Shown here: positions 1 to 64,000 of the stretch, piece after piece
Position numbering within the stretch: the stretch's first letter is position 1
Layout of the letters: every line of letters starts with the position of its first letter
Source of the DNA: Vulcanimicrobiota bacterium
GTDB lineage: Bacteria; Vulcanimicrobiota; JAJTBE01
Assembly (NCBI GenBank): GCA_021107945.1
Contig: JAIORV010000075.1
Span: 1 to 64,000 of the forward strand
Reading direction: 5' to 3'
DNA length: 64,000 bases
Program-made: the position numbers and the translations under genes
The notes under the pieces: model-generated
What the model saw: the letters and a program-made list of their open reading frames with translations, nothing else
Told to the model about the DNA's origin: nothing
Database searches by the model: none

Positions 1-535
1 TCTTTCAATCCACCGGCTCAGCAAACATGCCGGGCGAACAGACAACACCCGATTTCAATCGGGTGGTTGGAAGCTTATAAAACCTATCTCCTCCTCCAAT
101 TTAACCGTTTTAATGGTTTCTTTATGAGATAAACCACTGAAGTGGTTAGGACGTTGTAGTGGTGGGGTTTACGCTCAATTCACCACAATAAATTGTGGTG
201 CTGTCTTAAACCCCTTATAACGCCTGTTATCACCTGAAAAACACCTGTTATCACCTTAAAGTACTTGAAATAAATTCTATTACTTCTCAAGAAATTCACA
301 TGTGCGAAATGTGAGTACTTCCGATGTCTTCCACAGCGAAGGATCTCCTCTCCCGGGATCTCCTCACAACAATCATTCATATTAATACTTGCTCCTCCAT
401 GCCACGGGGGTTGAGATTCTTCGCTGTGTTAATCCTCGTAGATCAAGATAATCCCGTCTTTGAGAAAATCATAGAAGTAAAGTTATTCTCTCGTGATCCG
501 CTCAGAAGGACAAGAAGCCCCGGGAGACTGAATGT

Positions 536-1204
536 TTATTTTTTTTTCTCAAACACATCATCCACGGGAACATTTATCTCATATTTCTTATATTGAATAA
601 ATGCAGATGCCTTGAATTTCGGGAGATTAAAATTAATTCGCTGTTTATCAGGCAGAACATACTTCCCTTCCTTGCGGAAAGATTGCAGAGATACTATCCC
701 GGAGCCGTTATTGTAGAACACCTGTGTCTTTGGAGTAAGATAACTCTTCTTATCAACCCAGAGGTGAACCTTTTTTATTTTGCATTTCTTCCTTGGAATC
801 AGTTTGAGAAGGTAACACCTGACTTTTTTATTCAGATCCACTTCCTTGAGGATTTCACCTTTATAATCCTTGCCGCTGAAACTACGGGGTACGGCGTCCT
901 GAAAAAGACCTTTTTTATTCTTCAGAATCCCGGGAGCCATGGGAATCTTTAACTTGAGCCGGTCCGGTTTTTTATAATAAAGGCGTGCAAAGAAAGGTAT
1001 CGGTATGCCTGCAACATTTGCCTTGATATACAAAGTCGCCTTGAAAGTCTTCAAATCGGGATTTATCTTTTTACCTTTCTCAAGGATAACTATATATTTA
1101 TTTTCATTGGCAAAAGATTCCGAAATAAAAATTACCGGGATTATAAAAGATAATAAAATAATAAAATAGATTTTCAATAGTTTATTCATGTTTTTTTGCA
1201 GCAC
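536..1204 (-). CDS. secreted LolA-like outer-membrane lipoprotein-sorting family protein (tentative)
   Basis: 222-aa ORF with N-terminal signal peptide; LolA-like pattern (ATLYIKANVAGIPIPFFARLYYKKPDRLKLK...). Confidence 0.55.
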   Translation of the reverse strand: MLQKNMNKLLKIYFIILLSFIIPVIFISESFANENKYIVILEKGKKINPDLKTFKATLYIKANVAGIPIPFFARLYYKKPDRLKLKIPMAPGILKNKKGLFQDAVPRSFSGKDYKGEILKEVDLNKKVRCYLLKLIPRKKCKIKKVHLWVDKKSYLTPKTQVFYNNGSGIVSLQSFRKEGKYVLPDKQRINFNLPKFKASAFIQYKKYEINVPVDDVFEKKK

Positions 1205-1230
1205 ACAAAAAATGACAGAGATCGTTTTTC

Positions 1231-2889
1231 TTACTCAATCGAATTGAGGAATATCTCTTTTAAATCGGGATCATATGCTATTCCGAATTCTTCTTTAAAG
1301 CTTTCCAGGAATTCCTCTCCGGATAAATCAGGGTTCATATTTCTGCCCTCATAATATCCCTCTGCGACAGCCAGGATCCTTGCTCCGAGCGGAATTTTTT
1401 CTCCCGACAGGCCTTCCGGTATTCCTGTCCCGTCATATTTTTCATGGTGATATTTTATTAACGGAATAATAGAATTGAAAAATTTGATATGCGAAAGTAT
1501 CTGCGCACCTTTTTCGGCGTGGCTTTGCATATCGTTTTCATCTTCACATTTAATTTTCCCGATGTCATGAAGAAAAGCGGCATAACATAGAGATTCATAC
1601 TCCTCTTCTGTCACGGGAATCTGCTTTGCCATGGCGGAAGTCAACCTTGCTACACGAAGAGCGTGATCTCTTCCCACCGGGTCAAGACTCTCCAGGCAAT
1701 CAATAAGAATCTCAACCACTTCAAGATAGAAATTGTGAAATTGATCCAACAAACTTGCATTATGGAGCGCGACGGATGCCTGTGATGCTAAAATTATAAG
1801 GTATTCGAGATCCTTATCGTCAAATTGACCCTCAGTCTTATTTACAACTTCCATTACACCCAAAACATCAGTCCCCCACAAAAGAGGCACGCAGGCAACA
1901 TTTGTCGTCGTAAAATGGAGAGCTTCATCTACACCCTTGTAATGCATGGGTTCATTAAGTGTGTCATTTACCAGGAGGGGCTTTTTATGAATTGCCACCC
2001 AACCTGCAATTGATTTTTCATTGAGAGGGAGTTGCAGAAGCTTTAACTCATTACTTTTCTCACCTACCGCCTCTTTAAAATAAAGTATTTTATCTTCAAG
2101 AATGAGAATTGACGCTCCCTGTGAGTTACAGATTCTCGAAGCGGTCTCAAGAAGCTCTAATATGATATCCTCCCCGTCCATTGTGGAATTGAGAACGTTT
2201 GCGGAATGACTCAAAATAGAAAGAATATTTAATTCTTTTTTAATTGATTCCGTCATGGTTTTCAATTTGTCCCCATTTAAAGCTTCTTCGGGGGGAGTGA
2301 TCTCAGTCTTTTTATTTCCACCTATCACAGTTGTGCTTTCAATTTTATCACGAAGAAAAGTCTTATAGCCCGGCAATTCCAACTTTTTTGGGATTTTTCT
2401 AATAATTCTGGTTCTCTCCGGCTTTTTTTTGAAAAATGGATGATGTTTACTTTTTTCCGTATAAACAAAATCCCATGCGTCCTCGAGGTCGGAAAGAAGA
2501 GCGGTGTATATCTTCATATCCTTGATTCCGGTTCTCATCTGAACATACTCCAGGGCGAATGAATCCCCGGGATTGTGCATTGCAATCAATACCTGTCCTT
2601 CATCGGTCTTCTCAAGGCAAATAAGATTATACCTTTTTGCCATCGCCTGCGGAATTGTCTTTGCCGTTTCAATATCAATTTTTTCGTTATCAAGAAGAAG
2701 GGGCTCTCCACCATAAACCCTGGTCTTTATATCCAGAACCTTTTCCTTGTCAGCTATATTTAACTTCACAACAAGCTTTTCAAGGGGTTCCTTGTTTGTC
2801 TTGTGAATTTTAAAGACTGGAATCAAAGCCTTTTTCTCAACAATCTTTTCGTCAACAAGCATTTTAATTACTCGTTCGTCCAGTTCCAT
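1231..2889 (-). CDS. MshEN-like N-terminal domain + GAF + HD/HD-GYP-like protein
   Basis: 552 aa; GspE/MshEN-like N-terminus (ETAKTIPQAMAKRYNLICLEKTDEGQVLIAMHNPGD), GAF-like centre (VACVPLLWGTDVLGVMEVVNK), HD motif FLHDIGKI and HHEKYDGTGIPEGLSGEKIPLGARIL. Confidence 0.8.
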   Translation of the reverse strand: MELDERVIKMLVDEKIVEKKALIPVFKIHKTNKEPLEKLVVKLNIADKEKVLDIKTRVYGGEPLLLDNEKIDIETAKTIPQAMAKRYNLICLEKTDEGQVLIAMHNPGDSFALEYVQMRTGIKDMKIYTALLSDLEDAWDFVYTEKSKHHPFFKKKPERTRIIRKIPKKLELPGYKTFLRDKIESTTVIGGNKKTEITPPEEALNGDKLKTMTESIKKELNILSILSHSANVLNSTMDGEDIILELLETASRICNSQGASILILEDKILYFKEAVGEKSNELKLLQLPLNEKSIAGWVAIHKKPLLVNDTLNEPMHYKGVDEALHFTTTNVACVPLLWGTDVLGVMEVVNKTEGQFDDKDLEYLIILASQASVALHNASLLDQFHNFYLEVVEILIDCLESLDPVGRDHALRVARLTSAMAKQIPVTEEEYESLCYAAFLHDIGKIKCEDENDMQSHAEKGAQILSHIKFFNSIIPLIKYHHEKYDGTGIPEGLSGEKIPLGARILAVAEGYYEGRNMNPDLSGEEFLESFKEEFGIAYDPDLKEIFLNSIE

Positions 2890-3101
2890 ATAATATTCCC
2901 CCGTTCCAGATAATCAATGTAATAATCCTTCAATAAAAATAAGGCGATTCCTCTCGCCTTGTCATTTATGATTTTAAAAATGAATCATTATTTACTGCGG
3001 AGAACACAGAACCCGGATTTCATGTCATTCCTTCACGGAGCCTGCCCTCGAGCGTAGCGAAGGGTTCAGAACAGCCTCTGAGTGAAACACGATCCTTTCT
3101 C

Positions 3102-3374
3102 TCATCTATTTTCCTTCAGATATTCTAACCACACCATAGGCCACAATAACACAATAAAGAACATACAAAGAGCGAAAATCACGGGATTATCCATTTCTTC
3201 CGAGTTGCCTGCGGACACTGCTTCCATCCCTATTGAAGCCATCACTTCATTTATCCCCAAATTATATAATACCATTAGCCCTGCTGTGAGCCATAGTACG
3301 GATATTGTTAACATCGTCTCTTTCTCCGTCAATTTATATTTTTGTTCATCATTTAGATTTACATATAAGTACAA
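3102..3374 (-). CDS. small hypothetical membrane protein
   Basis: 90-aa ORF with two predicted TM stretches; no family recognised. Confidence 0.4.
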   Translation of the reverse strand: MYLYVNLNDEQKYKLTEKETMLTISVLWLTAGLMVLYNLGINEVMASIGMEAVSAGNSEEMDNPVIFALCMFFIVLLWPMVWLEYLKENR

Positions 3375-3616
3375 GAACCCTTTAAATTCTATTTTTTATA
3401 ACACTAAGACATCATCCTGCAGGTGACTATCTTCTATATCATAGGCTAAATCACCTGTTATTGTATATATTACAATTTTGTTAATATTCCCACAATACTC
3501 GCATAAGCATTGACTCGAAAAAGTAATATCTGGTAATATAGTATTAGGTTCAAAGTCGTCGTCCCCGGCTACCCGAACTGTTCATTTATTACAAATAATT
3601 TTCTGGAGGTTGTGGT

Positions 3617-4873
3617 ATGATTAATGATATTAAGGGGATTCCAAATATTCAGCAAGCACAGAGCAATATAAAAACAGGTGAAATTGCAAAAAAAGAGACA
3701 TCAAAACCAATATCACCCGAGGATTTTTTGACCCTTCACAGGAGTAGCGAGGGTTCATCTCCACCCGACATGAAAACTGCCATAAAGGGAATCGCCCATG
3801 AAGAGACCGTTCCTGCGACATCGGGAGAGCCTGAAAAGCTTGATTGGAGCATAGGTCCCTTCAGGAAATTTAGAAATCCGATAATGGCTCCTTCCGAAGA
3901 AGGATTTGATTCAAGAAATATTTATAATATGGCTACCATAAAAGAGGGTAATACATTTTATATGATATACCGAGGTGAGGCCAAAGGTGAGACGGCGAAG
4001 GACTGCACAGGACGGTTGGGACTGGCCATAAGTCATGACGGCAAGAATTTCATCAAGTATCCGAAGCCAATCATCGTACCGGAACAGCCATATGAGAAAC
4101 AGGGCGTAGAAGATCCCAGGCTTATAAAAGTGGACGATACATATTACCTGACATATTCCGCATATGACGGCGATACGGCAAAACTCTGTATGGCGACTTC
4201 AAAAGATATGGTTAACTGGGAGAAAAAGGGGCCGCTATTCCCCAAGTTACCTTATGACGACATTGTCGGGAAAGAAAATTGGTCAAAATCCGGCGCGATA
4301 CTTCCCGAGAGAATCAAGGAAGGTCCTTTCAAAGATAAATATATCATGTATTTTGGTGAATCACATATGTGGATGGGATATTCCGACGATCTTGAACACT
4401 GGGATTACGTGAAAGAGCCTGTTCTCAGTCCCCGTGAGGGCAAATTTGACAGCAGGATGATTGAGCCGGGACCGCCGCCTATTATGACAAAAGATGGCAT
4501 ATTGGTGATATACAATAGCTCGGATAAACCCAAGAAAGAAGGAGAGACTTTCGGAAGTTACCAGGCAGGCGCGGTTCTTTTTGACCCGAAGGATCCCACA
4601 AAAGTATTGAAGAGATCCGAGAAGCCCATCATCGAGCCTACGCAGGACTGGGAAATCGACGGGTATGTTGACAATGTGGTATTTGTAGAGGGTCTTGTTG
4701 CACACGAAGGAAAATGGAACCTCTATTACGGCGGGGCGGATCACAAGATCGGTCTTGCAGAGGCGGAATTCAGACCCGATCAATTGTTAAAAGGTCCTGT
4801 AACAAGCTCGCTTGGATCCGCACATCCCATCTCGGCGGTGGGACTTGCAGGAACAGGCGTATATGAGTCCTGA
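3617..4873 (+). CDS. glycosidase, GH130-like (beta-1,4-mannooligosaccharide phosphorylase family)
   Basis: 418 aa; GVEDPRLIKVDDTYYLTYSAYDG and EPGPPPIMTKDGILVIYNSSD; SD ggaggt upstream; ~80-aa low-complexity N-terminus without signal peptide. Confidence 0.8.
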   Translation: MINDIKGIPNIQQAQSNIKTGEIAKKETSKPISPEDFLTLHRSSEGSSPPDMKTAIKGIAHEETVPATSGEPEKLDWSIGPFRKFRNPIMAPSEEGFDSRNIYNMATIKEGNTFYMIYRGEAKGETAKDCTGRLGLAISHDGKNFIKYPKPIIVPEQPYEKQGVEDPRLIKVDDTYYLTYSAYDGDTAKLCMATSKDMVNWEKKGPLFPKLPYDDIVGKENWSKSGAILPERIKEGPFKDKYIMYFGESHMWMGYSDDLEHWDYVKEPVLSPREGKFDSRMIEPGPPPIMTKDGILVIYNSSDKPKKEGETFGSYQAGAVLFDPKDPTKVLKRSEKPIIEPTQDWEIDGYVDNVVFVEGLVAHEGKWNLYYGGADHKIGLAEAEFRPDQLLKGPVTSSLGSAHPISAVGLAGTGVYES

Positions 4874-5145
4874 GACAAATAATTACGAATAAAGGTTACT
4901 ATTCACCGCAGAGGACGCGGAGGACGCAGAGTTTTAGAGATGAGAAATAGGAAACCGTTAAAACGGTTAAACACCCGATGTTTGGGGCGTCGTCCTGCCA
5001 CCCGATTGAAATCGGGTGTTGTCTTAAAAGTGTCATGAAAGATTAGGGCTTGAGCCGGGGGATTTAGATGGCTTTGAAAGCCGTTCTCAAAAAGTTAAAC
5101 ACTTCAATGGTTACAATAAAATAAACAATCGGGAGGGTTGGAGAA

Positions 5146-6501
5146 ATGAAGATATCACATAATATTACGGGACCGGAGAGTACAACCGACGCTACAAAAT
5201 CTTCCGGCATAAAGAAAAAGGGGGAATCCACTCCCAAAACGGAAGATACATTCACTCCCTCGAAAAAAGATGTGAAGCTTGGAGAAGATTTTATTACGGG
5301 GGTAAATTATTGGCCTCGAAAAACCGGGATGTATTTCTGGAAGAATTTCGATGCAAAAGAGGTTGACAAGGAATTCAAGCAAATCTCCGATATGAACCTG
5401 AATGCCGTGAGGTTATTTCTTGTATGGGAAGATTTTCAGCCCAAGCCTGATAAAATGGATCCCAAAACCATCGGGAATTTCAAGAAAGTAATGGATATCG
5501 CTCAAAAACACAATATCAAGGTTATGCCCACTCTTTTCACGGGGTTTATGAGCGGTGTCAGTTGGGTCCCGGATTGGGCGGTCGATGAAAAAGGCGAGAC
5601 TCCTCGTTTTGACACTATTACCGGGGGCAAGGTTCACGACAAGCCTATAAAAGATTTTTATGCCGACCCGGAAATGTTGAAAGCACAGGAGTTATTTGTC
5701 AAGTCCGTAGTTTCCGCCGTTCATGATCATCCCGCGCTTCTTGCATGGGATATTTCCAACGAAGCGGATGACCTGATCACGCCAAAGACACCGGAAGACG
5801 GAAAAAACTGGAATAAGTTCATATATGACCAGATAAAGAAATACGACCCTGAGCATCCGGTAACAAACGGCGTTCACCAGGAAGACCTGGAAAAGGATAA
5901 AAATTTCAGGATTCGTGATATTGTCGAGAACAACGATTTCGCCTCGATGCATGCATATTCGATCTACGCAAGCTGGGCAAAGGATCCCCTCGACTCGGAT
6001 GTTGTCCCGTTTGCACAATCCATGGTACGCCACCTTGGGGAGAAGCCTGTTTTCTTCACGGAGTTCGGTCTTTGCACTTCACCTCCCGGAGAGCCGTCAC
6101 AGCAGATTACAACAGAGATAGGTCCAAAAAAGACAAGTGTAAGGCAATTCCTGGTGAGCGAAGGTGAAGGTGCGAAATATTACAAAGAGGTTTTGAACAA
6201 GCTACATCAGAACGGAGCATGGGGAGCGTTCGCCTGGTGCTTCTCCGATTATGATCCTGCAATATTCAACAAGCCTCCGTTTAACACAGCGACTCACGAG
6301 AGAGCTTTCGGCGTCACAAGGGCGGATGGCAGTCTGAAGCCCATGGGTGAGGTCATGAAAGATTTCGCCGGGGAGAATAAGAAGGTTGTGAACAAAGAAA
6401 ATAATATTAAGAATGTGGATTCCGAAACATATTACAAGGACCCCATGAAAAACCTCATAAAAGCGTTTTCAGATGAGGATAATGTGAAGTTTGATGAATG
6501 A
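5146..6501 (+). CDS. cellulase/mannanase-like glycoside hydrolase (GH5-like TIM barrel)
   Basis: 451 aa; AWDISNEADD (acid/base NE) and PVFFTEFGL (nucleophile E); SD ggagggttggag. Confidence 0.78.
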   Translation: MKISHNITGPESTTDATKSSGIKKKGESTPKTEDTFTPSKKDVKLGEDFITGVNYWPRKTGMYFWKNFDAKEVDKEFKQISDMNLNAVRLFLVWEDFQPKPDKMDPKTIGNFKKVMDIAQKHNIKVMPTLFTGFMSGVSWVPDWAVDEKGETPRFDTITGGKVHDKPIKDFYADPEMLKAQELFVKSVVSAVHDHPALLAWDISNEADDLITPKTPEDGKNWNKFIYDQIKKYDPEHPVTNGVHQEDLEKDKNFRIRDIVENNDFASMHAYSIYASWAKDPLDSDVVPFAQSMVRHLGEKPVFFTEFGLCTSPPGEPSQQITTEIGPKKTSVRQFLVSEGEGAKYYKEVLNKLHQNGAWGAFAWCFSDYDPAIFNKPPFNTATHERAFGVTRADGSLKPMGEVMKDFAGENKKVVNKENNIKNVDSETYYKDPMKNLIKAFSDEDNVKFDE

Positions 6502-6797
6502 GATTGACGGGAGAGAGATTTTTTCTCACCACAGAGGACGCAGAGTTTAGTTTAAACCCGGATAATGCTTTTAAATTCAACGCAGAGATCGCGGAGGTCG
6601 CAGAGAACTTATTATATCGAAGTTTCATTGTTAATTAATCGCATTAATTTTCAGGCATTCTCCGATATAATTTTATATTGGTGATAAATGGACTATTTCC
6701 CCGGTAAAAGCTGCAATATGGCAATTAAAAGACTCCAAATGCATTATTAGGGTTAAAGGGAATAGAATGTCCAGGCTGTCATAACATGACATTTTCT

Positions 6798-7643
6798 CTA
6801 TGTCTTTAACTTCGGATCAAGAGCGTCTCTTAATCCGTCCCCCATGAAATTGAAGGCAAGAACCGTAAGTACAATAAGGATTCCCGGAAAAAAGACAGTC
6901 CAGGGGGCGATAGACATGAAGGCTTGTGCTTTATTGAGCATTCCACCCCAAGATGCGTTTGGCTCCTGAACGCCGTAGCCGAGAAAAGACAGGGCGGACT
7001 CAAGCAGAATTGTTGAGGCGACCCCCAACGTTGCCATTACAATAATAGGCGCCATTGTATTTGGAATCACATGCCTGAAAATTATTCGGGATGATGATGC
7101 TCCTATTGCCCTTGCGCTCTCAATATATGTCATTTCCCTGATTGACAGCACCTGCCCTCTGACAAGTCTGCAAGTCCCTGCCCATCCCGTTAATCCAATT
7201 ACAAGAATTACATTATATATAGATGACTCAAGCAGCATTTGTATGATTAAAATGAAAAACAGGATTGGAAGCGATAACAATACGTCGACAATTCTCATGA
7301 TAATCGTGTCGATCCATCCGCCGACATAACCCGATACCGCCCCCAGGATTGTCCCGATCGTTATAAAAACAAGAACCGCCCCGATGCCCACCATCAGGGT
7401 ATATCTTGCTCCATATAGAACCCTTGACAATATGTCTCTTCCATTGCCGTCAGTCCCCATCAGGTGTTTCATTGACGGTGGATGGGGCACTCCCATAAGA
7501 GAGTAATCAATATCTCCGGGGGAATACGGGCTTATTAAGGGGCCGAAAATTGCCACAAGTATAAGAAACATGATGAAGTAGAAGCTCACTACTGCAAGCT
7601 TGTTTTTTCCAAATATTCTTATGATGCGTTGAAAATCAACCAT
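6798..7643 (-). CDS. dppC: ABC transporter permease, DppC/OppC family
   Basis: 281 aa; HLMGTDGNGRDILSRVLYGAR and ESALSFLGYGVQEPNASWGGML typical of DppC. Confidence 0.88.
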   Translation of the reverse strand: MVDFQRIIRIFGKNKLAVVSFYFIMFLILVAIFGPLISPYSPGDIDYSLMGVPHPPSMKHLMGTDGNGRDILSRVLYGARYTLMVGIGAVLVFITIGTILGAVSGYVGGWIDTIIMRIVDVLLSLPILFFILIIQMLLESSIYNVILVIGLTGWAGTCRLVRGQVLSIREMTYIESARAIGASSSRIIFRHVIPNTMAPIIVMATLGVASTILLESALSFLGYGVQEPNASWGGMLNKAQAFMSIAPWTVFFPGILIVLTVLAFNFMGDGLRDALDPKLKT

Positions 7644-7658
7644 ATGTTTATAAAAAAC

Positions 7659-8627
7659 CTAGGATCTTCTTATGCGCGGATCCGCCCATCCGTATGCAAT
7701 ATCCGCCAGGAGGTTTGCGGCAATTATCATTACCGATGCAATGAGAATATCTCCCATCATTATGGGGTAATTCCTCTGCGCCATAGCCTGAATTCCCAGT
7801 CTTCCTATGCCGGGCCAGGCAAAAATATATTCTATAACAAACGAGCCGGCGGCAACATTGGGAAGAGATAGTCCTACGAGTGTTATCATCGGCAATATCG
7901 CAGGTTTGAATGCGTATTTGTAAATAATTGTATTCTCCGATATTCCAAGAGACCTTGCCGTTCTGATGTAATCCTCCTGGAGCGTTTCAACCATTGATGA
8001 ACGGATGTACCTGCTCCAGACTGCGATATTTCTGACGGTAAGCACCATCACCGGTAGAAACATGCTCAGAAATATAGTCTTCACAAGCTCAAGTAAGCCC
8101 ATTCCTTCAAAAGACGGCGGTCCTATTGAAATAAACGGGATAGAATTATATTTAATGACAAACAGGTAAATAACAATAAGTGCAAGCCAAAATGACGGTA
8201 TTGACAATCCGATAAAAGAGAGGAAAGTAAGTATATGATCAAAAACCGAATTTCTATGAACCGCGCAATATATACCTAAAGGTATTGCCAATATAATGCT
8301 GAGAAAATATGATGTTCCCATAAGGGCGATGGTGGCGGGCATTCGCTCCATAATTGTGGCGAATACGGGTCTGCCGTCAACCATCGAGTACCCCATGTCC
8401 CCTTTTGTTACGAGGTTTTTCAGCCATATTATATACTGTATATAAACAGGCTTATCCAACCCCAGGTTTTTTCTTATCCTTGCCCGATCCTCGGGTTTTG
8501 TGCGGGGATTCATAAGAATATCTGCGGGGTCTCCAGGCGCGGCATGGAGAACAAAAAAAGTGATTATAGTCACAGCGAATAGTATTGGTATTGAAAAAAA
8601 TATTCTTTTTAGTATAAACCTGAGCAT
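7659..8627 (-). CDS. dppB: ABC transporter permease, DppB/OppB family
   Basis: 322 aa; MLRFILKRIFFSIPILFAVTIITFFVLHAAPGDPA and EYIFAWPGIGRLG typical of DppB. Confidence 0.88.
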   Translation of the reverse strand: MLRFILKRIFFSIPILFAVTIITFFVLHAAPGDPADILMNPRTKPEDRARIRKNLGLDKPVYIQYIIWLKNLVTKGDMGYSMVDGRPVFATIMERMPATIALMGTSYFLSIILAIPLGIYCAVHRNSVFDHILTFLSFIGLSIPSFWLALIVIYLFVIKYNSIPFISIGPPSFEGMGLLELVKTIFLSMFLPVMVLTVRNIAVWSRYIRSSMVETLQEDYIRTARSLGISENTIIYKYAFKPAILPMITLVGLSLPNVAAGSFVIEYIFAWPGIGRLGIQAMAQRNYPIMMGDILIASVMIIAANLLADIAYGWADPRIRRS

Positions 8628-8657
8628 TCACTATTCCGAAAGTTTAACTTATTAATT

Positions 8658-9125
8658 TTATTCTTCATTTGGGTCCGAATCCCAGTTTACAATCCCATCA
8701 CCGGGACGAAAAATCATGCCATGCTTTTTGAGAAGGATGATGTCCTCATCGGGATAAGATTCAATGTCATCTTCCTCGCGAAGTCCGAAGTCCATTATTT
8801 GAAGAATATCCTTGCCATTGTTGATAAACTGATGTGCAATTCCCTTGCCCGCAGGTTTGGCTACGAAGTCGCCTTCCCGCACGGAAATTTCCTTTTCATT
8901 CAGTCGAAGAATTCCCTTTCCTTTCATGATAAAAAAGAATTCCTCCTGTTTTGTATGAGAATGGTATTTTTTGCTTTTGCCTCCGTGCTTGATATAATCG
9001 ATGTTCACGAAGATATTTTCCGCTCCGGCGGCGTCCCCCAGGAACAGGGTCTTTTTCTTTGATTTGAAATCGGGATCCTTGATATGTTCTTTTGCAATAT
9101 TGTCAATGTTCAAGAGCTCCGACAT
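8658..9125 (-). CDS. cupin domain protein
   Basis: 155 aa; KYHSHTKQEEFFFIMKGKGILRLNEKEISVREGDFVAKPAG cupin motif. Confidence 0.8.
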   Translation of the reverse strand: MSELLNIDNIAKEHIKDPDFKSKKKTLFLGDAAGAENIFVNIDYIKHGGKSKKYHSHTKQEEFFFIMKGKGILRLNEKEISVREGDFVAKPAGKGIAHQFINNGKDILQIMDFGLREEDDIESYPDEDIILLKKHGMIFRPGDGIVNWDSDPNEE

Positions 9126-9296
9126 AACAATCCCTCCCCGGTTTACTCTCTGACAGACCTAAATCTCTTTCTCAATATACCTATAGTCTGGCACAGAGTG
9201 TGTTGTTTCGACGATGAAAAGATAATGCCTGCAAACAACAAGAAAAAAGGGGAATATAAAAAAAGAACAATATTTTACTAACAAAACATTATTTTT

Positions 9297-9332
9297 GGTA
9301 TAATATAGGGTATAATATAGGGTATAATATAG
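9297..9332 (+). promoter_or_regulatory. three tandem 12-bp GGTATAATATAG repeats, each containing a consensus -10 hexamer TATAAT
   Basis: Exact 12-bp period x3 in the leader of the gspF-like gene. Confidence 0.6.
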
Positions 9333-9472
9333 ATATGAAGGATTGATTTCTTGCCTGTTGAAATTGTCAAAGTAAACTTAAACTAATTTTTATTAGTATT
9401 TCAAGATGAATATTAGTAAAATCGTGATGTATATATCGTCTTGTTATTTTATAGTAATCAAGGGGGTAAACA

Positions 9473-10687
9473 ATGGCATTATTTAAATACAGCGCTCAAT
9501 CAAAAGAGGGGAGATTGGTGTCGGGAAACGTTGAAGCTGTCAATATGAATCTTGCCATTGACACACTTACCTCGGGCAGACTTAAAATTCTTGAGATCAA
9601 GCCGGTAAGTTTCTCTTTGTCATCTTTAATGCTAAAATTCACCAGAGTAAAACGAGGCTCGGTGGTTATGTTGACAAGGCGGCTTGGGACCATGCTGAAA
9701 TCCGGTCTTCCCCTGGAACGTTCTCTTCAGATCCTTTATGAGCAGGAAAACGATAATAAGCTTAAGATGGTTTTACAAGCCGTTGTACATGATATCAGAG
9801 TAGGCTCATCGTTATCCTGGTCATTAACAAAACATACCGATGTTTTTTCAAATATATTTATAAGTATGGTAAAAGTCGGTGAAACTACCGGAGATATGGC
9901 CTTGATGCTTGAAAGGTTGTCCGACTTTCTTGAGCGCGACTTGAGAGTAAGGCAACAGGCGACCTCGGCAATGACATACCCGGCATTTATTTTCGCTTTT
10001 TCAATTGCTGTCATTGTTGTAATCTTTGTTTACATCCTGCCGAGTATGCTTGAGGTCTTTACCGGAATGGAATCAAAGTTACCTATGACAACCCAGGTAA
10101 TGTTCTCAATTGTTACAACTGTCAAGAATCCATATGTTCAAATCGGTGTCATACTTGGAATTTTTTACTATACCATTTATATCAAGGATTACGTGAGAAC
10201 ACCGACCGGTAAATTTAAATTCGACAAGTTAAAACTGAGTTTTCCCTTAATTTCAAACTTAAATAAAAAACTAACAATTGCCCACTTCAGTCGGGCACTG
10301 GGAACACTCCTCTCAACAGGTATTCCTATAATGAAATCACTTGAAATCCTCATGGAATTTATGGACAATGAATACTTCAAGCAGTTGGTAGTACAGCCGC
10401 TCTATGATGGTATCAGGGAAGGAAGATCAATGTCAATGATCCTGGGAGAAATAGGATTTTTTCCTCCTATGGCCGCACAGATGATTGCTATTGGAGAATC
10501 TACAGGTGAGCTTCCCATGATGCTCTCCAAGATTTCCACTTTTTATGATATGGAGATAGTTTATTCACTGGAAACTTTTCTTAATATGATCGAACCCTTA
10601 ATGATAGGATTCATGGGACTTGTTGTTTGCTTCATTTTGATGTCGGTATTTACGCCGTTATATCAATTTATTATGAATCTGGGGTAA
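9473..10687 (+). CDS. type II secretion/type IV pilus inner-membrane platform protein GspF/PilC family
   Basis: 404 aa; MALFKYSAQSKEGRLVSGNVEA N-terminus; duplicated T2SSF domains (SGLPLERSL, STGIPIMKSL, IGESTGELPMML). Confidence 0.9.
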   Translation: MALFKYSAQSKEGRLVSGNVEAVNMNLAIDTLTSGRLKILEIKPVSFSLSSLMLKFTRVKRGSVVMLTRRLGTMLKSGLPLERSLQILYEQENDNKLKMVLQAVVHDIRVGSSLSWSLTKHTDVFSNIFISMVKVGETTGDMALMLERLSDFLERDLRVRQQATSAMTYPAFIFAFSIAVIVVIFVYILPSMLEVFTGMESKLPMTTQVMFSIVTTVKNPYVQIGVILGIFYYTIYIKDYVRTPTGKFKFDKLKLSFPLISNLNKKLTIAHFSRALGTLLSTGIPIMKSLEILMEFMDNEYFKQLVVQPLYDGIREGRSMSMILGEIGFFPPMAAQMIAIGESTGELPMMLSKISTFYDMEIVYSLETFLNMIEPLMIGFMGLVVCFILMSVFTPLYQFIMNLG

Positions 10688-10851
10688 GCAGAGGGATATG
10701 CAAGCAATTTCACTGGAATAAAATTGTCTTGAATCACACAATCCATCTAAAAAAAGAGGCGGTTTTATTTTTTCGGGAAGGAAACTTGATACGGGAAAAC
10801 AATTAACAAAGTGGTATCCTTGACATTGTTGTTTTAAAAGGAGATATAATT

Positions 10852-12171
10852 ATGCTTACCCTGAAAGATAATAAAAATAAAGAAAATAATAAAAAAAATG
10901 GAAATAACAGGCCAAAGTTGATAATTAAAGGCGGAAAGGCATTAAAAGGCGTTATAGCTGCAAATGGTGCAAAAAACGCGGCACTTCCCATTATGGCGGC
11001 TTCCATACTGGCATCAGGAAAGATTTGCCTCCAGAAAGTTCCCGACATATCGGATGTAGAGCATATGGCAAGAATTTTGCAGTTTATGGGAGCGGAGGTA
11101 CAATATAATGGAGACGGGTGTTTCATTGTTGATACATCAAATTTCTCGAAAACCCGGGCTCCTTACAAACTCGTAAAAAAACTCAACGCTTCATTCGACA
11201 TAACGGGCGCCATGGTGGCCAGGTTCGGAGAGGCGCATGTGCCTCTTCCCGGCGGATGCGTAATTGGAACGAGAGCGGTTGATATGCATCTCGAAGGATT
11301 CAGAGCCCTGGGGTGCGAAGTTGAGCAGGAGCCGGGAGGGTTCATCTCCGTAAAGGCTCGTAAGCTTGTAGGTGGAAGAGTTCATTTCAGAAGGACGTCT
11401 GTGGGTGCAACGAAAAATGTCATGATGGCCGCTGTCCTTGCAAGAGGAAAGACAATTCTTGAAAATGTGGCGAGAGAGCCTGAAGTTATTGACCTTGCAA
11501 ACTTTCTTAACTGCTGTGGCGCAGGAATAACAGGACATGGCACGGGCAGGATCGAGATACAGGGAGTCAGGAAGCTTTATCCTGATATTGAATACGAGAT
11601 TATCCCTGACAGAATTGAATCCGCAACATATCTGCTTGCAGGAGCTATAACGGGAGGAGAGGTTACGGTGAGAAATGCCGAGCCTGAATATCTAAAGACA
11701 TTCCTGCGCAAGATGAGAAAAGCAGGGCAGGACATCAAAATTGGGAATGATTACATACGCATTACCGGCGTAAAGCCCATTCAATCAGTTGGGGCGATAA
11801 TAACTGAGCCATACCCGGGGTTCCCCACCGATCTCCAGCCTCCCATGACTGCATTACTGTCGCTTTCAAATGGTACCACGCTTGTCAAAGAGAAAATTTT
11901 CAATATGAGATTCAGTTATATAGACGAGCTTCGAAGGATGGGGGCGGACTTTCAGATGGACGGCAATACTGTCATTGTGCGGGGAGTTGAAAGATTGCTG
12001 GGCGCGCCTGTCGAAGCTCCCGACATAAGAGCAGGAGGCGCATTGATTCTTGCCGCACTCTCAGCGGAAGGGAAAAGCGAAGTATATGGATTGAACTTTA
12101 TTGACAGGGGATATGAGAAAATTGAAGAGAAGCTCCGCGAAATCGGAGCTGATATTGAAAGGGTAGGATAA
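10852..12171 (+). CDS. murA: UDP-N-acetylglucosamine 1-carboxyvinyltransferase
   Basis: 439 aa; KGVIAANGAKNAALPIMAASIL, PLPGGCVIGTRAVDMHLEGF, PGFPTDLQPPMTAL. Confidence 0.95.
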   Translation: MLTLKDNKNKENNKKNGNNRPKLIIKGGKALKGVIAANGAKNAALPIMAASILASGKICLQKVPDISDVEHMARILQFMGAEVQYNGDGCFIVDTSNFSKTRAPYKLVKKLNASFDITGAMVARFGEAHVPLPGGCVIGTRAVDMHLEGFRALGCEVEQEPGGFISVKARKLVGGRVHFRRTSVGATKNVMMAAVLARGKTILENVAREPEVIDLANFLNCCGAGITGHGTGRIEIQGVRKLYPDIEYEIIPDRIESATYLLAGAITGGEVTVRNAEPEYLKTFLRKMRKAGQDIKIGNDYIRITGVKPIQSVGAIITEPYPGFPTDLQPPMTALLSLSNGTTLVKEKIFNMRFSYIDELRRMGADFQMDGNTVIVRGVERLLGAPVEAPDIRAGGALILAALSAEGKSEVYGLNFIDRGYEKIEEKLREIGADIERVG

Positions 12172-13146
12172 ATGCACATCGGAATTGATCTGGGAACTGC
12201 GTCGGTTCTTGTCTATGTCGAGGGTAAGAATATTGTTGTCAACGAGCCCTCGGTTGTTGCCATGGACAGGAAAACACGTGCGATAAAGGCTGTGGGCGCA
12301 GAGGCGAAGAAAATGCTGGGGAAGACACATCCCAACATAATCGCGCTGAGACCTTTGAGGGATGGTGTTATTGCCGATTTCAACGCCACAGAAAAAATGT
12401 TGAAATATTTTATCAAGAAAGTATGCTCATACAGAGTCTTGTTTTTTAAGCCGGTTGTAGTAATATGCGTACCCGCCCAGGTTACGAACGTGGAGAGTCG
12501 GGCAGTAAAAGAAGCCGCGCTGTCAGCGGGAGCGAAACAGGCATTTCTCATCCAGGAGCCGATGGCGGCGGCTATCGGTGCAGGTTTGAATGTCGATGAT
12601 CCCGTGGGAAATATGGTCGTGGATATTGGCGGTGGCACAACAGATGTCGCCGTGATTTCCCTTGGAGGCATTGTTGTGGGCGACTCAATCAGGGTTGCCG
12701 GGCATAAGATGGATGACGCCATAGTCCGATATCTTAGAAAATCATATAATCTCCTGGTTGGGGAGCAGACTGCTGAGGCAATCAAGTTCAAACTTGGAGG
12801 CATTAGGCAAGACAGGGAATCTGAAGCTCTTGAAATAAGGGGAAGAGACCTTATCGAGGGTTTGCCCAAAACAATTCTGGTAGAGCCTGAAGAAGTAATG
12901 GAGGCTCTTGATGAGCCTATTAACTCGATAATTGAAACGACAAAATCTGTGCTTGAAAGGACGCCCCCGGAATTGGTTTCCGACATCATAGAGCGGGGCA
13001 TCGTCCTGACGGGCGGTGGAGCGCTTCTTGCAGGACTGGACAAGAAAATTGCCTGCGCAATAGGAATACCTGTCCGGGTAACAGACAACCCCATTTCCTG
13101 TGTTGTAATAGGAACAGGAAAGGCATTTAACAGGAAAAAGTATTGA
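12172..13146 (+). CDS. mreB: rod shape-determining protein MreB/Mbl family
   Basis: 324 aa actin-like; IGIDLGTASVLVYVEGKNIVVNEPSVVA, VVDIGGGTTDVAVISLGGIV, VLTGGGALLAGLD; starts immediately after murA stop. Confidence 0.93.
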   Translation: MHIGIDLGTASVLVYVEGKNIVVNEPSVVAMDRKTRAIKAVGAEAKKMLGKTHPNIIALRPLRDGVIADFNATEKMLKYFIKKVCSYRVLFFKPVVVICVPAQVTNVESRAVKEAALSAGAKQAFLIQEPMAAAIGAGLNVDDPVGNMVVDIGGGTTDVAVISLGGIVVGDSIRVAGHKMDDAIVRYLRKSYNLLVGEQTAEAIKFKLGGIRQDRESEALEIRGRDLIEGLPKTILVEPEEVMEALDEPINSIIETTKSVLERTPPELVSDIIERGIVLTGGGALLAGLDKKIACAIGIPVRVTDNPISCVVIGTGKAFNRKKY

Positions 13147-13189
13147 GAAAAGTTAACCGGGAAAATAATTTGGAGGAGGATTGAGTGAA

Positions 13190-14116
13190 ATGAAAAGAAA
13201 CAAGAAAGTATTAATATCCCTGTTAATAGGGGTTTTATGTTTTATTTTCCTGACTCCCGACCGGGCTTTTGCCAAGAAGACAAGAAAACTTCTACGCGCT
13301 GATACAAAGATAAATAGTGTCGTATATAAGAGGAATACATATGTCGAACTTTTTTCAAACGGGCGTGTTTCATATGGGATTCCGAGAAACAGAGTGCGTT
13401 TCAAAACAGCTCGGAAAGATGTCGGCTATTTAAAAGCCGGTAGTCTCATGTCATTTTATTCGAGTGGGCGTTTGAAATCAGGCACACTACATGAGAATTT
13501 CAAATATAGGGGTTTTTATTTCCAAAAAGGCAGATACATTAAATTTTACAGTAACGGCAGGGTTCAAAAAGGCACTTTATACAGGAATACACGAATAAAA
13601 ATCAATCAATACTACAAACTGGTCTTCAGGAAATATAAGGAAATTACATTCCACTCAAACGGACAGGTGGAGACAGGTATTCTCTATAAATCCGTTGCTG
13701 TCGGTAAAAAAAATATAAATTCCGGTAGAAAAGTAATAATTTCAAAAGATGGAAAAACAATTAAATATAAAGATCGCGATGGAAATTTTCGCAAACTTTA
13801 CCTCGTTTACTTGCCCCGCAATAGTGTTAATGTGTCAGGAGAATACAAGGTGGCGGGACCCTGGGGAATCATGGTGTTTAAACAAAATGGGTCAGAAGTT
13901 ACGGGATATTACAAACATCAAAAAGGCAAAATCAGCGGCACTATCCGTGGAAATGTTTTGACCTGCAGATGGTCTGAAGAGCCGACATATAAGCCTCCAC
14001 GAGACGCGGGAGATATGCATATCATATTTAACAAGGATGGCTCCGGCTTCAAGGGAACCTGGAGATATGGCTTTTCCGGCAAGTGGACACACAAAATAGA
14101 AGGAAAAAGGAAATAA
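13190..14116 (+). CDS. secreted protein with MORN-like repeats
   Basis: Signal peptide; repeated F(Y/H)SNGRVxxGxLY units; start taken at internal ATG 13190 (ORF track starts at 13181). Confidence 0.6.
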   Translation: MKRNKKVLISLLIGVLCFIFLTPDRAFAKKTRKLLRADTKINSVVYKRNTYVELFSNGRVSYGIPRNRVRFKTARKDVGYLKAGSLMSFYSSGRLKSGTLHENFKYRGFYFQKGRYIKFYSNGRVQKGTLYRNTRIKINQYYKLVFRKYKEITFHSNGQVETGILYKSVAVGKKNINSGRKVIISKDGKTIKYKDRDGNFRKLYLVYLPRNSVNVSGEYKVAGPWGIMVFKQNGSEVTGYYKHQKGKISGTIRGNVLTCRWSEEPTYKPPRDAGDMHIIFNKDGSGFKGTWRYGFSGKWTHKIEGKRK

Positions 14117-14207
14117 CACGAATTAAAACAATATAATAAAGAGGATTTTTTAAGCGTCAAAAAGAAACCTCGAATTGTTATTTTCAAGAGAAGGAGCTCC
14201 CCGATTT

Positions 14208-14801
14208 ATGGAAAGTTATGTAGGGCAGTTATTTACAATACTTATAAGTGCTATATTAATTAATAATTTCGTATTAACACGCTTTCTTGGGCTTTGCACA
14301 CTCTTCGGCGTGTCGAAGAAGGTTGAGCCTTCCATTGGACTGGGATTCGCAGTCGTTTTTGTGATGGGCTGTTCATCCCTGCTGTGCGCATTGCTTTTTA
14401 AGTATGTGCTTATTCCTCTTAAACTTGAGTTTCTTAATATCGTCGTATTCATAATCGTTATCGCTTCATTTGTCCAACTGGTGGAAATATACTCAAGGAA
14501 AATGATGCCAAAGCTCTTTAAATCCCTTGGTGTATATCTTATACTGACTGCAACAAACTGCGCAGTATTGTTCTCACCACTGTTCAACGTGCAGAAAAAT
14601 TATGACGTATTACAAAGCACACTTTACGGCATAGCGGGTGGAATCGGATTCGGACTTGCGATAGTTCTTCTCTCTTTCATCAGGGAGAGGCTCGATCTTT
14701 GTGAAGTACCCGAACCGTTGAAAGGTATGCCCATTGCATTTATAACAACGGGACTGATGGCTATTGCATTTATGGGTTTCACCGGATTAATCAAGCTATA
14801 G
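14208..14801 (+). CDS. rnfA: electron transport complex subunit RnfA/RsxA
   Basis: MESYVGQLFTILISAILINNFVLTRFLGLCTLFGVSKK; SD aaggag; start set at ATG 14208. Confidence 0.92.
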   Translation: MESYVGQLFTILISAILINNFVLTRFLGLCTLFGVSKKVEPSIGLGFAVVFVMGCSSLLCALLFKYVLIPLKLEFLNIVVFIIVIASFVQLVEIYSRKMMPKLFKSLGVYLILTATNCAVLFSPLFNVQKNYDVLQSTLYGIAGGIGFGLAIVLLSFIRERLDLCEVPEPLKGMPIAFITTGLMAIAFMGFTGLIKL

Positions 14802-14815
14802 GAGTTGGGATATAG

Positions 14816-15628
14816 ATGGAATTTGATATGATTGCATTGATCAAGGTTCTGGGTGCCATCGGAGGTGTCGGCGTTTTTATGGGAGCCGGCCTTGCGGCAG
14901 CCGCCCAGAAGTTTAAAGTTATAATAGATCCGAGAATCGAGGAGGCCACAGAAGCGCTTCCCGGAATAAATTGCGGAGCATGTGGATATGCGGGATGTGG
15001 CTCGTATGCGGAAGCCGTTGTTGAAAATGAGGAAATACCCGCGAATTTGTGCACTCCGGGAGGAGAGAAGGTTGCCGATAAACTTGCCGGAATAACCGGA
15101 AAGAAGGCAGGTACTAAAGAGAGAATGGTGGCAATCCTCCGCTGTGTACAGGATCAATCGAAGGCCGCACCCATGAAATACCAATATCACGGAGTAGAAA
15201 GCTGTGCCTCGGAGGACACCCTCCACAAGGGAGCATACACCTGCTCCTTCGCCTGCATGGGGCTTGGCGATTGCGTCAGGATATGTCCCGTGGATGCAAT
15301 CACAATGAAAAAAGGAAGGCCTGTCATTGATCCCGATAAATGTATCGCATGTGGATTATGTGTAAAAACATGCCCCAGAGACGTTCTCACTCTTGCACCC
15401 TATCCCGGCAGAGTACAGGTATATTGCAGAAATACAAAACCGCCAAAAGAAAAGAGAAAAATTTGCCCCTCGGTATGTATAGGCTGTTCCATTTGCAAGA
15501 GAAAATGCCCGCATGATGCTATTGAGATGAAAGATTTCGTGGCGATAATTGACCATGAAAAATGCCCGCCCGATTGCCCGAGGCCTTGTGTAGAAAAATG
15601 TCCGACGGGGGCAATACTGGCGAGGTAG
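14816..15628 (+). CDS. rnfB: electron transport complex subunit RnfB, multi-[4Fe-4S] protein
   Basis: EALPGINCGACGYAGCGSYAEAVV...LCTPGG cluster domain plus several CxxCxxC ferredoxin motifs. Confidence 0.93.
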   Translation: MEFDMIALIKVLGAIGGVGVFMGAGLAAAAQKFKVIIDPRIEEATEALPGINCGACGYAGCGSYAEAVVENEEIPANLCTPGGEKVADKLAGITGKKAGTKERMVAILRCVQDQSKAAPMKYQYHGVESCASEDTLHKGAYTCSFACMGLGDCVRICPVDAITMKKGRPVIDPDKCIACGLCVKTCPRDVLTLAPYPGRVQVYCRNTKPPKEKRKICPSVCIGCSICKRKCPHDAIEMKDFVAIIDHEKCPPDCPRPCVEKCPTGAILAR

Positions 15629-15650
15629 GTTATTTAACTCAATATGCCGG

Positions 15651-16541
15651 TTATTTCAGCCTGAATTTGTAAATTAAATCCAATTGATTTTCGGGAACAA
15701 TATCCCTTATGTTCTCTTCAAGCTTCTTCTTTGTGCTTCCACTTGCTACCACTGTTTCATATAGTATAGCAAAATGCCCCCTCATATCCTCTTCTTTTAA
15801 TGCTTTCTTGATTTTTCTGGCATGGATTTTTCCCATTGTCTGATAAAACAGCACAAATAAACCATGGCTTTTCGAGCCAAGCTCCTCAATCTCTTCCCAA
15901 AAGAAGTCGCGGTTCTCCCTTGTACTGAGGTAATATTCAAGCATCCTCTCATCCTTTGATTCCGCACCTTTTCCGTCAAATGGAAGAGAGGTTATTATCC
16001 CATATTTCGCCTTTGCCATTTTGTATGTGTCGTCAAGATCCCTTTTTATTCCTCCTCCCATTACTACCCTATAGAGACAAACAAGACCATCCCATATTAT
16101 TTTGTCTTTATAAGGAAGAATCGCGGTTTCCACTACAGCGGGTAAATCCAAAAAGAATTTCTCCTGGATAAGATCAATGATTTCATTGTTGAGTCCAAGT
16201 ACCCCGTATGCCTTGCAATCTTTTTCCTGGCTCAGCAATATGGTATGTTTTTTCAGGTCGCGATATACGACAAATTTCCCGAGTATCATATGCTTCCAGC
16301 TTTTAACAATTTCAAGGTCTTTACCGGCAATTCCATAAGGATTTGTTTCAATGAATTCATCAAGGAAATGTTTGTTTTGGGCAAAAAAATCTCTTGCTTC
16401 CGTCATCGCTGACACAATAAGCTCGGGGCTGTCCTTTAAACTTAATATATCCGGTATATTTTCATTCTTTGTACTTATATAATTTAGAAAAAGTTCATAG
16501 AGAGAAATAAATTTGTTCACATCATTCTCTTTTAATATCAT
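15651..16541 (-). CDS. hypothetical protein
   Basis: 296-aa ORF with compositional bias matching neighbouring genes; no family recognised. Confidence 0.5.
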   Translation of the reverse strand: MILKENDVNKFISLYELFLNYISTKNENIPDILSLKDSPELIVSAMTEARDFFAQNKHFLDEFIETNPYGIAGKDLEIVKSWKHMILGKFVVYRDLKKHTILLSQEKDCKAYGVLGLNNEIIDLIQEKFFLDLPAVVETAILPYKDKIIWDGLVCLYRVVMGGGIKRDLDDTYKMAKAKYGIITSLPFDGKGAESKDERMLEYYLSTRENRDFFWEEIEELGSKSHGLFVLFYQTMGKIHARKIKKALKEEDMRGHFAILYETVVASGSTKKKLEENIRDIVPENQLDLIYKFRLK

Positions 16542-16560
16542 AATAGAATCTCCATAATAT

Positions 16561-16643
16561 ATAGAATACTGATTCTCACATTAAACATTGAAAGGGTTTT
16601 GACCTTCAAGACGTAATAACTTCCATTACATTGCATTCTTATT
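16561..16643. repeat. left copy of ~80-bp direct repeat flanking the HEPN/MNT module
   Basis: Matches 17502-17584 at offset 941 with a 33-nt identical core ATTAAACATTGAAAGGGTTTTGACCTTCAAGAC. Confidence 0.9.
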
Positions 16644-17037
16644 CGTATATTATTCCTTCCGCCCAGTTTAATACGGTTTCGGCAATATTGACAGCTTGTT
16701 CGTATTCGTCTTTCGTAACAGGTTCGAAGACTCCAGGATAGCGGGTTTCAACTGCATAATAAGTTAATTCCGCTGAAACCCTGACACTATCAGGAACATC
16801 TATTCCATTGCTCTCCAGTGAAATAATTAATTCTCCCAGGTCATGGACATATCGGAACTCTATCCCAAAATGAATAAATATTGCCTTGATTGCCTTCTCA
16901 GCAGCTTGCTGAGCATCAAAACAAAAATCCTCAAAATATGAGCCTTCAGGCTTTTCTGCTTTTGCACGTAGAAGATTACCTCTGGCTCGCTTTAACCATT
17001 GTTCAGCGGTACCTGGAACGGGCAGGTCAGGCTGCAT
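16639..17037 (-). CDS. HEPN domain protein
   Basis: DFCFDAQQAAEKAIKAIFIHFG...HDLGEL...ETRYPG HEPN-family pattern; start may be 17037 (MQPDL) or 17061; overlaps MNT gene. Confidence 0.85.
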   Translation of the reverse strand: MQPDLPVPGTAEQWLKRARGNLLRAKAEKPEGSYFEDFCFDAQQAAEKAIKAIFIHFGIEFRYVHDLGELIISLESNGIDVPDSVRVSAELTYYAVETRYPGVFEPVTKDEYEQAVNIAETVLNWAEGIIYE

Positions 17038-17347
17038 GATATACCTCTCTCCCTTCTTCAAGCGCAGATTTAATGACCAGTCCTATAGAATTACGATATT
17101 TTATTGTATCTGTTTGCGTGACAACAACAATATCCTTTGCAAAGCCAAAACCCGGAAGATTGCGATAAAGAAGTTGAGCGGTCTTTCGTCTATGTGTTCC
17201 ATCGGGCATAATTATAAGGAGATCTATATCACTGTTTCTTTTCATAGTGCCACGGGCAGCAGAACCGAAAAGAACAATGCGAATTGGATGAACAAATTCA
17301 ACGATTTTTTGAACTATTTCCTCTAATTTTTTGTCATCTAGCTTCAT
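17027..17347 (-). CDS. nucleotidyltransferase (MNT) domain protein
   Basis: LFGSAARGTMKRNSDIDLLI = GSX10DXD; ORF extends to 17416 but the ATG at 17347 (MKLDDKKLEEIV) looks likelier. Confidence 0.87.
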   Translation of the reverse strand: MKLDDKKLEEIVQKIVEFVHPIRIVLFGSAARGTMKRNSDIDLLIIMPDGTHRRKTAQLLYRNLPGFGFAKDIVVVTQTDTIKYRNSIGLVIKSALEEGREVYHAA

Positions 17348-17501
17348 TGGCAGAAGCTCCTTTTTTAATCTGGCATAATCCCACAGACCGGGGAGCTTCA
17401 AGAGCAAGAATGACACAACAATTGAATCAATTATCAGCCGCCCGATTCAGTCCGTAAAAATGCATAACTTGTTTCGGAATGACGTTTGCGTAAGTCCAAA
17501 T

Positions 17502-17584
17502 TTATAATACCGACTCTCATATTAAACATTGAAAGGGTTTTGACCTTCAAGACATAATAACTTCCATAACATTGAATTCTAATC
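17502..17584. repeat. right copy of ~80-bp direct repeat flanking the HEPN/MNT module
   Basis: See 16561-16643; 33-nt identical core at 17521-17553. Confidence 0.9.
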
Positions 17585-17603
17585 AGGGGAATTATTTATT
17601 ACC

Positions 17604-18989
17604 TTGCAATTATCGAAAAACGGGGGGAATACTATTATTAATAAATATTTATTCAGAATTCTTCCGGTATTTCTATTGTTATTAGTGTTTTTATCAGTTT
17701 CTTGCTTGTCTTATGCAAAAACGATCGAGCCAGATAAACCGGAAAATGAAAAAACACTGAAAAGATACGAGATAAAAGAGGCCAAAGACAATTATAGAAA
17801 AGCGGTCAGACTCATCAAAAACCGTGATTACCATATGGCGGAGGGTTTTCTTTTAAAAACGATTGAGGCCGATGTTGATTTCGCCCCGGCATACATCGAA
17901 CTTGGAAATGTTTATTATCATCTGAACAGGTTCCCGGAAGCGGAGCGAAATCTGAATACGGCTCTAAAGATAAATGACAGGTTTGACAGGGCATACTATT
18001 TTCTCGCCCTTACCGATTTCAAACAACGCAGGCTCAAAACGGCAGAAAAGCATATTAAAAAGGCAATTAAAATCAATCCAAACAAGTCGGTCTATCATTA
18101 TCTCCTGGGTTCGATTCTGTCGGAAAATGGTAAATACCTCAAAGCAATTACAACGCTTAAGAATTCACTGGAGATTGACCCGGGAAACAACTCGGCAAGA
18201 GCCTCCCTCTCGCTTTGCTACTTGAACCTTGGAATGTTCAAGGATGCAGGCAGGGAGATAGAAACCGCATTGAAAGGAGACCCGGGATGCTATAACGCCC
18301 TTCTTGTGAAGGGAATTATACTTGCAAGATTGGGCAGGCAGGACACCGCATATTTATTTTTTCAAAAAGCCGCTCGCGTATCTCCTGATGAGCCTGAAAC
18401 ATATTACAATATGGCTCTTATTGACATCAAGAGAAAACAAAGAGGACAGGCTGAATATCATCTGCTTAAATCAATGGAGCTTGATAAATATAATACGAAA
18501 CCTTACATAGCTCTGGGGAGGCTTTATTCCTCCGAAAAACGTTTTGAGGATGCGCTAAGGTTGCTTGAAAAAGGGAAAAATCTGGATCCCGATAATTCCG
18601 AAGTATATCTTGAGATCGGTGTATTGAAGCTTTCCATGGGAAAGGTGGCTGACGCGGCGGCGTCCCTTGAAAAGGGTGTTCTTATTGATCCGGATAATGC
18701 CGTGATGAGAAACGCTCTGGGCTCCGCGTATAAAACCCTGGGTAAATACAAGGAAGCTCTTGAAGAATACAACAGGGCAGTTGCGCTTGATCCAAATCTT
18801 GCAATTGTCTATTATAATATGGGAAACCTTTTTGAGGAGCGAGGGATGATTCCGGAGGCGATAGAGAATTTCAGTAAGTATATCGAGGTCTATCCCGCCG
18901 AGAAAGATGCGGAAATAGTGAGAAAACGGATTGAGATTCTTGAAGAATCCAGAAAGTTAAAAAGAGCGGGATCATCCGATAAGAAATAA
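17604..18989 (+). CDS. exported TPR-repeat protein
   Basis: 461 aa; signal sequence and about ten TPR units (e.g. PDNAVMRNALGSAYKTLGKYKEALEEYNRAVALDP). Confidence 0.85.
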   Translation: MQLSKNGGNTIINKYLFRILPVFLLLLVFLSVSCLSYAKTIEPDKPENEKTLKRYEIKEAKDNYRKAVRLIKNRDYHMAEGFLLKTIEADVDFAPAYIELGNVYYHLNRFPEAERNLNTALKINDRFDRAYYFLALTDFKQRRLKTAEKHIKKAIKINPNKSVYHYLLGSILSENGKYLKAITTLKNSLEIDPGNNSARASLSLCYLNLGMFKDAGREIETALKGDPGCYNALLVKGIILARLGRQDTAYLFFQKAARVSPDEPETYYNMALIDIKRKQRGQAEYHLLKSMELDKYNTKPYIALGRLYSSEKRFEDALRLLEKGKNLDPDNSEVYLEIGVLKLSMGKVADAAASLEKGVLIDPDNAVMRNALGSAYKTLGKYKEALEEYNRAVALDPNLAIVYYNMGNLFEERGMIPEAIENFSKYIEVYPAEKDAEIVRKRIEILEESRKLKRAGSSDKK

Positions 18990-19360
18990 TGAGTGAAAAT
19001 ATCGCCTGGATAATTACATTTGTTCTATCAATAATAATAATTTATGTATTTATCCACCTGATGTCTATAAAACGCGCAAAAGATAATTACAGGTCAGGAC
19101 TGAGCTTCCTCGATCTCGACAGGTTGGATAAAGCTCTTGATTGTTTTGATAAATCAATTGTGATCAGGCCAAATAATCCACAGGCATATCTTGCCCGGGG
19201 AAAGACGAACTTAAAATTAGAAGAGATAGAAGATGCTGTTTCGGATTGGAGCCGGGTAGTTGAGCTGGCTCCCGGGAGTGAAGAGGCGAATGAAGCTTTG
19301 AAGGAGCTTGACGGGCTTGATAAATGGATGAAATTGAGAGAAGAGAAACGGGTAATATAA
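18989..19360 (+). CDS. membrane-anchored TPR protein
   Basis: 123 aa; N-terminal TM then TPR (LDKALDCFDKSIVIRPNNPQAYLARGKTNLK); ATG overlaps previous stop (TAATG). Confidence 0.75.
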   Translation: MSENIAWIITFVLSIIIIYVFIHLMSIKRAKDNYRSGLSFLDLDRLDKALDCFDKSIVIRPNNPQAYLARGKTNLKLEEIEDAVSDWSRVVELAPGSEEANEALKELDGLDKWMKLREEKRVI

Positions 19361-19393
19361 GCATAGTTAGCTGGAATACATCATGTAAATGTG

Positions 19394-19443
19394 TTAACAA
19401 TTTGTTAATATACATGTGACTTTGATTATGCTATAATCAAAGT
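19394..19443 (+). promoter_or_regulatory. two palindromes overlapping an extended -10 (TGCTATAAT)
   Basis: TTAACAA-T-TTGTTAA (19394-19408) and ACTTTGATTAT-GCT-ATAATCAAAGT (19419-19443), both perfect. Confidence 0.6.
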
Positions 19444-19485
19444 AATCAGCACATTCTTATTATTTACATATTGGAGGTTCTAACA

Positions 19486-20295
19486 GTGGATAAGATACAT
19501 GGGGGCAGACAGGATTCAATGCTTGTCCATAAACAGGGTGATCTTACCATCAAGACAAAAGTTCCTGAGAAGGATAATCAGGAACTGCCAAAGCCGTACG
19601 ATACAATAGCATTGACACAGGCAATGGCGGGGCTCGGTAGCAACCTGGAGGTTGGAGAAAAGGTCTCTTTGAAAGTCGGCAGGGAAACAGTGGCTGAAGT
19701 TGTCAAAGAGGGAGAATCCAACTGGGACAGGTTCTCAACTGCGGCAAGCAATTTTGGGAAACGTGCGGTTATGGAAACCAAGGAAATGATTGACGCGGAC
19801 CCTGCATTTGCATTCAGAGAATCCGTGGAAATGGTAAAGGACACCCTCACTCAGGGAGCGCCTGAAACTGTTGCTACTTCAGCTATTAGCGGATTATACC
19901 CTGGTGTTCGCGCAGGTGTTCTCGCCCTTGATATATATAAAGCCTGGAAAACACTGAAGGATCCCACTTCGAGTAAAACCGAGAAATTTTTAGATGTGGC
20001 GCACTGTATTACCGATGTCGGCGGTCTTGTAGCGGCGGCGGCGCCGATGTTCGGAATTGCCTTTCCTGGAATGGCGGCACTGGCGGCAATAGCATATGCC
20101 TCTGATATCATTGTATTCGGCTTCCACTCCCTCGGATACTTTGCAACTAAGATCAGGAAATGGCGTGAAAAGAAAAACGATAAAGCCAAGAAAGAGGAGC
20201 AGAACAAGCCCGTGGAAAATGAGAAGCCCGATAATGTAAAATCCATTCAACAAGTGAAAGAAGGAAAGGAATCCGGGAAAGGAAAGAAATCATAG
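19486..20295 (+). CDS. hypothetical protein with hydrophobic helical centre and charged C-terminus
   Basis: ORF 19471-20295; GTG at 19486 follows SD ggagg; no signal peptide; no family recognised. Confidence 0.55.
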   Translation: MDKIHGGRQDSMLVHKQGDLTIKTKVPEKDNQELPKPYDTIALTQAMAGLGSNLEVGEKVSLKVGRETVAEVVKEGESNWDRFSTAASNFGKRAVMETKEMIDADPAFAFRESVEMVKDTLTQGAPETVATSAISGLYPGVRAGVLALDIYKAWKTLKDPTSSKTEKFLDVAHCITDVGGLVAAAAPMFGIAFPGMAALAAIAYASDIIVFGFHSLGYFATKIRKWREKKNDKAKKEEQNKPVENEKPDNVKSIQQVKEGKESGKGKKS

Positions 20296-20343
20296 TTTAC
20301 GATTAATTATAAGTCATAATATGTCATAAAATGATTTTATATA

Positions 20344-20377
20344 AAAAGCTCGATATGGGAAACCGGATCGGGCTTTT
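20344..20377 (+). terminator. intrinsic terminator
   Basis: AAAAGCTCGAT-N12-ATCGGGCTTTT stem followed by T-rich tract after ORF 19471-20295. Confidence 0.6.
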
Positions 20378-20440
20378 ATAATTTGTTACATTTATAAAAC
20401 CGCATAATACCATCTGATATCATTTCGCATTCATAATTTC

Positions 20441-20469
20441 TGTAGAAGGGGTTTCCTAACCCCGATAAA
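20441..20469 (+). repeat. GTAGGA-class hairpin copy (TGTAGAA GGGGTT TCCT AACCCC GATAAA)
   Basis: Perfect 6-bp stem; flanks shared with copies at 31137, 31345, 58300, 59270, 61047, 61845. Confidence 0.8.
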
Positions 20470-20729
20470 CAAAGAAAAACGCTTACCCGGAAAAGGACAT
20501 ATTGGACACAAATCAGTATGAATCCGGTCGTAACCAGGGCGCCGCTGGAACCAACCAGTTATAGAGCCTGTCCCGGTGCAACCCGGTGCATAAGTCAGAG
20601 TGATGTTGAATAACAAATATCGAAATAAGAAATATAAAAGGTTAATGAGTACTTATTATAGAATACTCTTTTGTTTGATCTGGTTGAGAGATTTATTCCC
20701 GGGCAAGAAAATTAACATGGAGATTTAAT

Positions 20730-21668
20730 ATGGCAGAGGAAAAACAAAAATACCGCCTGGTTACAAGAAGTGATTTCGACGGATTGGTTTGCGCCGTTTT
20801 ATTAAAAGAGCTGGATATGATTAACGATATACTTTTCGTCCATCCCAAAGATGTACAGGACGGTAAAATTAGGATATTATCATCGGATATCACAACAAAT
20901 CTTCCATATGTGGAATCAGTATATCTTGCATTCGATCATCATCTTAGTGAAATTTATCGAATTTCGGGAAAGAAGAAGAATCATATAATAGAGCCCGATG
21001 CTCCTTCCACCGCAAGGGTTGTGTATAACTACTTCGGAGGAAAAGAAACTTTTCCGGAGATCTCCGGGGAGATGCTTGAAGCTGTAGATAAGGCGGACTG
21101 GGCGCAGTTTACCATGGATGACATCCTCAACCCTAAAGGATGGGAGTTGTTGAATTTCATCATGGATCCCAGGACAGGACTGGGGAGATTTCGAAATTTC
21201 AATATCTCCAATTACAAACTTATGATGAATCTCATACGTTATTGCAAGACACATACAATTGAAGAGATTCTTCAGCTTTCCGATGTGAAGGAGAGGGCTG
21301 AACTTTATTTCGAGCACCAGAAGAAAATCAAGGAGCAATTGGAGCGTTGCTCGACTGTGCATAATAATCTGTTGGTTGTGGATCTGAGATATGAAGAAAT
21401 GATTTATTCCGGCAACAGATTCCTTAAATATGCACAATTCCCCGAATGCAATATTTCTATTCAGATCATCTGGGGCCTCAGGAAACAAAATATTGTCTTC
21501 GCTGTGGGGAAATCCATATTTAACAAGACATCAAAAACAAATATCGGTGAATTGATGCTCAAATATGGCGGAGGTGGACACAAAAACGCCGGTACCTGCC
21601 AGATAGGAAACGGTAAGGCTGAAAAGGTTCTTAATGAGTTAATTGAAACGATTACATCGGAAGGTTAA
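20730..21668 (+). CDS. DHH/DHHA1 family phosphoesterase (NrnA/exopolyphosphatase-like)
   Basis: TRSDFDGLVCAVLL, AFDHHLSE, C-terminal GGGGHKNAGTCQ. Confidence 0.85.
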   Translation: MAEEKQKYRLVTRSDFDGLVCAVLLKELDMINDILFVHPKDVQDGKIRILSSDITTNLPYVESVYLAFDHHLSEIYRISGKKKNHIIEPDAPSTARVVYNYFGGKETFPEISGEMLEAVDKADWAQFTMDDILNPKGWELLNFIMDPRTGLGRFRNFNISNYKLMMNLIRYCKTHTIEEILQLSDVKERAELYFEHQKKIKEQLERCSTVHNNLLVVDLRYEEMIYSGNRFLKYAQFPECNISIQIIWGLRKQNIVFAVGKSIFNKTSKTNIGELMLKYGGGGHKNAGTCQIGNGKAEKVLNELIETITSEG

Positions 21669-21679
21669 ATCTATTACCG

Positions 21680-22882
21680 CTATAATGTAAAATATTTCTT
21701 CACACCGGGATCCCATTCCCGGTTTTTTAAATCTTTTAACAACCTCTTTGCCGAAGGTGTTTTTCTTACAAATTTAAGGTATGTGATAATTGCAATTTTT
21801 ACATCTTTATCCCTGTTATATTTATTGAGATACAGACTTCTCATATATTTTACAGGTCCGCTTATTTTTAAATCTCTTGCGACCCTCAATGCCTTTAATG
21901 TAACTTTTTTGTTCCCGTTTTGTAAAAAGTAATAATATGATTTTAAAAGACCGGAAGGATTGGAGGGTCTTCTGAATTTCATAAGGTTTAGAGTCGCCTC
22001 CAGGATCGCCAGGTTCATCGTGTCCGATATTCCTCTCTTTGCTGTATTTAAATAGAATGAGGGATAATTTTCATATAATAAACCATAGGCCATCATTGCC
22101 CCGTATAGAATCTGCGAGTTTTTATTGTGTGGATTTTTAACCAGGCTTTTAATGAAAGCTTTATCTGCGGGATCTCTGCCAAGTCCCAGAAGAAAAGCAT
22201 AAAAACTCTTCCTGTTTTCACCCACACCCTTTGTGGAAATTAAATATCTCAGGCTTTCCCTGTTCATGTAAGGTGCGGCCTGTTTTAGCGATCCATATGA
22301 CGACTGACCCAGTTGGGCGAAGGCATCCCAGGCGATGAACTTATTGGATGAATCGACTTTTGTAAACAGCCACCTGATTCTGCCGGCGGTGTCCTTTTTA
22401 TTCATAAATTGCTTGATTTTTTCACTGTACTTCAACATCTGTTTATTCTTATCGGGATAAAATGCATTAAACTCGAAGAATTCCTTGCCCCCCTCATATG
22501 ATTTGTAAAGGTAGAAAACACCTACGGACTTGTTCTTGTACTTCAAAATGGAATTGATATAAAAATAGTCTCCCTTCTTCCAGCCTTTTCCTTTTATGAC
22601 TTTATAGACTTCAACTTCCGTCATTCCGGATTTGTTTTTTCCTTCACCTGTTTTTACTTTCTGTATGACTTTCCCATATATCACAAGATCCGACTCGTAC
22701 ATTCTCTGGAAAACGGTCGCTTTCTCCTTTGGTCCGTACGGAGCGGCATGAGCAGGCGATGTGAAAAACGCGAAAATTACCGGAAAAGAGAGTGATAATA
22801 TTATGTAAAATACAACCTGAAGATTATTGGAAATTGTATTATAAACAGAAAAATTTTTTCTCATTAATAAAAACCTCTTCAT
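21680..22882 (-). CDS. exported hypothetical protein with HEAT-like helical C-terminal half
   Basis: 400 aa; signal peptide; repetitive helical segments. Confidence 0.5.
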   Translation of the reverse strand: MKRFLLMRKNFSVYNTISNNLQVVFYIILSLSFPVIFAFFTSPAHAAPYGPKEKATVFQRMYESDLVIYGKVIQKVKTGEGKNKSGMTEVEVYKVIKGKGWKKGDYFYINSILKYKNKSVGVFYLYKSYEGGKEFFEFNAFYPDKNKQMLKYSEKIKQFMNKKDTAGRIRWLFTKVDSSNKFIAWDAFAQLGQSSYGSLKQAAPYMNRESLRYLISTKGVGENRKSFYAFLLGLGRDPADKAFIKSLVKNPHNKNSQILYGAMMAYGLLYENYPSFYLNTAKRGISDTMNLAILEATLNLMKFRRPSNPSGLLKSYYYFLQNGNKKVTLKALRVARDLKISGPVKYMRSLYLNKYNRDKDVKIAIITYLKFVRKTPSAKRLLKDLKNREWDPGVKKYFTL

Positions 22883-22887
22883 TGATC

Positions 22888-23313
22888 TTATTCAAGAAAT
22901 TTCTCAATACGACTTTTATATCTTTCCATGTTAAGCTTGCCCCTTCTTTTCATCATATCATGCATTTCATCGGCAAGAATAATCATAAAACCGTGGTAAG
23001 CTTCATGGGAATCAATATCCTTGTTGTTGACAAGATGATGATATGCCGCCCTTACAATCCCGGGTTCTCTCTCATCAACCTGTTTTTTTACCAGAGTATG
23101 TAATATTATATGAAAAAACGGGTTGGTTTTTTCTTTTTTATTTAACATGTTAAAAACATCCCCGGAATCGAAAAACTTATGATATTCCGGGTGCATCTTC
23201 ATTATTTCATAGATTTCCTGCTCATCAATTTTGAGTTTAATCTCGTTTTTTCCTTTTTTCCAAACATCCATTAATTTCTGCTGTTTTTGCAAGGATTCAA
23301 ACATACTTATCAC
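22888..23313 (-). CDS. DUF1841-like protein
   Basis: 141 aa; TNPFFHIILHTLVKKQVDEREPGIVRAAYHHLV pattern resembles DUF1841. Confidence 0.6.
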   Translation of the reverse strand: MISMFESLQKQQKLMDVWKKGKNEIKLKIDEQEIYEIMKMHPEYHKFFDSGDVFNMLNKKEKTNPFFHIILHTLVKKQVDEREPGIVRAAYHHLVNNKDIDSHEAYHGFMIILADEMHDMMKRRGKLNMERYKSRIEKFLE

Positions 23314-23495
23314 CCGACAATAGAATTTTAATATATTGATTCTTTAACTTGATGTATTTCCCTGTTTGATGTTAATAGTAAGAATTCAGTCACGCAGTGC
23401 AGGAGTGGCATCCTGCCATGAATATGCCAATCCTGCATGAAGGATATGTATATAAGCCAAAGAAATATAGCACGCGAAAAAGAGGAGGTCATATA

Positions 23496-24164
23496 ATGTC
23501 AATATATCTTGATTCCGCTGATTTGAAAGAGATTAAGAAATATATAAATTACCCGTTTATAAGCGGTGTAACAACAAACCCCGCTCTTCTGGCCAAAGCC
23601 CTTGATAAATCCAATATTACAATATATGAATTCGAAGAGCATATAAAAAAGATAGGGGATATTGTCGAAGGGGATATATTCGTTCAAACAAACCGCAGTA
23701 AGGCAGAGCAAATAGTGAAAGAATCCAGAAAGATATACGAGATATTGGGAGACAAATGCGTTGTTAAAATTCTTCCCACATTCGAAGGACTCAAGGCGAT
23801 GTACGATCTTTCATTCAAGGATATTCGAACCGCCGCCACCGCCGTGTTTACAGGGGTTCAGGGATATACAGCAATACTATCGGGTGCAGATTATGTGGTT
23901 CCATATTATTCCAGGTTGATGAGAACAACGCAGGACGGATTCAATATAATAGAGGACATCCTGGACATAATCGAAGTTAACAAGTTCGACAACCAGCTTC
24001 TTGTGGCCAGTCTGAAAACCACTTCTGACGTTCTGGAGGTCATAAGAGCGGGAGCGAATGCGATAACGATCCCGGCGAGCCTGATAGACGAATTATATGA
24101 AAATCCCCAGACAAACGAAGCTGTGAAGTTGTTTAAGAAATCCCTGAGGGTTTCGAAGGATTGA
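23496..24164 (+). CDS. transaldolase / fructose-6-phosphate aldolase family
   Basis: MSIYLDSADLKEIKKY...SGVTTNPALLAKA...CVVKILPTFEGLKA; SD agaggaggt; start set at ATG 23496. Confidence 0.87.
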   Translation: MSIYLDSADLKEIKKYINYPFISGVTTNPALLAKALDKSNITIYEFEEHIKKIGDIVEGDIFVQTNRSKAEQIVKESRKIYEILGDKCVVKILPTFEGLKAMYDLSFKDIRTAATAVFTGVQGYTAILSGADYVVPYYSRLMRTTQDGFNIIEDILDIIEVNKFDNQLLVASLKTTSDVLEVIRAGANAITIPASLIDELYENPQTNEAVKLFKKSLRVSKD

Positions 24165-24167
24165 TTG

Positions 24168-25538
24168 TTATATTTTCTTTTTATTCCCTATAATATGGTA
24201 TTCCTTTAATTCCATACTTGCTTTTTTTTCGATGGTTTTGCCGGAAAATTTTAATTTGACGCTCGATTCTGTTTTTACAAGACCCACTCCTGATGTGTAA
24301 TAATTATAAAAAATACATCTCTGTTTTATTCCTGTTATCACATCAGATATACCTCTGATTTTCCATGCCCTGAATTTTCCAGCGGGAACTTCCAGATTAA
24401 CCTGACCTACCACTTCGTATGTTGTCTTTCGATATTTGTTTTTATTTTCCCATTTCTTCCCCTTTTTTAATGGGAATTTCAAGATTGTCTCCGATGTGAT
24501 TTCAGGACTCAAGACACTTTTTCCATGTCTGATAACACTGTTATCGGTGATCTCATAGTGAGTCCTGGTTCTGAGACGGTAATCTCTCTCTATCATACGT
24601 TGGACAATAACACAGTGTTTCTTATTATATAACTCACTTCCTATGACCTTATAAGTATTTTCCTGTTGTGTCTTTACCGAGTCGGTATTAATAATAATAA
24701 TAGTATCCTCATACACCCATACATCCCCAACATCATATGGAAAATATTCCTGTACCTGTGGATTGATATTGCCTCCCGGTTTATCGGCTTGTTGATTGAT
24801 CGCCTTTCCCGCTCTATATCCCCTCAATTCAAGGGTATTAGTTGTCGTTCTGCCGTCAATTGTCTGAGTTTCCTGCTGTTTTACAAGTCCAACATGGGGA
24901 GCGAACCAACTCCAGCTTACAATTTGGTCAACATTAGAATAAACGGTTTTGCTTTCAACTTTCCATGCTTCAAATTCCCCTGCCGGGACTTTTACCTTCT
25001 CCTTTCTGACAAAAGTAAAATGGGTAATATACTTGTTATGTTTGCTTGGATTTGACCATTTCAGACCTTTTTTGGGCGGGTACTTGAAAATAACCGCAGG
25101 GGGCTCGAAGTCTATTGTTTTTCCGCCATTTCCTATTTCCAAACGATACATCATAATTTCATTTTTGGTAACATCAAAATAGTTTTTACGAATTGATTCT
25201 CCACCTATTAATGATTCCACTACGTAGAGATCTTTCTTCCTGATTTTTTCATTACCATCGGAGCGTACCGTGATTTCACTTCTCCGGATTTGATTACCTG
25301 CTTTGCTGACAAAATCATAAACCCATCTGCATCCCTCGTCATGAGGTATATAATCCCATATTCCTGATTTTTCCATTTTGCTGTCTTTTTTATTTATAAT
25401 ATCTTTCTTGCTTTTTCCTTTACCGGTTTTCGCTATGCTTTTTTTCTTACTGCATGATAGCGTTAATATTAAAGCCGCCATAATCAAAACAACCAGAAAC
25501 TTGAAAGTGGATATTGATTTTTTCCGCATATTAATCAC
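24168..25538 (-). CDS. putative lipoprotein with duplicated domain
   Basis: Lipobox LTLSC; two similar halves (VPAGEFEAWKVESKTVYSNVDQIVSWSWFAPHVGLVK / VPAGKFRAWKIRGISDVITGIKQRCIFYNYYTSGVGLVK). Confidence 0.65.
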   Translation of the reverse strand: MINMRKKSISTFKFLVVLIMAALILTLSCSKKKSIAKTGKGKSKKDIINKKDSKMEKSGIWDYIPHDEGCRWVYDFVSKAGNQIRRSEITVRSDGNEKIRKKDLYVVESLIGGESIRKNYFDVTKNEIMMYRLEIGNGGKTIDFEPPAVIFKYPPKKGLKWSNPSKHNKYITHFTFVRKEKVKVPAGEFEAWKVESKTVYSNVDQIVSWSWFAPHVGLVKQQETQTIDGRTTTNTLELRGYRAGKAINQQADKPGGNINPQVQEYFPYDVGDVWVYEDTIIIINTDSVKTQQENTYKVIGSELYNKKHCVIVQRMIERDYRLRTRTHYEITDNSVIRHGKSVLSPEITSETILKFPLKKGKKWENKNKYRKTTYEVVGQVNLEVPAGKFRAWKIRGISDVITGIKQRCIFYNYYTSGVGLVKTESSVKLKFSGKTIEKKASMELKEYHIIGNKKKI

Positions 25539-25598
25539 CCTTTATCTATAGTGTCTTTTTGTTGAAAGATATTTCAATCTCAGGATTTTTCAATACCA

Positions 25599-26018
25599 AT
25601 TAATTATAGAACTTACGCATTTTGTCATCCTGAGCGGAAAACGATCAATTTACTTTAATAGGCATACCTTTCTCAGGAACGGGGCTTGCATACCTCCGAT
25701 GTATTAATCAGCGAAGGATCTCCTACAAGACGATCACTCGACTTGTCATCCTGAGCGGAATATGATCAGTTTACTTTAAAAAACAAACCTTTCTCAGGAA
25801 CGGGGCTTGCATACCTCCGATGTATTAATCAGCGAAGGATCTCTATCCATGAATAGCGATCTCTCAGGACAACATTCAGGAGATTCTTCGCTATGTGAAT
25901 CCCCGTACATCAAGGAAATCCCGTCCTTCAGAAAATCATCGGATTAAAGTAACTCTCTCGTGTATCGCTCAGAATGACAGGGCTAACTCCTCATTTTGCG
26001 TAAGTCATATAATTAATA
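25599..26018. mobile_element. MITE-like non-autonomous element with terminal inverted repeats
   Basis: ATTAATTATAGAACTTACGCA at 25599-25619 vs inverted TGCGTAAGTCATATAATTAAT at 25998-26018 (19/21); internal CTGAGCGG/CGCTCAG inverted motifs and a 121-bp internal tandem duplication; no ORF. Confidence 0.7.
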
Positions 26019-26154
26019 AAAAAATAACAAAAAGTTAACATATATCGACCTGATTCTTATTGATTAATATATCGTTTTCCTCTAAAATGATAGGTGTGGT
26101 AGTTTTTATTTTGATTAAAATTACCGATAAAGGTATTCAAGGGGTTTCAAGACC

Positions 26155-27330
26155 ATGAGAATCCATGATGATAATAATAGAATACGAAATACCGGGGTAA
26201 ACGCAAGAATCAAGGGTAAGCCTGTCAAGTTACCTGTTGACAGTGTCAGGATAAATAAAGGCAGTAATAAACCCGGTATAGATTCAAAAATACAAAAATT
26301 AAAGCAGATGGCTGTGGAGAATCATAAAAAGCCTGCCGAGAAGCCTGTTGAAAAAGACGGTGGATATGCGCCGCCCGGAAGATATCTCTGGGATTCATGG
26401 ATAATCAAGGACGGCGAGAATTACCACCTCTTCCATCTTGATGCGCCAAGAACCGTGGAGTCCGCGCAGATACACGATCTTGCCGGTGTGCGGCATGCCA
26501 CATCAAAAGACCTTATAAACTGGAAAGATAAAGGGTCGTTATTTAAAAACGCTCCATACGGCAGTTGGGACGACGGCGCAACCTGGACGGGCAATGTATA
26601 TAAAGCGGATAACGGAGATCACCTCTTCTTCTACACCGGCAGAAACCAGAGAGACGGTCAGATGCAAAGAATCGGGCTTGCCCGCTCGAAAGACGGGGAA
26701 AGCTGGGACAGACCCGATGCACCCCTCATCGAGCCTGACGGCAGGTGGTACGAGACGACTGAATCTTCTCCCATATATAAGGCCTGGCGGGATCCATGTG
26801 TTGTGAAAGACGAGAAGACAGGCAAGCACATCATGTATTTCACAGCAAAGACAAAGGGCGGAGATGAGAGATACAAGGGATGTATAGGAATCGCAGAGGC
26901 GGATAAAATCGATGGGGAGTATGATGTGAAACCTCCCGTTCTTGCGCCGGGGTTGTACGCTCAGATGGAAGTCCCCCAGATAGTTCAGAAAAACGGCAAG
27001 GTTTACATGTTCTTCTCTTCCGCCGAGAAAGATTACAACCCGGAATGGGCGGAGAAAGTTGGAGGCGCACAGTCAGGATTGCATTGTTTCGTGGGGGAGA
27101 GTCTCAAAGGTCCTTTCAAGCCTATCAACGGAAACGGTATAGTCACCGGGAGCGATGCCAACCTCTATACGGTCAAATTGATACCGGATCCAGATAGGGA
27201 AGGCGAGTATGTGGCAATAGGATGGTATATGGAAGATAAGAATGATCAGAAGGCGTTTACCCTGTCAAAGCCCATGAAGGTGAATTGGGAGGGAGATAAT
27301 ATCGGTATAGATACGGGGACAAAAAAATAA
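26155..27330 (+). CDS. five-bladed propeller glycoside hydrolase (GH32/68- or GH43-like)
   Basis: 391 aa; YLWDSWIIKDGENYHLFHL, WRDPCVVKDEKTGKHIMYFTAK, MEVPQIVQKNGKVYMFFS; no signal peptide. Confidence 0.72.
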   Translation: MRIHDDNNRIRNTGVNARIKGKPVKLPVDSVRINKGSNKPGIDSKIQKLKQMAVENHKKPAEKPVEKDGGYAPPGRYLWDSWIIKDGENYHLFHLDAPRTVESAQIHDLAGVRHATSKDLINWKDKGSLFKNAPYGSWDDGATWTGNVYKADNGDHLFFYTGRNQRDGQMQRIGLARSKDGESWDRPDAPLIEPDGRWYETTESSPIYKAWRDPCVVKDEKTGKHIMYFTAKTKGGDERYKGCIGIAEADKIDGEYDVKPPVLAPGLYAQMEVPQIVQKNGKVYMFFSSAEKDYNPEWAEKVGGAQSGLHCFVGESLKGPFKPINGNGIVTGSDANLYTVKLIPDPDREGEYVAIGWYMEDKNDQKAFTLSKPMKVNWEGDNIGIDTGTKK

Positions 27331-27405
27331 TATACTTGTCATAAATTTATAATAATTTCAGTACATCGGGAATAATGATATAAAACACCTCATATAGCTC
27401 TAAAT

Positions 27406-27432
27406 GCCGGGACAATTGCCCCGGCTGTTTTA
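27406..27432 (+). terminator. intrinsic terminator
   Basis: GCCGGG-N8-CCCGGC followed by tgttttaattt. Confidence 0.6.
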
Positions 27433-27539
27433 ATTTGGAGCAAATTGCTTTCGATTACCGGATTTGAAATGCACAAGGATTATCACAATTTAAAACGAAA
27501 AAATAGTTAATCATAAATATAAATCAAGGAGGTAAATGT

Positions 27540-28853
27540 ATGAAACGAAGCAATCGTATTGTGTGGGTCTCTCCCCATTGCTGGCCTGATTATGTACTGA
27601 GGTCCAACGGTCTTGGCATCAAGTCCCAGGGAGGCCAGACAATAGTAATGTATCAGGCTACATGCGCTCTCACAGAGCAATATCCCGAACTTTATGTTGA
27701 CATTTATGCAAGGATGGAGAAGGGTGAGCTGAAAGAAACTACAATTCACCATAATGTTTCAATAATTCGCCTCAAGATGGGAGATCCCGATGAATACCTT
27801 CCCAAGGAGGAGTTCTGGGGTCCGCCTATTGCCGAGTTTGTTGACAGAATTGATGATTATGCCACAAGACATAACTCCAAATATGATTTACTTCATGGCC
27901 ATTATACTGACGGCTGGTATGTAGCACATCACCTGTCATATAGATGGAATGTACCCTTTGTGCTTACAACGCATTCGCTTGGAATCAGGAAACTGGAAAA
28001 TGCGTTGAAGAATGGTGAGGGTACTTTGGAAGAACTAAATAAAAAATACAATTTCCCCGCAAGAATTCAGTCGGAGACCGCAGCATTGCGCAACGCTGAT
28101 CTCGTATTACCCCTGACCAAGGAAGAGGGAGAATACATTTGTAAAAACTACGGTGTATCGCCTGACAAAATCGAAGTTGTAAACAACGGTGTTGTACCGT
28201 CTGATTTCTGGCCTGTTGACAAAAGAGCCGGTAAAGTATTGCGAGAAGAAATCGGCGTAAAAGATGATGAGTTCCTGGTGACATTAATAGCAAGAGTTGA
28301 TGAGAGAAAAGGTCAGAGAGAGCTTATAGAGGCGGCGCCCTGGGTTATAAAGGGAGTGCGTGAAAAAACCGGTAAGAATGTGAAATTCTGCCTGGTAAGC
28401 TGGGTCGAGAATGATCTTGCAAAATCCCTGGAAAGAAGGATTGACGAACTGAAAATCGGAGACAATGTTATTCTGTATCCCCCGGTAAAACATGACGACA
28501 TATTCAGGTTCTTCTGGGCATCAGATATTTATGCGCTTACATCAACTTATGACATATTTCCCATAGTATTGCTCGAAGCGATGTGCAGTGGACTTCCGGT
28601 TGTGGCGACAAAGAACGGAGGACCGGCCGAGGTCATAGAAAACGGTGTTGACGGAATGCTGGTGGAGCCCAGGAATACCCCGGAAGTTGCGGAGGCGATG
28701 GTAAAGATTCTCGGCGATGAAAAATTAAGGATAAGTATGGGAGAAGCCGCACATAAGAAAGTCCTGGAAAGATACACTTGGGACAGGATTGCAATCCGCC
28801 TTAAGAATTTATATGACAGGGTAATTGAACAGAGAAATTCGAAAAAGGAGTGA
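27540..28853 (+). CDS. glycosyltransferase family 4 (sucrose-phosphate-synthase-like subgroup)
   Basis: 437 aa; GGQTIVMYQ, PVVATKNGGPAEVIENGVDGMLVEPRNT; SD aaggaggt. Confidence 0.85.
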   Translation: MKRSNRIVWVSPHCWPDYVLRSNGLGIKSQGGQTIVMYQATCALTEQYPELYVDIYARMEKGELKETTIHHNVSIIRLKMGDPDEYLPKEEFWGPPIAEFVDRIDDYATRHNSKYDLLHGHYTDGWYVAHHLSYRWNVPFVLTTHSLGIRKLENALKNGEGTLEELNKKYNFPARIQSETAALRNADLVLPLTKEEGEYICKNYGVSPDKIEVVNNGVVPSDFWPVDKRAGKVLREEIGVKDDEFLVTLIARVDERKGQRELIEAAPWVIKGVREKTGKNVKFCLVSWVENDLAKSLERRIDELKIGDNVILYPPVKHDDIFRFFWASDIYALTSTYDIFPIVLLEAMCSGLPVVATKNGGPAEVIENGVDGMLVEPRNTPEVAEAMVKILGDEKLRISMGEAAHKKVLERYTWDRIAIRLKNLYDRVIEQRNSKKE

Positions 28854-28857
28854 TAGT

Positions 28858-29541
28858 ATGATAGGTGATAAGTTGATCATTGAGACGTTTCATACGCAGA
28901 CGGCGAAGAGAGTGGTTGACGCCATTAAGGACAAAATAAAAGAAAAGAAAAAATACTCGATTTCCGTCGGTGGAGAATCGGGATCCGGAAAGTCTGAGTT
29001 GGCTTTCGAAATTCATCGCCTCCTTTTTGAAGAAGGAATTAAGGCGGGTGTTCTACAGCAGGATGATTATTTTATATTTCCCTCGAAAACTTGCCATCAA
29101 ATGCGCCTGAACAATATAGAACAGGTTGGGGCATACGAAGCCAGGCTTGATTTTATGGAAGCAAATATTTACAATTTCAAGGAAGGTATGGAGAAAATAT
29201 ACAAGCCCCTCTCAATTTATGACGAGGACAGGTTGACAACCGAATTCATGGTTGTAAAAGACCTCGACGTCTTGATTGCCGAGGGCACATTTTGCACACA
29301 GATGCGGTTTATCGACACGAAAGTGTTTATTAATCGGGATTACAGGGATTCCAAGGAAAAGCGCGAGAAACGGGCAAGAGACGTAATGGGAGACTTCATC
29401 GAGCGAGTTCTGCAAAAAGAGCATAAAGTCGTATCTGAGCATAAAAAGCTTGCGGATATTGTAGTTAAAAAAGATTTCTCCGGTATTGATATACAGGATA
29501 GAGTTGAAGTTGAAGGACCCTACAGGACAGTCGAGGGCTAA
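28858..29541 (+). CDS. uridine kinase-like P-loop kinase
   Basis: SISVGGESGSGKSELAFEIHRLL Walker A; start set at ATG 28858 with SD aaaggag. Confidence 0.75.
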   Translation: MIGDKLIIETFHTQTAKRVVDAIKDKIKEKKKYSISVGGESGSGKSELAFEIHRLLFEEGIKAGVLQQDDYFIFPSKTCHQMRLNNIEQVGAYEARLDFMEANIYNFKEGMEKIYKPLSIYDEDRLTTEFMVVKDLDVLIAEGTFCTQMRFIDTKVFINRDYRDSKEKREKRARDVMGDFIERVLQKEHKVVSEHKKLADIVVKKDFSGIDIQDRVEVEGPYRTVEG

Positions 29542-29563
29542 TAAAATTCTCTTTTTTTGAATT

Positions 29564-29611
29564 ATGGCGATGGATCTTTTTTTGGATGTCAGTTAATAAG
29601 ATCATCGCCAT
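29564..29611 (+). promoter_or_regulatory. long-stem inverted repeat between kinase and downstream membrane-protein gene
   Basis: ATGGCGATGGATC ... GATCATCGCCAT: 12-bp stem with one bulge, 23-nt loop. Confidence 0.5.
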
Positions 29612-29640
29612 ACAGAGAAAAATGAAGGAGTATCCTTTCA

Positions 29641-30579
29641 ATGGCAAGAGAAGATGAAAATCAAACAAATTTCTGGTTCAAGGGAGATCCTCTCCAACCC
29701 TTGGCGGGAATGATTTTCTTTGCTTTGACTATTGTAGCCGCCAGACTCGGGGGAACATTTGAAGATACGCTTTCCAGAAATGAGTTGTTTCATACAATAG
29801 TAACAATTACAGTATGTGTATCAATTGTGTTTTCATTCGGGCTCATACTGCTTCGTTTCTACTGGAAAATTGACGGCAAGGGCGGGCGGATTTCGAAATA
29901 TATTGTAGGAGTTATCCCGATAAAGACAATAAACAGCCGGGATATCCAATCAATATCAATGGATGATGTTCCTGCCAAGAAAAACCAATACCAGCTTAAA
30001 TTACATTTGGTTTCCGGCAAGAGTATTATAATGAGAACAAGCGGAGATCCCATCGATCTTCAAAAAACCGCCAGGCGTATATCACTTGCTTTTGAACTTC
30101 CCCTATATGAAAACGACGAGGTTGTTGATGTTGCATCGGAAGAGCCTCGGAAGCCTTTTTATATGAAGGATGATATACCTGATTCAATTGATATAATAAG
30201 AAACAAAGAATCCATAAAAAGCTGGGAGAAGACACAATCAGGTTATATTTTCAAGGTTTCAACAATCCCTGCAGGTCAGAGAACCACATTTGCGGCAATT
30301 AGAGCAATTGTAAAAAAAAGAAGAGATCATGTAATATTCGAGGTTGCTCCCACCTGTCTTAAACTAATCGGGGATGATAGAAGCGAAGCTGAATTTGATA
30401 TTGACGAAATCCTGGGGATCGAGAGCGCTACAGGGGATATTCGAGGAGCTGCCTATCTCGGTATCCAGACAAAAACCAATCTTATAAGAATTACCGGGAT
30501 AGTATTCGAACAACAGGAAATAGTTGCGGATCTCATTAAAGCTGCCATAAGAGAGCTAAAAACAAAAGATAGAAGTTAA
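29641..30579 (+). CDS. hypothetical membrane protein with two N-terminal TM helices
   Basis: 312 aa; SD aaggag; cytoplasmic beta-rich C-terminus. Confidence 0.6.
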   Translation: MAREDENQTNFWFKGDPLQPLAGMIFFALTIVAARLGGTFEDTLSRNELFHTIVTITVCVSIVFSFGLILLRFYWKIDGKGGRISKYIVGVIPIKTINSRDIQSISMDDVPAKKNQYQLKLHLVSGKSIIMRTSGDPIDLQKTARRISLAFELPLYENDEVVDVASEEPRKPFYMKDDIPDSIDIIRNKESIKSWEKTQSGYIFKVSTIPAGQRTTFAAIRAIVKKRRDHVIFEVAPTCLKLIGDDRSEAEFDIDEILGIESATGDIRGAAYLGIQTKTNLIRITGIVFEQQEIVADLIKAAIRELKTKDRS

Positions 30580-31096
30580 CTATTCAGCCCCTATATTTTT
30601 TCACCACAGAGGGCACAGAGAGCACAGAGATAAATCGGAGAATTCTCTATACAGGTTTCTTTCTCACCCGCGGTTTTTACATAATTTGAATGAGGTTTTT
30701 CCTGCTTGTTCTCATTCTCGCCACACCATTAACCTTCAGAATCTGGAAGACGCTGAAGCGTCTAAAACGGCATGGTTAAGCCATTCTCCTTGTTTTAATA
30801 ACCCCTTCGGTGAACAGTAACATAGAAGTTAACCTCTCTTGATGTGTTTCTCATTTTACTATACTTTAAAATGGTTTCTAAATATAATGCAATAGATCCA
30901 CCTGCAAATATTAAAGGACTCTCCGATGTGTCGATATCAATAGTGAGAGAGCCGGGGAGGGGAGGTGGAGCCATTGAAATCGCCATATAAAAAAAAGCCT
31001 GAGATAAGAGCAATATTACTTCGTCCTTTAGATATTACAAAGTGCCCCCCTGTTCAAAGAAAATAGGTAATTATTCAGACCACACTATTTGGGTAG

Positions 31097-31118
31097 AGGC
31101 CGGTCGGGAGACCGGCCT
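31097..31118. repeat. hairpin AGGCCGGTC-GGGA-GACCGGCCT
   Basis: Perfect 9-bp stem preceded by GTAG. Confidence 0.85.
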
Positions 31119-31136
31119 TGTAAACGGCATGAAATC

Positions 31137-31158
31137 GGGGTTGGAGAACCCCTCCTAC
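31137..31158 (-). repeat. GTAGGA-class hairpin (minus strand TGTAGGA GGGGTT CTCC AACCCC GATTTC)
   Basis: Perfect 6-bp stem; conserved flanks. Confidence 0.85.
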
Positions 31159-31173
31159 ACACAATAGAGGCGA

Positions 31174-31236
31174 GAGGTGGGAAGCGGGAGGTGGGAAGCG
31201 GGAGGTGGGAAGCGGGAGGTGGGAAGCGGGAAGCGG
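31174..31236 (+). repeat. 14-bp tandem repeat GAGGTGGGAAGCGG x4 plus partial; G-quadruplex-type
   Basis: Exact tandem copies; regular G3-N4 runs. Confidence 0.95.
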
Positions 31237-31340
31237 GTTTATTATCACGGCATCCGTTATCAAAAGCCCATTCCCCTCTGTGGTCTCTGTGTCCTCTGTG
31301 GTGAAAAAACAAATCCATCATTCATCCCCCACAATCCGTT

Positions 31341-31367
31341 TATCGGGGCGAGACGCCCCTCCTACAA
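31341..31367 (-). repeat. GTAGGA-class hairpin (minus strand TGTAGGA GGGGCG TCT CGCCCC GATAAA)
   Basis: Perfect 6-bp stem; conserved flanks. Confidence 0.85.
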
Positions 31368-31588
31368 TTATAACCCGGCGCCGACACCTGCATCACCCAC
31401 ATGTTAAATTCGTTAATTCATGGGTATTGCTCCTACAGGATGGGTCTGAATACATACTAATATCTTTTCTTAAAGGAGTAGATCAAAGGAAATGAGATAA
31501 TTTGTAGAAGATACTCTTGAAACCGATGTCTGCCACGGATGTTAACGGACCATGTAATCTTTATGTTCCGAGAAATTGACCGGTAGTA

Positions 31589-32854
31589 ATGCGGGTTTCC
31601 CGATATACCCGGTATTGCTTAAAAATGGAAATTCAGATGAAAAAGAATAAAAACGGCATAAGTATAATCGGAACAATAATTCTCATCATATATATTATGG
31701 TGGTAATCGTTTCAATGTACTATATAAGCTCAATCCATTTCCCTTTTGATAAGTTAAAAGGTCATTTTCACCTGAAATATCCCCCCGGCGGCTCGGAATA
31801 TATAGCAATTTGCGGGTTTCTATTCATGTCTGGATTTGCATTGATTTCCCATTTTGTGATCGTGAAGAAACTCAAAGGATGGAAAAAGGCGGTTGCAATT
31901 ATCCTTGTTGTAATGCTGTTTTTCGGGGTGATTGAATATTTCCTCAAGAGGCATGTAAGATTACATCCCCTTGGTTTCAATCCTCACCCGTATTTGCTGT
32001 GGGTAATGAATCCCCGGGTTCATCCCGAATCGCTGAATTCGAGGTTTCTGAGATATAGTGAATTTCCCGATAAAAAGGAAAAAAACGAATTCAGATTCCT
32101 TGTCCTGGGAGATTCAAGTGCATATGGGCATGGAGTACAGGACGGCGAGAGATTTAGCGATGTACTGGAAGAAAAGCTCCGGGAGAAATTCCCCGATAAA
32201 AAAATTCGGGTGATAAACGCCGCAGTCCAGGGATATTCAATATTCCAGGGACGAAATCTTTATGAGCTTGAATTGAAACAAACATCTCCTGATGGCCTCA
32301 TTATTTCATTTAATAATGATATTAATTTTTGTGTGATCAAGGATGAAGAGGGGACACCCACAAAATTACTGAGGCCTATATTCATGCTTCTATACAAGTC
32401 AGACCTTTTTCTCCTGATGAAGAAACTAATGTTGAGTAACAGGGAGCAAAAAGACCTGGACGAGTGCAGGCACAGGTATAAAAAGGGAGAGAATAAAAAT
32501 AAGATTGACGCCGGATGGAGAGTACCCGAGAAAGATATAAGAAGGCATTATTCTTATCTTATTAACGATATGAAAAAAAGAGGGAAGCAGACAATAATTA
32601 TCTCGATGCCCCAATTAAAGCATGAACTCGATTATACAAAGGAAGTTTTAGGATACCGTGAGATTATTAAAAATATCGCCGATAAAAACGGGGCGTTATT
32701 TGTTGACGTTTTTAACGAGTGGAGAGATGATCCTGAAATTAACAAACTGTTCGTTGATCCTCATAATGACAAAATACATCCTGATTACAACGGGCATGAG
32801 AAAATTGCGGAGCAGTTATACGAGAAGATACAGAAAAGAAGGATAATAAAATGA
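31589..32854 (+). CDS. membrane-anchored SGNH/GDSL-type hydrolase
   Basis: 421 aa; LVLGDSSAYGHGVQDGERF (block I) and DPHNDKIHPDYNGHEKIA (DxxH); N-terminal TM helices; start may be internal (ATG 31637). Confidence 0.75.
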   Translation: MRVSRYTRYCLKMEIQMKKNKNGISIIGTIILIIYIMVVIVSMYYISSIHFPFDKLKGHFHLKYPPGGSEYIAICGFLFMSGFALISHFVIVKKLKGWKKAVAIILVVMLFFGVIEYFLKRHVRLHPLGFNPHPYLLWVMNPRVHPESLNSRFLRYSEFPDKKEKNEFRFLVLGDSSAYGHGVQDGERFSDVLEEKLREKFPDKKIRVINAAVQGYSIFQGRNLYELELKQTSPDGLIISFNNDINFCVIKDEEGTPTKLLRPIFMLLYKSDLFLLMKKLMLSNREQKDLDECRHRYKKGENKNKIDAGWRVPEKDIRRHYSYLINDMKKRGKQTIIISMPQLKHELDYTKEVLGYREIIKNIADKNGALFVDVFNEWRDDPEINKLFVDPHNDKIHPDYNGHEKIAEQLYEKIQKRRIIK

Positions 32855-33036
32855 GGGGATTATTTCGCTGGACATAGAAAAGTCGTAACTATTCAGCTTT
32901 TATCGTTTTTTACCGCAAAAGCCTGCCCTGAACTGGTTTCAGAATTAAAATTGTTTATACAGTGCTTATTTGTTAATCTCCGCGCTCTCTGCGCCCTCTG
33001 CGGTGAATAGTAATATTTTTTGAAAGGATGTAGAAG

Positions 33037-34416
33037 ATGAAAAAAATCAGGATTACAACAGTTATTTTGCTTGCTGTTACCTTTTTACTTTCAATCGCTA
33101 TAATGCCGGAATTGACATCAGCAAAGGAAGCATCAGGTTCCGGTTATTCCATAGAGCAAAGGTATGATAAGGTATCAAAAGAACTTGTTAAGATAAGGGG
33201 ATTGAAATTCAAGCACAAAGTTCCCTATAGCTTGAGGTCAAAAGATTATCTCAGAAAATTCCTTGTTAAAAGCTTAAAAAAAGAGCTGGCAGGTGCGAAA
33301 TTCAAGGCCTATGACATTACACTCAAGAAATTTGGATTTGTGCCGGCAAATTTTGACACATGGAATTTTCTCATAAACCTATATACATCTGAAGTTGCAG
33401 GTCTGTATGATTACAACACGCATTCGATGTTCCTGATGAAAGGAAAGACTTCTCTGCCTGGAATGGCGAAGCAGGAGGCGCTGATGAGTCAATATGGTGT
33501 CTCCACGGGGGATGTTTTATTGAGCCATGAAATGACCCATGCCCTTCAGGATCAATATTTCAATTTAAAAAAACTCATCGGGAATGCCAAGAAGATGCAA
33601 AATGATGACTGTGAGAACGCCCTTCTCGCTGTGATAGAAGGCGATGCCACAGTAACAATGACATATTATATGATAAATACGATGGGAAATTCCATGGGAA
33701 TAGATATGAGTCAAATGATTGACCTGTCTTCAATGAGAGATATGATGGGCGAATTCTCTTCCCACAGCGGCAGCAAGCAATTTGCAAATGCGCCCCTGTT
33801 CTTCAAAAGGTCTATGCTTTTTCCATATCTTGACGGTATGGTTTTCGTGGAGACGCTCAAGAAAAGGGGAGGATGGGCAATGGTTAATAACGCTTTCAGA
33901 AAACCTCCCCGTTCAACGGAGCAAATACTTCATACCGAGAGATATTTCATGAAAGATCAGCCCATATTAATAAGCTGGACCAAACTCCCTAAAAATATTG
34001 GGGCGTGGAAATGCATCACGGAAAATTCATGTGGTGAATTTGTAACAAGGACTCTTTTCGAGCATTTTCTCCCAAATTTCGATTTCGTATCTATCGCCGA
34101 GGGATGGGGTGGAGACAGGTACCGTATATATGAAAAGGGTAATAAATCTTTCCTGGTATGGTACACTGCATGGGACAGGAAACAGGACGCAAAGGAGTTT
34201 ATGCAATATTACCTTAAGCTCTTGAAGAAAAAGTATTCAAACCTGGTATGGATAAAAACAACACCCGGGAAAGCATACCTGGGCAGAATCGGTAAGACAA
34301 ACGTCTATCTGGGAATAAGTGGCAAAAGCGTTGTTGTAATGGAGGACGTGCCGCCTTCCCTGATGGGGAAACTCATGAAACAGGCGTGGTATGTAAATAT
34401 GAAACGATGGAATTAG
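33037..34416 (+). CDS. exported zinc metallopeptidase-like protein
   Basis: 459 aa; signal peptide; LLSHEMTHALQDQYF contains HExxH. Confidence 0.7.
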   Translation: MKKIRITTVILLAVTFLLSIAIMPELTSAKEASGSGYSIEQRYDKVSKELVKIRGLKFKHKVPYSLRSKDYLRKFLVKSLKKELAGAKFKAYDITLKKFGFVPANFDTWNFLINLYTSEVAGLYDYNTHSMFLMKGKTSLPGMAKQEALMSQYGVSTGDVLLSHEMTHALQDQYFNLKKLIGNAKKMQNDDCENALLAVIEGDATVTMTYYMINTMGNSMGIDMSQMIDLSSMRDMMGEFSSHSGSKQFANAPLFFKRSMLFPYLDGMVFVETLKKRGGWAMVNNAFRKPPRSTEQILHTERYFMKDQPILISWTKLPKNIGAWKCITENSCGEFVTRTLFEHFLPNFDFVSIAEGWGGDRYRIYEKGNKSFLVWYTAWDRKQDAKEFMQYYLKLLKKKYSNLVWIKTTPGKAYLGRIGKTNVYLGISGKSVVVMEDVPPSLMGKLMKQAWYVNMKRWN

Positions 34417-34478
34417 GAATGATGCCGCTTAGGAAATCTGGAGTTTTACCTCTTAGGAAATCAGGAATACGGATTGCG

Positions 34479-34613
34479 GAGGCCGGAGAGGGGATGTATT
34501 TTTTCTTCAGTTATCCTCTGCGGACTCTGCGCTCTCTGCGTTGAAAAATCAATTGATTTCTTCGTGAACTTCGTGCCTTTGTGGTTAATACATGTCTCCA
34601 TAAAAAAACGCCC
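34479..34613. repeat. 135-bp dispersed repeat copy A
   Basis: Matches 35009-35143 (offset 530) with about 5 differences, all transitions. Confidence 0.92.
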
Positions 34614-35008
34614 TGTTGTATTCCGAAGGAGTTTTACCTCTTAGGAAATTAGGAAAACAGGAATTTAGAATTAAGATACTGGAGGCCGGAGCTAATCTTT
34701 GATGACATTTTTTTACCGCAAAGACCACAGAGACCACAGAGGGTTCAAGGGATTGATAGACCAACGCTCGTATTTCCGATTGTAAAATGTACCTCGTTTA
34801 CACCTTATGTTTATTATACTCCCCATAATAAAAAATATTATCCGTATTGTTGGCAATTGCCCTCATTGGTTTTGAAGTTTCAGGTGACGGCAAAACTAAT
34901 TTGGTTAAATATAGTTTATAAAATTTCTTTATGTGAATCTTTGCGCTCTTTGCTTCTTTGCGGTTTATCAAGAAAATCACCAATAATTAAAGATGTATAT
35001 AAAGATAA

Positions 35009-35143
35009 GAGGCCGGAGAGGGGATGTATTTTTTCTTCAGTTATCCTCTGCAAACTCTGCGCTCTCTGCGTTGAAAAATCAATTGATTTCTTCGCGAACT
35101 TCGTGCCTTCGCGGTTAATACATGTCTCCATAAAAAAACGCCC
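35009..35143. repeat. 135-bp dispersed repeat copy B
   Basis: See 34479-34613. Confidence 0.92.
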
Positions 35144-35185
35144 AGATGAATTCCGGACGTTTTAATAAATATCTTCTAACTTAGA

Positions 35186-35737
35186 CTAGTCAAGCAAAAT
35201 AATACGATATTTTGCTCCTTTTATTGGTGTTCCTGTTACCGGATCAACCGGATCAAGGATTTTCACCATGAAGTCCTTGTTGTATGGAGTATTATTCTGG
35301 ATCTTTACAATCAGGCGTTCATAGTTTGGTGAACGATCATTATGGGGAATTGAATGATACCTATTGTACTCCAGATACCTAATTCTCCTGATACCGAATA
35401 ACTTTCCCGTGGGAGTGTAGTAGAAAACCTTATAGTTTACATTGTTCAACTCTGCCGGAGTTGTAATGGTCTGATAATAATATGGCCAATATGAAAGATT
35501 GAATGCCTTGCCATTATGAATATCAAACTTGACCTCGTGGTAACGGGGCAGGTAGAACATTCGTCCCCCAGTGGGATAATGATACTCGTTATAAGCTTTA
35601 TAATATTTACCATAATCAATTATCTTTGTTGATTCGGCGGGCTCTTCAGCATTTGCAACTGAAACGATGCCTGCAACCATGACAAAGGCAAGAACGAATA
35701 TCAGAGTCGGAATAAGGATGCTTCTGACGCTTTTCAT
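35186..35737 (-). CDS. secreted hypothetical protein
   Basis: 183 aa; clear signal peptide (MKSVRSILIPTLIFVLAFVMVAGIVSVANAEE); SD aaggagtt. Confidence 0.65.
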   Translation of the reverse strand: MKSVRSILIPTLIFVLAFVMVAGIVSVANAEEPAESTKIIDYGKYYKAYNEYHYPTGGRMFYLPRYHEVKFDIHNGKAFNLSYWPYYYQTITTPAELNNVNYKVFYYTPTGKLFGIRRIRYLEYNRYHSIPHNDRSPNYERLIVKIQNNTPYNKDFMVKILDPVDPVTGTPIKGAKYRIILLD

Positions 35738-35967
35738 TTTTCAACTCCTTCCCTTTATAATTTTGAGTAATTCCTTTTAATCTTATCATCAGGATCGAAT
35801 CCTGCGATACAATCTTTCAGATGTATTTTTCTTTGTTCCATACATCCGCTTGCACTGATATCGCGATAAAAAACAACCTTCCAAATAACCGGGAACATTC
35901 CCGACGATATTAATAAAAAGCTAAAACTACACATGTCGCTATTTCAACTTGTTAAACAATATTCCTG

Positions 35968-36765
35968 CTATCCCGGAGTATAATTTATTTTTGTTTCATG
36001 CCGATATTTTTTTCGGGAATTTTTCAGGTAAGTGTCGAGTAAACCATCGATATCATCGGACTTATCGGGCAGTTTGGAATACCTGCAGGAAGAATTTAAC
36101 TCGTTTTTCAATTCATCAATATCCTGAATTATTTCCATGATATTTTCATAATAAAATTGCTCGCCGTGAAAATTAGTCCTCTCCATCAAATCGCTTACAG
36201 CCTCAAAACCGAAATAATCATTCAATCTGTGTAAATTCGGCACCATCTTACCCAATCTGAAAAGATATAAAGCTTCCATGTAAAGGCGATATAACTCAAG
36301 AAGAGACCTTGTCTCTTTTGGCTCCTGATCCGATAGTAACCTGGTTTGCTCCTGTATCAAATTGAGGTAACCCGGATATAACTCCTTGGTAAGCAATTTT
36401 GAGCAGATATTTTTCAACTCCATTGCATGATCATTCTGAAAAAAGACAATTGGCGAATGCAATTCTTCTATTGTACTGATATTTCTTGATTTTAATTGCG
36501 AAATATATTCCTGGATTTCATATATCACAAAATGTATAGTGATTTTGGGTGAATATTTGCGATGAAAATTGGCAGGTTTCTTTGGAGTAGGACATTTACC
36601 TGTTCCAACTGTGGGAAGTGTGCTTGTTACATGAAATCCCTTGATCAAATAGGGAGTTTCCTGATGCATGATGCCGCCCATCCTGAATCCGCCAAGCGCG
36701 ATATATATTGGATTATCAACAATATTCCTGACCTTGTCTATTACTTTGTGACTATCAATAAACAT
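35968..36765 (-). CDS. hypothetical protein
   Basis: 265-aa ORF; helical; no family recognised. Confidence 0.45.
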   Translation of the reverse strand: MFIDSHKVIDKVRNIVDNPIYIALGGFRMGGIMHQETPYLIKGFHVTSTLPTVGTGKCPTPKKPANFHRKYSPKITIHFVIYEIQEYISQLKSRNISTIEELHSPIVFFQNDHAMELKNICSKLLTKELYPGYLNLIQEQTRLLSDQEPKETRSLLELYRLYMEALYLFRLGKMVPNLHRLNDYFGFEAVSDLMERTNFHGEQFYYENIMEIIQDIDELKNELNSSCRYSKLPDKSDDIDGLLDTYLKNSRKKYRHETKINYTPG

Positions 36766-36819
36766 AATTTGAAATTCTGAATCTGCAGAAAAATTCCTTT
36801 TATTGCAGCTATTTAACCT

Positions 36820-37800
36820 CTATTTCTTCTGAGAATCAGGCTTGCTCTCTTTCTTCTTCGTTTTAAGATAAACAGTAATCGTATCAATAAACGAACGTTT
36901 CCCTTTCCTGTCAATTGCCTGACAGCTTATTGCCATCTTCATCCCCTTTACCGCAATCGGAAATCCCATATCCAACTGAAAAAAACCGGTCTCATCAACA
37001 TCCACATCCACTCCTCCACCTGGCTTTGCAGGAGCGGAAAGTGCATCTCCTCCCACATTGAAGGCAAGTCCCATCGATATCTTGACAAGTGTATTGGGAG
37101 TTGTACGACCTTTCAGGGTAAACACCTGAGTTACATACGCGTTGTTTTTAGGCTCCAGTATCTTTACCCTGAAAAATTGTGCGTTTATCGTTACCGGGGT
37201 ATTCGCCGTTTTCTCATATACACCGCCGACTTTTGTCCTGAGCTTACCCGTTATTTTGGCGTCTGATACATTGTCAGTGGGAGAAACCTCGTAAAAACCC
37301 TCGTAAATCCCCGGACTTACTTCTTTCATGGGAATATTTCGTTTCCATCGACCAATATCAAATGACGCCCTGGCAAGGGGTTCGCCTATTAATGTTACTT
37401 TAAGTTTCTCTTTTACCATAAGATCATTTTTTGCATCATGCCTGACCGAATCGATCCGGTTTTTACTTGAAATATAGAAAGACCATTTTTTTGCGAGGTT
37501 CTTTCCTTTCTTGCTTTTAAATATTATATTTACCGTGTTCCGCCCCTCCGGAAGTGGAGCATCCGGCTTATAAATAATAAAACCCGGTGTTATTACAGCT
37601 TTATTTGTTACATCCTGATCATTTACCAGAATCTTTATCGTGGAAATGTCACAGTTTTTACCGCCAAGGGAAAGAGATATTTCAGGCCGGTTGTTCTCCA
37701 CTTTCGCTCCCTCCATGGGTGAATGGAGAAAGAAATCAGCATGGCATACGGGTGTTATTGATATGATTATTAATAAAAAGAGTATTCCGATTTTCTTCAT
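36820..37800 (-). CDS. secreted hypothetical protein with Ig-like/beta-sandwich segments
   Basis: 326 aa; signal peptide; FFLHSPMEGAKVENNRPEISLSL and ILEPKNNAYVTQVFTLKGRT beta-domain patterns. Confidence 0.6.
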   Translation of the reverse strand: MKKIGILFLLIIISITPVCHADFFLHSPMEGAKVENNRPEISLSLGGKNCDISTIKILVNDQDVTNKAVITPGFIIYKPDAPLPEGRNTVNIIFKSKKGKNLAKKWSFYISSKNRIDSVRHDAKNDLMVKEKLKVTLIGEPLARASFDIGRWKRNIPMKEVSPGIYEGFYEVSPTDNVSDAKITGKLRTKVGGVYEKTANTPVTINAQFFRVKILEPKNNAYVTQVFTLKGRTTPNTLVKISMGLAFNVGGDALSAPAKPGGGVDVDVDETGFFQLDMGFPIAVKGMKMAISCQAIDRKGKRSFIDTITVYLKTKKKESKPDSQKK

Positions 37801-38073
37801 AGTTGCTTCCTTTTGAAATAATGTTATTTGTAATTGTCTGCAATATCAAATTATATTAATGATTCACAGGAAATTACCCGTTTCCTTTATAATAAGTATA
37901 AAAGATTTATTGGAAACAGTCTAAGCTATTTTTCGAAAATAATGTCTTGTTATTAGGGCGGCGGGACGCCACCCCCACCAATATAACAATGTCGGTGGCT
38001 GCGGCGTCTCGCCGCAGCGGAGCAGGTCAAAAAGGACACTATTAATTAAAAACAGTCTAACCGGGAGTCTGAA

Positions 38074-38991
38074 ATGAATAATAACGATAAAGTAATACAT
38101 ACGGAGCGTCTCACGAAATTATACGGGAAAAATGTGGGAATATGGGGGTTAGATCTGGAAGTCAAAAAGGGTGAAGTTTTCGGTTTCCTGGGTCCCAACG
38201 GGGCGGGTAAGACAACAACGATAAACATCCTCCTCGACCTTGTACGCCCGACAAGGGGCAAGGCGCTGGTTTTTGGAATGGACAGCCATAAAGAGGGGAA
38301 ATATATTCGCTCTCTTGTGGGCTACATACCGGGTCAGCCCGGATTCTATGAGGAGATGACCGGTAGGGCTTATCTGAATTTCTTTGCGGGTTTGAAAGGT
38401 TACAAATGCAGCAAGAAAATCGATCTGCTTGCCGAGCGGTTTTTTCAGATAAAGCTGGAAAGGAAAATAAAAGCATATTCCAGGGGGATGAAACAGCTTT
38501 TATATATTATCCAGGCATTTATGGGGGATCCCGATTTATATATTCTTGATGAGCCTACCTCGAATCTGGATCCTATAATGAAGAGGGCTTTTCAGGGACT
38601 TGTAGAGGAAGAGCATGGACAGGGAAAGACGGTTTTTCTGTCGTCACACAAGTTGGAAGAAGTGGAGAGACTTTGTGACAGGGTATGTATAATCAGGAAC
38701 GGTGAGATGGTCGCCTTGAATACTATAGAAGAAATCCAGGAAAAAATGAGAAAGATTATTGATGTTAAATTTGAAAGCCCCATACCCATTGAAAAGTTAA
38801 AAGTCGATGGCGTGACGAGTGTTAAAAGAATCGATGAATTATATACAATTGAAGTAACGGGCGAAATAAACCCGATCCTTGCAAGGCTATCGGAAATGCC
38901 CATCAGGAATTTCGATTATCATAAGATGAGCCTGGAGGAGATATTCCTGGAATATTTCGAGGAAAATGGGGAACCCAAAAAAGCCCACTGA
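38074..38991 (+). CDS. ABC-2 type transporter ATP-binding protein
   Basis: 305 aa; GFLGPNGAGKTTTINILLDL, AYSRGMKQLLYI, LYILDEPTSNLDP. Confidence 0.9.
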   Translation: MNNNDKVIHTERLTKLYGKNVGIWGLDLEVKKGEVFGFLGPNGAGKTTTINILLDLVRPTRGKALVFGMDSHKEGKYIRSLVGYIPGQPGFYEEMTGRAYLNFFAGLKGYKCSKKIDLLAERFFQIKLERKIKAYSRGMKQLLYIIQAFMGDPDLYILDEPTSNLDPIMKRAFQGLVEEEHGQGKTVFLSSHKLEEVERLCDRVCIIRNGEMVALNTIEEIQEKMRKIIDVKFESPIPIEKLKVDGVTSVKRIDELYTIEVTGEINPILARLSEMPIRNFDYHKMSLEEIFLEYFEENGEPKKAH

Positions 38992-39019
38992 TGGGCTCTT
39001 TGCCTGCCGGTTTCCCGGC
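38982..39019 (+). terminator. two tandem hairpins at the end of the ABC ATPase gene
   Basis: AGCCCA-CTGA-TGGGCT overlapping the TGA stop, then GCCGG-TTTC-CCGGC. Confidence 0.55.
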
Positions 39020-39110
39020 TAAACCTTCGTTTGGGGGTTATGTTCTCAATAAAAACAATTGTTAAAAGCTTTCGAATTCTACATCTTACGATATGCTAAC
39101 GTGAACTTAT

Positions 39111-39392
39111 TTAAGCCGCCACTTCAGCTTTGAGGTTGTTAAGCTTTTTCATTATCCTTGATTTCTTTCTTGCCGCTCTGTTTTTGTGAATGATGCCCTT
39201 GGTTGCAGCTTTATCTATAGCTATCACAGCTTTACCCACAATTACTTCAGCCTTTTCAGGATTTTTTTCTTCCAGAATAGCCAGGTTGGCTTTTTTGAAC
39301 ACTGTCTTTACTGCCGATTTGATAGCCACATTCCGAAGTCTTTTCTTGGCATTTATTAATATTCTTTTTTTAGCCTGTCTTGAGTTCGCCAA
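39111..39392 (-). CDS. rpsT: 30S ribosomal protein S20
   Basis: 93 aa; MANSRQAKKRILINAKKRLRNVAIKSAVKT...KGIIHKNRAARKKSRIMKKLN. Confidence 0.95.
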   Translation of the reverse strand: MANSRQAKKRILINAKKRLRNVAIKSAVKTVFKKANLAILEEKNPEKAEVIVGKAVIAIDKAATKGIIHKNRAARKKSRIMKKLNNLKAEVAA

Positions 39393-39510
39393 ATTCCGAT
39401 TCTCCTTTCCACGGGTTTAGGTTTACGATTTAAAAAATCGTCCAAATTCCCAAGTATTATGACATGTTCAGGTATTATAACATGTTTAATTATTCAGATC
39501 AAGTCTTTTC

Positions 39511-41310
39511 TTACACTTTTTTAATTTTAGCACTATTCTCGGTGACTTTGGATTGGTGAGCTTTCTCCATTTTTTTCAGGAATCTTCCCACACTCTTTTC
39601 CACCTCGACGACATTTGGTGATTTTAAAGCTTTACTTGCAAGTCTCTTTGCTTTTTGAATCTCAATTTTTCTTACAATATCCTTGACCTCGGGAATTCTG
39701 CCGACTCCCACGCTGAACCTTCTGAATCCCATTCCAAGTAGGATTGGAATTGCTTTAATGCTGGAAGCCATCTCTCCACAGATTGCGAATTCAATTCCCG
39801 ATTCTTTCACGCCGTCCCTTGAGATTTTCAACATTCTAAGAAGTGCAGGGTTCAGTGAATTATATATATCCAGTACATTTTCATTTTCCCTGTCAGCGGC
39901 GAGTACATATTGGGTCAGGTCGTTGGTTCCCACACTAAAGAAATCAATATATGGCGCTATGCGATCCGTCATTATGGCCGATGCCGGCGTCTCGATCATT
40001 ACACCGATAGGCATCTGTGTCCTGACCGGTTTTCCTTCCCTGACCAACTCCAACTCCATGCTCCTGACGATACCGATTATTTTTTGAATTTCATCGATAT
40101 TTGTGACCATTGGTATCAATATCCTGGCGTTTCCGGAAGCTCCTGCCTCAAGTATGGCTCTTAGCTGTAATTTTAAAAGATGTTGATTGTTCAGAAGGAA
40201 TCGAATGCCCCTGCTTCCCAGGTTAGGATTAGGCTCTTTGGGGTGTGTGAGGAATGGGAATGTTTTATCCGCTCCCAGATCCAGCAGGCGTATATTAACC
40301 GGCCGTGGACTCATGAACTCAAGAATTGTTTTGAAACTGTTTATGAATTCCTCACAACTCGGTGGTGATTGCCTGTCAATAATCAGGAATTCCGTTCTAA
40401 GCACGCCGACTCCCTCAGCTCCATACGTTTTCAATTTATTTAATTCGGACAATCGTCCTACATTTGCATAAATATAGACCTTTTCCCCGTCCAGGGTTTT
40501 GATCATACCTCCCGGCGAGTGTTTCTTCTCTTCCTGTTTCCTGGTCTCGGCTTCAGACTTTAACTTTTTGAATTTGTCGATCATTTTGGGGTCGGGGTCA
40601 AAGTATATATCCCCTGACAGACCGTCAACTATAGCAGTTTTCACATTTTGAGTCAGTTTGAGAAGCCCCTTAACTCCCACAATTGCCGGTATATCGAGAG
40701 ATCTTGCAATAATTGAGGCATGACTGTTTATTCCGCCTTTTTCAGTTACAATAGCAAATATCTTATCTCTGTCGAGTTGCGCCGCCTGGGATGGAAGCAA
40801 TTCTTTTGTAATAAGAATAACCGGTTCGGTAATGCTTTCGAGTCTGTCCGTCTTATCCTTTCCAAGCCCCCTGAGGATCCTGGCTCCCACATCCTTGACA
40901 TCTGTTATTCTCTGCCTGAGCGTCTTGTCCTCAATTTTTAGAAACTGTTGCTCCAATTCTGCAATCGTCTGTTTGAGTGCATCTTCCGCCAGCATTTTTT
41001 CATTAATAATCCTGTCCCGAACCTCATCAAGCAAAATGGGATCATCAAGAATGAGGGACTGTGCCTCAAAAATCATTTCTTCACGTACGCCAATATTGAT
41101 GCGCACGTCTTCTCTCAATTCATACAGTTCATCTCCGGCCGTTTTCACGGCCTGCGTAAACTCCTTTAATTCTCTCCCCTGATCAAATTCCTTCGGAGAA
41201 CCGGATGTAATCCCGACTTCAGGTGATTCAAGGAAAAAAACATTTCCACAAGCAACGCCGGTGGATGAAACTACTCCTGACAGCATATTAACCCTCCCGG
41301 GCAACTTCAT
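39511..41310 (-). CDS. ptsI: phosphoenolpyruvate-protein phosphotransferase (PTS enzyme I)
   Basis: 599 aa; EKGGINSHASIIARSLDIPAIVG, LDLGADKTFP, FSVGTNDLTQYVLAADREN. Confidence 0.95.
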   Translation of the reverse strand: MKLPGRVNMLSGVVSSTGVACGNVFFLESPEVGITSGSPKEFDQGRELKEFTQAVKTAGDELYELREDVRINIGVREEMIFEAQSLILDDPILLDEVRDRIINEKMLAEDALKQTIAELEQQFLKIEDKTLRQRITDVKDVGARILRGLGKDKTDRLESITEPVILITKELLPSQAAQLDRDKIFAIVTEKGGINSHASIIARSLDIPAIVGVKGLLKLTQNVKTAIVDGLSGDIYFDPDPKMIDKFKKLKSEAETRKQEEKKHSPGGMIKTLDGEKVYIYANVGRLSELNKLKTYGAEGVGVLRTEFLIIDRQSPPSCEEFINSFKTILEFMSPRPVNIRLLDLGADKTFPFLTHPKEPNPNLGSRGIRFLLNNQHLLKLQLRAILEAGASGNARILIPMVTNIDEIQKIIGIVRSMELELVREGKPVRTQMPIGVMIETPASAIMTDRIAPYIDFFSVGTNDLTQYVLAADRENENVLDIYNSLNPALLRMLKISRDGVKESGIEFAICGEMASSIKAIPILLGMGFRRFSVGVGRIPEVKDIVRKIEIQKAKRLASKALKSPNVVEVEKSVGRFLKKMEKAHQSKVTENSAKIKKV

Positions 41311-41563
41311 TTTTAATGAATGATATTAACTGAGAAAGGACTTCTTCTTCTTCTTCATTGCCTTCCACACTGACAGTCATTTTGGCTCCCCCGGCTATGC
41401 CCAGTCGTAAAAGACTTATAAGACTGTCGGCTCGACCTGTTTTACCGTTATGACTGAACATGATTTTATAATCCGGTAGTGAGCGGACTTTTTTTACAAT
41501 AAGAGCGGCAGGTCGTGAATGAATTCCTATTTTAAAATCTATTGTAAGTTCTCTTGAAATCAT
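41288..41563 (-). CDS. ptsH: phosphocarrier protein HPr
   Basis: 91 aa; FKIGIHSRPAALIVKK (phospho-His) and GRADSLISLLRLGIAGG; overlaps ptsI start. Confidence 0.9.
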   Translation of the reverse strand: MISRELTIDFKIGIHSRPAALIVKKVRSLPDYKIMFSHNGKTGRADSLISLLRLGIAGGAKMTVSVEGNEEEEEVLSQLISFIKNEVAREG

Positions 41564-41567
41564 TTGT

Positions 41568-43652
41568 TTATTGAGATTTCGCCTCCTCTTCTATTTTATT
41601 AATTCTCTCCTCATATTTTTTACGAAGTTTCTTGTAATTTTTCTCTGATATTCCTCCCCTGTTGAAACTCTCTTCAAGCTCCTTCAACAATTCTAAATAT
41701 TTCTTCTTTTGCTCTTCATAATGATTCCCGGGCTGTTTTTTTCTCATGACGGCTTCTTGTATTTCTCTTTCAATCTGACGCCTTATTTCAAGGAGCCTGG
41801 CCTCATCTTCTGCAGTCCTTTCAGGAAATTTTTCTTCATCAATCCCGGCGGATTCATCAAGGGTTGGGAAAACCGGCCTCTCCCTTTCAGTCTTCTCCAG
41901 TGGACTCATAATTTTTGTTTCGCCTGCAAAACCATCTTTTTTGAGCCCCTGTGTGTCGCTTGCCTTTTTTTTACTTTTCACCTTGAATGAGGATATGTCC
42001 AGCTCAATTCTCTCTGGCATTTTCTTCTTTCTTGTCGGGGGTTTTGTTATCCTGACATTAACAAATTCTCTCTTCTGTGGCGGAGCGGACCGGGAGTTTT
42101 GATCTTTTTCCTCGTTTTCCGCAACTGTCGGAATATATTTCTTCAATTCCTCCTCAAGGCTCAATTCCATGGTTTCACCCTTCGACCTTGATCTTTCCGC
42201 CTCCTGATTTTTCATGCTTTCCTGAAAAAGTTTTGTACTTTCCGCCTTTGTATATTCAGGAAGTACCGTTGTTGAGGGTTTTTCCAGGTCGGCGGTAACC
42301 TCTGGAGTCATTGGCCGGGTCTTGTCGCCAGGAATCGCAGATTTAAGAGATTCGATTTCATTTTCTATTTTTTTCTTTTTCTTGACATAATCATATTTAC
42401 CTATCCTATTTGAGAGTAACATCATCTTCAGTTCTTCAAGTTCTCTCATCTTTGATTCAACAGAAATGATTTTCTTTTTGACTCTTGATTCCTTGTGCGC
42501 CAGCGCTGTTTTGGAAAGCTCCTGACGTTTGATTTGTGTCCTTTTCTCCTCAAGAGTCTTCTTCTTTTCTTCAAGAGTTGTCTTTCGCTTTTCAATCTCA
42601 GAATCAATTTCTTGTTGCTCCACCATCAACTGCCATCTTTTTGCATCAATGGAAAATCTATCGACATTTGAATGAACAACCTTGATATGTCCCTCTCTCA
42701 GAGCAACAAAATCTATATCATCCCTGTCATTAAAAATAGTCTGGTATTCAATTCCGAGTCCGTCCAGGGCGGATAAATCCACTTCCTGGATAACAGAATT
42801 ATCATATCGCTTGAATAAATAATTCGGCTCCATGCGGGACTTGAATGCAAGGAAATGTTTGCCAATGTGTAATGGGGTGAATTTGTTTTCCACTGTTAAT
42901 CTGAATTTGTCAGATTCGATATTACTGACCAGTAACTCACGCTGTTCTTTTTTCTGGGGCGAATCAATCAGACTTGAACCGAAATTATTTATGAAAAGGA
43001 TCCATTCCGTGAGTCCTTCCAATACGAATTGATCATAGATGGATTGCTCTCTGACATTTGCAACCGAGAATTTGGTTTCCATTCCCCTGAAAACCTTCTG
43101 AGCTTCTCCCCATATGGCAAAGTAAAAATCAGGAGAAATACTCCATGAGAATGCATGAGGGATTTTTCTATCAACGGGAAACTTATAAAAAATAACCTGT
43201 CTGCCCGATTGCACATCGTAAAAGATTAGCTCATGAACTACCTGCCCCATCTCACTCCTTGCAGTTGACGAAGAGAGTATCTTGAATAATTTTTCGGAGA
43301 GTTTTCTCTTGTATGTCACCTTTTCGATACAAAGGCGCTCTCCTGTGCGATCAACTATTACTTTGGGTAAAAGTGAATTTTCATTTTTTAAAGCTTCACT
43401 TTTAAATGCGGGTATCAGGTACTCTTTTTCCTCGGGCTTTGTCGGGTAAACCAAAAGTCCCTCTTCTGCCTTGATAAAAACAATCCCGTTATTTCCAACT
43501 CCAATAATCTCAAAATTGGAATAGTCTATTGTTCTTTGCCAGATTTCACGATAATCCCTCAAAAGGGAAATTTCTCTCCCCTCCAGACCGAGGAGATACC
43601 TTGAATTCTCACTACCAAAAAAAGTCTTCCTCATATATATCAATACCACCAA
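41568..43652 (-). CDS. large hypothetical protein: beta-rich N-terminal half, coiled-coil charged C-terminal half
   Basis: 694 aa; heptad-like EEKKKTLEEKRTQIKRQELSKTALAHKE; adjacent to ptsH. Confidence 0.7.
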   Translation of the reverse strand: MVVLIYMRKTFFGSENSRYLLGLEGREISLLRDYREIWQRTIDYSNFEIIGVGNNGIVFIKAEEGLLVYPTKPEEKEYLIPAFKSEALKNENSLLPKVIVDRTGERLCIEKVTYKRKLSEKLFKILSSSTARSEMGQVVHELIFYDVQSGRQVIFYKFPVDRKIPHAFSWSISPDFYFAIWGEAQKVFRGMETKFSVANVREQSIYDQFVLEGLTEWILFINNFGSSLIDSPQKKEQRELLVSNIESDKFRLTVENKFTPLHIGKHFLAFKSRMEPNYLFKRYDNSVIQEVDLSALDGLGIEYQTIFNDRDDIDFVALREGHIKVVHSNVDRFSIDAKRWQLMVEQQEIDSEIEKRKTTLEEKKKTLEEKRTQIKRQELSKTALAHKESRVKKKIISVESKMRELEELKMMLLSNRIGKYDYVKKKKKIENEIESLKSAIPGDKTRPMTPEVTADLEKPSTTVLPEYTKAESTKLFQESMKNQEAERSRSKGETMELSLEEELKKYIPTVAENEEKDQNSRSAPPQKREFVNVRITKPPTRKKKMPERIELDISSFKVKSKKKASDTQGLKKDGFAGETKIMSPLEKTERERPVFPTLDESAGIDEEKFPERTAEDEARLLEIRRQIEREIQEAVMRKKQPGNHYEEQKKKYLELLKELEESFNRGGISEKNYKKLRKKYEERINKIEEEAKSQ

Positions 43653-43712
43653 TATTTATTAAAATAACTTTTCTATAAATGAAGAAGTCTTCCTGCATGA
43701 GGGAGGTTAAGA

Positions 43713-43766
43713 GGGAAAAGGGAAAAGGGAAAAGGGAAAAGGGAAGAGGGAAGAGGGAAGAGGGAG
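43713..43766 (+). repeat. 7-bp tandem repeat (GGGAAAA)4(GGGAAGA)3; G-quadruplex-type
   Basis: Directly visible tandem G3-N4 units. Confidence 0.95.
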
Positions 43767-44004
43767 GTTGGATGACGGATGTCAGAGGACGGATCTCGTT
43801 TCCCGATTCTCGCTTCCCATATCTTACTTCTATCTATCACAGAATGCATAGAGGACACAGAATTATCGGTGTTTTTTATTTATTATCCTCTGCGGACTCT
43901 GCGCTCTCTGCGTTGAAAAACCACCTGTTCGATAGTTTCGAGTGGGGATAACGATGTCAAAATCAGGGATAAATGTCATGAATGAATAGTATCAAAGGTT
44001 GGGT

Positions 44005-44232
44005 TTACTTCCTGGAAGTTACTGCTCCCGTATCGGAATCCACAACCAGGACTACCTGGATATATGGAGACATCGGACCCATGAGGGCGGGACCCACGCT
44101 GGATAAAAAGTCCGTGTTATGACTTATATAGTCTTTCAATGTAAATACTTCTCCTTTTGTCGGTTCTTTATTTCTATCATCTGCTTCCATTGATGTAGCT
44201 TTCCTTTTATTACAGAATGTTTTAAAAATCAC
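44005..44232 (-). CDS. small hypothetical protein
   Basis: 75-aa ORF, start possibly internal (MEADDRNKEPTKG); no family recognised. Confidence 0.4.
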   Translation of the reverse strand: MIFKTFCNKRKATSMEADDRNKEPTKGEVFTLKDYISHNTDFLSSVGPALMGPMSPYIQVVLVVDSDTGAVTSRK

Positions 44233-44359
44233 TTTTCAACTCTCATATCATGTTATATGATTTTAAGCATGAATCCAATAGATAAAATGTTAACTATTGT
44301 TAAGTAATTATTAACAGTCGAACTAAAATGAAAAAAACACGGTTATAAAAGTATCCTTC

Positions 44360-44929
44360 CTATTCCGTCGTTAGCCTTCTTCTTGATGTTATATCGTTAA
44401 TAAAATTATTGACAATATAATTAATTGTATTGCGTTCTATTGACAACTGTCTGAATCCCAATCTTGATTCTATTGCCTCTCTCCAGTACTTGTCTCTCTG
44501 GGGATCTTCCGATTCATATATATGCTCATAGACAACATCTTTTATCCCTGCGACGGCCAGTTGTTTTGTACATGTATAACAGGGCATGAGGGTTACATAC
44601 AAAGTCGCTCCCTCCACACTTATTCCTTTTTTTGCCGCCTGCGCAAGGAGATTGGCCTCCGCATGTGAAGCACGGCAATAATCATATTTCCCCTGTTTTT
44701 TCTTCCCCAGGGATCTCTTGAAGCATTGATCCTCATCAAGACAATGCTTATCATCGGGCATGGAACCGTTATATCCTGTCGCCAGGATCTGTCTGTCAAG
44801 GACAAGTATCGCCCCTACGGGACGGGACAGGCAAGTTGACCTTGAAGCTGCCACTTTCGCCAGGAACATGAAATACTCATCCCAACCGGGACGTTTACTT
44901 ATCTTATGCTTTTTTGCCGGCTTTTCCAT
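44360..44929 (-). CDS. dCMP deaminase family (ComEB-like)
   Basis: 189 aa; ASHAEANLLAQAAKKG and TLMPCYTCTKQLAVAGI zinc-binding motifs. Confidence 0.88.
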   Translation of the reverse strand: MEKPAKKHKISKRPGWDEYFMFLAKVAASRSTCLSRPVGAILVLDRQILATGYNGSMPDDKHCLDEDQCFKRSLGKKKQGKYDYCRASHAEANLLAQAAKKGISVEGATLYVTLMPCYTCTKQLAVAGIKDVVYEHIYESEDPQRDKYWREAIESRLGFRQLSIERNTINYIVNNFINDITSRRRLTTE

Positions 44930-45322
44930 ATATTTATCACTACCTCCGTATTTGATAATATGTCTTGTTTTTTTATATATATATCATTATCCTTCCATTG
45001 GGAAGAAAAAGGATGACGGAGAACGGATCCCGTTTCCCATTTCCAACTTCCCACTTCCCACATCAATTTTGTAGGTATCACCGTTTTAACCATCTATTCT
45101 CTGCGCCCTCTGCGCTCTCCGCGGTGAATTTAAAAGCATTATCCGGGTTGAATGCTTACTTTCATCATTACAAAAGTTTATTATATATACATTCATATTA
45201 AGGTATGTTGAAGGAAAAATTTCAAATTCAATAAATATATCATAGAACCTGAGATACTGTTTTCCGGTCTGTATATCTGAATAATTCCGGCAAACAAATT
45301 TAAATAAGAATATGTAACAATT

Positions 45323-46132
45323 ATGAAAAATCTTTTCTTTCTCAACTATATAGAGGCATTAGGCGCAGCAGTATTAGGCTGCCTTACATATATCGGCGGA
45401 ATTATCCTATTACTGTTGGACAGTGTAAAATGGATTATTCGGGGTATTCTTCAGTTCAACCTCAGAATCAGACTCTTTATCGAACAGGCGGCGGTTCTGG
45501 GAGTCAACTCCTTTTCGATAGTTACTATAACCACATGTTTTACAGGCGCGGTTATTTCACTTCAACTGGCGGAGATGGCGGTTCGTTATGGAGCGGGAAG
45601 ATTCGTCGGCGGTGGTGTTGCAATATCAATGGCAAGGGAATTGGCTCCTATGCTCACAGCTATTGTTGTGGCAGGACGAGCGGGATCGGCAATCACAGCG
45701 GAGATAGGCTCAATGAGAGTCACGGAACAGATTGATGCCCTCAAGGCGATGGCGACAAGTCCCGTGAAGTATCTTGTTGTCCCAAGGCTCCTTGCCTGCT
45801 CTGCGTTACTCCCGATGTTATGCCTTTTTTCCATGTTTGCCGGAGTGTTGGGAGGAGCGGTGGTTGCCCATTTTATAGCGGGAGTAAGATTTGACGCATA
45901 TTTTGATTCCATCAGGAATATGATGGCTATGAAGGATATCTATAAAGGACTTTTCAAATCATTTATATTTGCTATTGAAATTGCGATGATCAGTTGCTAT
46001 CAGGGACTTAATACAGAGGGTGGAGCGGCAGGAGTCGGAAAAGCCACTACAGGCTCTGTTGTTTATTCGATGCTGACAGTTTTCATAACAAACTTCATGC
46101 TCACTGCACTTATGTTTCCAATAGGGCAATAG
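45323..46132 (+). CDS. mlaE: MlaE family ABC transporter permease
   Basis: 269 aa; MARELAPMLTAIVVAGRAGSAITAEIGSMRVTEQIDALKAM. Confidence 0.93.
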   Translation: MKNLFFLNYIEALGAAVLGCLTYIGGIILLLLDSVKWIIRGILQFNLRIRLFIEQAAVLGVNSFSIVTITTCFTGAVISLQLAEMAVRYGAGRFVGGGVAISMARELAPMLTAIVVAGRAGSAITAEIGSMRVTEQIDALKAMATSPVKYLVVPRLLACSALLPMLCLFSMFAGVLGGAVVAHFIAGVRFDAYFDSIRNMMAMKDIYKGLFKSFIFAIEIAMISCYQGLNTEGGAAGVGKATTGSVVYSMLTVFITNFMLTALMFPIGQ

Positions 46133-46159
46133 TTTCAAAGAGGAAATGAAATTAGATTA

Positions 46160-46981
46160 ATGCTAGGTTTTTTAAATAAATCGAAAAAGAATAATAAGGA
46201 TTCGAAAGAGAGCAAGGAATCCATTGATGATAATGTCAAAATTGCCATCAGGGATCTTACTGTTATTCTTGGGAACAGGAAAATTCTTGACAAGACAAGT
46301 CTTGATATACATACGGGAAAGACCGTTGCGGTAATGGGTCTTTCCGGGATGGGTAAATCGACTCTCCTGCGCTCTATAATTCGTCTCCTGGAGCCTGAGG
46401 GCGGGCAGATATTCTTTGAAGGAAAAGACATTCTTCAGATGAACCAACATAAGTTGGATGAAACTCTGAAAAATATAGGTATGGTATTCCAGAAGGGCGC
46501 CCTTTTTGATTCTATGACTATAGCGGAGAATGTAGGGTTCGGCTTGAAGGAACATACTACGATGAAGCCAAAGGAAATATTGGAGAAAGTTTCCAAGACA
46601 TTAGAGATAGTTGATCTTGCGGGCAGGGAAGATAATATGCCTTCAGAGCTTTCCGGTGGTATGCAGAAGAGGGCAAGTCTGGCAAGAGCAATATGTTACA
46701 ATCCCGAGGTTGTGCTATATGACGAGCCGACCACCGGGCTGGATCCGATAATATGTAATGTTATCAACAAATTGATTATGGATATGCAAAAGCGTTTTAA
46801 GGTAACATCAGTCGTTGTTACACATGACCTGGAATCTGCAAGAATGGTTGCCGATGAGATAATGATGCTTCATGAGGGTAAGATTATCGAAAGGGGCTCA
46901 CCCGATAATTTCTTCAACTCAACAAATCCCATCATACAACAATTTGTAAAAGGCTCATCGGAAGGACCGATAAAGGTTTAA
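46160..46981 (+). CDS. mlaF: MlaF family ABC transporter ATP-binding protein
   Basis: 273 aa; GLSGMGKSTLLRSI, ELSGGMQKRASLARAI, LYDEPTTGLDP. Confidence 0.92.
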   Translation: MLGFLNKSKKNNKDSKESKESIDDNVKIAIRDLTVILGNRKILDKTSLDIHTGKTVAVMGLSGMGKSTLLRSIIRLLEPEGGQIFFEGKDILQMNQHKLDETLKNIGMVFQKGALFDSMTIAENVGFGLKEHTTMKPKEILEKVSKTLEIVDLAGREDNMPSELSGGMQKRASLARAICYNPEVVLYDEPTTGLDPIICNVINKLIMDMQKRFKVTSVVVTHDLESARMVADEIMMLHEGKIIERGSPDNFFNSTNPIIQQFVKGSSEGPIKV

Positions 46982-47001
46982 TTGCGGGGGAGGAGCAAGG
47001 T

Positions 47002-48555
47002 ATGAAAAACAGATCGTCAAATGAACTTAAAGTGGGTATTATTACAATAGTATTCATTGTCGTTTTATATATTGCACTACAACAGATGGGTGTGGTGGGA
47101 AAAAAAGAGGGCAAGACATTTGTAGTTCAATTCAGTCGTATCGGCGGAATTACCGAGGGAGCGAGCGTTCGATATGCAGGAATGGAAATCGGAAAGGTCA
47201 AGGAGATTGATATCAAGTCCGCCCCCCTGTATACGTGGAACGACAGGAAGCACAAATTCGAACTTCAATATGGTGCAGACGGAAAGCCCAAGAAAGTTGA
47301 CCAGGCGCTCATTACGATAATGATAACCCGTAAAGGCGTATTCAAGAATGACCTGCCGATATTCACGGACAAGACAGAAATTATGATTTCCCAGTCGCTG
47401 ATGGGTGACAAATGGATAGAAATTCGTCCACAGACGGGAACACCCATCAGACCGGGGCAGATTATCCTGGGACATCCGCCGACCACCGTCGAGGATTTCA
47501 TAGCGAAGGCCGAGGAAGCAATCGAGAAGCTTGAAACGGCTGTTGATTCCTTCAACAAGGTTCTTGGCGACCCTCAAATCCAGAAGGATATCAAGTTAAG
47601 TCTTGAGAATTTCAAGGACCTCACAGCTAACCTGAAAGACGCTTCTTCATCTGCCAAGGAAGGAATTGAACGGATTTCAAACAGGCTGAATACGGTAACG
47701 CTAAATGTTAACAGAGTGATAAATAATGTTGACGGACTGGTAAGCAATGTTGACAGGCAAGTAACTGTAAGCGGAAGAAACCTTGAGAGTCTCACAGGAA
47801 CCCTGAACAGAATGGCCGTTACAAACGAGACTGATATAAGATTACTGGTGAAGAACCTCGTCACCACTTCAAAAAGTCTGAAAAACACCTTGAAAGTCGT
47901 TGAGGAGCTTGTCTCCAGGAAAGAATTCAGCGAGGATATTCTGGATACTCTTCACAATATCAAGGCTGCCAGTGAAGAAGTAGTGGGCATTGCTTCAGAT
48001 ATTCGCGCAGTGACATCCGACGGTCAGATTCGAGAAGATTTGAAGACTGCGGTTCATGAAGCAAAGGAAGCTGTTACGGGAGCAAATCAACTTATCAAGG
48101 GTGTGAATGGTTTTCTGGGCATAAAAAGTAAAGACGGCTCATCAATCAAAATGAAAAAATTAATTGAATTAAACGCCGAGGCGGAGTGGAATGATAAAAA
48201 CGGTCGTGTTTCTCCGAATGTCAATGCAATTTTACTCCCGGAGCACAGGGGCTCTGTGAAATTTGGAGTTGACAGCATCGGGTATAATAATCTCTGGAAC
48301 CTTCAATATCGTATGGGAACCGGCGTTGTAAAGCCCAGGGTCGGACTTGTCCGATCACAGTTCGGAATAGGCACTGACCTGGACCTGGGAAAGAGCCTGG
48401 ATCTATTTATTGACGCTTACAATCCCAGAGATGTCAATGTGGATGTTACAGGCAGGATTATGTTAATGAAAGACTTTTACCTCCTTGGCGGAGTGAGGGA
48501 CGTATTTGACAAGAAGAATAAGCATACTATATTTGGAGCCGGGAAGAGGTTTTAA
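47002..48555 (+). CDS. mlaD: MCE/MlaD family protein with long C-terminal extension
   Basis: 517 aa; TM then FVVQFSRIGGITEGASVRYAGMEIGKVKEI; coiled-coil and beta-rich C-terminus. Confidence 0.88.
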   Translation: MKNRSSNELKVGIITIVFIVVLYIALQQMGVVGKKEGKTFVVQFSRIGGITEGASVRYAGMEIGKVKEIDIKSAPLYTWNDRKHKFELQYGADGKPKKVDQALITIMITRKGVFKNDLPIFTDKTEIMISQSLMGDKWIEIRPQTGTPIRPGQIILGHPPTTVEDFIAKAEEAIEKLETAVDSFNKVLGDPQIQKDIKLSLENFKDLTANLKDASSSAKEGIERISNRLNTVTLNVNRVINNVDGLVSNVDRQVTVSGRNLESLTGTLNRMAVTNETDIRLLVKNLVTTSKSLKNTLKVVEELVSRKEFSEDILDTLHNIKAASEEVVGIASDIRAVTSDGQIREDLKTAVHEAKEAVTGANQLIKGVNGFLGIKSKDGSSIKMKKLIELNAEAEWNDKNGRVSPNVNAILLPEHRGSVKFGVDSIGYNNLWNLQYRMGTGVVKPRVGLVRSQFGIGTDLDLGKSLDLFIDAYNPRDVNVDVTGRIMLMKDFYLLGGVRDVFDKKNKHTIFGAGKRF

Positions 48556-48572
48556 GATGAGGGGGCAGCGAC

Positions 48573-49808
48573 TTGCTGGAAGAACACAAATTATCTACAG
48601 ATGAAATTCTGGACGGGAGATACCGCATCTCAAACCTGATAAAAGCAGGAGGAATGGGAGCGGTTTACAAGGCCCTGGATATTCATCTTGACAACAGAAT
48701 TTGTGCTGTCAAAGAAATGCTTGATTCTTTTTCCACCCCGGAGGAGAGAAGATCGGGCATTGATCGGTTCCTTAGTGAAATTCAGGTGTTAGAGAGTTTT
48801 AGACATCCCAATATTCCCCATGTGACAGATCATTTTTTCCTCGAGAAATCTCCGGATCGTTTTTATTATTTTGTGATGGACTATATTGACGGAACTGATC
48901 TATCCTCTCTTTTAAAGAGGGATGGTGCTCCGGGACTGCCAGAATCACAGGTGATCCAGTATGCCATCCAGGTATGTGAAGCGCTTGAATATCTTCACAG
49001 TCTGGATCCTCCCGTAGCCCACAGGGATATCAAGTGTTCGAACATGTTATACAGGTATGAGGATCGCAGAATACTGCTCATTGACTTCGGTATCGCCCGT
49101 GTAGCTAATCCCGGAGAGGGATACTGGATAGGTACTCCTGGTTACGCTCCCCCGGAACAGCAGATGGGAAAACCAATTCCCGCTTCCGATTATTACGCCC
49201 TGGGAGCGACAATGCACGAACTTCTCACGGGAAAGAGACCCGAGGATTTCTACTTCCCCTCTTTCGAAGAGCTTGATATAACAATTGGCGACAGGTTGAA
49301 TGAATTTATCGGTACCTGCCTGGAACTTGACCCAGCGGATCGTCCTTTAAATGCCAAGATTATGAAAGAAGAACTTCTGAATATACTGGGGACTTCCATG
49401 GATGTTTCCCCATTGTCCGATGAATATCTTTTTGGTGAGAAGGTACAGGAATTTAAGGCGAAAAAACTTGACGGTATCTTGAGGGATCTAATAAAACGAT
49501 ATGGAAATGAAGCCCATACAAAGCATGTTCCGAAGTACCTTGATTATTTCAAATTTACACTATCCTGTCCCACAAATTTTTCATTGATAATCAAGAAAAG
49601 CGGCAGGGACAAGAAAATATATTTCTACGAGCAGCAAGGGATCCTGGAGAAGAAAGAGTTGGGAAGCCTGGACCCCACAAATGATGCTGAAGTGCAGTCC
49701 GTTCATAGATACATCAGTCGCTTTACGAGGGATTATGAGAAATTTAAAAGTGCAAACTGGGGTGGAGGAGAGGGATTTATTGGATTTGGCAATATAATTT
49801 CCTCATAG
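48573..49808 (+). CDS. Ser/Thr protein kinase
   Basis: IKAGGMGAVYKALD, CAVKEML, HRDIKCSNML, IDFGIARV; TTG start as in ORF track. Confidence 0.9.
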   Translation: MLEEHKLSTDEILDGRYRISNLIKAGGMGAVYKALDIHLDNRICAVKEMLDSFSTPEERRSGIDRFLSEIQVLESFRHPNIPHVTDHFFLEKSPDRFYYFVMDYIDGTDLSSLLKRDGAPGLPESQVIQYAIQVCEALEYLHSLDPPVAHRDIKCSNMLYRYEDRRILLIDFGIARVANPGEGYWIGTPGYAPPEQQMGKPIPASDYYALGATMHELLTGKRPEDFYFPSFEELDITIGDRLNEFIGTCLELDPADRPLNAKIMKEELLNILGTSMDVSPLSDEYLFGEKVQEFKAKKLDGILRDLIKRYGNEAHTKHVPKYLDYFKFTLSCPTNFSLIIKKSGRDKKIYFYEQQGILEKKELGSLDPTNDAEVQSVHRYISRFTRDYEKFKSANWGGGEGFIGFGNIISS

Positions 49809-49979
49809 AGGAAATTGTATCGCTTCGAAGAAATAAATATCATATTGGCCGGATCGTTATGTTATTATTTTATTTGATATGATTATTTAAAAATAACTGA
49901 TCATGTTAATATTTGACTCTTACATTCCTGAGTTATAATGTGTTTCCGGTAATAGCTATATTCTCAAGGAGGGCCCTAA

Positions 49980-50774
49980 TTGATTAGCAATATAGATAAA
50001 TTGACAGGCCTGTATGTAAAAAAATATTTTGTAAAACGGTTGGAGGAAGAACTTGCAAGAACCAGGCGTTACAAGAGGCCTCTTACACTAATTCTTTTCG
50101 AGATCAACTATAACTACTTCATGCCGGAATATAATATCAGGTGGGCTATGGTTTATACTATCCTTAAGCAATTCGGAGCGCTCCTTCTTCGCCAGTTGAG
50201 AAATGTCGATCTCGCGGGAAGATACGGGGGAGAGATGTTCTCGGTACTTTTACCCGAAACACCGCTTATAGGAGGAAAAATTGCGGCAGAGAGAATTCGC
50301 AAAGGAGTGGAAGATCACACATTTCTTGGTGACTCCATGGTTAAGGAAGTTCGTCTCGCTGTGAATTGCGGCACCGCTGCCTTTCCCATACATGGGAAAA
50401 ATTGCCAGGAACTTTTCTCCTCGGCTCACCAGGGACTTTTAATTTCCCGGAACGAGGGAGGAAATAAAGTTGTTATATGCCCTCATGAGCTTTACGACAA
50501 CGAAGGAAATTCACTTCTGACCATAGGACTTGAAGACGAATCGGCAAAAAAAGCCGCGGAATCTAAAAAGGCCGATGAGCCAGACCTTATTGATATTATT
50601 AAATCGGATAACACCAATAAGAACGACGGAGATTCCAAAGATAAAGAAGAGCTCAAGGAAGAAGAGAAAAAAGCTCCGGACGAATCCGAGGATAATGTTG
50701 GAATAAAATCGGCAATAGAAAAAAAGAAAGAGGAATTATGGAAGGGACTTGAAGAGAAGATGGGTAATGACTGA
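49980..50774 (+). CDS. GGDEF-domain protein with degenerate active site (GGEMF)
   Basis: DKLTGLYVKKYFVKRLEEELARTRRYKRPLTLILFEI; RYGGEMFSVLLPET; C-terminal charged tail. Confidence 0.8.
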   Translation: MISNIDKLTGLYVKKYFVKRLEEELARTRRYKRPLTLILFEINYNYFMPEYNIRWAMVYTILKQFGALLLRQLRNVDLAGRYGGEMFSVLLPETPLIGGKIAAERIRKGVEDHTFLGDSMVKEVRLAVNCGTAAFPIHGKNCQELFSSAHQGLLISRNEGGNKVVICPHELYDNEGNSLLTIGLEDESAKKAAESKKADEPDLIDIIKSDNTNKNDGDSKDKEELKEEEKKAPDESEDNVGIKSAIEKKKEELWKGLEEKMGND

Positions 50775-51627
50775 ACATAAAGAAACGGGGACCCTCTTCC
50801 TTACCGCCACTCCCATAGGAAATCTCGACGATATCACAATAAGGGCATTGGATATATTAAAAAAAGTGGATATCGTCGCCGCCGAAGATACAAGGAGAAC
50901 CCGGAAACTTCTCTCATTTTATGACATCCACAAACCCCTTATTTCTTTCAGAGAGCATAATAAGATATATCAGGGACAAAAAATTATCGGGATGCTGAAA
51001 GAGGGAAAGAATGTCGCCCTGTGCAGTGATGCGGGGATGCCGGTGATCTCCGACCCCGGTGAAGATTTCATCAGGCTCTGTATTGATGAGGATATACCTT
51101 TCACCATAATCCCGGGGGCGAATGCTGCAATTTCCGCTCTTGTATTATCCGGATTTTCCGCAAACACATTTCTTTACCTGGGCTTCATCCCCCGCAAGAA
51201 AAAGAAAAAACGGGAATTTCTCGAGAATATTTCAAAAGAACCTCATACATTGATTTTCTATGAATCTCCCAAAAGAGTGGTGCCCCTGCTTGAAGCTGTC
51301 TATGAAGTTATGGGAGATAGAAGGGTTTGTGTTGTGAGGGAATTGACAAAGATTCACGAGGAAGCAATTAGGGGAGAAACAACTCAAATTATCGGGGAGT
51401 TGAAGGACAGGGAATTAAGAGGGGAATTTACAATAATAATCGAGGGATTTGTTGAAGAAGAGAATGATGGGGATTACCTGGACGTAACTGAGATCGTATC
51501 AGAGGTGGAAAAGCTTACATCGGAGGGTATGTCCAAAAATGACGCCTTTAAAAAGATTGCTCCAAAATACCATACTTCAAAAAGAGCTATATATTCGATT
51601 TATCTAACTTATCAGGAGAAAAAATAA
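50767..51627 (+). CDS. rsmI: 16S rRNA (cytidine(1402)-2'-O)-methyltransferase
   Basis: GTLFLTATPIGNLDDITIRALDILKKVDIVAAEDTRRTRKLL, SDAGMPVISDPG; start set at ATG 50767, overlapping previous stop. Confidence 0.93.
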   Translation: MTEHKETGTLFLTATPIGNLDDITIRALDILKKVDIVAAEDTRRTRKLLSFYDIHKPLISFREHNKIYQGQKIIGMLKEGKNVALCSDAGMPVISDPGEDFIRLCIDEDIPFTIIPGANAAISALVLSGFSANTFLYLGFIPRKKKKKREFLENISKEPHTLIFYESPKRVVPLLEAVYEVMGDRRVCVVRELTKIHEEAIRGETTQIIGELKDRELRGEFTIIIEGFVEEENDGDYLDVTEIVSEVEKLTSEGMSKNDAFKKIAPKYHTSKRAIYSIYLTYQEKK

Positions 51628-51898
51628 GGAGACTATTCACCGCAGAGAATACTGAAACAAGCCTGCCCCGGCGAAGGCCGGGATTCAGCACAGGTTTCTG
51701 ATTGTCATGTTATGACAATTGCAGGGATTGCCTTTATTAATGAATCGCACGCTGCGCCGTCCCGCCGCCCTGATAACGACAATTGTGTAAGCTCTGTAAT
51801 ATGTGCCTCTTAATCCCCGGATAAATTCCAGGCATACCCGGAATATATTTTTATTTTTTGCGATCTATATATATGTTGGCATCTAATTATCAGGGGGG

Positions 51899-54800
51899 TT
51901 GGTTAACATGGCATGTGGTATCGTCATTGCAATTTTCCTTATCATACTGTTTGTCGCCGCCTTCAGCGACCATAAAAAGAGGAAAGACAAGGAAAATCTC
52001 CTGGAATCCTTGTCAAACGAAGTACCTCTTTTTCAAGTGAAGTTCAATAGGATGATTGATAAGATTCGAGAGAAGGTTTTCTCGCTCTCGGACAAAGTTG
52101 ATAAAATCGAGAGCAATCAAAAGAAACAAATGTCCGGGGGAATATGGGACAGGCTCAATAAAATTGATAAAAGAATCGGGAAAATAGAGAATATCGTCTC
52201 GATTTCACCCCCGGAGTCTGAGATCCAGGCTGAGTCAGGTGAAGCGGCAATCCTGATTGAATCCGTCGAAGAGATACAAGATCAGGAAGAACACAAAGAA
52301 GCTGAATCTATACCGCTTGAATCGAGATCACAGGTGGAAAGAAAGAATGATGGAATAAGTCGCAAAGAAGAAGATGTCGAAGAAGAGCAAAGAATACTTG
52401 TCGAGCTTGTAAGACCGGGCCCCGAAAAAACAGAAAGTAAGGACAATGGTGAACCTGTCGATTTATATCTTGCATCTATAAAATCACAGGCAAACGACGA
52501 AGAGGAACCTGTTTCACAATCCCCGGAGGAGAAAATTGAAACCGGAAAACAGGAAAACGCCGGGATGGGCATATTAACCACATCAGGGAATACATTACAA
52601 AACCTTTCCGCAAATAAAAAGAAATATTCCGAGAAAGCTTCACGATGGGAGATGGAATTGGCCGGAAGATGGATGGGCGTGGTCGGAATCATATTGATAA
52701 TGATGGGGGTCATATTTTTCCTTCGAAAGGCCATGCAGGCGGCAAAAGGCGGAATTATTCCACACGGACTGCCACAGGTTATAGTCGGCGTGCTTCTCGG
52801 AATCGGACTCATTGCACTTGGGGATCGCTTCCACCGGAAGGATATGAAGACTCTGGGGCACTCCCTCATCGGCGGTGGACTCTGCACATTATTTTTCACC
52901 ATCAGCGCATCTTACTTCTACTTCGGATTGATCAGCAATCGCTTCATTCTCGCCGCTTTAATATTCGGCACAATAGCGGCATCCGGCGTCACCATTTTTA
53001 AGTATAATTCCAAAATCATCGCAAATGTTGTACTCCTTATCTCGTTTGCAACACCGTTTTTGATGATGTTTAAATTTGCCGATTTAAGACTTCTCTATTT
53101 CTACCTCATTGCAATAAACCTCGGCGTGGTCTTTGTTGCATACCGGAAGAAATGGGCATACTACATCATGGCTGCGTTCCTGCTGACATATTTTCATTAT
53201 TTCTGGAACTACGGACTCACACAGGAAAACACAGGAACAAGTTTAACATTCCTATCCATTTTCTATGTGATTTTTCTGCTTTCCAACAACCTGTTTCATT
53301 TCAAGGAAAAAGTATCCGGAGGATACAACCTTTTCATCTCGTATTTCAATCCGTTATTATTCGGGTGTATATCATATTATGCCCTGCTGAAAAGTCCCAA
53401 TTGGCAGGCTCTCAGCACATACACCGCCCTTGCTCTTATACATCTGTATATCGTCGGTAAATCAAGACGTCTCGAGGAATACGATCCCAGGTTTGCCGCA
53501 ATGACCCGCGCCAACCTTATCATCGGGCTCATGTTCATTACTACCGCGATTAGCTTCTTTACATTTTTCACCGATACCGACACATACTTCGGACTTGTTA
53601 CGGCGCTGTGGTTCATCGAAGCTTTCGCCCTGCTGATATTCAGTTTCAGGATCGGTTTCTGCGACAGAATCATCAGGCGGTTTTCATACCTTGTCCTGGG
53701 GATAATATGGGCACAGATGATTTCGGTCATATCCTGGATGCCACAAGGCACTGCCTGGCAGATATTGCATAAGTTCTCCATCTATTTTGTCTCGATGATT
53801 CTATTTTACGCATATTTCCATATTATGTATAAAAACAAGCAGGAGCTTGAGGGTGAGGATAACCGGATGATGGCGGCTTCACTCCTGTCCTGCTTCGGGA
53901 TTGCCATCTATCTGACATATAGCTTCTATCATATATATGCCCTGTTGGTCATACTGGCGGCGGCGGCGTATATCCTCCTGTACCTCTCACACCGTTTCCG
54001 GGACAGGCTCTCATATTTCAGGTATATAAGCTATATGTTGTTTGCGGGTATTTCAGTGTCAATTGTTCTCCTCGAATTCTCAGTACCTGAAGTTTTCCCG
54101 ATTATCGCAAGAACCGTCAAATCCGAAAAGACTGTCCTGTATATAATACTTGCATTTATTTACGGGCTGAATTTCTATACTCTATTCAAATACTCCGGGC
54201 TTACAAAAGATCAAAAAGAAAAATTTATTTTCAGCATTTCAATCCTCACACCGGCAATTATTGCAATGATACTGGGTTATCATTATCTGAAGGTTTATTC
54301 GCTATTGCTTCTGGCTGGAGTTGTGGGATATGTGCTTTTATACCTCTCATTTCGATTCCGGGATAAGATCAGGAATTTGCGTTTTGCAGGTTATGTGGTG
54401 TTCATAGGTGTTATAGCGGGGCTGGTGGGAGTTGAAGTTGCCGTATTTGGGGGAAATATCGCCCATATATCGTTCAGGATATCCCCAATTCTGAAAACAG
54501 TTCTTTACTCCGCCCTTGCGGTTGTCTTTTGTGTTAACTTCATCACTCTTTACAGGGAGCGGGACCTTCTTCATGAGAACGAGAAGTTAATGATGGGTTT
54601 ATCCGTCATAGCTCCCGGAATTATAACATTCATCCTGACATATCGTTATGTCAACCCGTTTGGGATGATGATCATAGGGGCGTTCATATCGAATATTTTC
54701 CTTTATCTTGCCCTGCGGTTCAGGAAGGAGATCCGCTCTCTCAAAACAATTTCGTACCTATTGATGGGCTCGATAACATTTCTTGTGCTGGTATGGCCTT

Positions 54801-55690
54801 TTAGAACAATGAATATGCACTATCTGAACTTCCGGTTTATTTCAATTCTATGTATTGCTTTCCTGTTCCTGAACGCCTGGTATTATATAAGAAAGCATGA
54901 AGATGTTCTCTCTGATGAGAATAAGAAATACCCGCTATATATCTTCTCCATGATCTGCATTGTCTTGATGAAAGGTTTTGTTATGGAATCTTATGGGTCA
55001 GTCTCGACACTGATGTGGAGTTTAATCGGACTGGGTGTCTTGTATATCGGTAAGTACAAGCTCAAGGACAGGAGAGTTGCTCAAGCAGGCTTCGTCGCCC
55101 TCTCAATTGCACTTTTAAAATCGCTTGCTTATGACTCCTCGGCCATATCACTTGCCGGAAAGATGATCGTATTAAAAAAAGCAGCGGGTGTGTCGGCGCT
55201 CTCCGTACTTGGCAATGTCTATTCCCTGCAGGTAATAGGTCATGATATCGCCCTGCTCTTATCAATAGGAGCGGTGTTTTATGTTGCATCGAGGTTGACA
55301 AAAGATGAGCCTGTATTGAGAGATGTATTCCAGGCGTATTGTCTTATTATTCTTGCATTTCAGATGAGCTCGGTTCTGTTCAGGGTTTACGGCATTCTTG
55401 ATAATTTCCAGGTGATTCTTACGGTTTTCTGGGGAATTATCTCCCTTGTGAATATAATAATCGGTCTCCAGATGGGAAGGAAGGTCTTCCGTCTATTCGG
55501 TCTTGTCCTGCTCATTGCATCAGCTTTGAAAATTGTGTTTATTGACATATGGGTTCTGGGATTTTATTTCATGGCAATGCCCCTGTTCATTGTCGGAGGA
55601 ATATTTATAGTAACCTCATTCCTTTACCAGAAATACCGCGGGCAATTGGCCGAGAAGACTGAAAAAACAGTGGCAGTAAAACCTGCATAG
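51899..55690 (+). CDS. DUF2339-like multi-pass membrane protein
   Basis: 1263 aa; coiled-coil N-terminus then WEMELAGRWMGVVGIILIMMGVIFFLRKA and many TM helices. Confidence 0.85.
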   Translation: MVNMACGIVIAIFLIILFVAAFSDHKKRKDKENLLESLSNEVPLFQVKFNRMIDKIREKVFSLSDKVDKIESNQKKQMSGGIWDRLNKIDKRIGKIENIVSISPPESEIQAESGEAAILIESVEEIQDQEEHKEAESIPLESRSQVERKNDGISRKEEDVEEEQRILVELVRPGPEKTESKDNGEPVDLYLASIKSQANDEEEPVSQSPEEKIETGKQENAGMGILTTSGNTLQNLSANKKKYSEKASRWEMELAGRWMGVVGIILIMMGVIFFLRKAMQAAKGGIIPHGLPQVIVGVLLGIGLIALGDRFHRKDMKTLGHSLIGGGLCTLFFTISASYFYFGLISNRFILAALIFGTIAASGVTIFKYNSKIIANVVLLISFATPFLMMFKFADLRLLYFYLIAINLGVVFVAYRKKWAYYIMAAFLLTYFHYFWNYGLTQENTGTSLTFLSIFYVIFLLSNNLFHFKEKVSGGYNLFISYFNPLLFGCISYYALLKSPNWQALSTYTALALIHLYIVGKSRRLEEYDPRFAAMTRANLIIGLMFITTAISFFTFFTDTDTYFGLVTALWFIEAFALLIFSFRIGFCDRIIRRFSYLVLGIIWAQMISVISWMPQGTAWQILHKFSIYFVSMILFYAYFHIMYKNKQELEGEDNRMMAASLLSCFGIAIYLTYSFYHIYALLVILAAAAYILLYLSHRFRDRLSYFRYISYMLFAGISVSIVLLEFSVPEVFPIIARTVKSEKTVLYIILAFIYGLNFYTLFKYSGLTKDQKEKFIFSISILTPAIIAMILGYHYLKVYSLLLLAGVVGYVLLYLSFRFRDKIRNLRFAGYVVFIGVIAGLVGVEVAVFGGNIAHISFRISPILKTVLYSALAVVFCVNFITLYRERDLLHENEKLMMGLSVIAPGIITFILTYRYVNPFGMMIIGAFISNIFLYLALRFRKEIRSLKTISYLLMGSITFLVLVWPFRTMNMHYLNFRFISILCIAFLFLNAWYYIRKHEDVLSDENKKYPLYIFSMICIVLMKGFVMESYGSVSTLMWSLIGLGVLYIGKYKLKDRRVAQAGFVALSIALLKSLAYDSSAISLAGKMIVLKKAAGVSALSVLGNVYSLQVIGHDIALLLSIGAVFYVASRLTKDEPVLRDVFQAYCLIILAFQMSSVLFRVYGILDNFQVILTVFWGIISLVNIIIGLQMGRKVFRLFGLVLLIASALKIVFIDIWVLGFYFMAMPLFIVGGIFIVTSFLYQKYRGQLAEKTEKTVAVKPA

Positions 55691-55756
55691 GGGGCCTAAT
55701 CTTTGATGCTCTATTCCAATGGAAGATGTCCTTCCTTATTGAAAAAAGCCTTGCAA

Positions 55757-56027
55757 ATTGTCATTCTGAGCGGATCAAGAATGAGTTGCTTTAATCCGAT
55801 GATTTTCTTAAAGATAAAATTTTCTTGATGCTCGTGATTGACACAGCGAAGAATCTCGGCCCTGATTGTTTAATGGAGCAGGTCTTGATAAAAAAGAGGA
55901 TTATTCTGAAGTAGATCCCCGGGGATGAGATCCTTCGCTGTGGGATAAATCGGAGGCAAGTATATGTCTGTTCTTGCCATGTTTTATCCGGGAAAGGAAA
56001 AGATCGTATTCCGCTCAGGATGACACA
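55757..56027. repeat. ~270-bp imperfect palindromic element related to the 25.6-kb element
   Basis: Terminal gtcattCTGAGCGGA / TCCGCTCAGgatgac and internal AGCGAAGaATCTC / GAGATcCTTCGCT inverted pairs. Confidence 0.75.
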
Positions 56028-56317
56028 AAAATTGATATGATTATCGGACAATTCACTCCATCCCAAAAAATGTATATAAAGATTTGATATTGAGCGGGGG
56101 GTGTAATTCTACCATTGGTTTTGTGAAGTGCAGTAAATAAAGGAAAACAATCAGGATTATTGAAAGCTTTTTATATGCGATTATAACAGGCTTTCTTTTT
56201 AATTCGGACATTGATCGCATATGTATTAGTAATCAGGATGACAGTTTGGAAGACATCGAAAGTAAATAAAACTAATTCTCTGCGTTCTCCGCGATCTCTG
56301 CATTGAAAAAAATAATT

Positions 56318-58204
56318 ATGTGTGGAATATTTGGATTTACAACTGAAAACACTCCCGGTTTCGACAGGCAAGTTATACTTGAAAAAATGTGCGATTCCAT
56401 CAGGTACAGAGGACCTGACGATGAGGGATATTATATCGACGACAACATATCCCTTGGGATGTGCAGACTTTCAATTATAGACCTGGATACCGGGCAACAG
56501 CCTATATTCAACGAGGATAGGTCAGTTCTTGTTGTCTGTAACGGTGAGATTTATAATTTCAGGGAAATAAGGGATGAAATGGAAAAGAAGGGGCATAAAT
56601 TCCACACATCCACAGATGTTGAAGTTATAGCTCATCTTTACGAGGAATACGGTAATGACTTTATCAAAAAACTTGACGGAATGTTCGGACTTGCCCTGTG
56701 GGATATAAATAAAAAAAAGCTTATCCTTGCAAGGGACAGGATGGGCATAAAGCCCCTGTTTTATTATGAGAAAGACGGCGTTTTAGCATTTGGCTCTGAG
56801 ATCAAGACGATCATGAAAATCCCTGGAATTGACGATCTGATGGACACAACCGCACTTTACGATTATTTCTCATACAACTACATCCCCGCTCCCCGCAGCA
56901 TATACAGCCATATAAAGAAACTGCTTCCCGGACATTATATTGTGTATGAGAACGGCAAGACCTCGATAAATAAATACTGGTCTCTTGATCCGGATCTCAT
57001 AAATTACAGCAGGAGTGAGGGCGAATGGGCAGAGTTGATATACTCAGCATTGAAAGGGGCTGTCCGCAGTCATCTGGTCAGTGATGTGCCTCTTGGGGTC
57101 CTTCTCAGCGGAGGCATAGACTCGACAGCGATTACGGCAATTATGACCCGGATGAATGTCCCCGTTCGCACATTCTCGATAGGATTCCAGGAGAAATCAT
57201 TCAATGAGCTGGAATATGCGCGATTGGCGGCTGAAAAATATGGATGTGAGCATCACGAGGAAGTTGCCCGCCCTGATGCGGTTTCGTTGATCAATGAAAT
57301 CACCGGGCATTTTGATGAGCCTTACGCGGATTCGTCCGCCTTGCCGGTATATCTTGTTTCCAAGTTAGCAAGAAAGAATGTGAAAGTTGTATTATCAGGA
57401 GAGGGAAGCGACGAGATTTTCGCCGGCTATATGACTTATGACGCTGATATGCTTGCCGAGAAATATCAGAAGATACCGGGAGTTGTTAGAAATAAAATAT
57501 TGCCGGGAATTGTCAACCTTCTCCCCGTATCAACAAAAAAAGTGAGCTTCGATTACAAGGCCAGGAGGTTTATTCGGGGAGCGAACCAGGATCTCATAAC
57601 AAGACATTACCTATGGAAAGTAATATTTGACGAGGACGAAAAGAGAAAGTTGATTCTCCCCGATGTTTATGAGAATTCTTATCCACGCGATTCAATTGAA
57701 GTTTTTAAAAAAATCTATAACCGGGGAAATCCGTCAACGGATCCCCTCAACCATATTTTATATGCCGATACCGGTGTATATCTTCCCGACGACCTGCTGA
57801 CCAAAGTTGACCGGATGAGTATGGCTCACTCCATAGAATCCAGGGTTCCGTTTCTGGATCATCATCTTGTTGAGCTCGCTTTTTCCATACCCTCAAACCT
57901 TAAATTAAAAGGGAGAATTAAAAAGTATATTTTAAAGAAAGCTTTGAGAGGGATAGTGCCTGACAGAATCCTCAATCGCAAGAAAGCGGGATTCTCCATT
58001 CCCGCGGGAAAATGGTTCAAGAATGAATTGAAGGAATTTGCCGGCGAGATTCTATCTATCAGCAATATAAAGAAAACAGGTGTCCTTAATCCGGACTATG
58101 TAAGAAAAATCTGGAATGATCACCAGGAAGGAAAGTCGGAGAATTCGAGGCAGATATGGGGATTGATGATGTTTAATTTATGGAAATTGGGAATGAGGAA
58201 ATAA
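56318..58204 (+). CDS. asnB: asparagine synthetase (glutamine-hydrolysing)
   Basis: MCGIFGF N-terminal Cys nucleophile; GVLLSGGIDSTAI PP-loop; start set at ATG 56318. Confidence 0.94.
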   Translation: MCGIFGFTTENTPGFDRQVILEKMCDSIRYRGPDDEGYYIDDNISLGMCRLSIIDLDTGQQPIFNEDRSVLVVCNGEIYNFREIRDEMEKKGHKFHTSTDVEVIAHLYEEYGNDFIKKLDGMFGLALWDINKKKLILARDRMGIKPLFYYEKDGVLAFGSEIKTIMKIPGIDDLMDTTALYDYFSYNYIPAPRSIYSHIKKLLPGHYIVYENGKTSINKYWSLDPDLINYSRSEGEWAELIYSALKGAVRSHLVSDVPLGVLLSGGIDSTAITAIMTRMNVPVRTFSIGFQEKSFNELEYARLAAEKYGCEHHEEVARPDAVSLINEITGHFDEPYADSSALPVYLVSKLARKNVKVVLSGEGSDEIFAGYMTYDADMLAEKYQKIPGVVRNKILPGIVNLLPVSTKKVSFDYKARRFIRGANQDLITRHYLWKVIFDEDEKRKLILPDVYENSYPRDSIEVFKKIYNRGNPSTDPLNHILYADTGVYLPDDLLTKVDRMSMAHSIESRVPFLDHHLVELAFSIPSNLKLKGRIKKYILKKALRGIVPDRILNRKKAGFSIPAGKWFKNELKEFAGEILSISNIKKTGVLNPDYVRKIWNDHQEGKSENSRQIWGLMMFNLWKLGMRK

Positions 58205-58290
58205 AGAATTTTACCGCCAAGGAAAGCAGGGGGTTTTCTCTAAGGAAATTAGGAAATGAGGACGATGATGGCCGATAAACGCAGCCCGAA

Positions 58291-58708
58291 TCTGTAGGAG
58301 GGACGTCCCCGTCCCGATAAAATGAGAACGGAAGACAGATTTGTTTATTCACCGCAAAGACCACAGAGACCACAGAGGGTAATGCGGAGCGGAGGGCGGA
58401 ACTGTAGGAGGGACGTCCCCGTCCCGATAAAATGAGAACGGAAGACGGATTTGTTTTTCACAACAAAGACCACAGAGACCACAGAGGGTAATGCGGAGCG
58501 GAGGGCGGAACTGTAGGAGGGACGTCCCCGTCCCGATAAAATGAGAACGGAAGACGGATTTGTTTTTCACAACAAAGACCACAGAGACCACAGAGGGTAA
58601 TGCGGAGCGGAGGGCGGAACTGTAGGAGGGATGTCCCCATCCCGATAAAATGAGAACGGAAGACGGATTTGTTTATTCACCACGAAGCCACGGAGAACAC
58701 GAAGGAAA
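58291..58708. repeat. tandem array, four copies of a ~109-bp unit, each with a GTAGGA-class hairpin
   Basis: CTGTAGGAGGGAYGTCCCCRTCCCGATAAAATGAGAACGGAAGAC at 58292, 58402, 58511, 58620. Confidence 0.95.
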
Positions 58709-58797
58709 TGAATGATGACGGAGACCGGAGGACGGATTGCGGAGAACAGATCACGCTTCCCACTTCTCATCTCCCGACTCCGATTATACCGGTAGCA

Positions 58798-58964
58798 GAG
58801 GTTTTTAAACCTCCCATGTGAACAACCCCGTCATCGGGGAAACCTAAAGGTTTCCGCTACCAGTAGCGGAGGTTTTTAAACCTCCCATTAGATTAACCCC
58901 CGGTTTTAACCGGGGGAACAAAGATGCCCCACCACCCCTTACCACTCCAGCCGCTTCAGCGGCT
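58798..58964. repeat. cluster of six intergenic hairpins with different stems
   Basis: 58798-58813, 58826-58839, 58838-58855, 58868-58885, 58897-58916, 58949-58964; all perfectly paired. Confidence 0.85.
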
Positions 58965-59346
58965 TCCCGACGAGAGAAGTTGGATTTTTATTGCCAGGAA
59001 CCGGACGGCAGATGTCAGAGGCGAGATTATCAAACAAGAGTTTTTTCAACGCAGGGATCGCGGAGCCCACAGAAAAACATTAATATCTCTGTGCCCTCTG
59101 TGGTAAAATAGATTCTGAAACAATATCGAATTTAAACCCAACATAAACTCTGCGGTGTACCTGGAGGATAATAAATGTAAAAAGCAGAATTTCAATATAG
59201 ATAATGATTTCAAAAACTAAAGATACTCCGGCCATATTCCCGCAAAGTAATTGTTCAGGAATATTATCAGGATGGGGACATCCCTCCTACTTTCCGGTCT
59301 TTGCAGTGAATAGATAGCCCGCATATTTGAATTGGAGGATTTTTGT

Positions 59347-60804
59347 ATGAAGTATAAGTTGATAAGAAGCAGATTCCTTATCCCGGTTAATGATCGCATC
59401 GGCAGGGAGAAACGGATTGAGGACGGATTTGTATTGATTGAAAATGATATGATCCTTGATTTTGGTCAATATAATGCTGAAATTGGAAAGAATATTACAG
59501 AGAAATACAAAAACGAGCTTACAATTATCGGAAGCAAGGACAACAATACCATACCCCTCCTTGAATGTGCGGTCCTGCCGGGTTTTGTGAAGGCACATGG
59601 GCACGACCACGAATCCCCCATAATCGGCGTGGCGAAAGACGTCCCGCTCACCCCCTGGCTTGACGAGGCGGTGAACCTTTTTACCGGGTTTATTAATAAA
59701 GAACGGCAGAAGTTGGAAGAGCATTTTTCAAAATCCCCCAACCTTGTTACATATCTGAAAGCCAGGGTGGATGATATTTACTTTGGCATCACTTCTTCCA
59801 TGGCTCATCATTGTAACTTCAACAAGTATTATGTCGATGAGATAGTCGAAGCTAACACCAGGGCGGGCACAAAAATGATAGTCGCAGTCGGCTCTCAGAA
59901 CAGAAATTACGGTGGCGGAATTCTGGATATCCCCCCGGAGATCGCCATAGAGAGACTTGACGAATACCAGGAGAGATTCAGCAATGTTGAAAGAATAGAG
60001 ATTATCCCCGGACCCGACCAGTTCTTCTCAAACGGGCCCGAGCTTCTCAAAGCATTGAAAGCTTGGGCAAATAAACGGGGCAAGCTCTTTCATATTCACT
60101 CATCGGAGGAGCCTAACACCACAGCATGGTTCAGGAAAGAATACGGAATGACGCCTGTGGAGTATGGCGACGACCTCGGTATAATGGATGAGAACACCGT
60201 TGTGGCGCACCAAGTGCATAATACGGAAGACGACCTTGAAATCCTGCGGAGAACCGGGACAAAGGTTGTGCATAATCCCCTTGCCAACACAATCCTTGGC
60301 TCCGGCATGCCTCCCATTATAAGAATGATGGAGATGGGAATTCCCGTCGCAATTTCCACCGACGGCTCCGGCAGCGCGGACAGTCAGAATATTCTCTCGG
60401 CGGCTCGATGTGCGGCGCAATATCAAAAAGCATACCATCAGGATGCCTCGCTCCTCCATAGTCAGAAGCTTATTGAGATGATAACAATCATACCCGCAAA
60501 AATCCTGAAGCTAAACGCCGGGACAATTGAAAAGGGATACGACGCCGATATTACGGCCATAGACATAACCCGCCCAAACCTGACACCCTCCAGAATTGAC
60601 AATGTGGTGGAGAACCTGATATGGGCATCCGACGGCTCCGAGGCAAGGTATGTAATTGCAAACGGAAAGATACTGAAAGATGATTATAAATTTGTTACCC
60701 TGGATAAAGATACAATATTGCGAGAAGTAAAGGAGCTTTCTGAGCTTCTGATGGAATACAGAAAAACAGCGAAGGAGATAACGGGTACGGGCGCGCATAG
60801 GTAG
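59347..60804 (+). CDS. amidohydrolase (Atz/Trz chlorohydrolase-like, metal-dependent)
   Basis: LPGFVKAHGHDHES, FHIHSSEE, STDGSGSADSQNILSAAR; start set at ATG 59347 with SD ggagg. Confidence 0.82.
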   Translation: MKYKLIRSRFLIPVNDRIGREKRIEDGFVLIENDMILDFGQYNAEIGKNITEKYKNELTIIGSKDNNTIPLLECAVLPGFVKAHGHDHESPIIGVAKDVPLTPWLDEAVNLFTGFINKERQKLEEHFSKSPNLVTYLKARVDDIYFGITSSMAHHCNFNKYYVDEIVEANTRAGTKMIVAVGSQNRNYGGGILDIPPEIAIERLDEYQERFSNVERIEIIPGPDQFFSNGPELLKALKAWANKRGKLFHIHSSEEPNTTAWFRKEYGMTPVEYGDDLGIMDENTVVAHQVHNTEDDLEILRRTGTKVVHNPLANTILGSGMPPIIRMMEMGIPVAISTDGSGSADSQNILSAARCAAQYQKAYHQDASLLHSQKLIEMITIIPAKILKLNAGTIEKGYDADITAIDITRPNLTPSRIDNVVENLIWASDGSEARYVIANGKILKDDYKFVTLDKDTILREVKELSELLMEYRKTAKEITGTGAHR

Positions 60805-61104
60805 TTCTGATATTGAAAATAAAAAACCACAGAGGAAACAGAGTCCGAGGTGGAATTCTGAAAGTTGCTGTTTGAATATAGCTCGGTGTTTCTTCCTCAC
60901 TTCTAAAGTGAAATCGGATTCTCCCCCTGCCAAATCCCCGCTTTGCCTTCCGGTTTGCGATTATATATGTTTCTATTTATGGGGTGTTTATTCAGTCCGC
61001 CCCAGGGTTTGGGTGAAGGTTGGTCTCCCGATCACATGAAGAAATCGAGGCTGGAAGCCTCTCCTACAGTTAGGGATCTTATTAGTTACTTTACAGGAGG
61101 GTTA

Positions 61105-61635
61105 TCATTCTCTTGCTCCGTGTCTGCAGAGAAGTTTTATAACATCTGTATTGTCTGTATTGTCTGTGTTATTCTTCACCCGACTCAACAGCGTCTGGCC
61201 GTCTTTATCTCTTGCATTCACATTTGCTCCGTTGTCCAGGAGAATCTTGGCTATTTCTAAATTGCTGTTAATAGCTGCATCATACAATGGTGTCGAGCCG
61301 TATTTTTTATCTTTTGCATTCACATCGGCTCCGTTGTCTATGAGAAGCATTACTGAGTCTGTTTTGCCCCCAATAGCCGCCCCATGCAACGGGGTTATGC
61401 CTTTATTTTTTGCATTCACATCGGCTCCGTTGTCTATAAGAAGTTTTACCATTTCAATTTCGCCCCAGGAAATCGCCACATACAATGGTGTCCAGCCATC
61501 TTTATCTTTCGCGTGTACAAGCTTAGGTTCCAAATTTACAAGATGACTTGCCACCTCAGTATTACCATAAATAACGGCATTAAAGACTTCTGTTTCTCTT
61601 GACGGTCCAAGAAGTCTGCCTATAAAACCACCCAT
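61105..61635 (-). CDS. ankyrin-repeat protein
   Basis: 176 aa; four ANK units (TPLHGAAIGGKTDSVMLLIDNGADVNAKDK). Confidence 0.88.
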   Translation of the reverse strand: MGGFIGRLLGPSRETEVFNAVIYGNTEVASHLVNLEPKLVHAKDKDGWTPLYVAISWGEIEMVKLLIDNGADVNAKNKGITPLHGAAIGGKTDSVMLLIDNGADVNAKDKKYGSTPLYDAAINSNLEIAKILLDNGANVNARDKDGQTLLSRVKNNTDNTDNTDVIKLLCRHGARE

Positions 61636-62080
61636 CTTGAACGCTCCTCTTATTATATTATTTTTATAGACCTTCTAATTTCGAAAGAATCCACTTTTAT
61701 TGAATTTTCACATAAAAGCAATTTCTTCAATATTATCTTTTTCCCTTCCGTACCCATTCCACTGCCCATTGGTTGTATCGTCAAATTTATTTTTTCGCTT
61801 TTTTTACCGCAAAAACCACAGAGGGATTCAAGGGATTGATAAAATCGAGGCTGGAAGCCTCTCCTACAGATAGATCAGCGGGTCTGAAGACCCGCGCTAC
61901 GTGGATGTGTCCTCTGTGGTGAACGGGAAACGAGAAAAGGGAAACGGGAAAAAAGAAAAACTCCGGGATTTTGAGGTTTTTCGACACCCTATCCTCCGTT
62001 ATCCACAATCCATTCTTTGCCTAATCTCTGTGGCCTCTGTGTCCTCTGTGGTAAAAAATAACGGTCATAAATAATATAAA

Positions 62081-63085
62081 TCAGACTGTAGCCGGGACTT
62101 CCACATTTCTTAAAAATTCCGCGTTCAGTTCTGGCAATGTACAATTTATATACATACCGGACCCCATTTCAAACCCCGCCACCTTGCTTATTTTGGGCAT
62201 TACTTTTATATACCAGTGAAAGCTTCTGTCATTGCTTTCATCTCTTGGGGGAGATTTTATGGCGAAATTGAAATCGGGATCATTCAGACCAAAATAGTAC
62301 TTTGAGAAGAGGTCTTTCATTATCCATGCGAGGTCTTTTATCTCAGAGTCGGTTATATTTCTAAAATCGGGTTCATGTCGCCGGGGCATAATCCATGTTT
62401 CAAAAGGCGCACCTGATGCGTATGGGCAAAAAGCAATAAACGAGTCATTCTCCGTTACAACACGAACTCTCTCTTTATCCTCGTCATTCATCATAACGCA
62501 GAAAACGCAATTTCCGGTGTCGTCACAGTATCTTTTGGCATTATCAAGCCTGCCCCTCATATGTAGCGGGACAACGGGGATAGCAATCATCTGGGCGTGA
62601 GGGTGAGCAAGGGAGCATCCCGCTGACGGGCCGTAATTCTTGAACAGGATAACGGCCTCGATTCGCTCGTCCTCCATCGCCTTTTTATAGCGCAAGAGAT
62701 ATGTTTGAATAATGCTTTCCAGGTGAGGCAGGCTCATTTTTGTGTAATGGTCATTGTGCAGGGAGCTTTCAATTATCACCTCGTGATATCCAACTCCATC
62801 CATTTTCCTGTAAATCCCCTCGACCGTCCTTTTCCTGCCCCCCTCGGGTTTGAATGCGGGAAATTTATTGTCAACAACCCTGACGAGCCATTTCCCGTCA
62901 TGTTCAAGGACATAATGAGCCGGTGGGGTTTTATGCTCATTCCCCGGGCAAAACGGGCATTTCTCCGAGTGGGCGAAATCCTCCCTCTGAGGTTTCTTAT
63001 GCTTGAAATCCTTCGGTCTTTTTGCCCTGTCGCTTGCAATCACATACCATTCTTTGGTGGCAATATTTTGTCTTAATTCCGACAT
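62081..63085 (-). CDS. galT: galactose-1-phosphate uridylyltransferase
   Basis: NYGPSAGCSLAHPHAQMIAIPVVP active site; start set at ATG 63085 with SD gaggaggga. Confidence 0.92.
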   Translation of the reverse strand: MSELRQNIATKEWYVIASDRAKRPKDFKHKKPQREDFAHSEKCPFCPGNEHKTPPAHYVLEHDGKWLVRVVDNKFPAFKPEGGRKRTVEGIYRKMDGVGYHEVIIESSLHNDHYTKMSLPHLESIIQTYLLRYKKAMEDERIEAVILFKNYGPSAGCSLAHPHAQMIAIPVVPLHMRGRLDNAKRYCDDTGNCVFCVMMNDEDKERVRVVTENDSFIAFCPYASGAPFETWIMPRRHEPDFRNITDSEIKDLAWIMKDLFSKYYFGLNDPDFNFAIKSPPRDESNDRSFHWYIKVMPKISKVAGFEMGSGMYINCTLPELNAEFLRNVEVPATV

Positions 63086-63182
63086 ATCGTCCCTCCTCGA
63101 AAAATAATACTTGCTCAACATGATAGTTATTTGGGGGAAAACCTTATTTAAGAAAGTATTTCACCCACGCCCCCTGATTGTT

Positions 63183-63254
63183 AAGCCGCTGAAGCGGCTT
63201 GAGGGGATGTAGCTTTACATCAAGCCGCTTCAGCGGCTTAAAGCTGAGAGCTTT
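63183..63254. repeat. chain of four adjacent hairpins
   Basis: AAGCCGC-TGAA-GCGGCTT, GATGTA-GCTT-TACATC, AAGCCGC-TTCA-GCGGCTT, AAAGCT-GAG-AGCTTT. Confidence 0.85.
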
Positions 63255-63298
63255 CTTTCAAGAAGGTTCCCACAAAGAAATATAACCGGCATTTTAGG

Positions 63299-63826
63299 TT
63301 ACTTGTCCTTTTTAATGTTTCCCTGTCTATAGTCGATAATTCTTAAATCCACTCCCGTTTGCCTGTTGAGAATTCTTCTTTTTTTATCGAGAATCGTCAC
63401 TACCCCATCAAATCCATGCATAGCATTAATAACTTCTATATATGCAGCGTTAGGTGGTGTGTAAAAACCGACTGCATCGCCGTTATATCTCGTTACGACG
63501 AGCTTGTTTTTTCTCAACGACGGGCGGGAGACCTCTGTAGAAATCATTATATCTCCCACGAATGAATTATCTATTACAAGAGTCTCTCCCTTGCTGTTCA
63601 GGCACTTCACATATCCGTTACTCTGTGCATCCGAGCGAAACACCAGTATGAAGGTGGTCTTCGGGGGCATAATAATCCAAATTCTGCCGTCATCCCTGAA
63701 GAAAAGTAGATCATATTCGGGAATTTCTCCTTTGTCGGGATTGGCATAAACCGAAAAAGGCGTGATTATAAAAACAAGTATAATTGCAAGTAAAATGCTT
63801 ATAGTAATTTTTTCTTTCAAGGCCAT
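63299..63826 (-). CDS. secreted hypothetical protein
   Basis: Signal peptide MALKEKITISILLAIILVFIITPFSVYA; start set at ATG 63826 with upstream cggaggaa. Confidence 0.6.
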   Translation of the reverse strand: MALKEKITISILLAIILVFIITPFSVYANPDKGEIPEYDLLFFRDDGRIWIIMPPKTTFILVFRSDAQSNGYVKCLNSKGETLVIDNSFVGDIMISTEVSRPSLRKNKLVVTRYNGDAVGFYTPPNAAYIEVINAMHGFDGVVTILDKKRRILNRQTGVDLRIIDYRQGNIKKDK

Positions 63827-64000
63827 ATTTATTTCCTCCGTTTTATGAGTTGTTTTGTCTCGCATATGGAAATCCCTTCCTCTATGGGAAATGGGAGGCG
63901 GGATGAACATTACACAGGAATCACCACGAAGTCACGGAGTACACGAAGAAAATAATTTTAGATACTTCGTGCTCTTCGTGCCTTCGTGGTGAAGTACTAT

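Follow-up and report, generated by a model that had tools for sequence, protein, structure and literature searches.

The window, which is the whole analysed stretch of 64,000 nucleotides from a Vulcanimicrobiota bacterium (contig JAIORV010000075.1), contains an MNT-HEPN gene pair located between two divergent neighbours and bracketed by the two copies of a direct repeat. The features of this locus are the following:

15651-16541, minus strand: left neighbour, 296 aa, no known family
16559-16642, plus strand: direct repeat, left copy, in the upstream region of the 15651-16541 gene, with the HEPN stop codon in its last bases
16588-16609, plus strand: imperfect palindrome TTGAAAGGGTTTTGACCTTCAA in the left repeat copy (sequence match)
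16639-17037, minus strand: HEPN gene, 132 aa (PF05168, E 2.4e-26, HEPN-T subtype)
17027-17344, minus strand: MNT nucleotidyltransferase gene, 105 aa (PF01909, E 6e-14)
17466-17499, minus strand: truncated end of a dispersed MITE (terminus about CAGGACTTACGCA, here TTGGACTTACGCA)
17500-17583, plus strand: direct repeat, right copy, in the upstream region of the TPR gene
17529-17550, plus strand: imperfect palindrome in the right repeat copy (sequence match)
17529-17558, towards the TPR gene: sigma-70-like match TTGAAA-18-CATAAT (10-of-12), in the right repeat copy
17604-18989, plus strand: right neighbour, TPR protein, 461 aa, start codon TTG

The MNT gene comes first and overlaps the HEPN gene by 11 nt, both Pfam matches exceed their cut-offs, and the MNT motif GSx10DxD is intact (GSAARGTMKRNSDID), in agreement with an earlier, sequence-only reading of this DNA, which had placed two overlapping minus-strand genes of these families between the repeats. 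This organization resembles that of the HepT-MntA type VII modules, which share the overlapping MNT-then-HEPN order, the intact MNT catalytic motif, a scattered multi-copy distribution and known insertions at syntenic sites (PMC2701414, PMC7641770); about 13 MNT-HEPN modules are spread across the contigs of the source genome. In contrast to the HepT-MntA equivalog, the HEPN protein of the window, a PF05168 (HEPN-T) member, is devoid of the RX4-6H motif, and the MNT protein reaches 30.8 bits against the NCBIfam MntA equivalog NF047752, below its cut-off of 60. HEPN members of the PF05168 class may lack RX4-6H, with D replacing H (PMC3710099, Table 1). Judged from its family, the module is most likely a type VII-like pair, in which MNT is predicted to control HEPN by nucleotidylation. 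Its G+C content matches that of the window (41% and 42%), which gives no compositional sign of recent import, and its GC3 of 25-32% is lower than the comparison figure of 38-43%. The HEPN stop codon (16639-16641) falls inside the left repeat copy, and the HEPN protein stops a few residues short of its two nearest paralogues. The left neighbour has one relative in the same phylum (38%, genome G003), which is not syntenic; a contig search with this gene returned no match, and one with RnfB returned only two matches, at 43%, both from Bacteroidota. No empty site was recovered among the genomes searched, all of which are related to the source genome more distantly than at the family level.

Geometry of the repeat and its junctions

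Pairwise comparison in the window aligns the two copies over 84 nt without gaps (89.3% identity, 9 differences, spacing 941), with a single longest identical run of 33 nt, which bears out the direct repeat of ~80 bp with a 33-nt core that the sequence-only reading had described at the same spacing. Allowing gaps lengthens the similar stretch slightly, by a few bases at either side. The copies thus differ by 11%, with changes flanking the 33-nt core on both sides. If 9 differences are placed at random in 84 positions, an identical run of this length is not significant (p = 0.085), which makes it weak evidence for a selected core, and selection on the core was set aside as not significant. The imperfect palindrome noticed earlier is present in both copies, and the chance expectation of its 22-nt core in the window is 0. 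Neither copy folds better as RNA than shuffled sequences (z between -1.2 and +0.5), and a stable RNA within the repeat was likewise rejected.

Each copy lies at the start of a neighbouring gene, as had been proposed: upstream of the 15651-16541 gene, the left copy begins at a distance of 18 nt, and a gap of 20 nt separates the end of the right copy from the TTG of the TPR gene. Deleting positions 16643-17583 would give the left gene, 84 bp and the TPR gene; with the module removed, the neighbours would be divergent genes ~120 bp apart, most of this gap being occupied by the 84-bp sequence, so that each of them retains one upstream copy for itself. No recombinase, transposase or integrase gene lies between the repeat copies, and no integrase beside them. 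At the right junction, the truncated MITE end (AACTTGTTTCGGAATGACGTTTGCGTAAGTCC) terminates at 17497-17499 and adjoins the right copy without a gap. This MITE end matches ~40 places in the genome, where complete copies of 270-490 bp, for instance L083 1258-1526 and L064 1121-1534, have termini near CAGGACTTACGC and AT-rich target duplications of ~6 bp, such as TTATAA, TAAAAC and TATATA, as read by eye. No autonomous partner of the MITE family was found, and the genome holds no short MITEs whose exact ends are 150-180 bp apart. The MITE terminus occurs at the right junction only, no transposon terminus being present at 16643 and no inverted repeats being paired across the segment.

Copy number against the genomic background

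The repeat occurs exactly twice in the genome (5.56 Mb, 215 contigs; E = 9e-26 for the second copy), the next-best match being a 21-nt chance match, and it is absent from the 148 other genomes of the phylum that were searched. It is thus not a common dispersed element, a possibility that the sequence-only reading had entertained, and membership in a dispersed family was rejected on these two copies. Its exact 22-nt core is absent from the viral contigs searched, and viral carriers of the core were dismissed accordingly.

Because the source genome is crowded with dispersed intergenic repeats, the background of such brackets was measured in an 864-kb genome sample. In this sample, ~13 brackets that are either non-coding or short have their copies 0.6-2.5 kb apart; all non-coding ones other than that of the window stem from repeat families with 7-83 copies in the sample, and the remaining low-copy brackets are coding repeats or paralogous genes. 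Similarly, 12 of 3000 random 856-bp segments carry repeats in their flanks that score 60 bits or more, and each of the 12 lies in coding repeats or paralogues. That the pair arises by chance, as an assembly artefact or as an ordinary dispersed repeat is very improbable even in a genome so rich in dispersed intergenic repeats, being refuted by the two copies in 5.56 Mb at E 9e-26, and a repeat whose copies differ at 9 places is no assembly echo. A very common intergenic repeat (CCACGGAGACACGAAGGACACGAAG...), with dozens of copies in the 864 kb, brackets single genes elsewhere (L090 15115-16260; L091 458-1394; L123 14601-15776). The window also carries, at 58292-58710, a tandem array with a period of ~109 bp whose unit is dispersed across the genome.

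Origin of the bracketed module

Among the mobile two-gene modules of prokaryotes, MNT-HEPN pairs rank with the most abundant, yet they carry no mobility gene, and we found no literature account of their entry into new sites; a private duplication of the target at such a module is a possible footprint of this entry. The repeat is private, non-coding and intergenic, and it brackets a family known to move, which makes insertion with duplication, the first half of the earlier proposal, the best reading. In Thermus thermophilus, an MNT-HEPN pair is present in the lysine operon of strain HB8 and absent from the syntenic site of HB27 (PMC2701414). We favour, with modest confidence, the view that a mobile MNT-HEPN module was captured long ago into a divergent upstream region, of which ~84 bp became duplicated. 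From the observed repeat, its private copy number, the gene content and the junctions, we infer the following order of events and mechanism. The pair would have entered the ~120-bp region that separated the 15651-16541 gene from the TPR gene, and ~84 bp of this target would have been duplicated during entry, leaving one copy on each side. Either neighbour would thereby retain its full upstream sequence, which would make the insertion tolerable. The inserted segment would extend from the HEPN 3' end, whose stop codon is now part of the target sequence, to the truncated MITE end upstream of MNT. Capture may have taken place during the repair of a staggered break, or through a tandem duplication with capture between the copies; the ragged, non-inverted ends of the segment fit either route better than a clean transposon. 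If such an event occurred, the 11% divergence between the copies indicates that it is old.

The same divergence is a point against a cassette with recent excision activity. The other half of the earlier proposal, a cassette that could be deleted or exchanged, gains no positive support: the longest stretch identical in both copies is 33 nt, the repeat accompanies no other cassette, and no recombinase or transposase lies inside. Recombination between the copies could in principle excise the module, which would leave a single, complete intergenic region. The arrangement recalls integron cassettes and their attC sites in that a short module lies between two similar palindrome-bearing repeats, but it has only two repeat copies, no integrase nearby and no attC boxes recognisable by eye.

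A point against the capture reading is that the repeat could predate the module. Both copies may be ancestral cis-elements, for example operators or promoters, or a tandem duplication may have come first and the module later and independently; we regard this as unlikely, albeit with an appreciable chance of being correct. Either copy immediately precedes the start of a neighbouring gene, the right one contains the 10-of-12 sigma-70-like match pointing towards the TPR gene, and an identical core between diverged edges is what such elements might display. However, the copies stand in opposite relative orientation to their two genes, the promoter-like match of the left copy on the same strand is weaker, and sigma-70-like matches are no more frequent around the repeat than expected by chance in the region. 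Moreover, the identical run lacks significance, as given above, and the element is found at no other gene in the genome.

A transposition of the IS1634 type, with a long and variable target duplication, would explain the MITE end as the surviving right end of an element whose left end was lost with the HEPN 3' tail. Direct repeats of 8-514 bp are reported for IS1549 and IS1634 (PMC2266710), so that long unique direct repeats are common to such insertions and to the window; IS1634-family transposases are present in this genome, the MITE terminus, which exactly adjoins the repeat, fits the C-----YT pattern of the family, and the MITE copies have AT-rich 6-bp target duplications. The window differs in that it has no transposase between the repeats and no left terminus at 16643. 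Furthermore, the two intact IS1634-family copies of this genome (G000:C109, that is L252, and C72, that is L253), 97% identical over 1850 bp, both carry the terminus CGGATSTTCCA and are devoid of long flanking repeats, and the C109 copy is flanked by a 6-bp target duplication, TTGCAA. The MITE end at the right junction likewise evokes a MITE insertion, but complete MITEs here show duplications of ~6 bp and not 84. An IS1634-type long duplication was rejected in view of the other termini and missing long repeats of the local copies, and, with the 6-bp duplication of the C109 copy, these leave IS1634 transposition as a minor and improbable rival.

A slightly smaller chance still is given to a circular DNA carrying the module and one 84-bp copy, integrated by a single crossover (Campbell type) or through the repeats acting as att sites. 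Direct repeats whose core is identical and whose arms are less similar do resemble att sites or a crossover scar, but no integrase gene lies between the copies, the homology continues for ~30 nt beyond the core in either direction, and neither the exact core in viral contigs nor the repeat in any other genome searched was recovered.

With capture and target duplication as the preferred reading, the bracketed module is most likely a mildly interesting scar and not a new system. The module itself is an ordinary MNT-HEPN member, and its slightly unusual part is the private 84-bp duplication.

Flanks of related modules across the phylum

The left and right flanks of 66 PF05168 modules from the source genome and other genomes of the phylum were compared, 64 of them being testable. 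Direct flank repeats of at least 39 bits occur at 5/64 modules, and inverted repeats at 0/64. Two brackets of the source genome were dropped, that of C111, which belongs to a multi-copy family (26 matches in the sample), and that of C156, which consists of two terminator-like hairpins (AAAAAGCCCTC...GAGGGCTTTTT). The modules left are that of the window and two from G005, whose genome belongs to a different family of the same phylum. In G005:C191 (L191 2020-2075, 2824-2862), an MNT-HEPN pair is bracketed by a private direct repeat of 37-50 nt with 80-86% identity (37 nt at 86%), the right copy of which is located 6 nt past the HEPN stop. In G005:C63 (L174 1486-1575, 2387-2469), the pair is bracketed by an 84-nt direct repeat of 85% identity, the first half being nearly private to the locus and the second half a dispersed repeat. 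As it stands, the tally is one clear scar, one weaker and one doubtful third.

As a control, 277 ordinary gene segments of like length were taken from the same two genomes; such repeats flank 4 of them, three being multi-copy intergenic repeats and one apparent coding repeats. The Fisher test of modules against controls yields p = 0.006 to 0.035, depending on the items counted, and this excess is a lead rather than a result, since the private-copy filter was chosen after seeing the data. The excess of bracketed modules over control genes is suggestive only. A general reading, which we consider quite unlikely, is that MNT-HEPN pairs without a recombinase spread as passive cassettes into intergenic control regions, duplicating 40-90 bp of target, and that the window, G005:C191 and perhaps G005:C63 are such scars. 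If so, neighbouring genes would keep their promoters thanks to the target duplication, and a phylum-wide excess that persisted in larger sets with empty sites would provide a testable entry mechanism. In a separate module, G000:C43 (L050 7111-7158, 8559-8606), the first ~48 nt of the MNT gene, start codon included, are found again 1448 bp upstream, on the far side of an inserted lipoprotein-like gene, and may be a split or remnant MNT copy.
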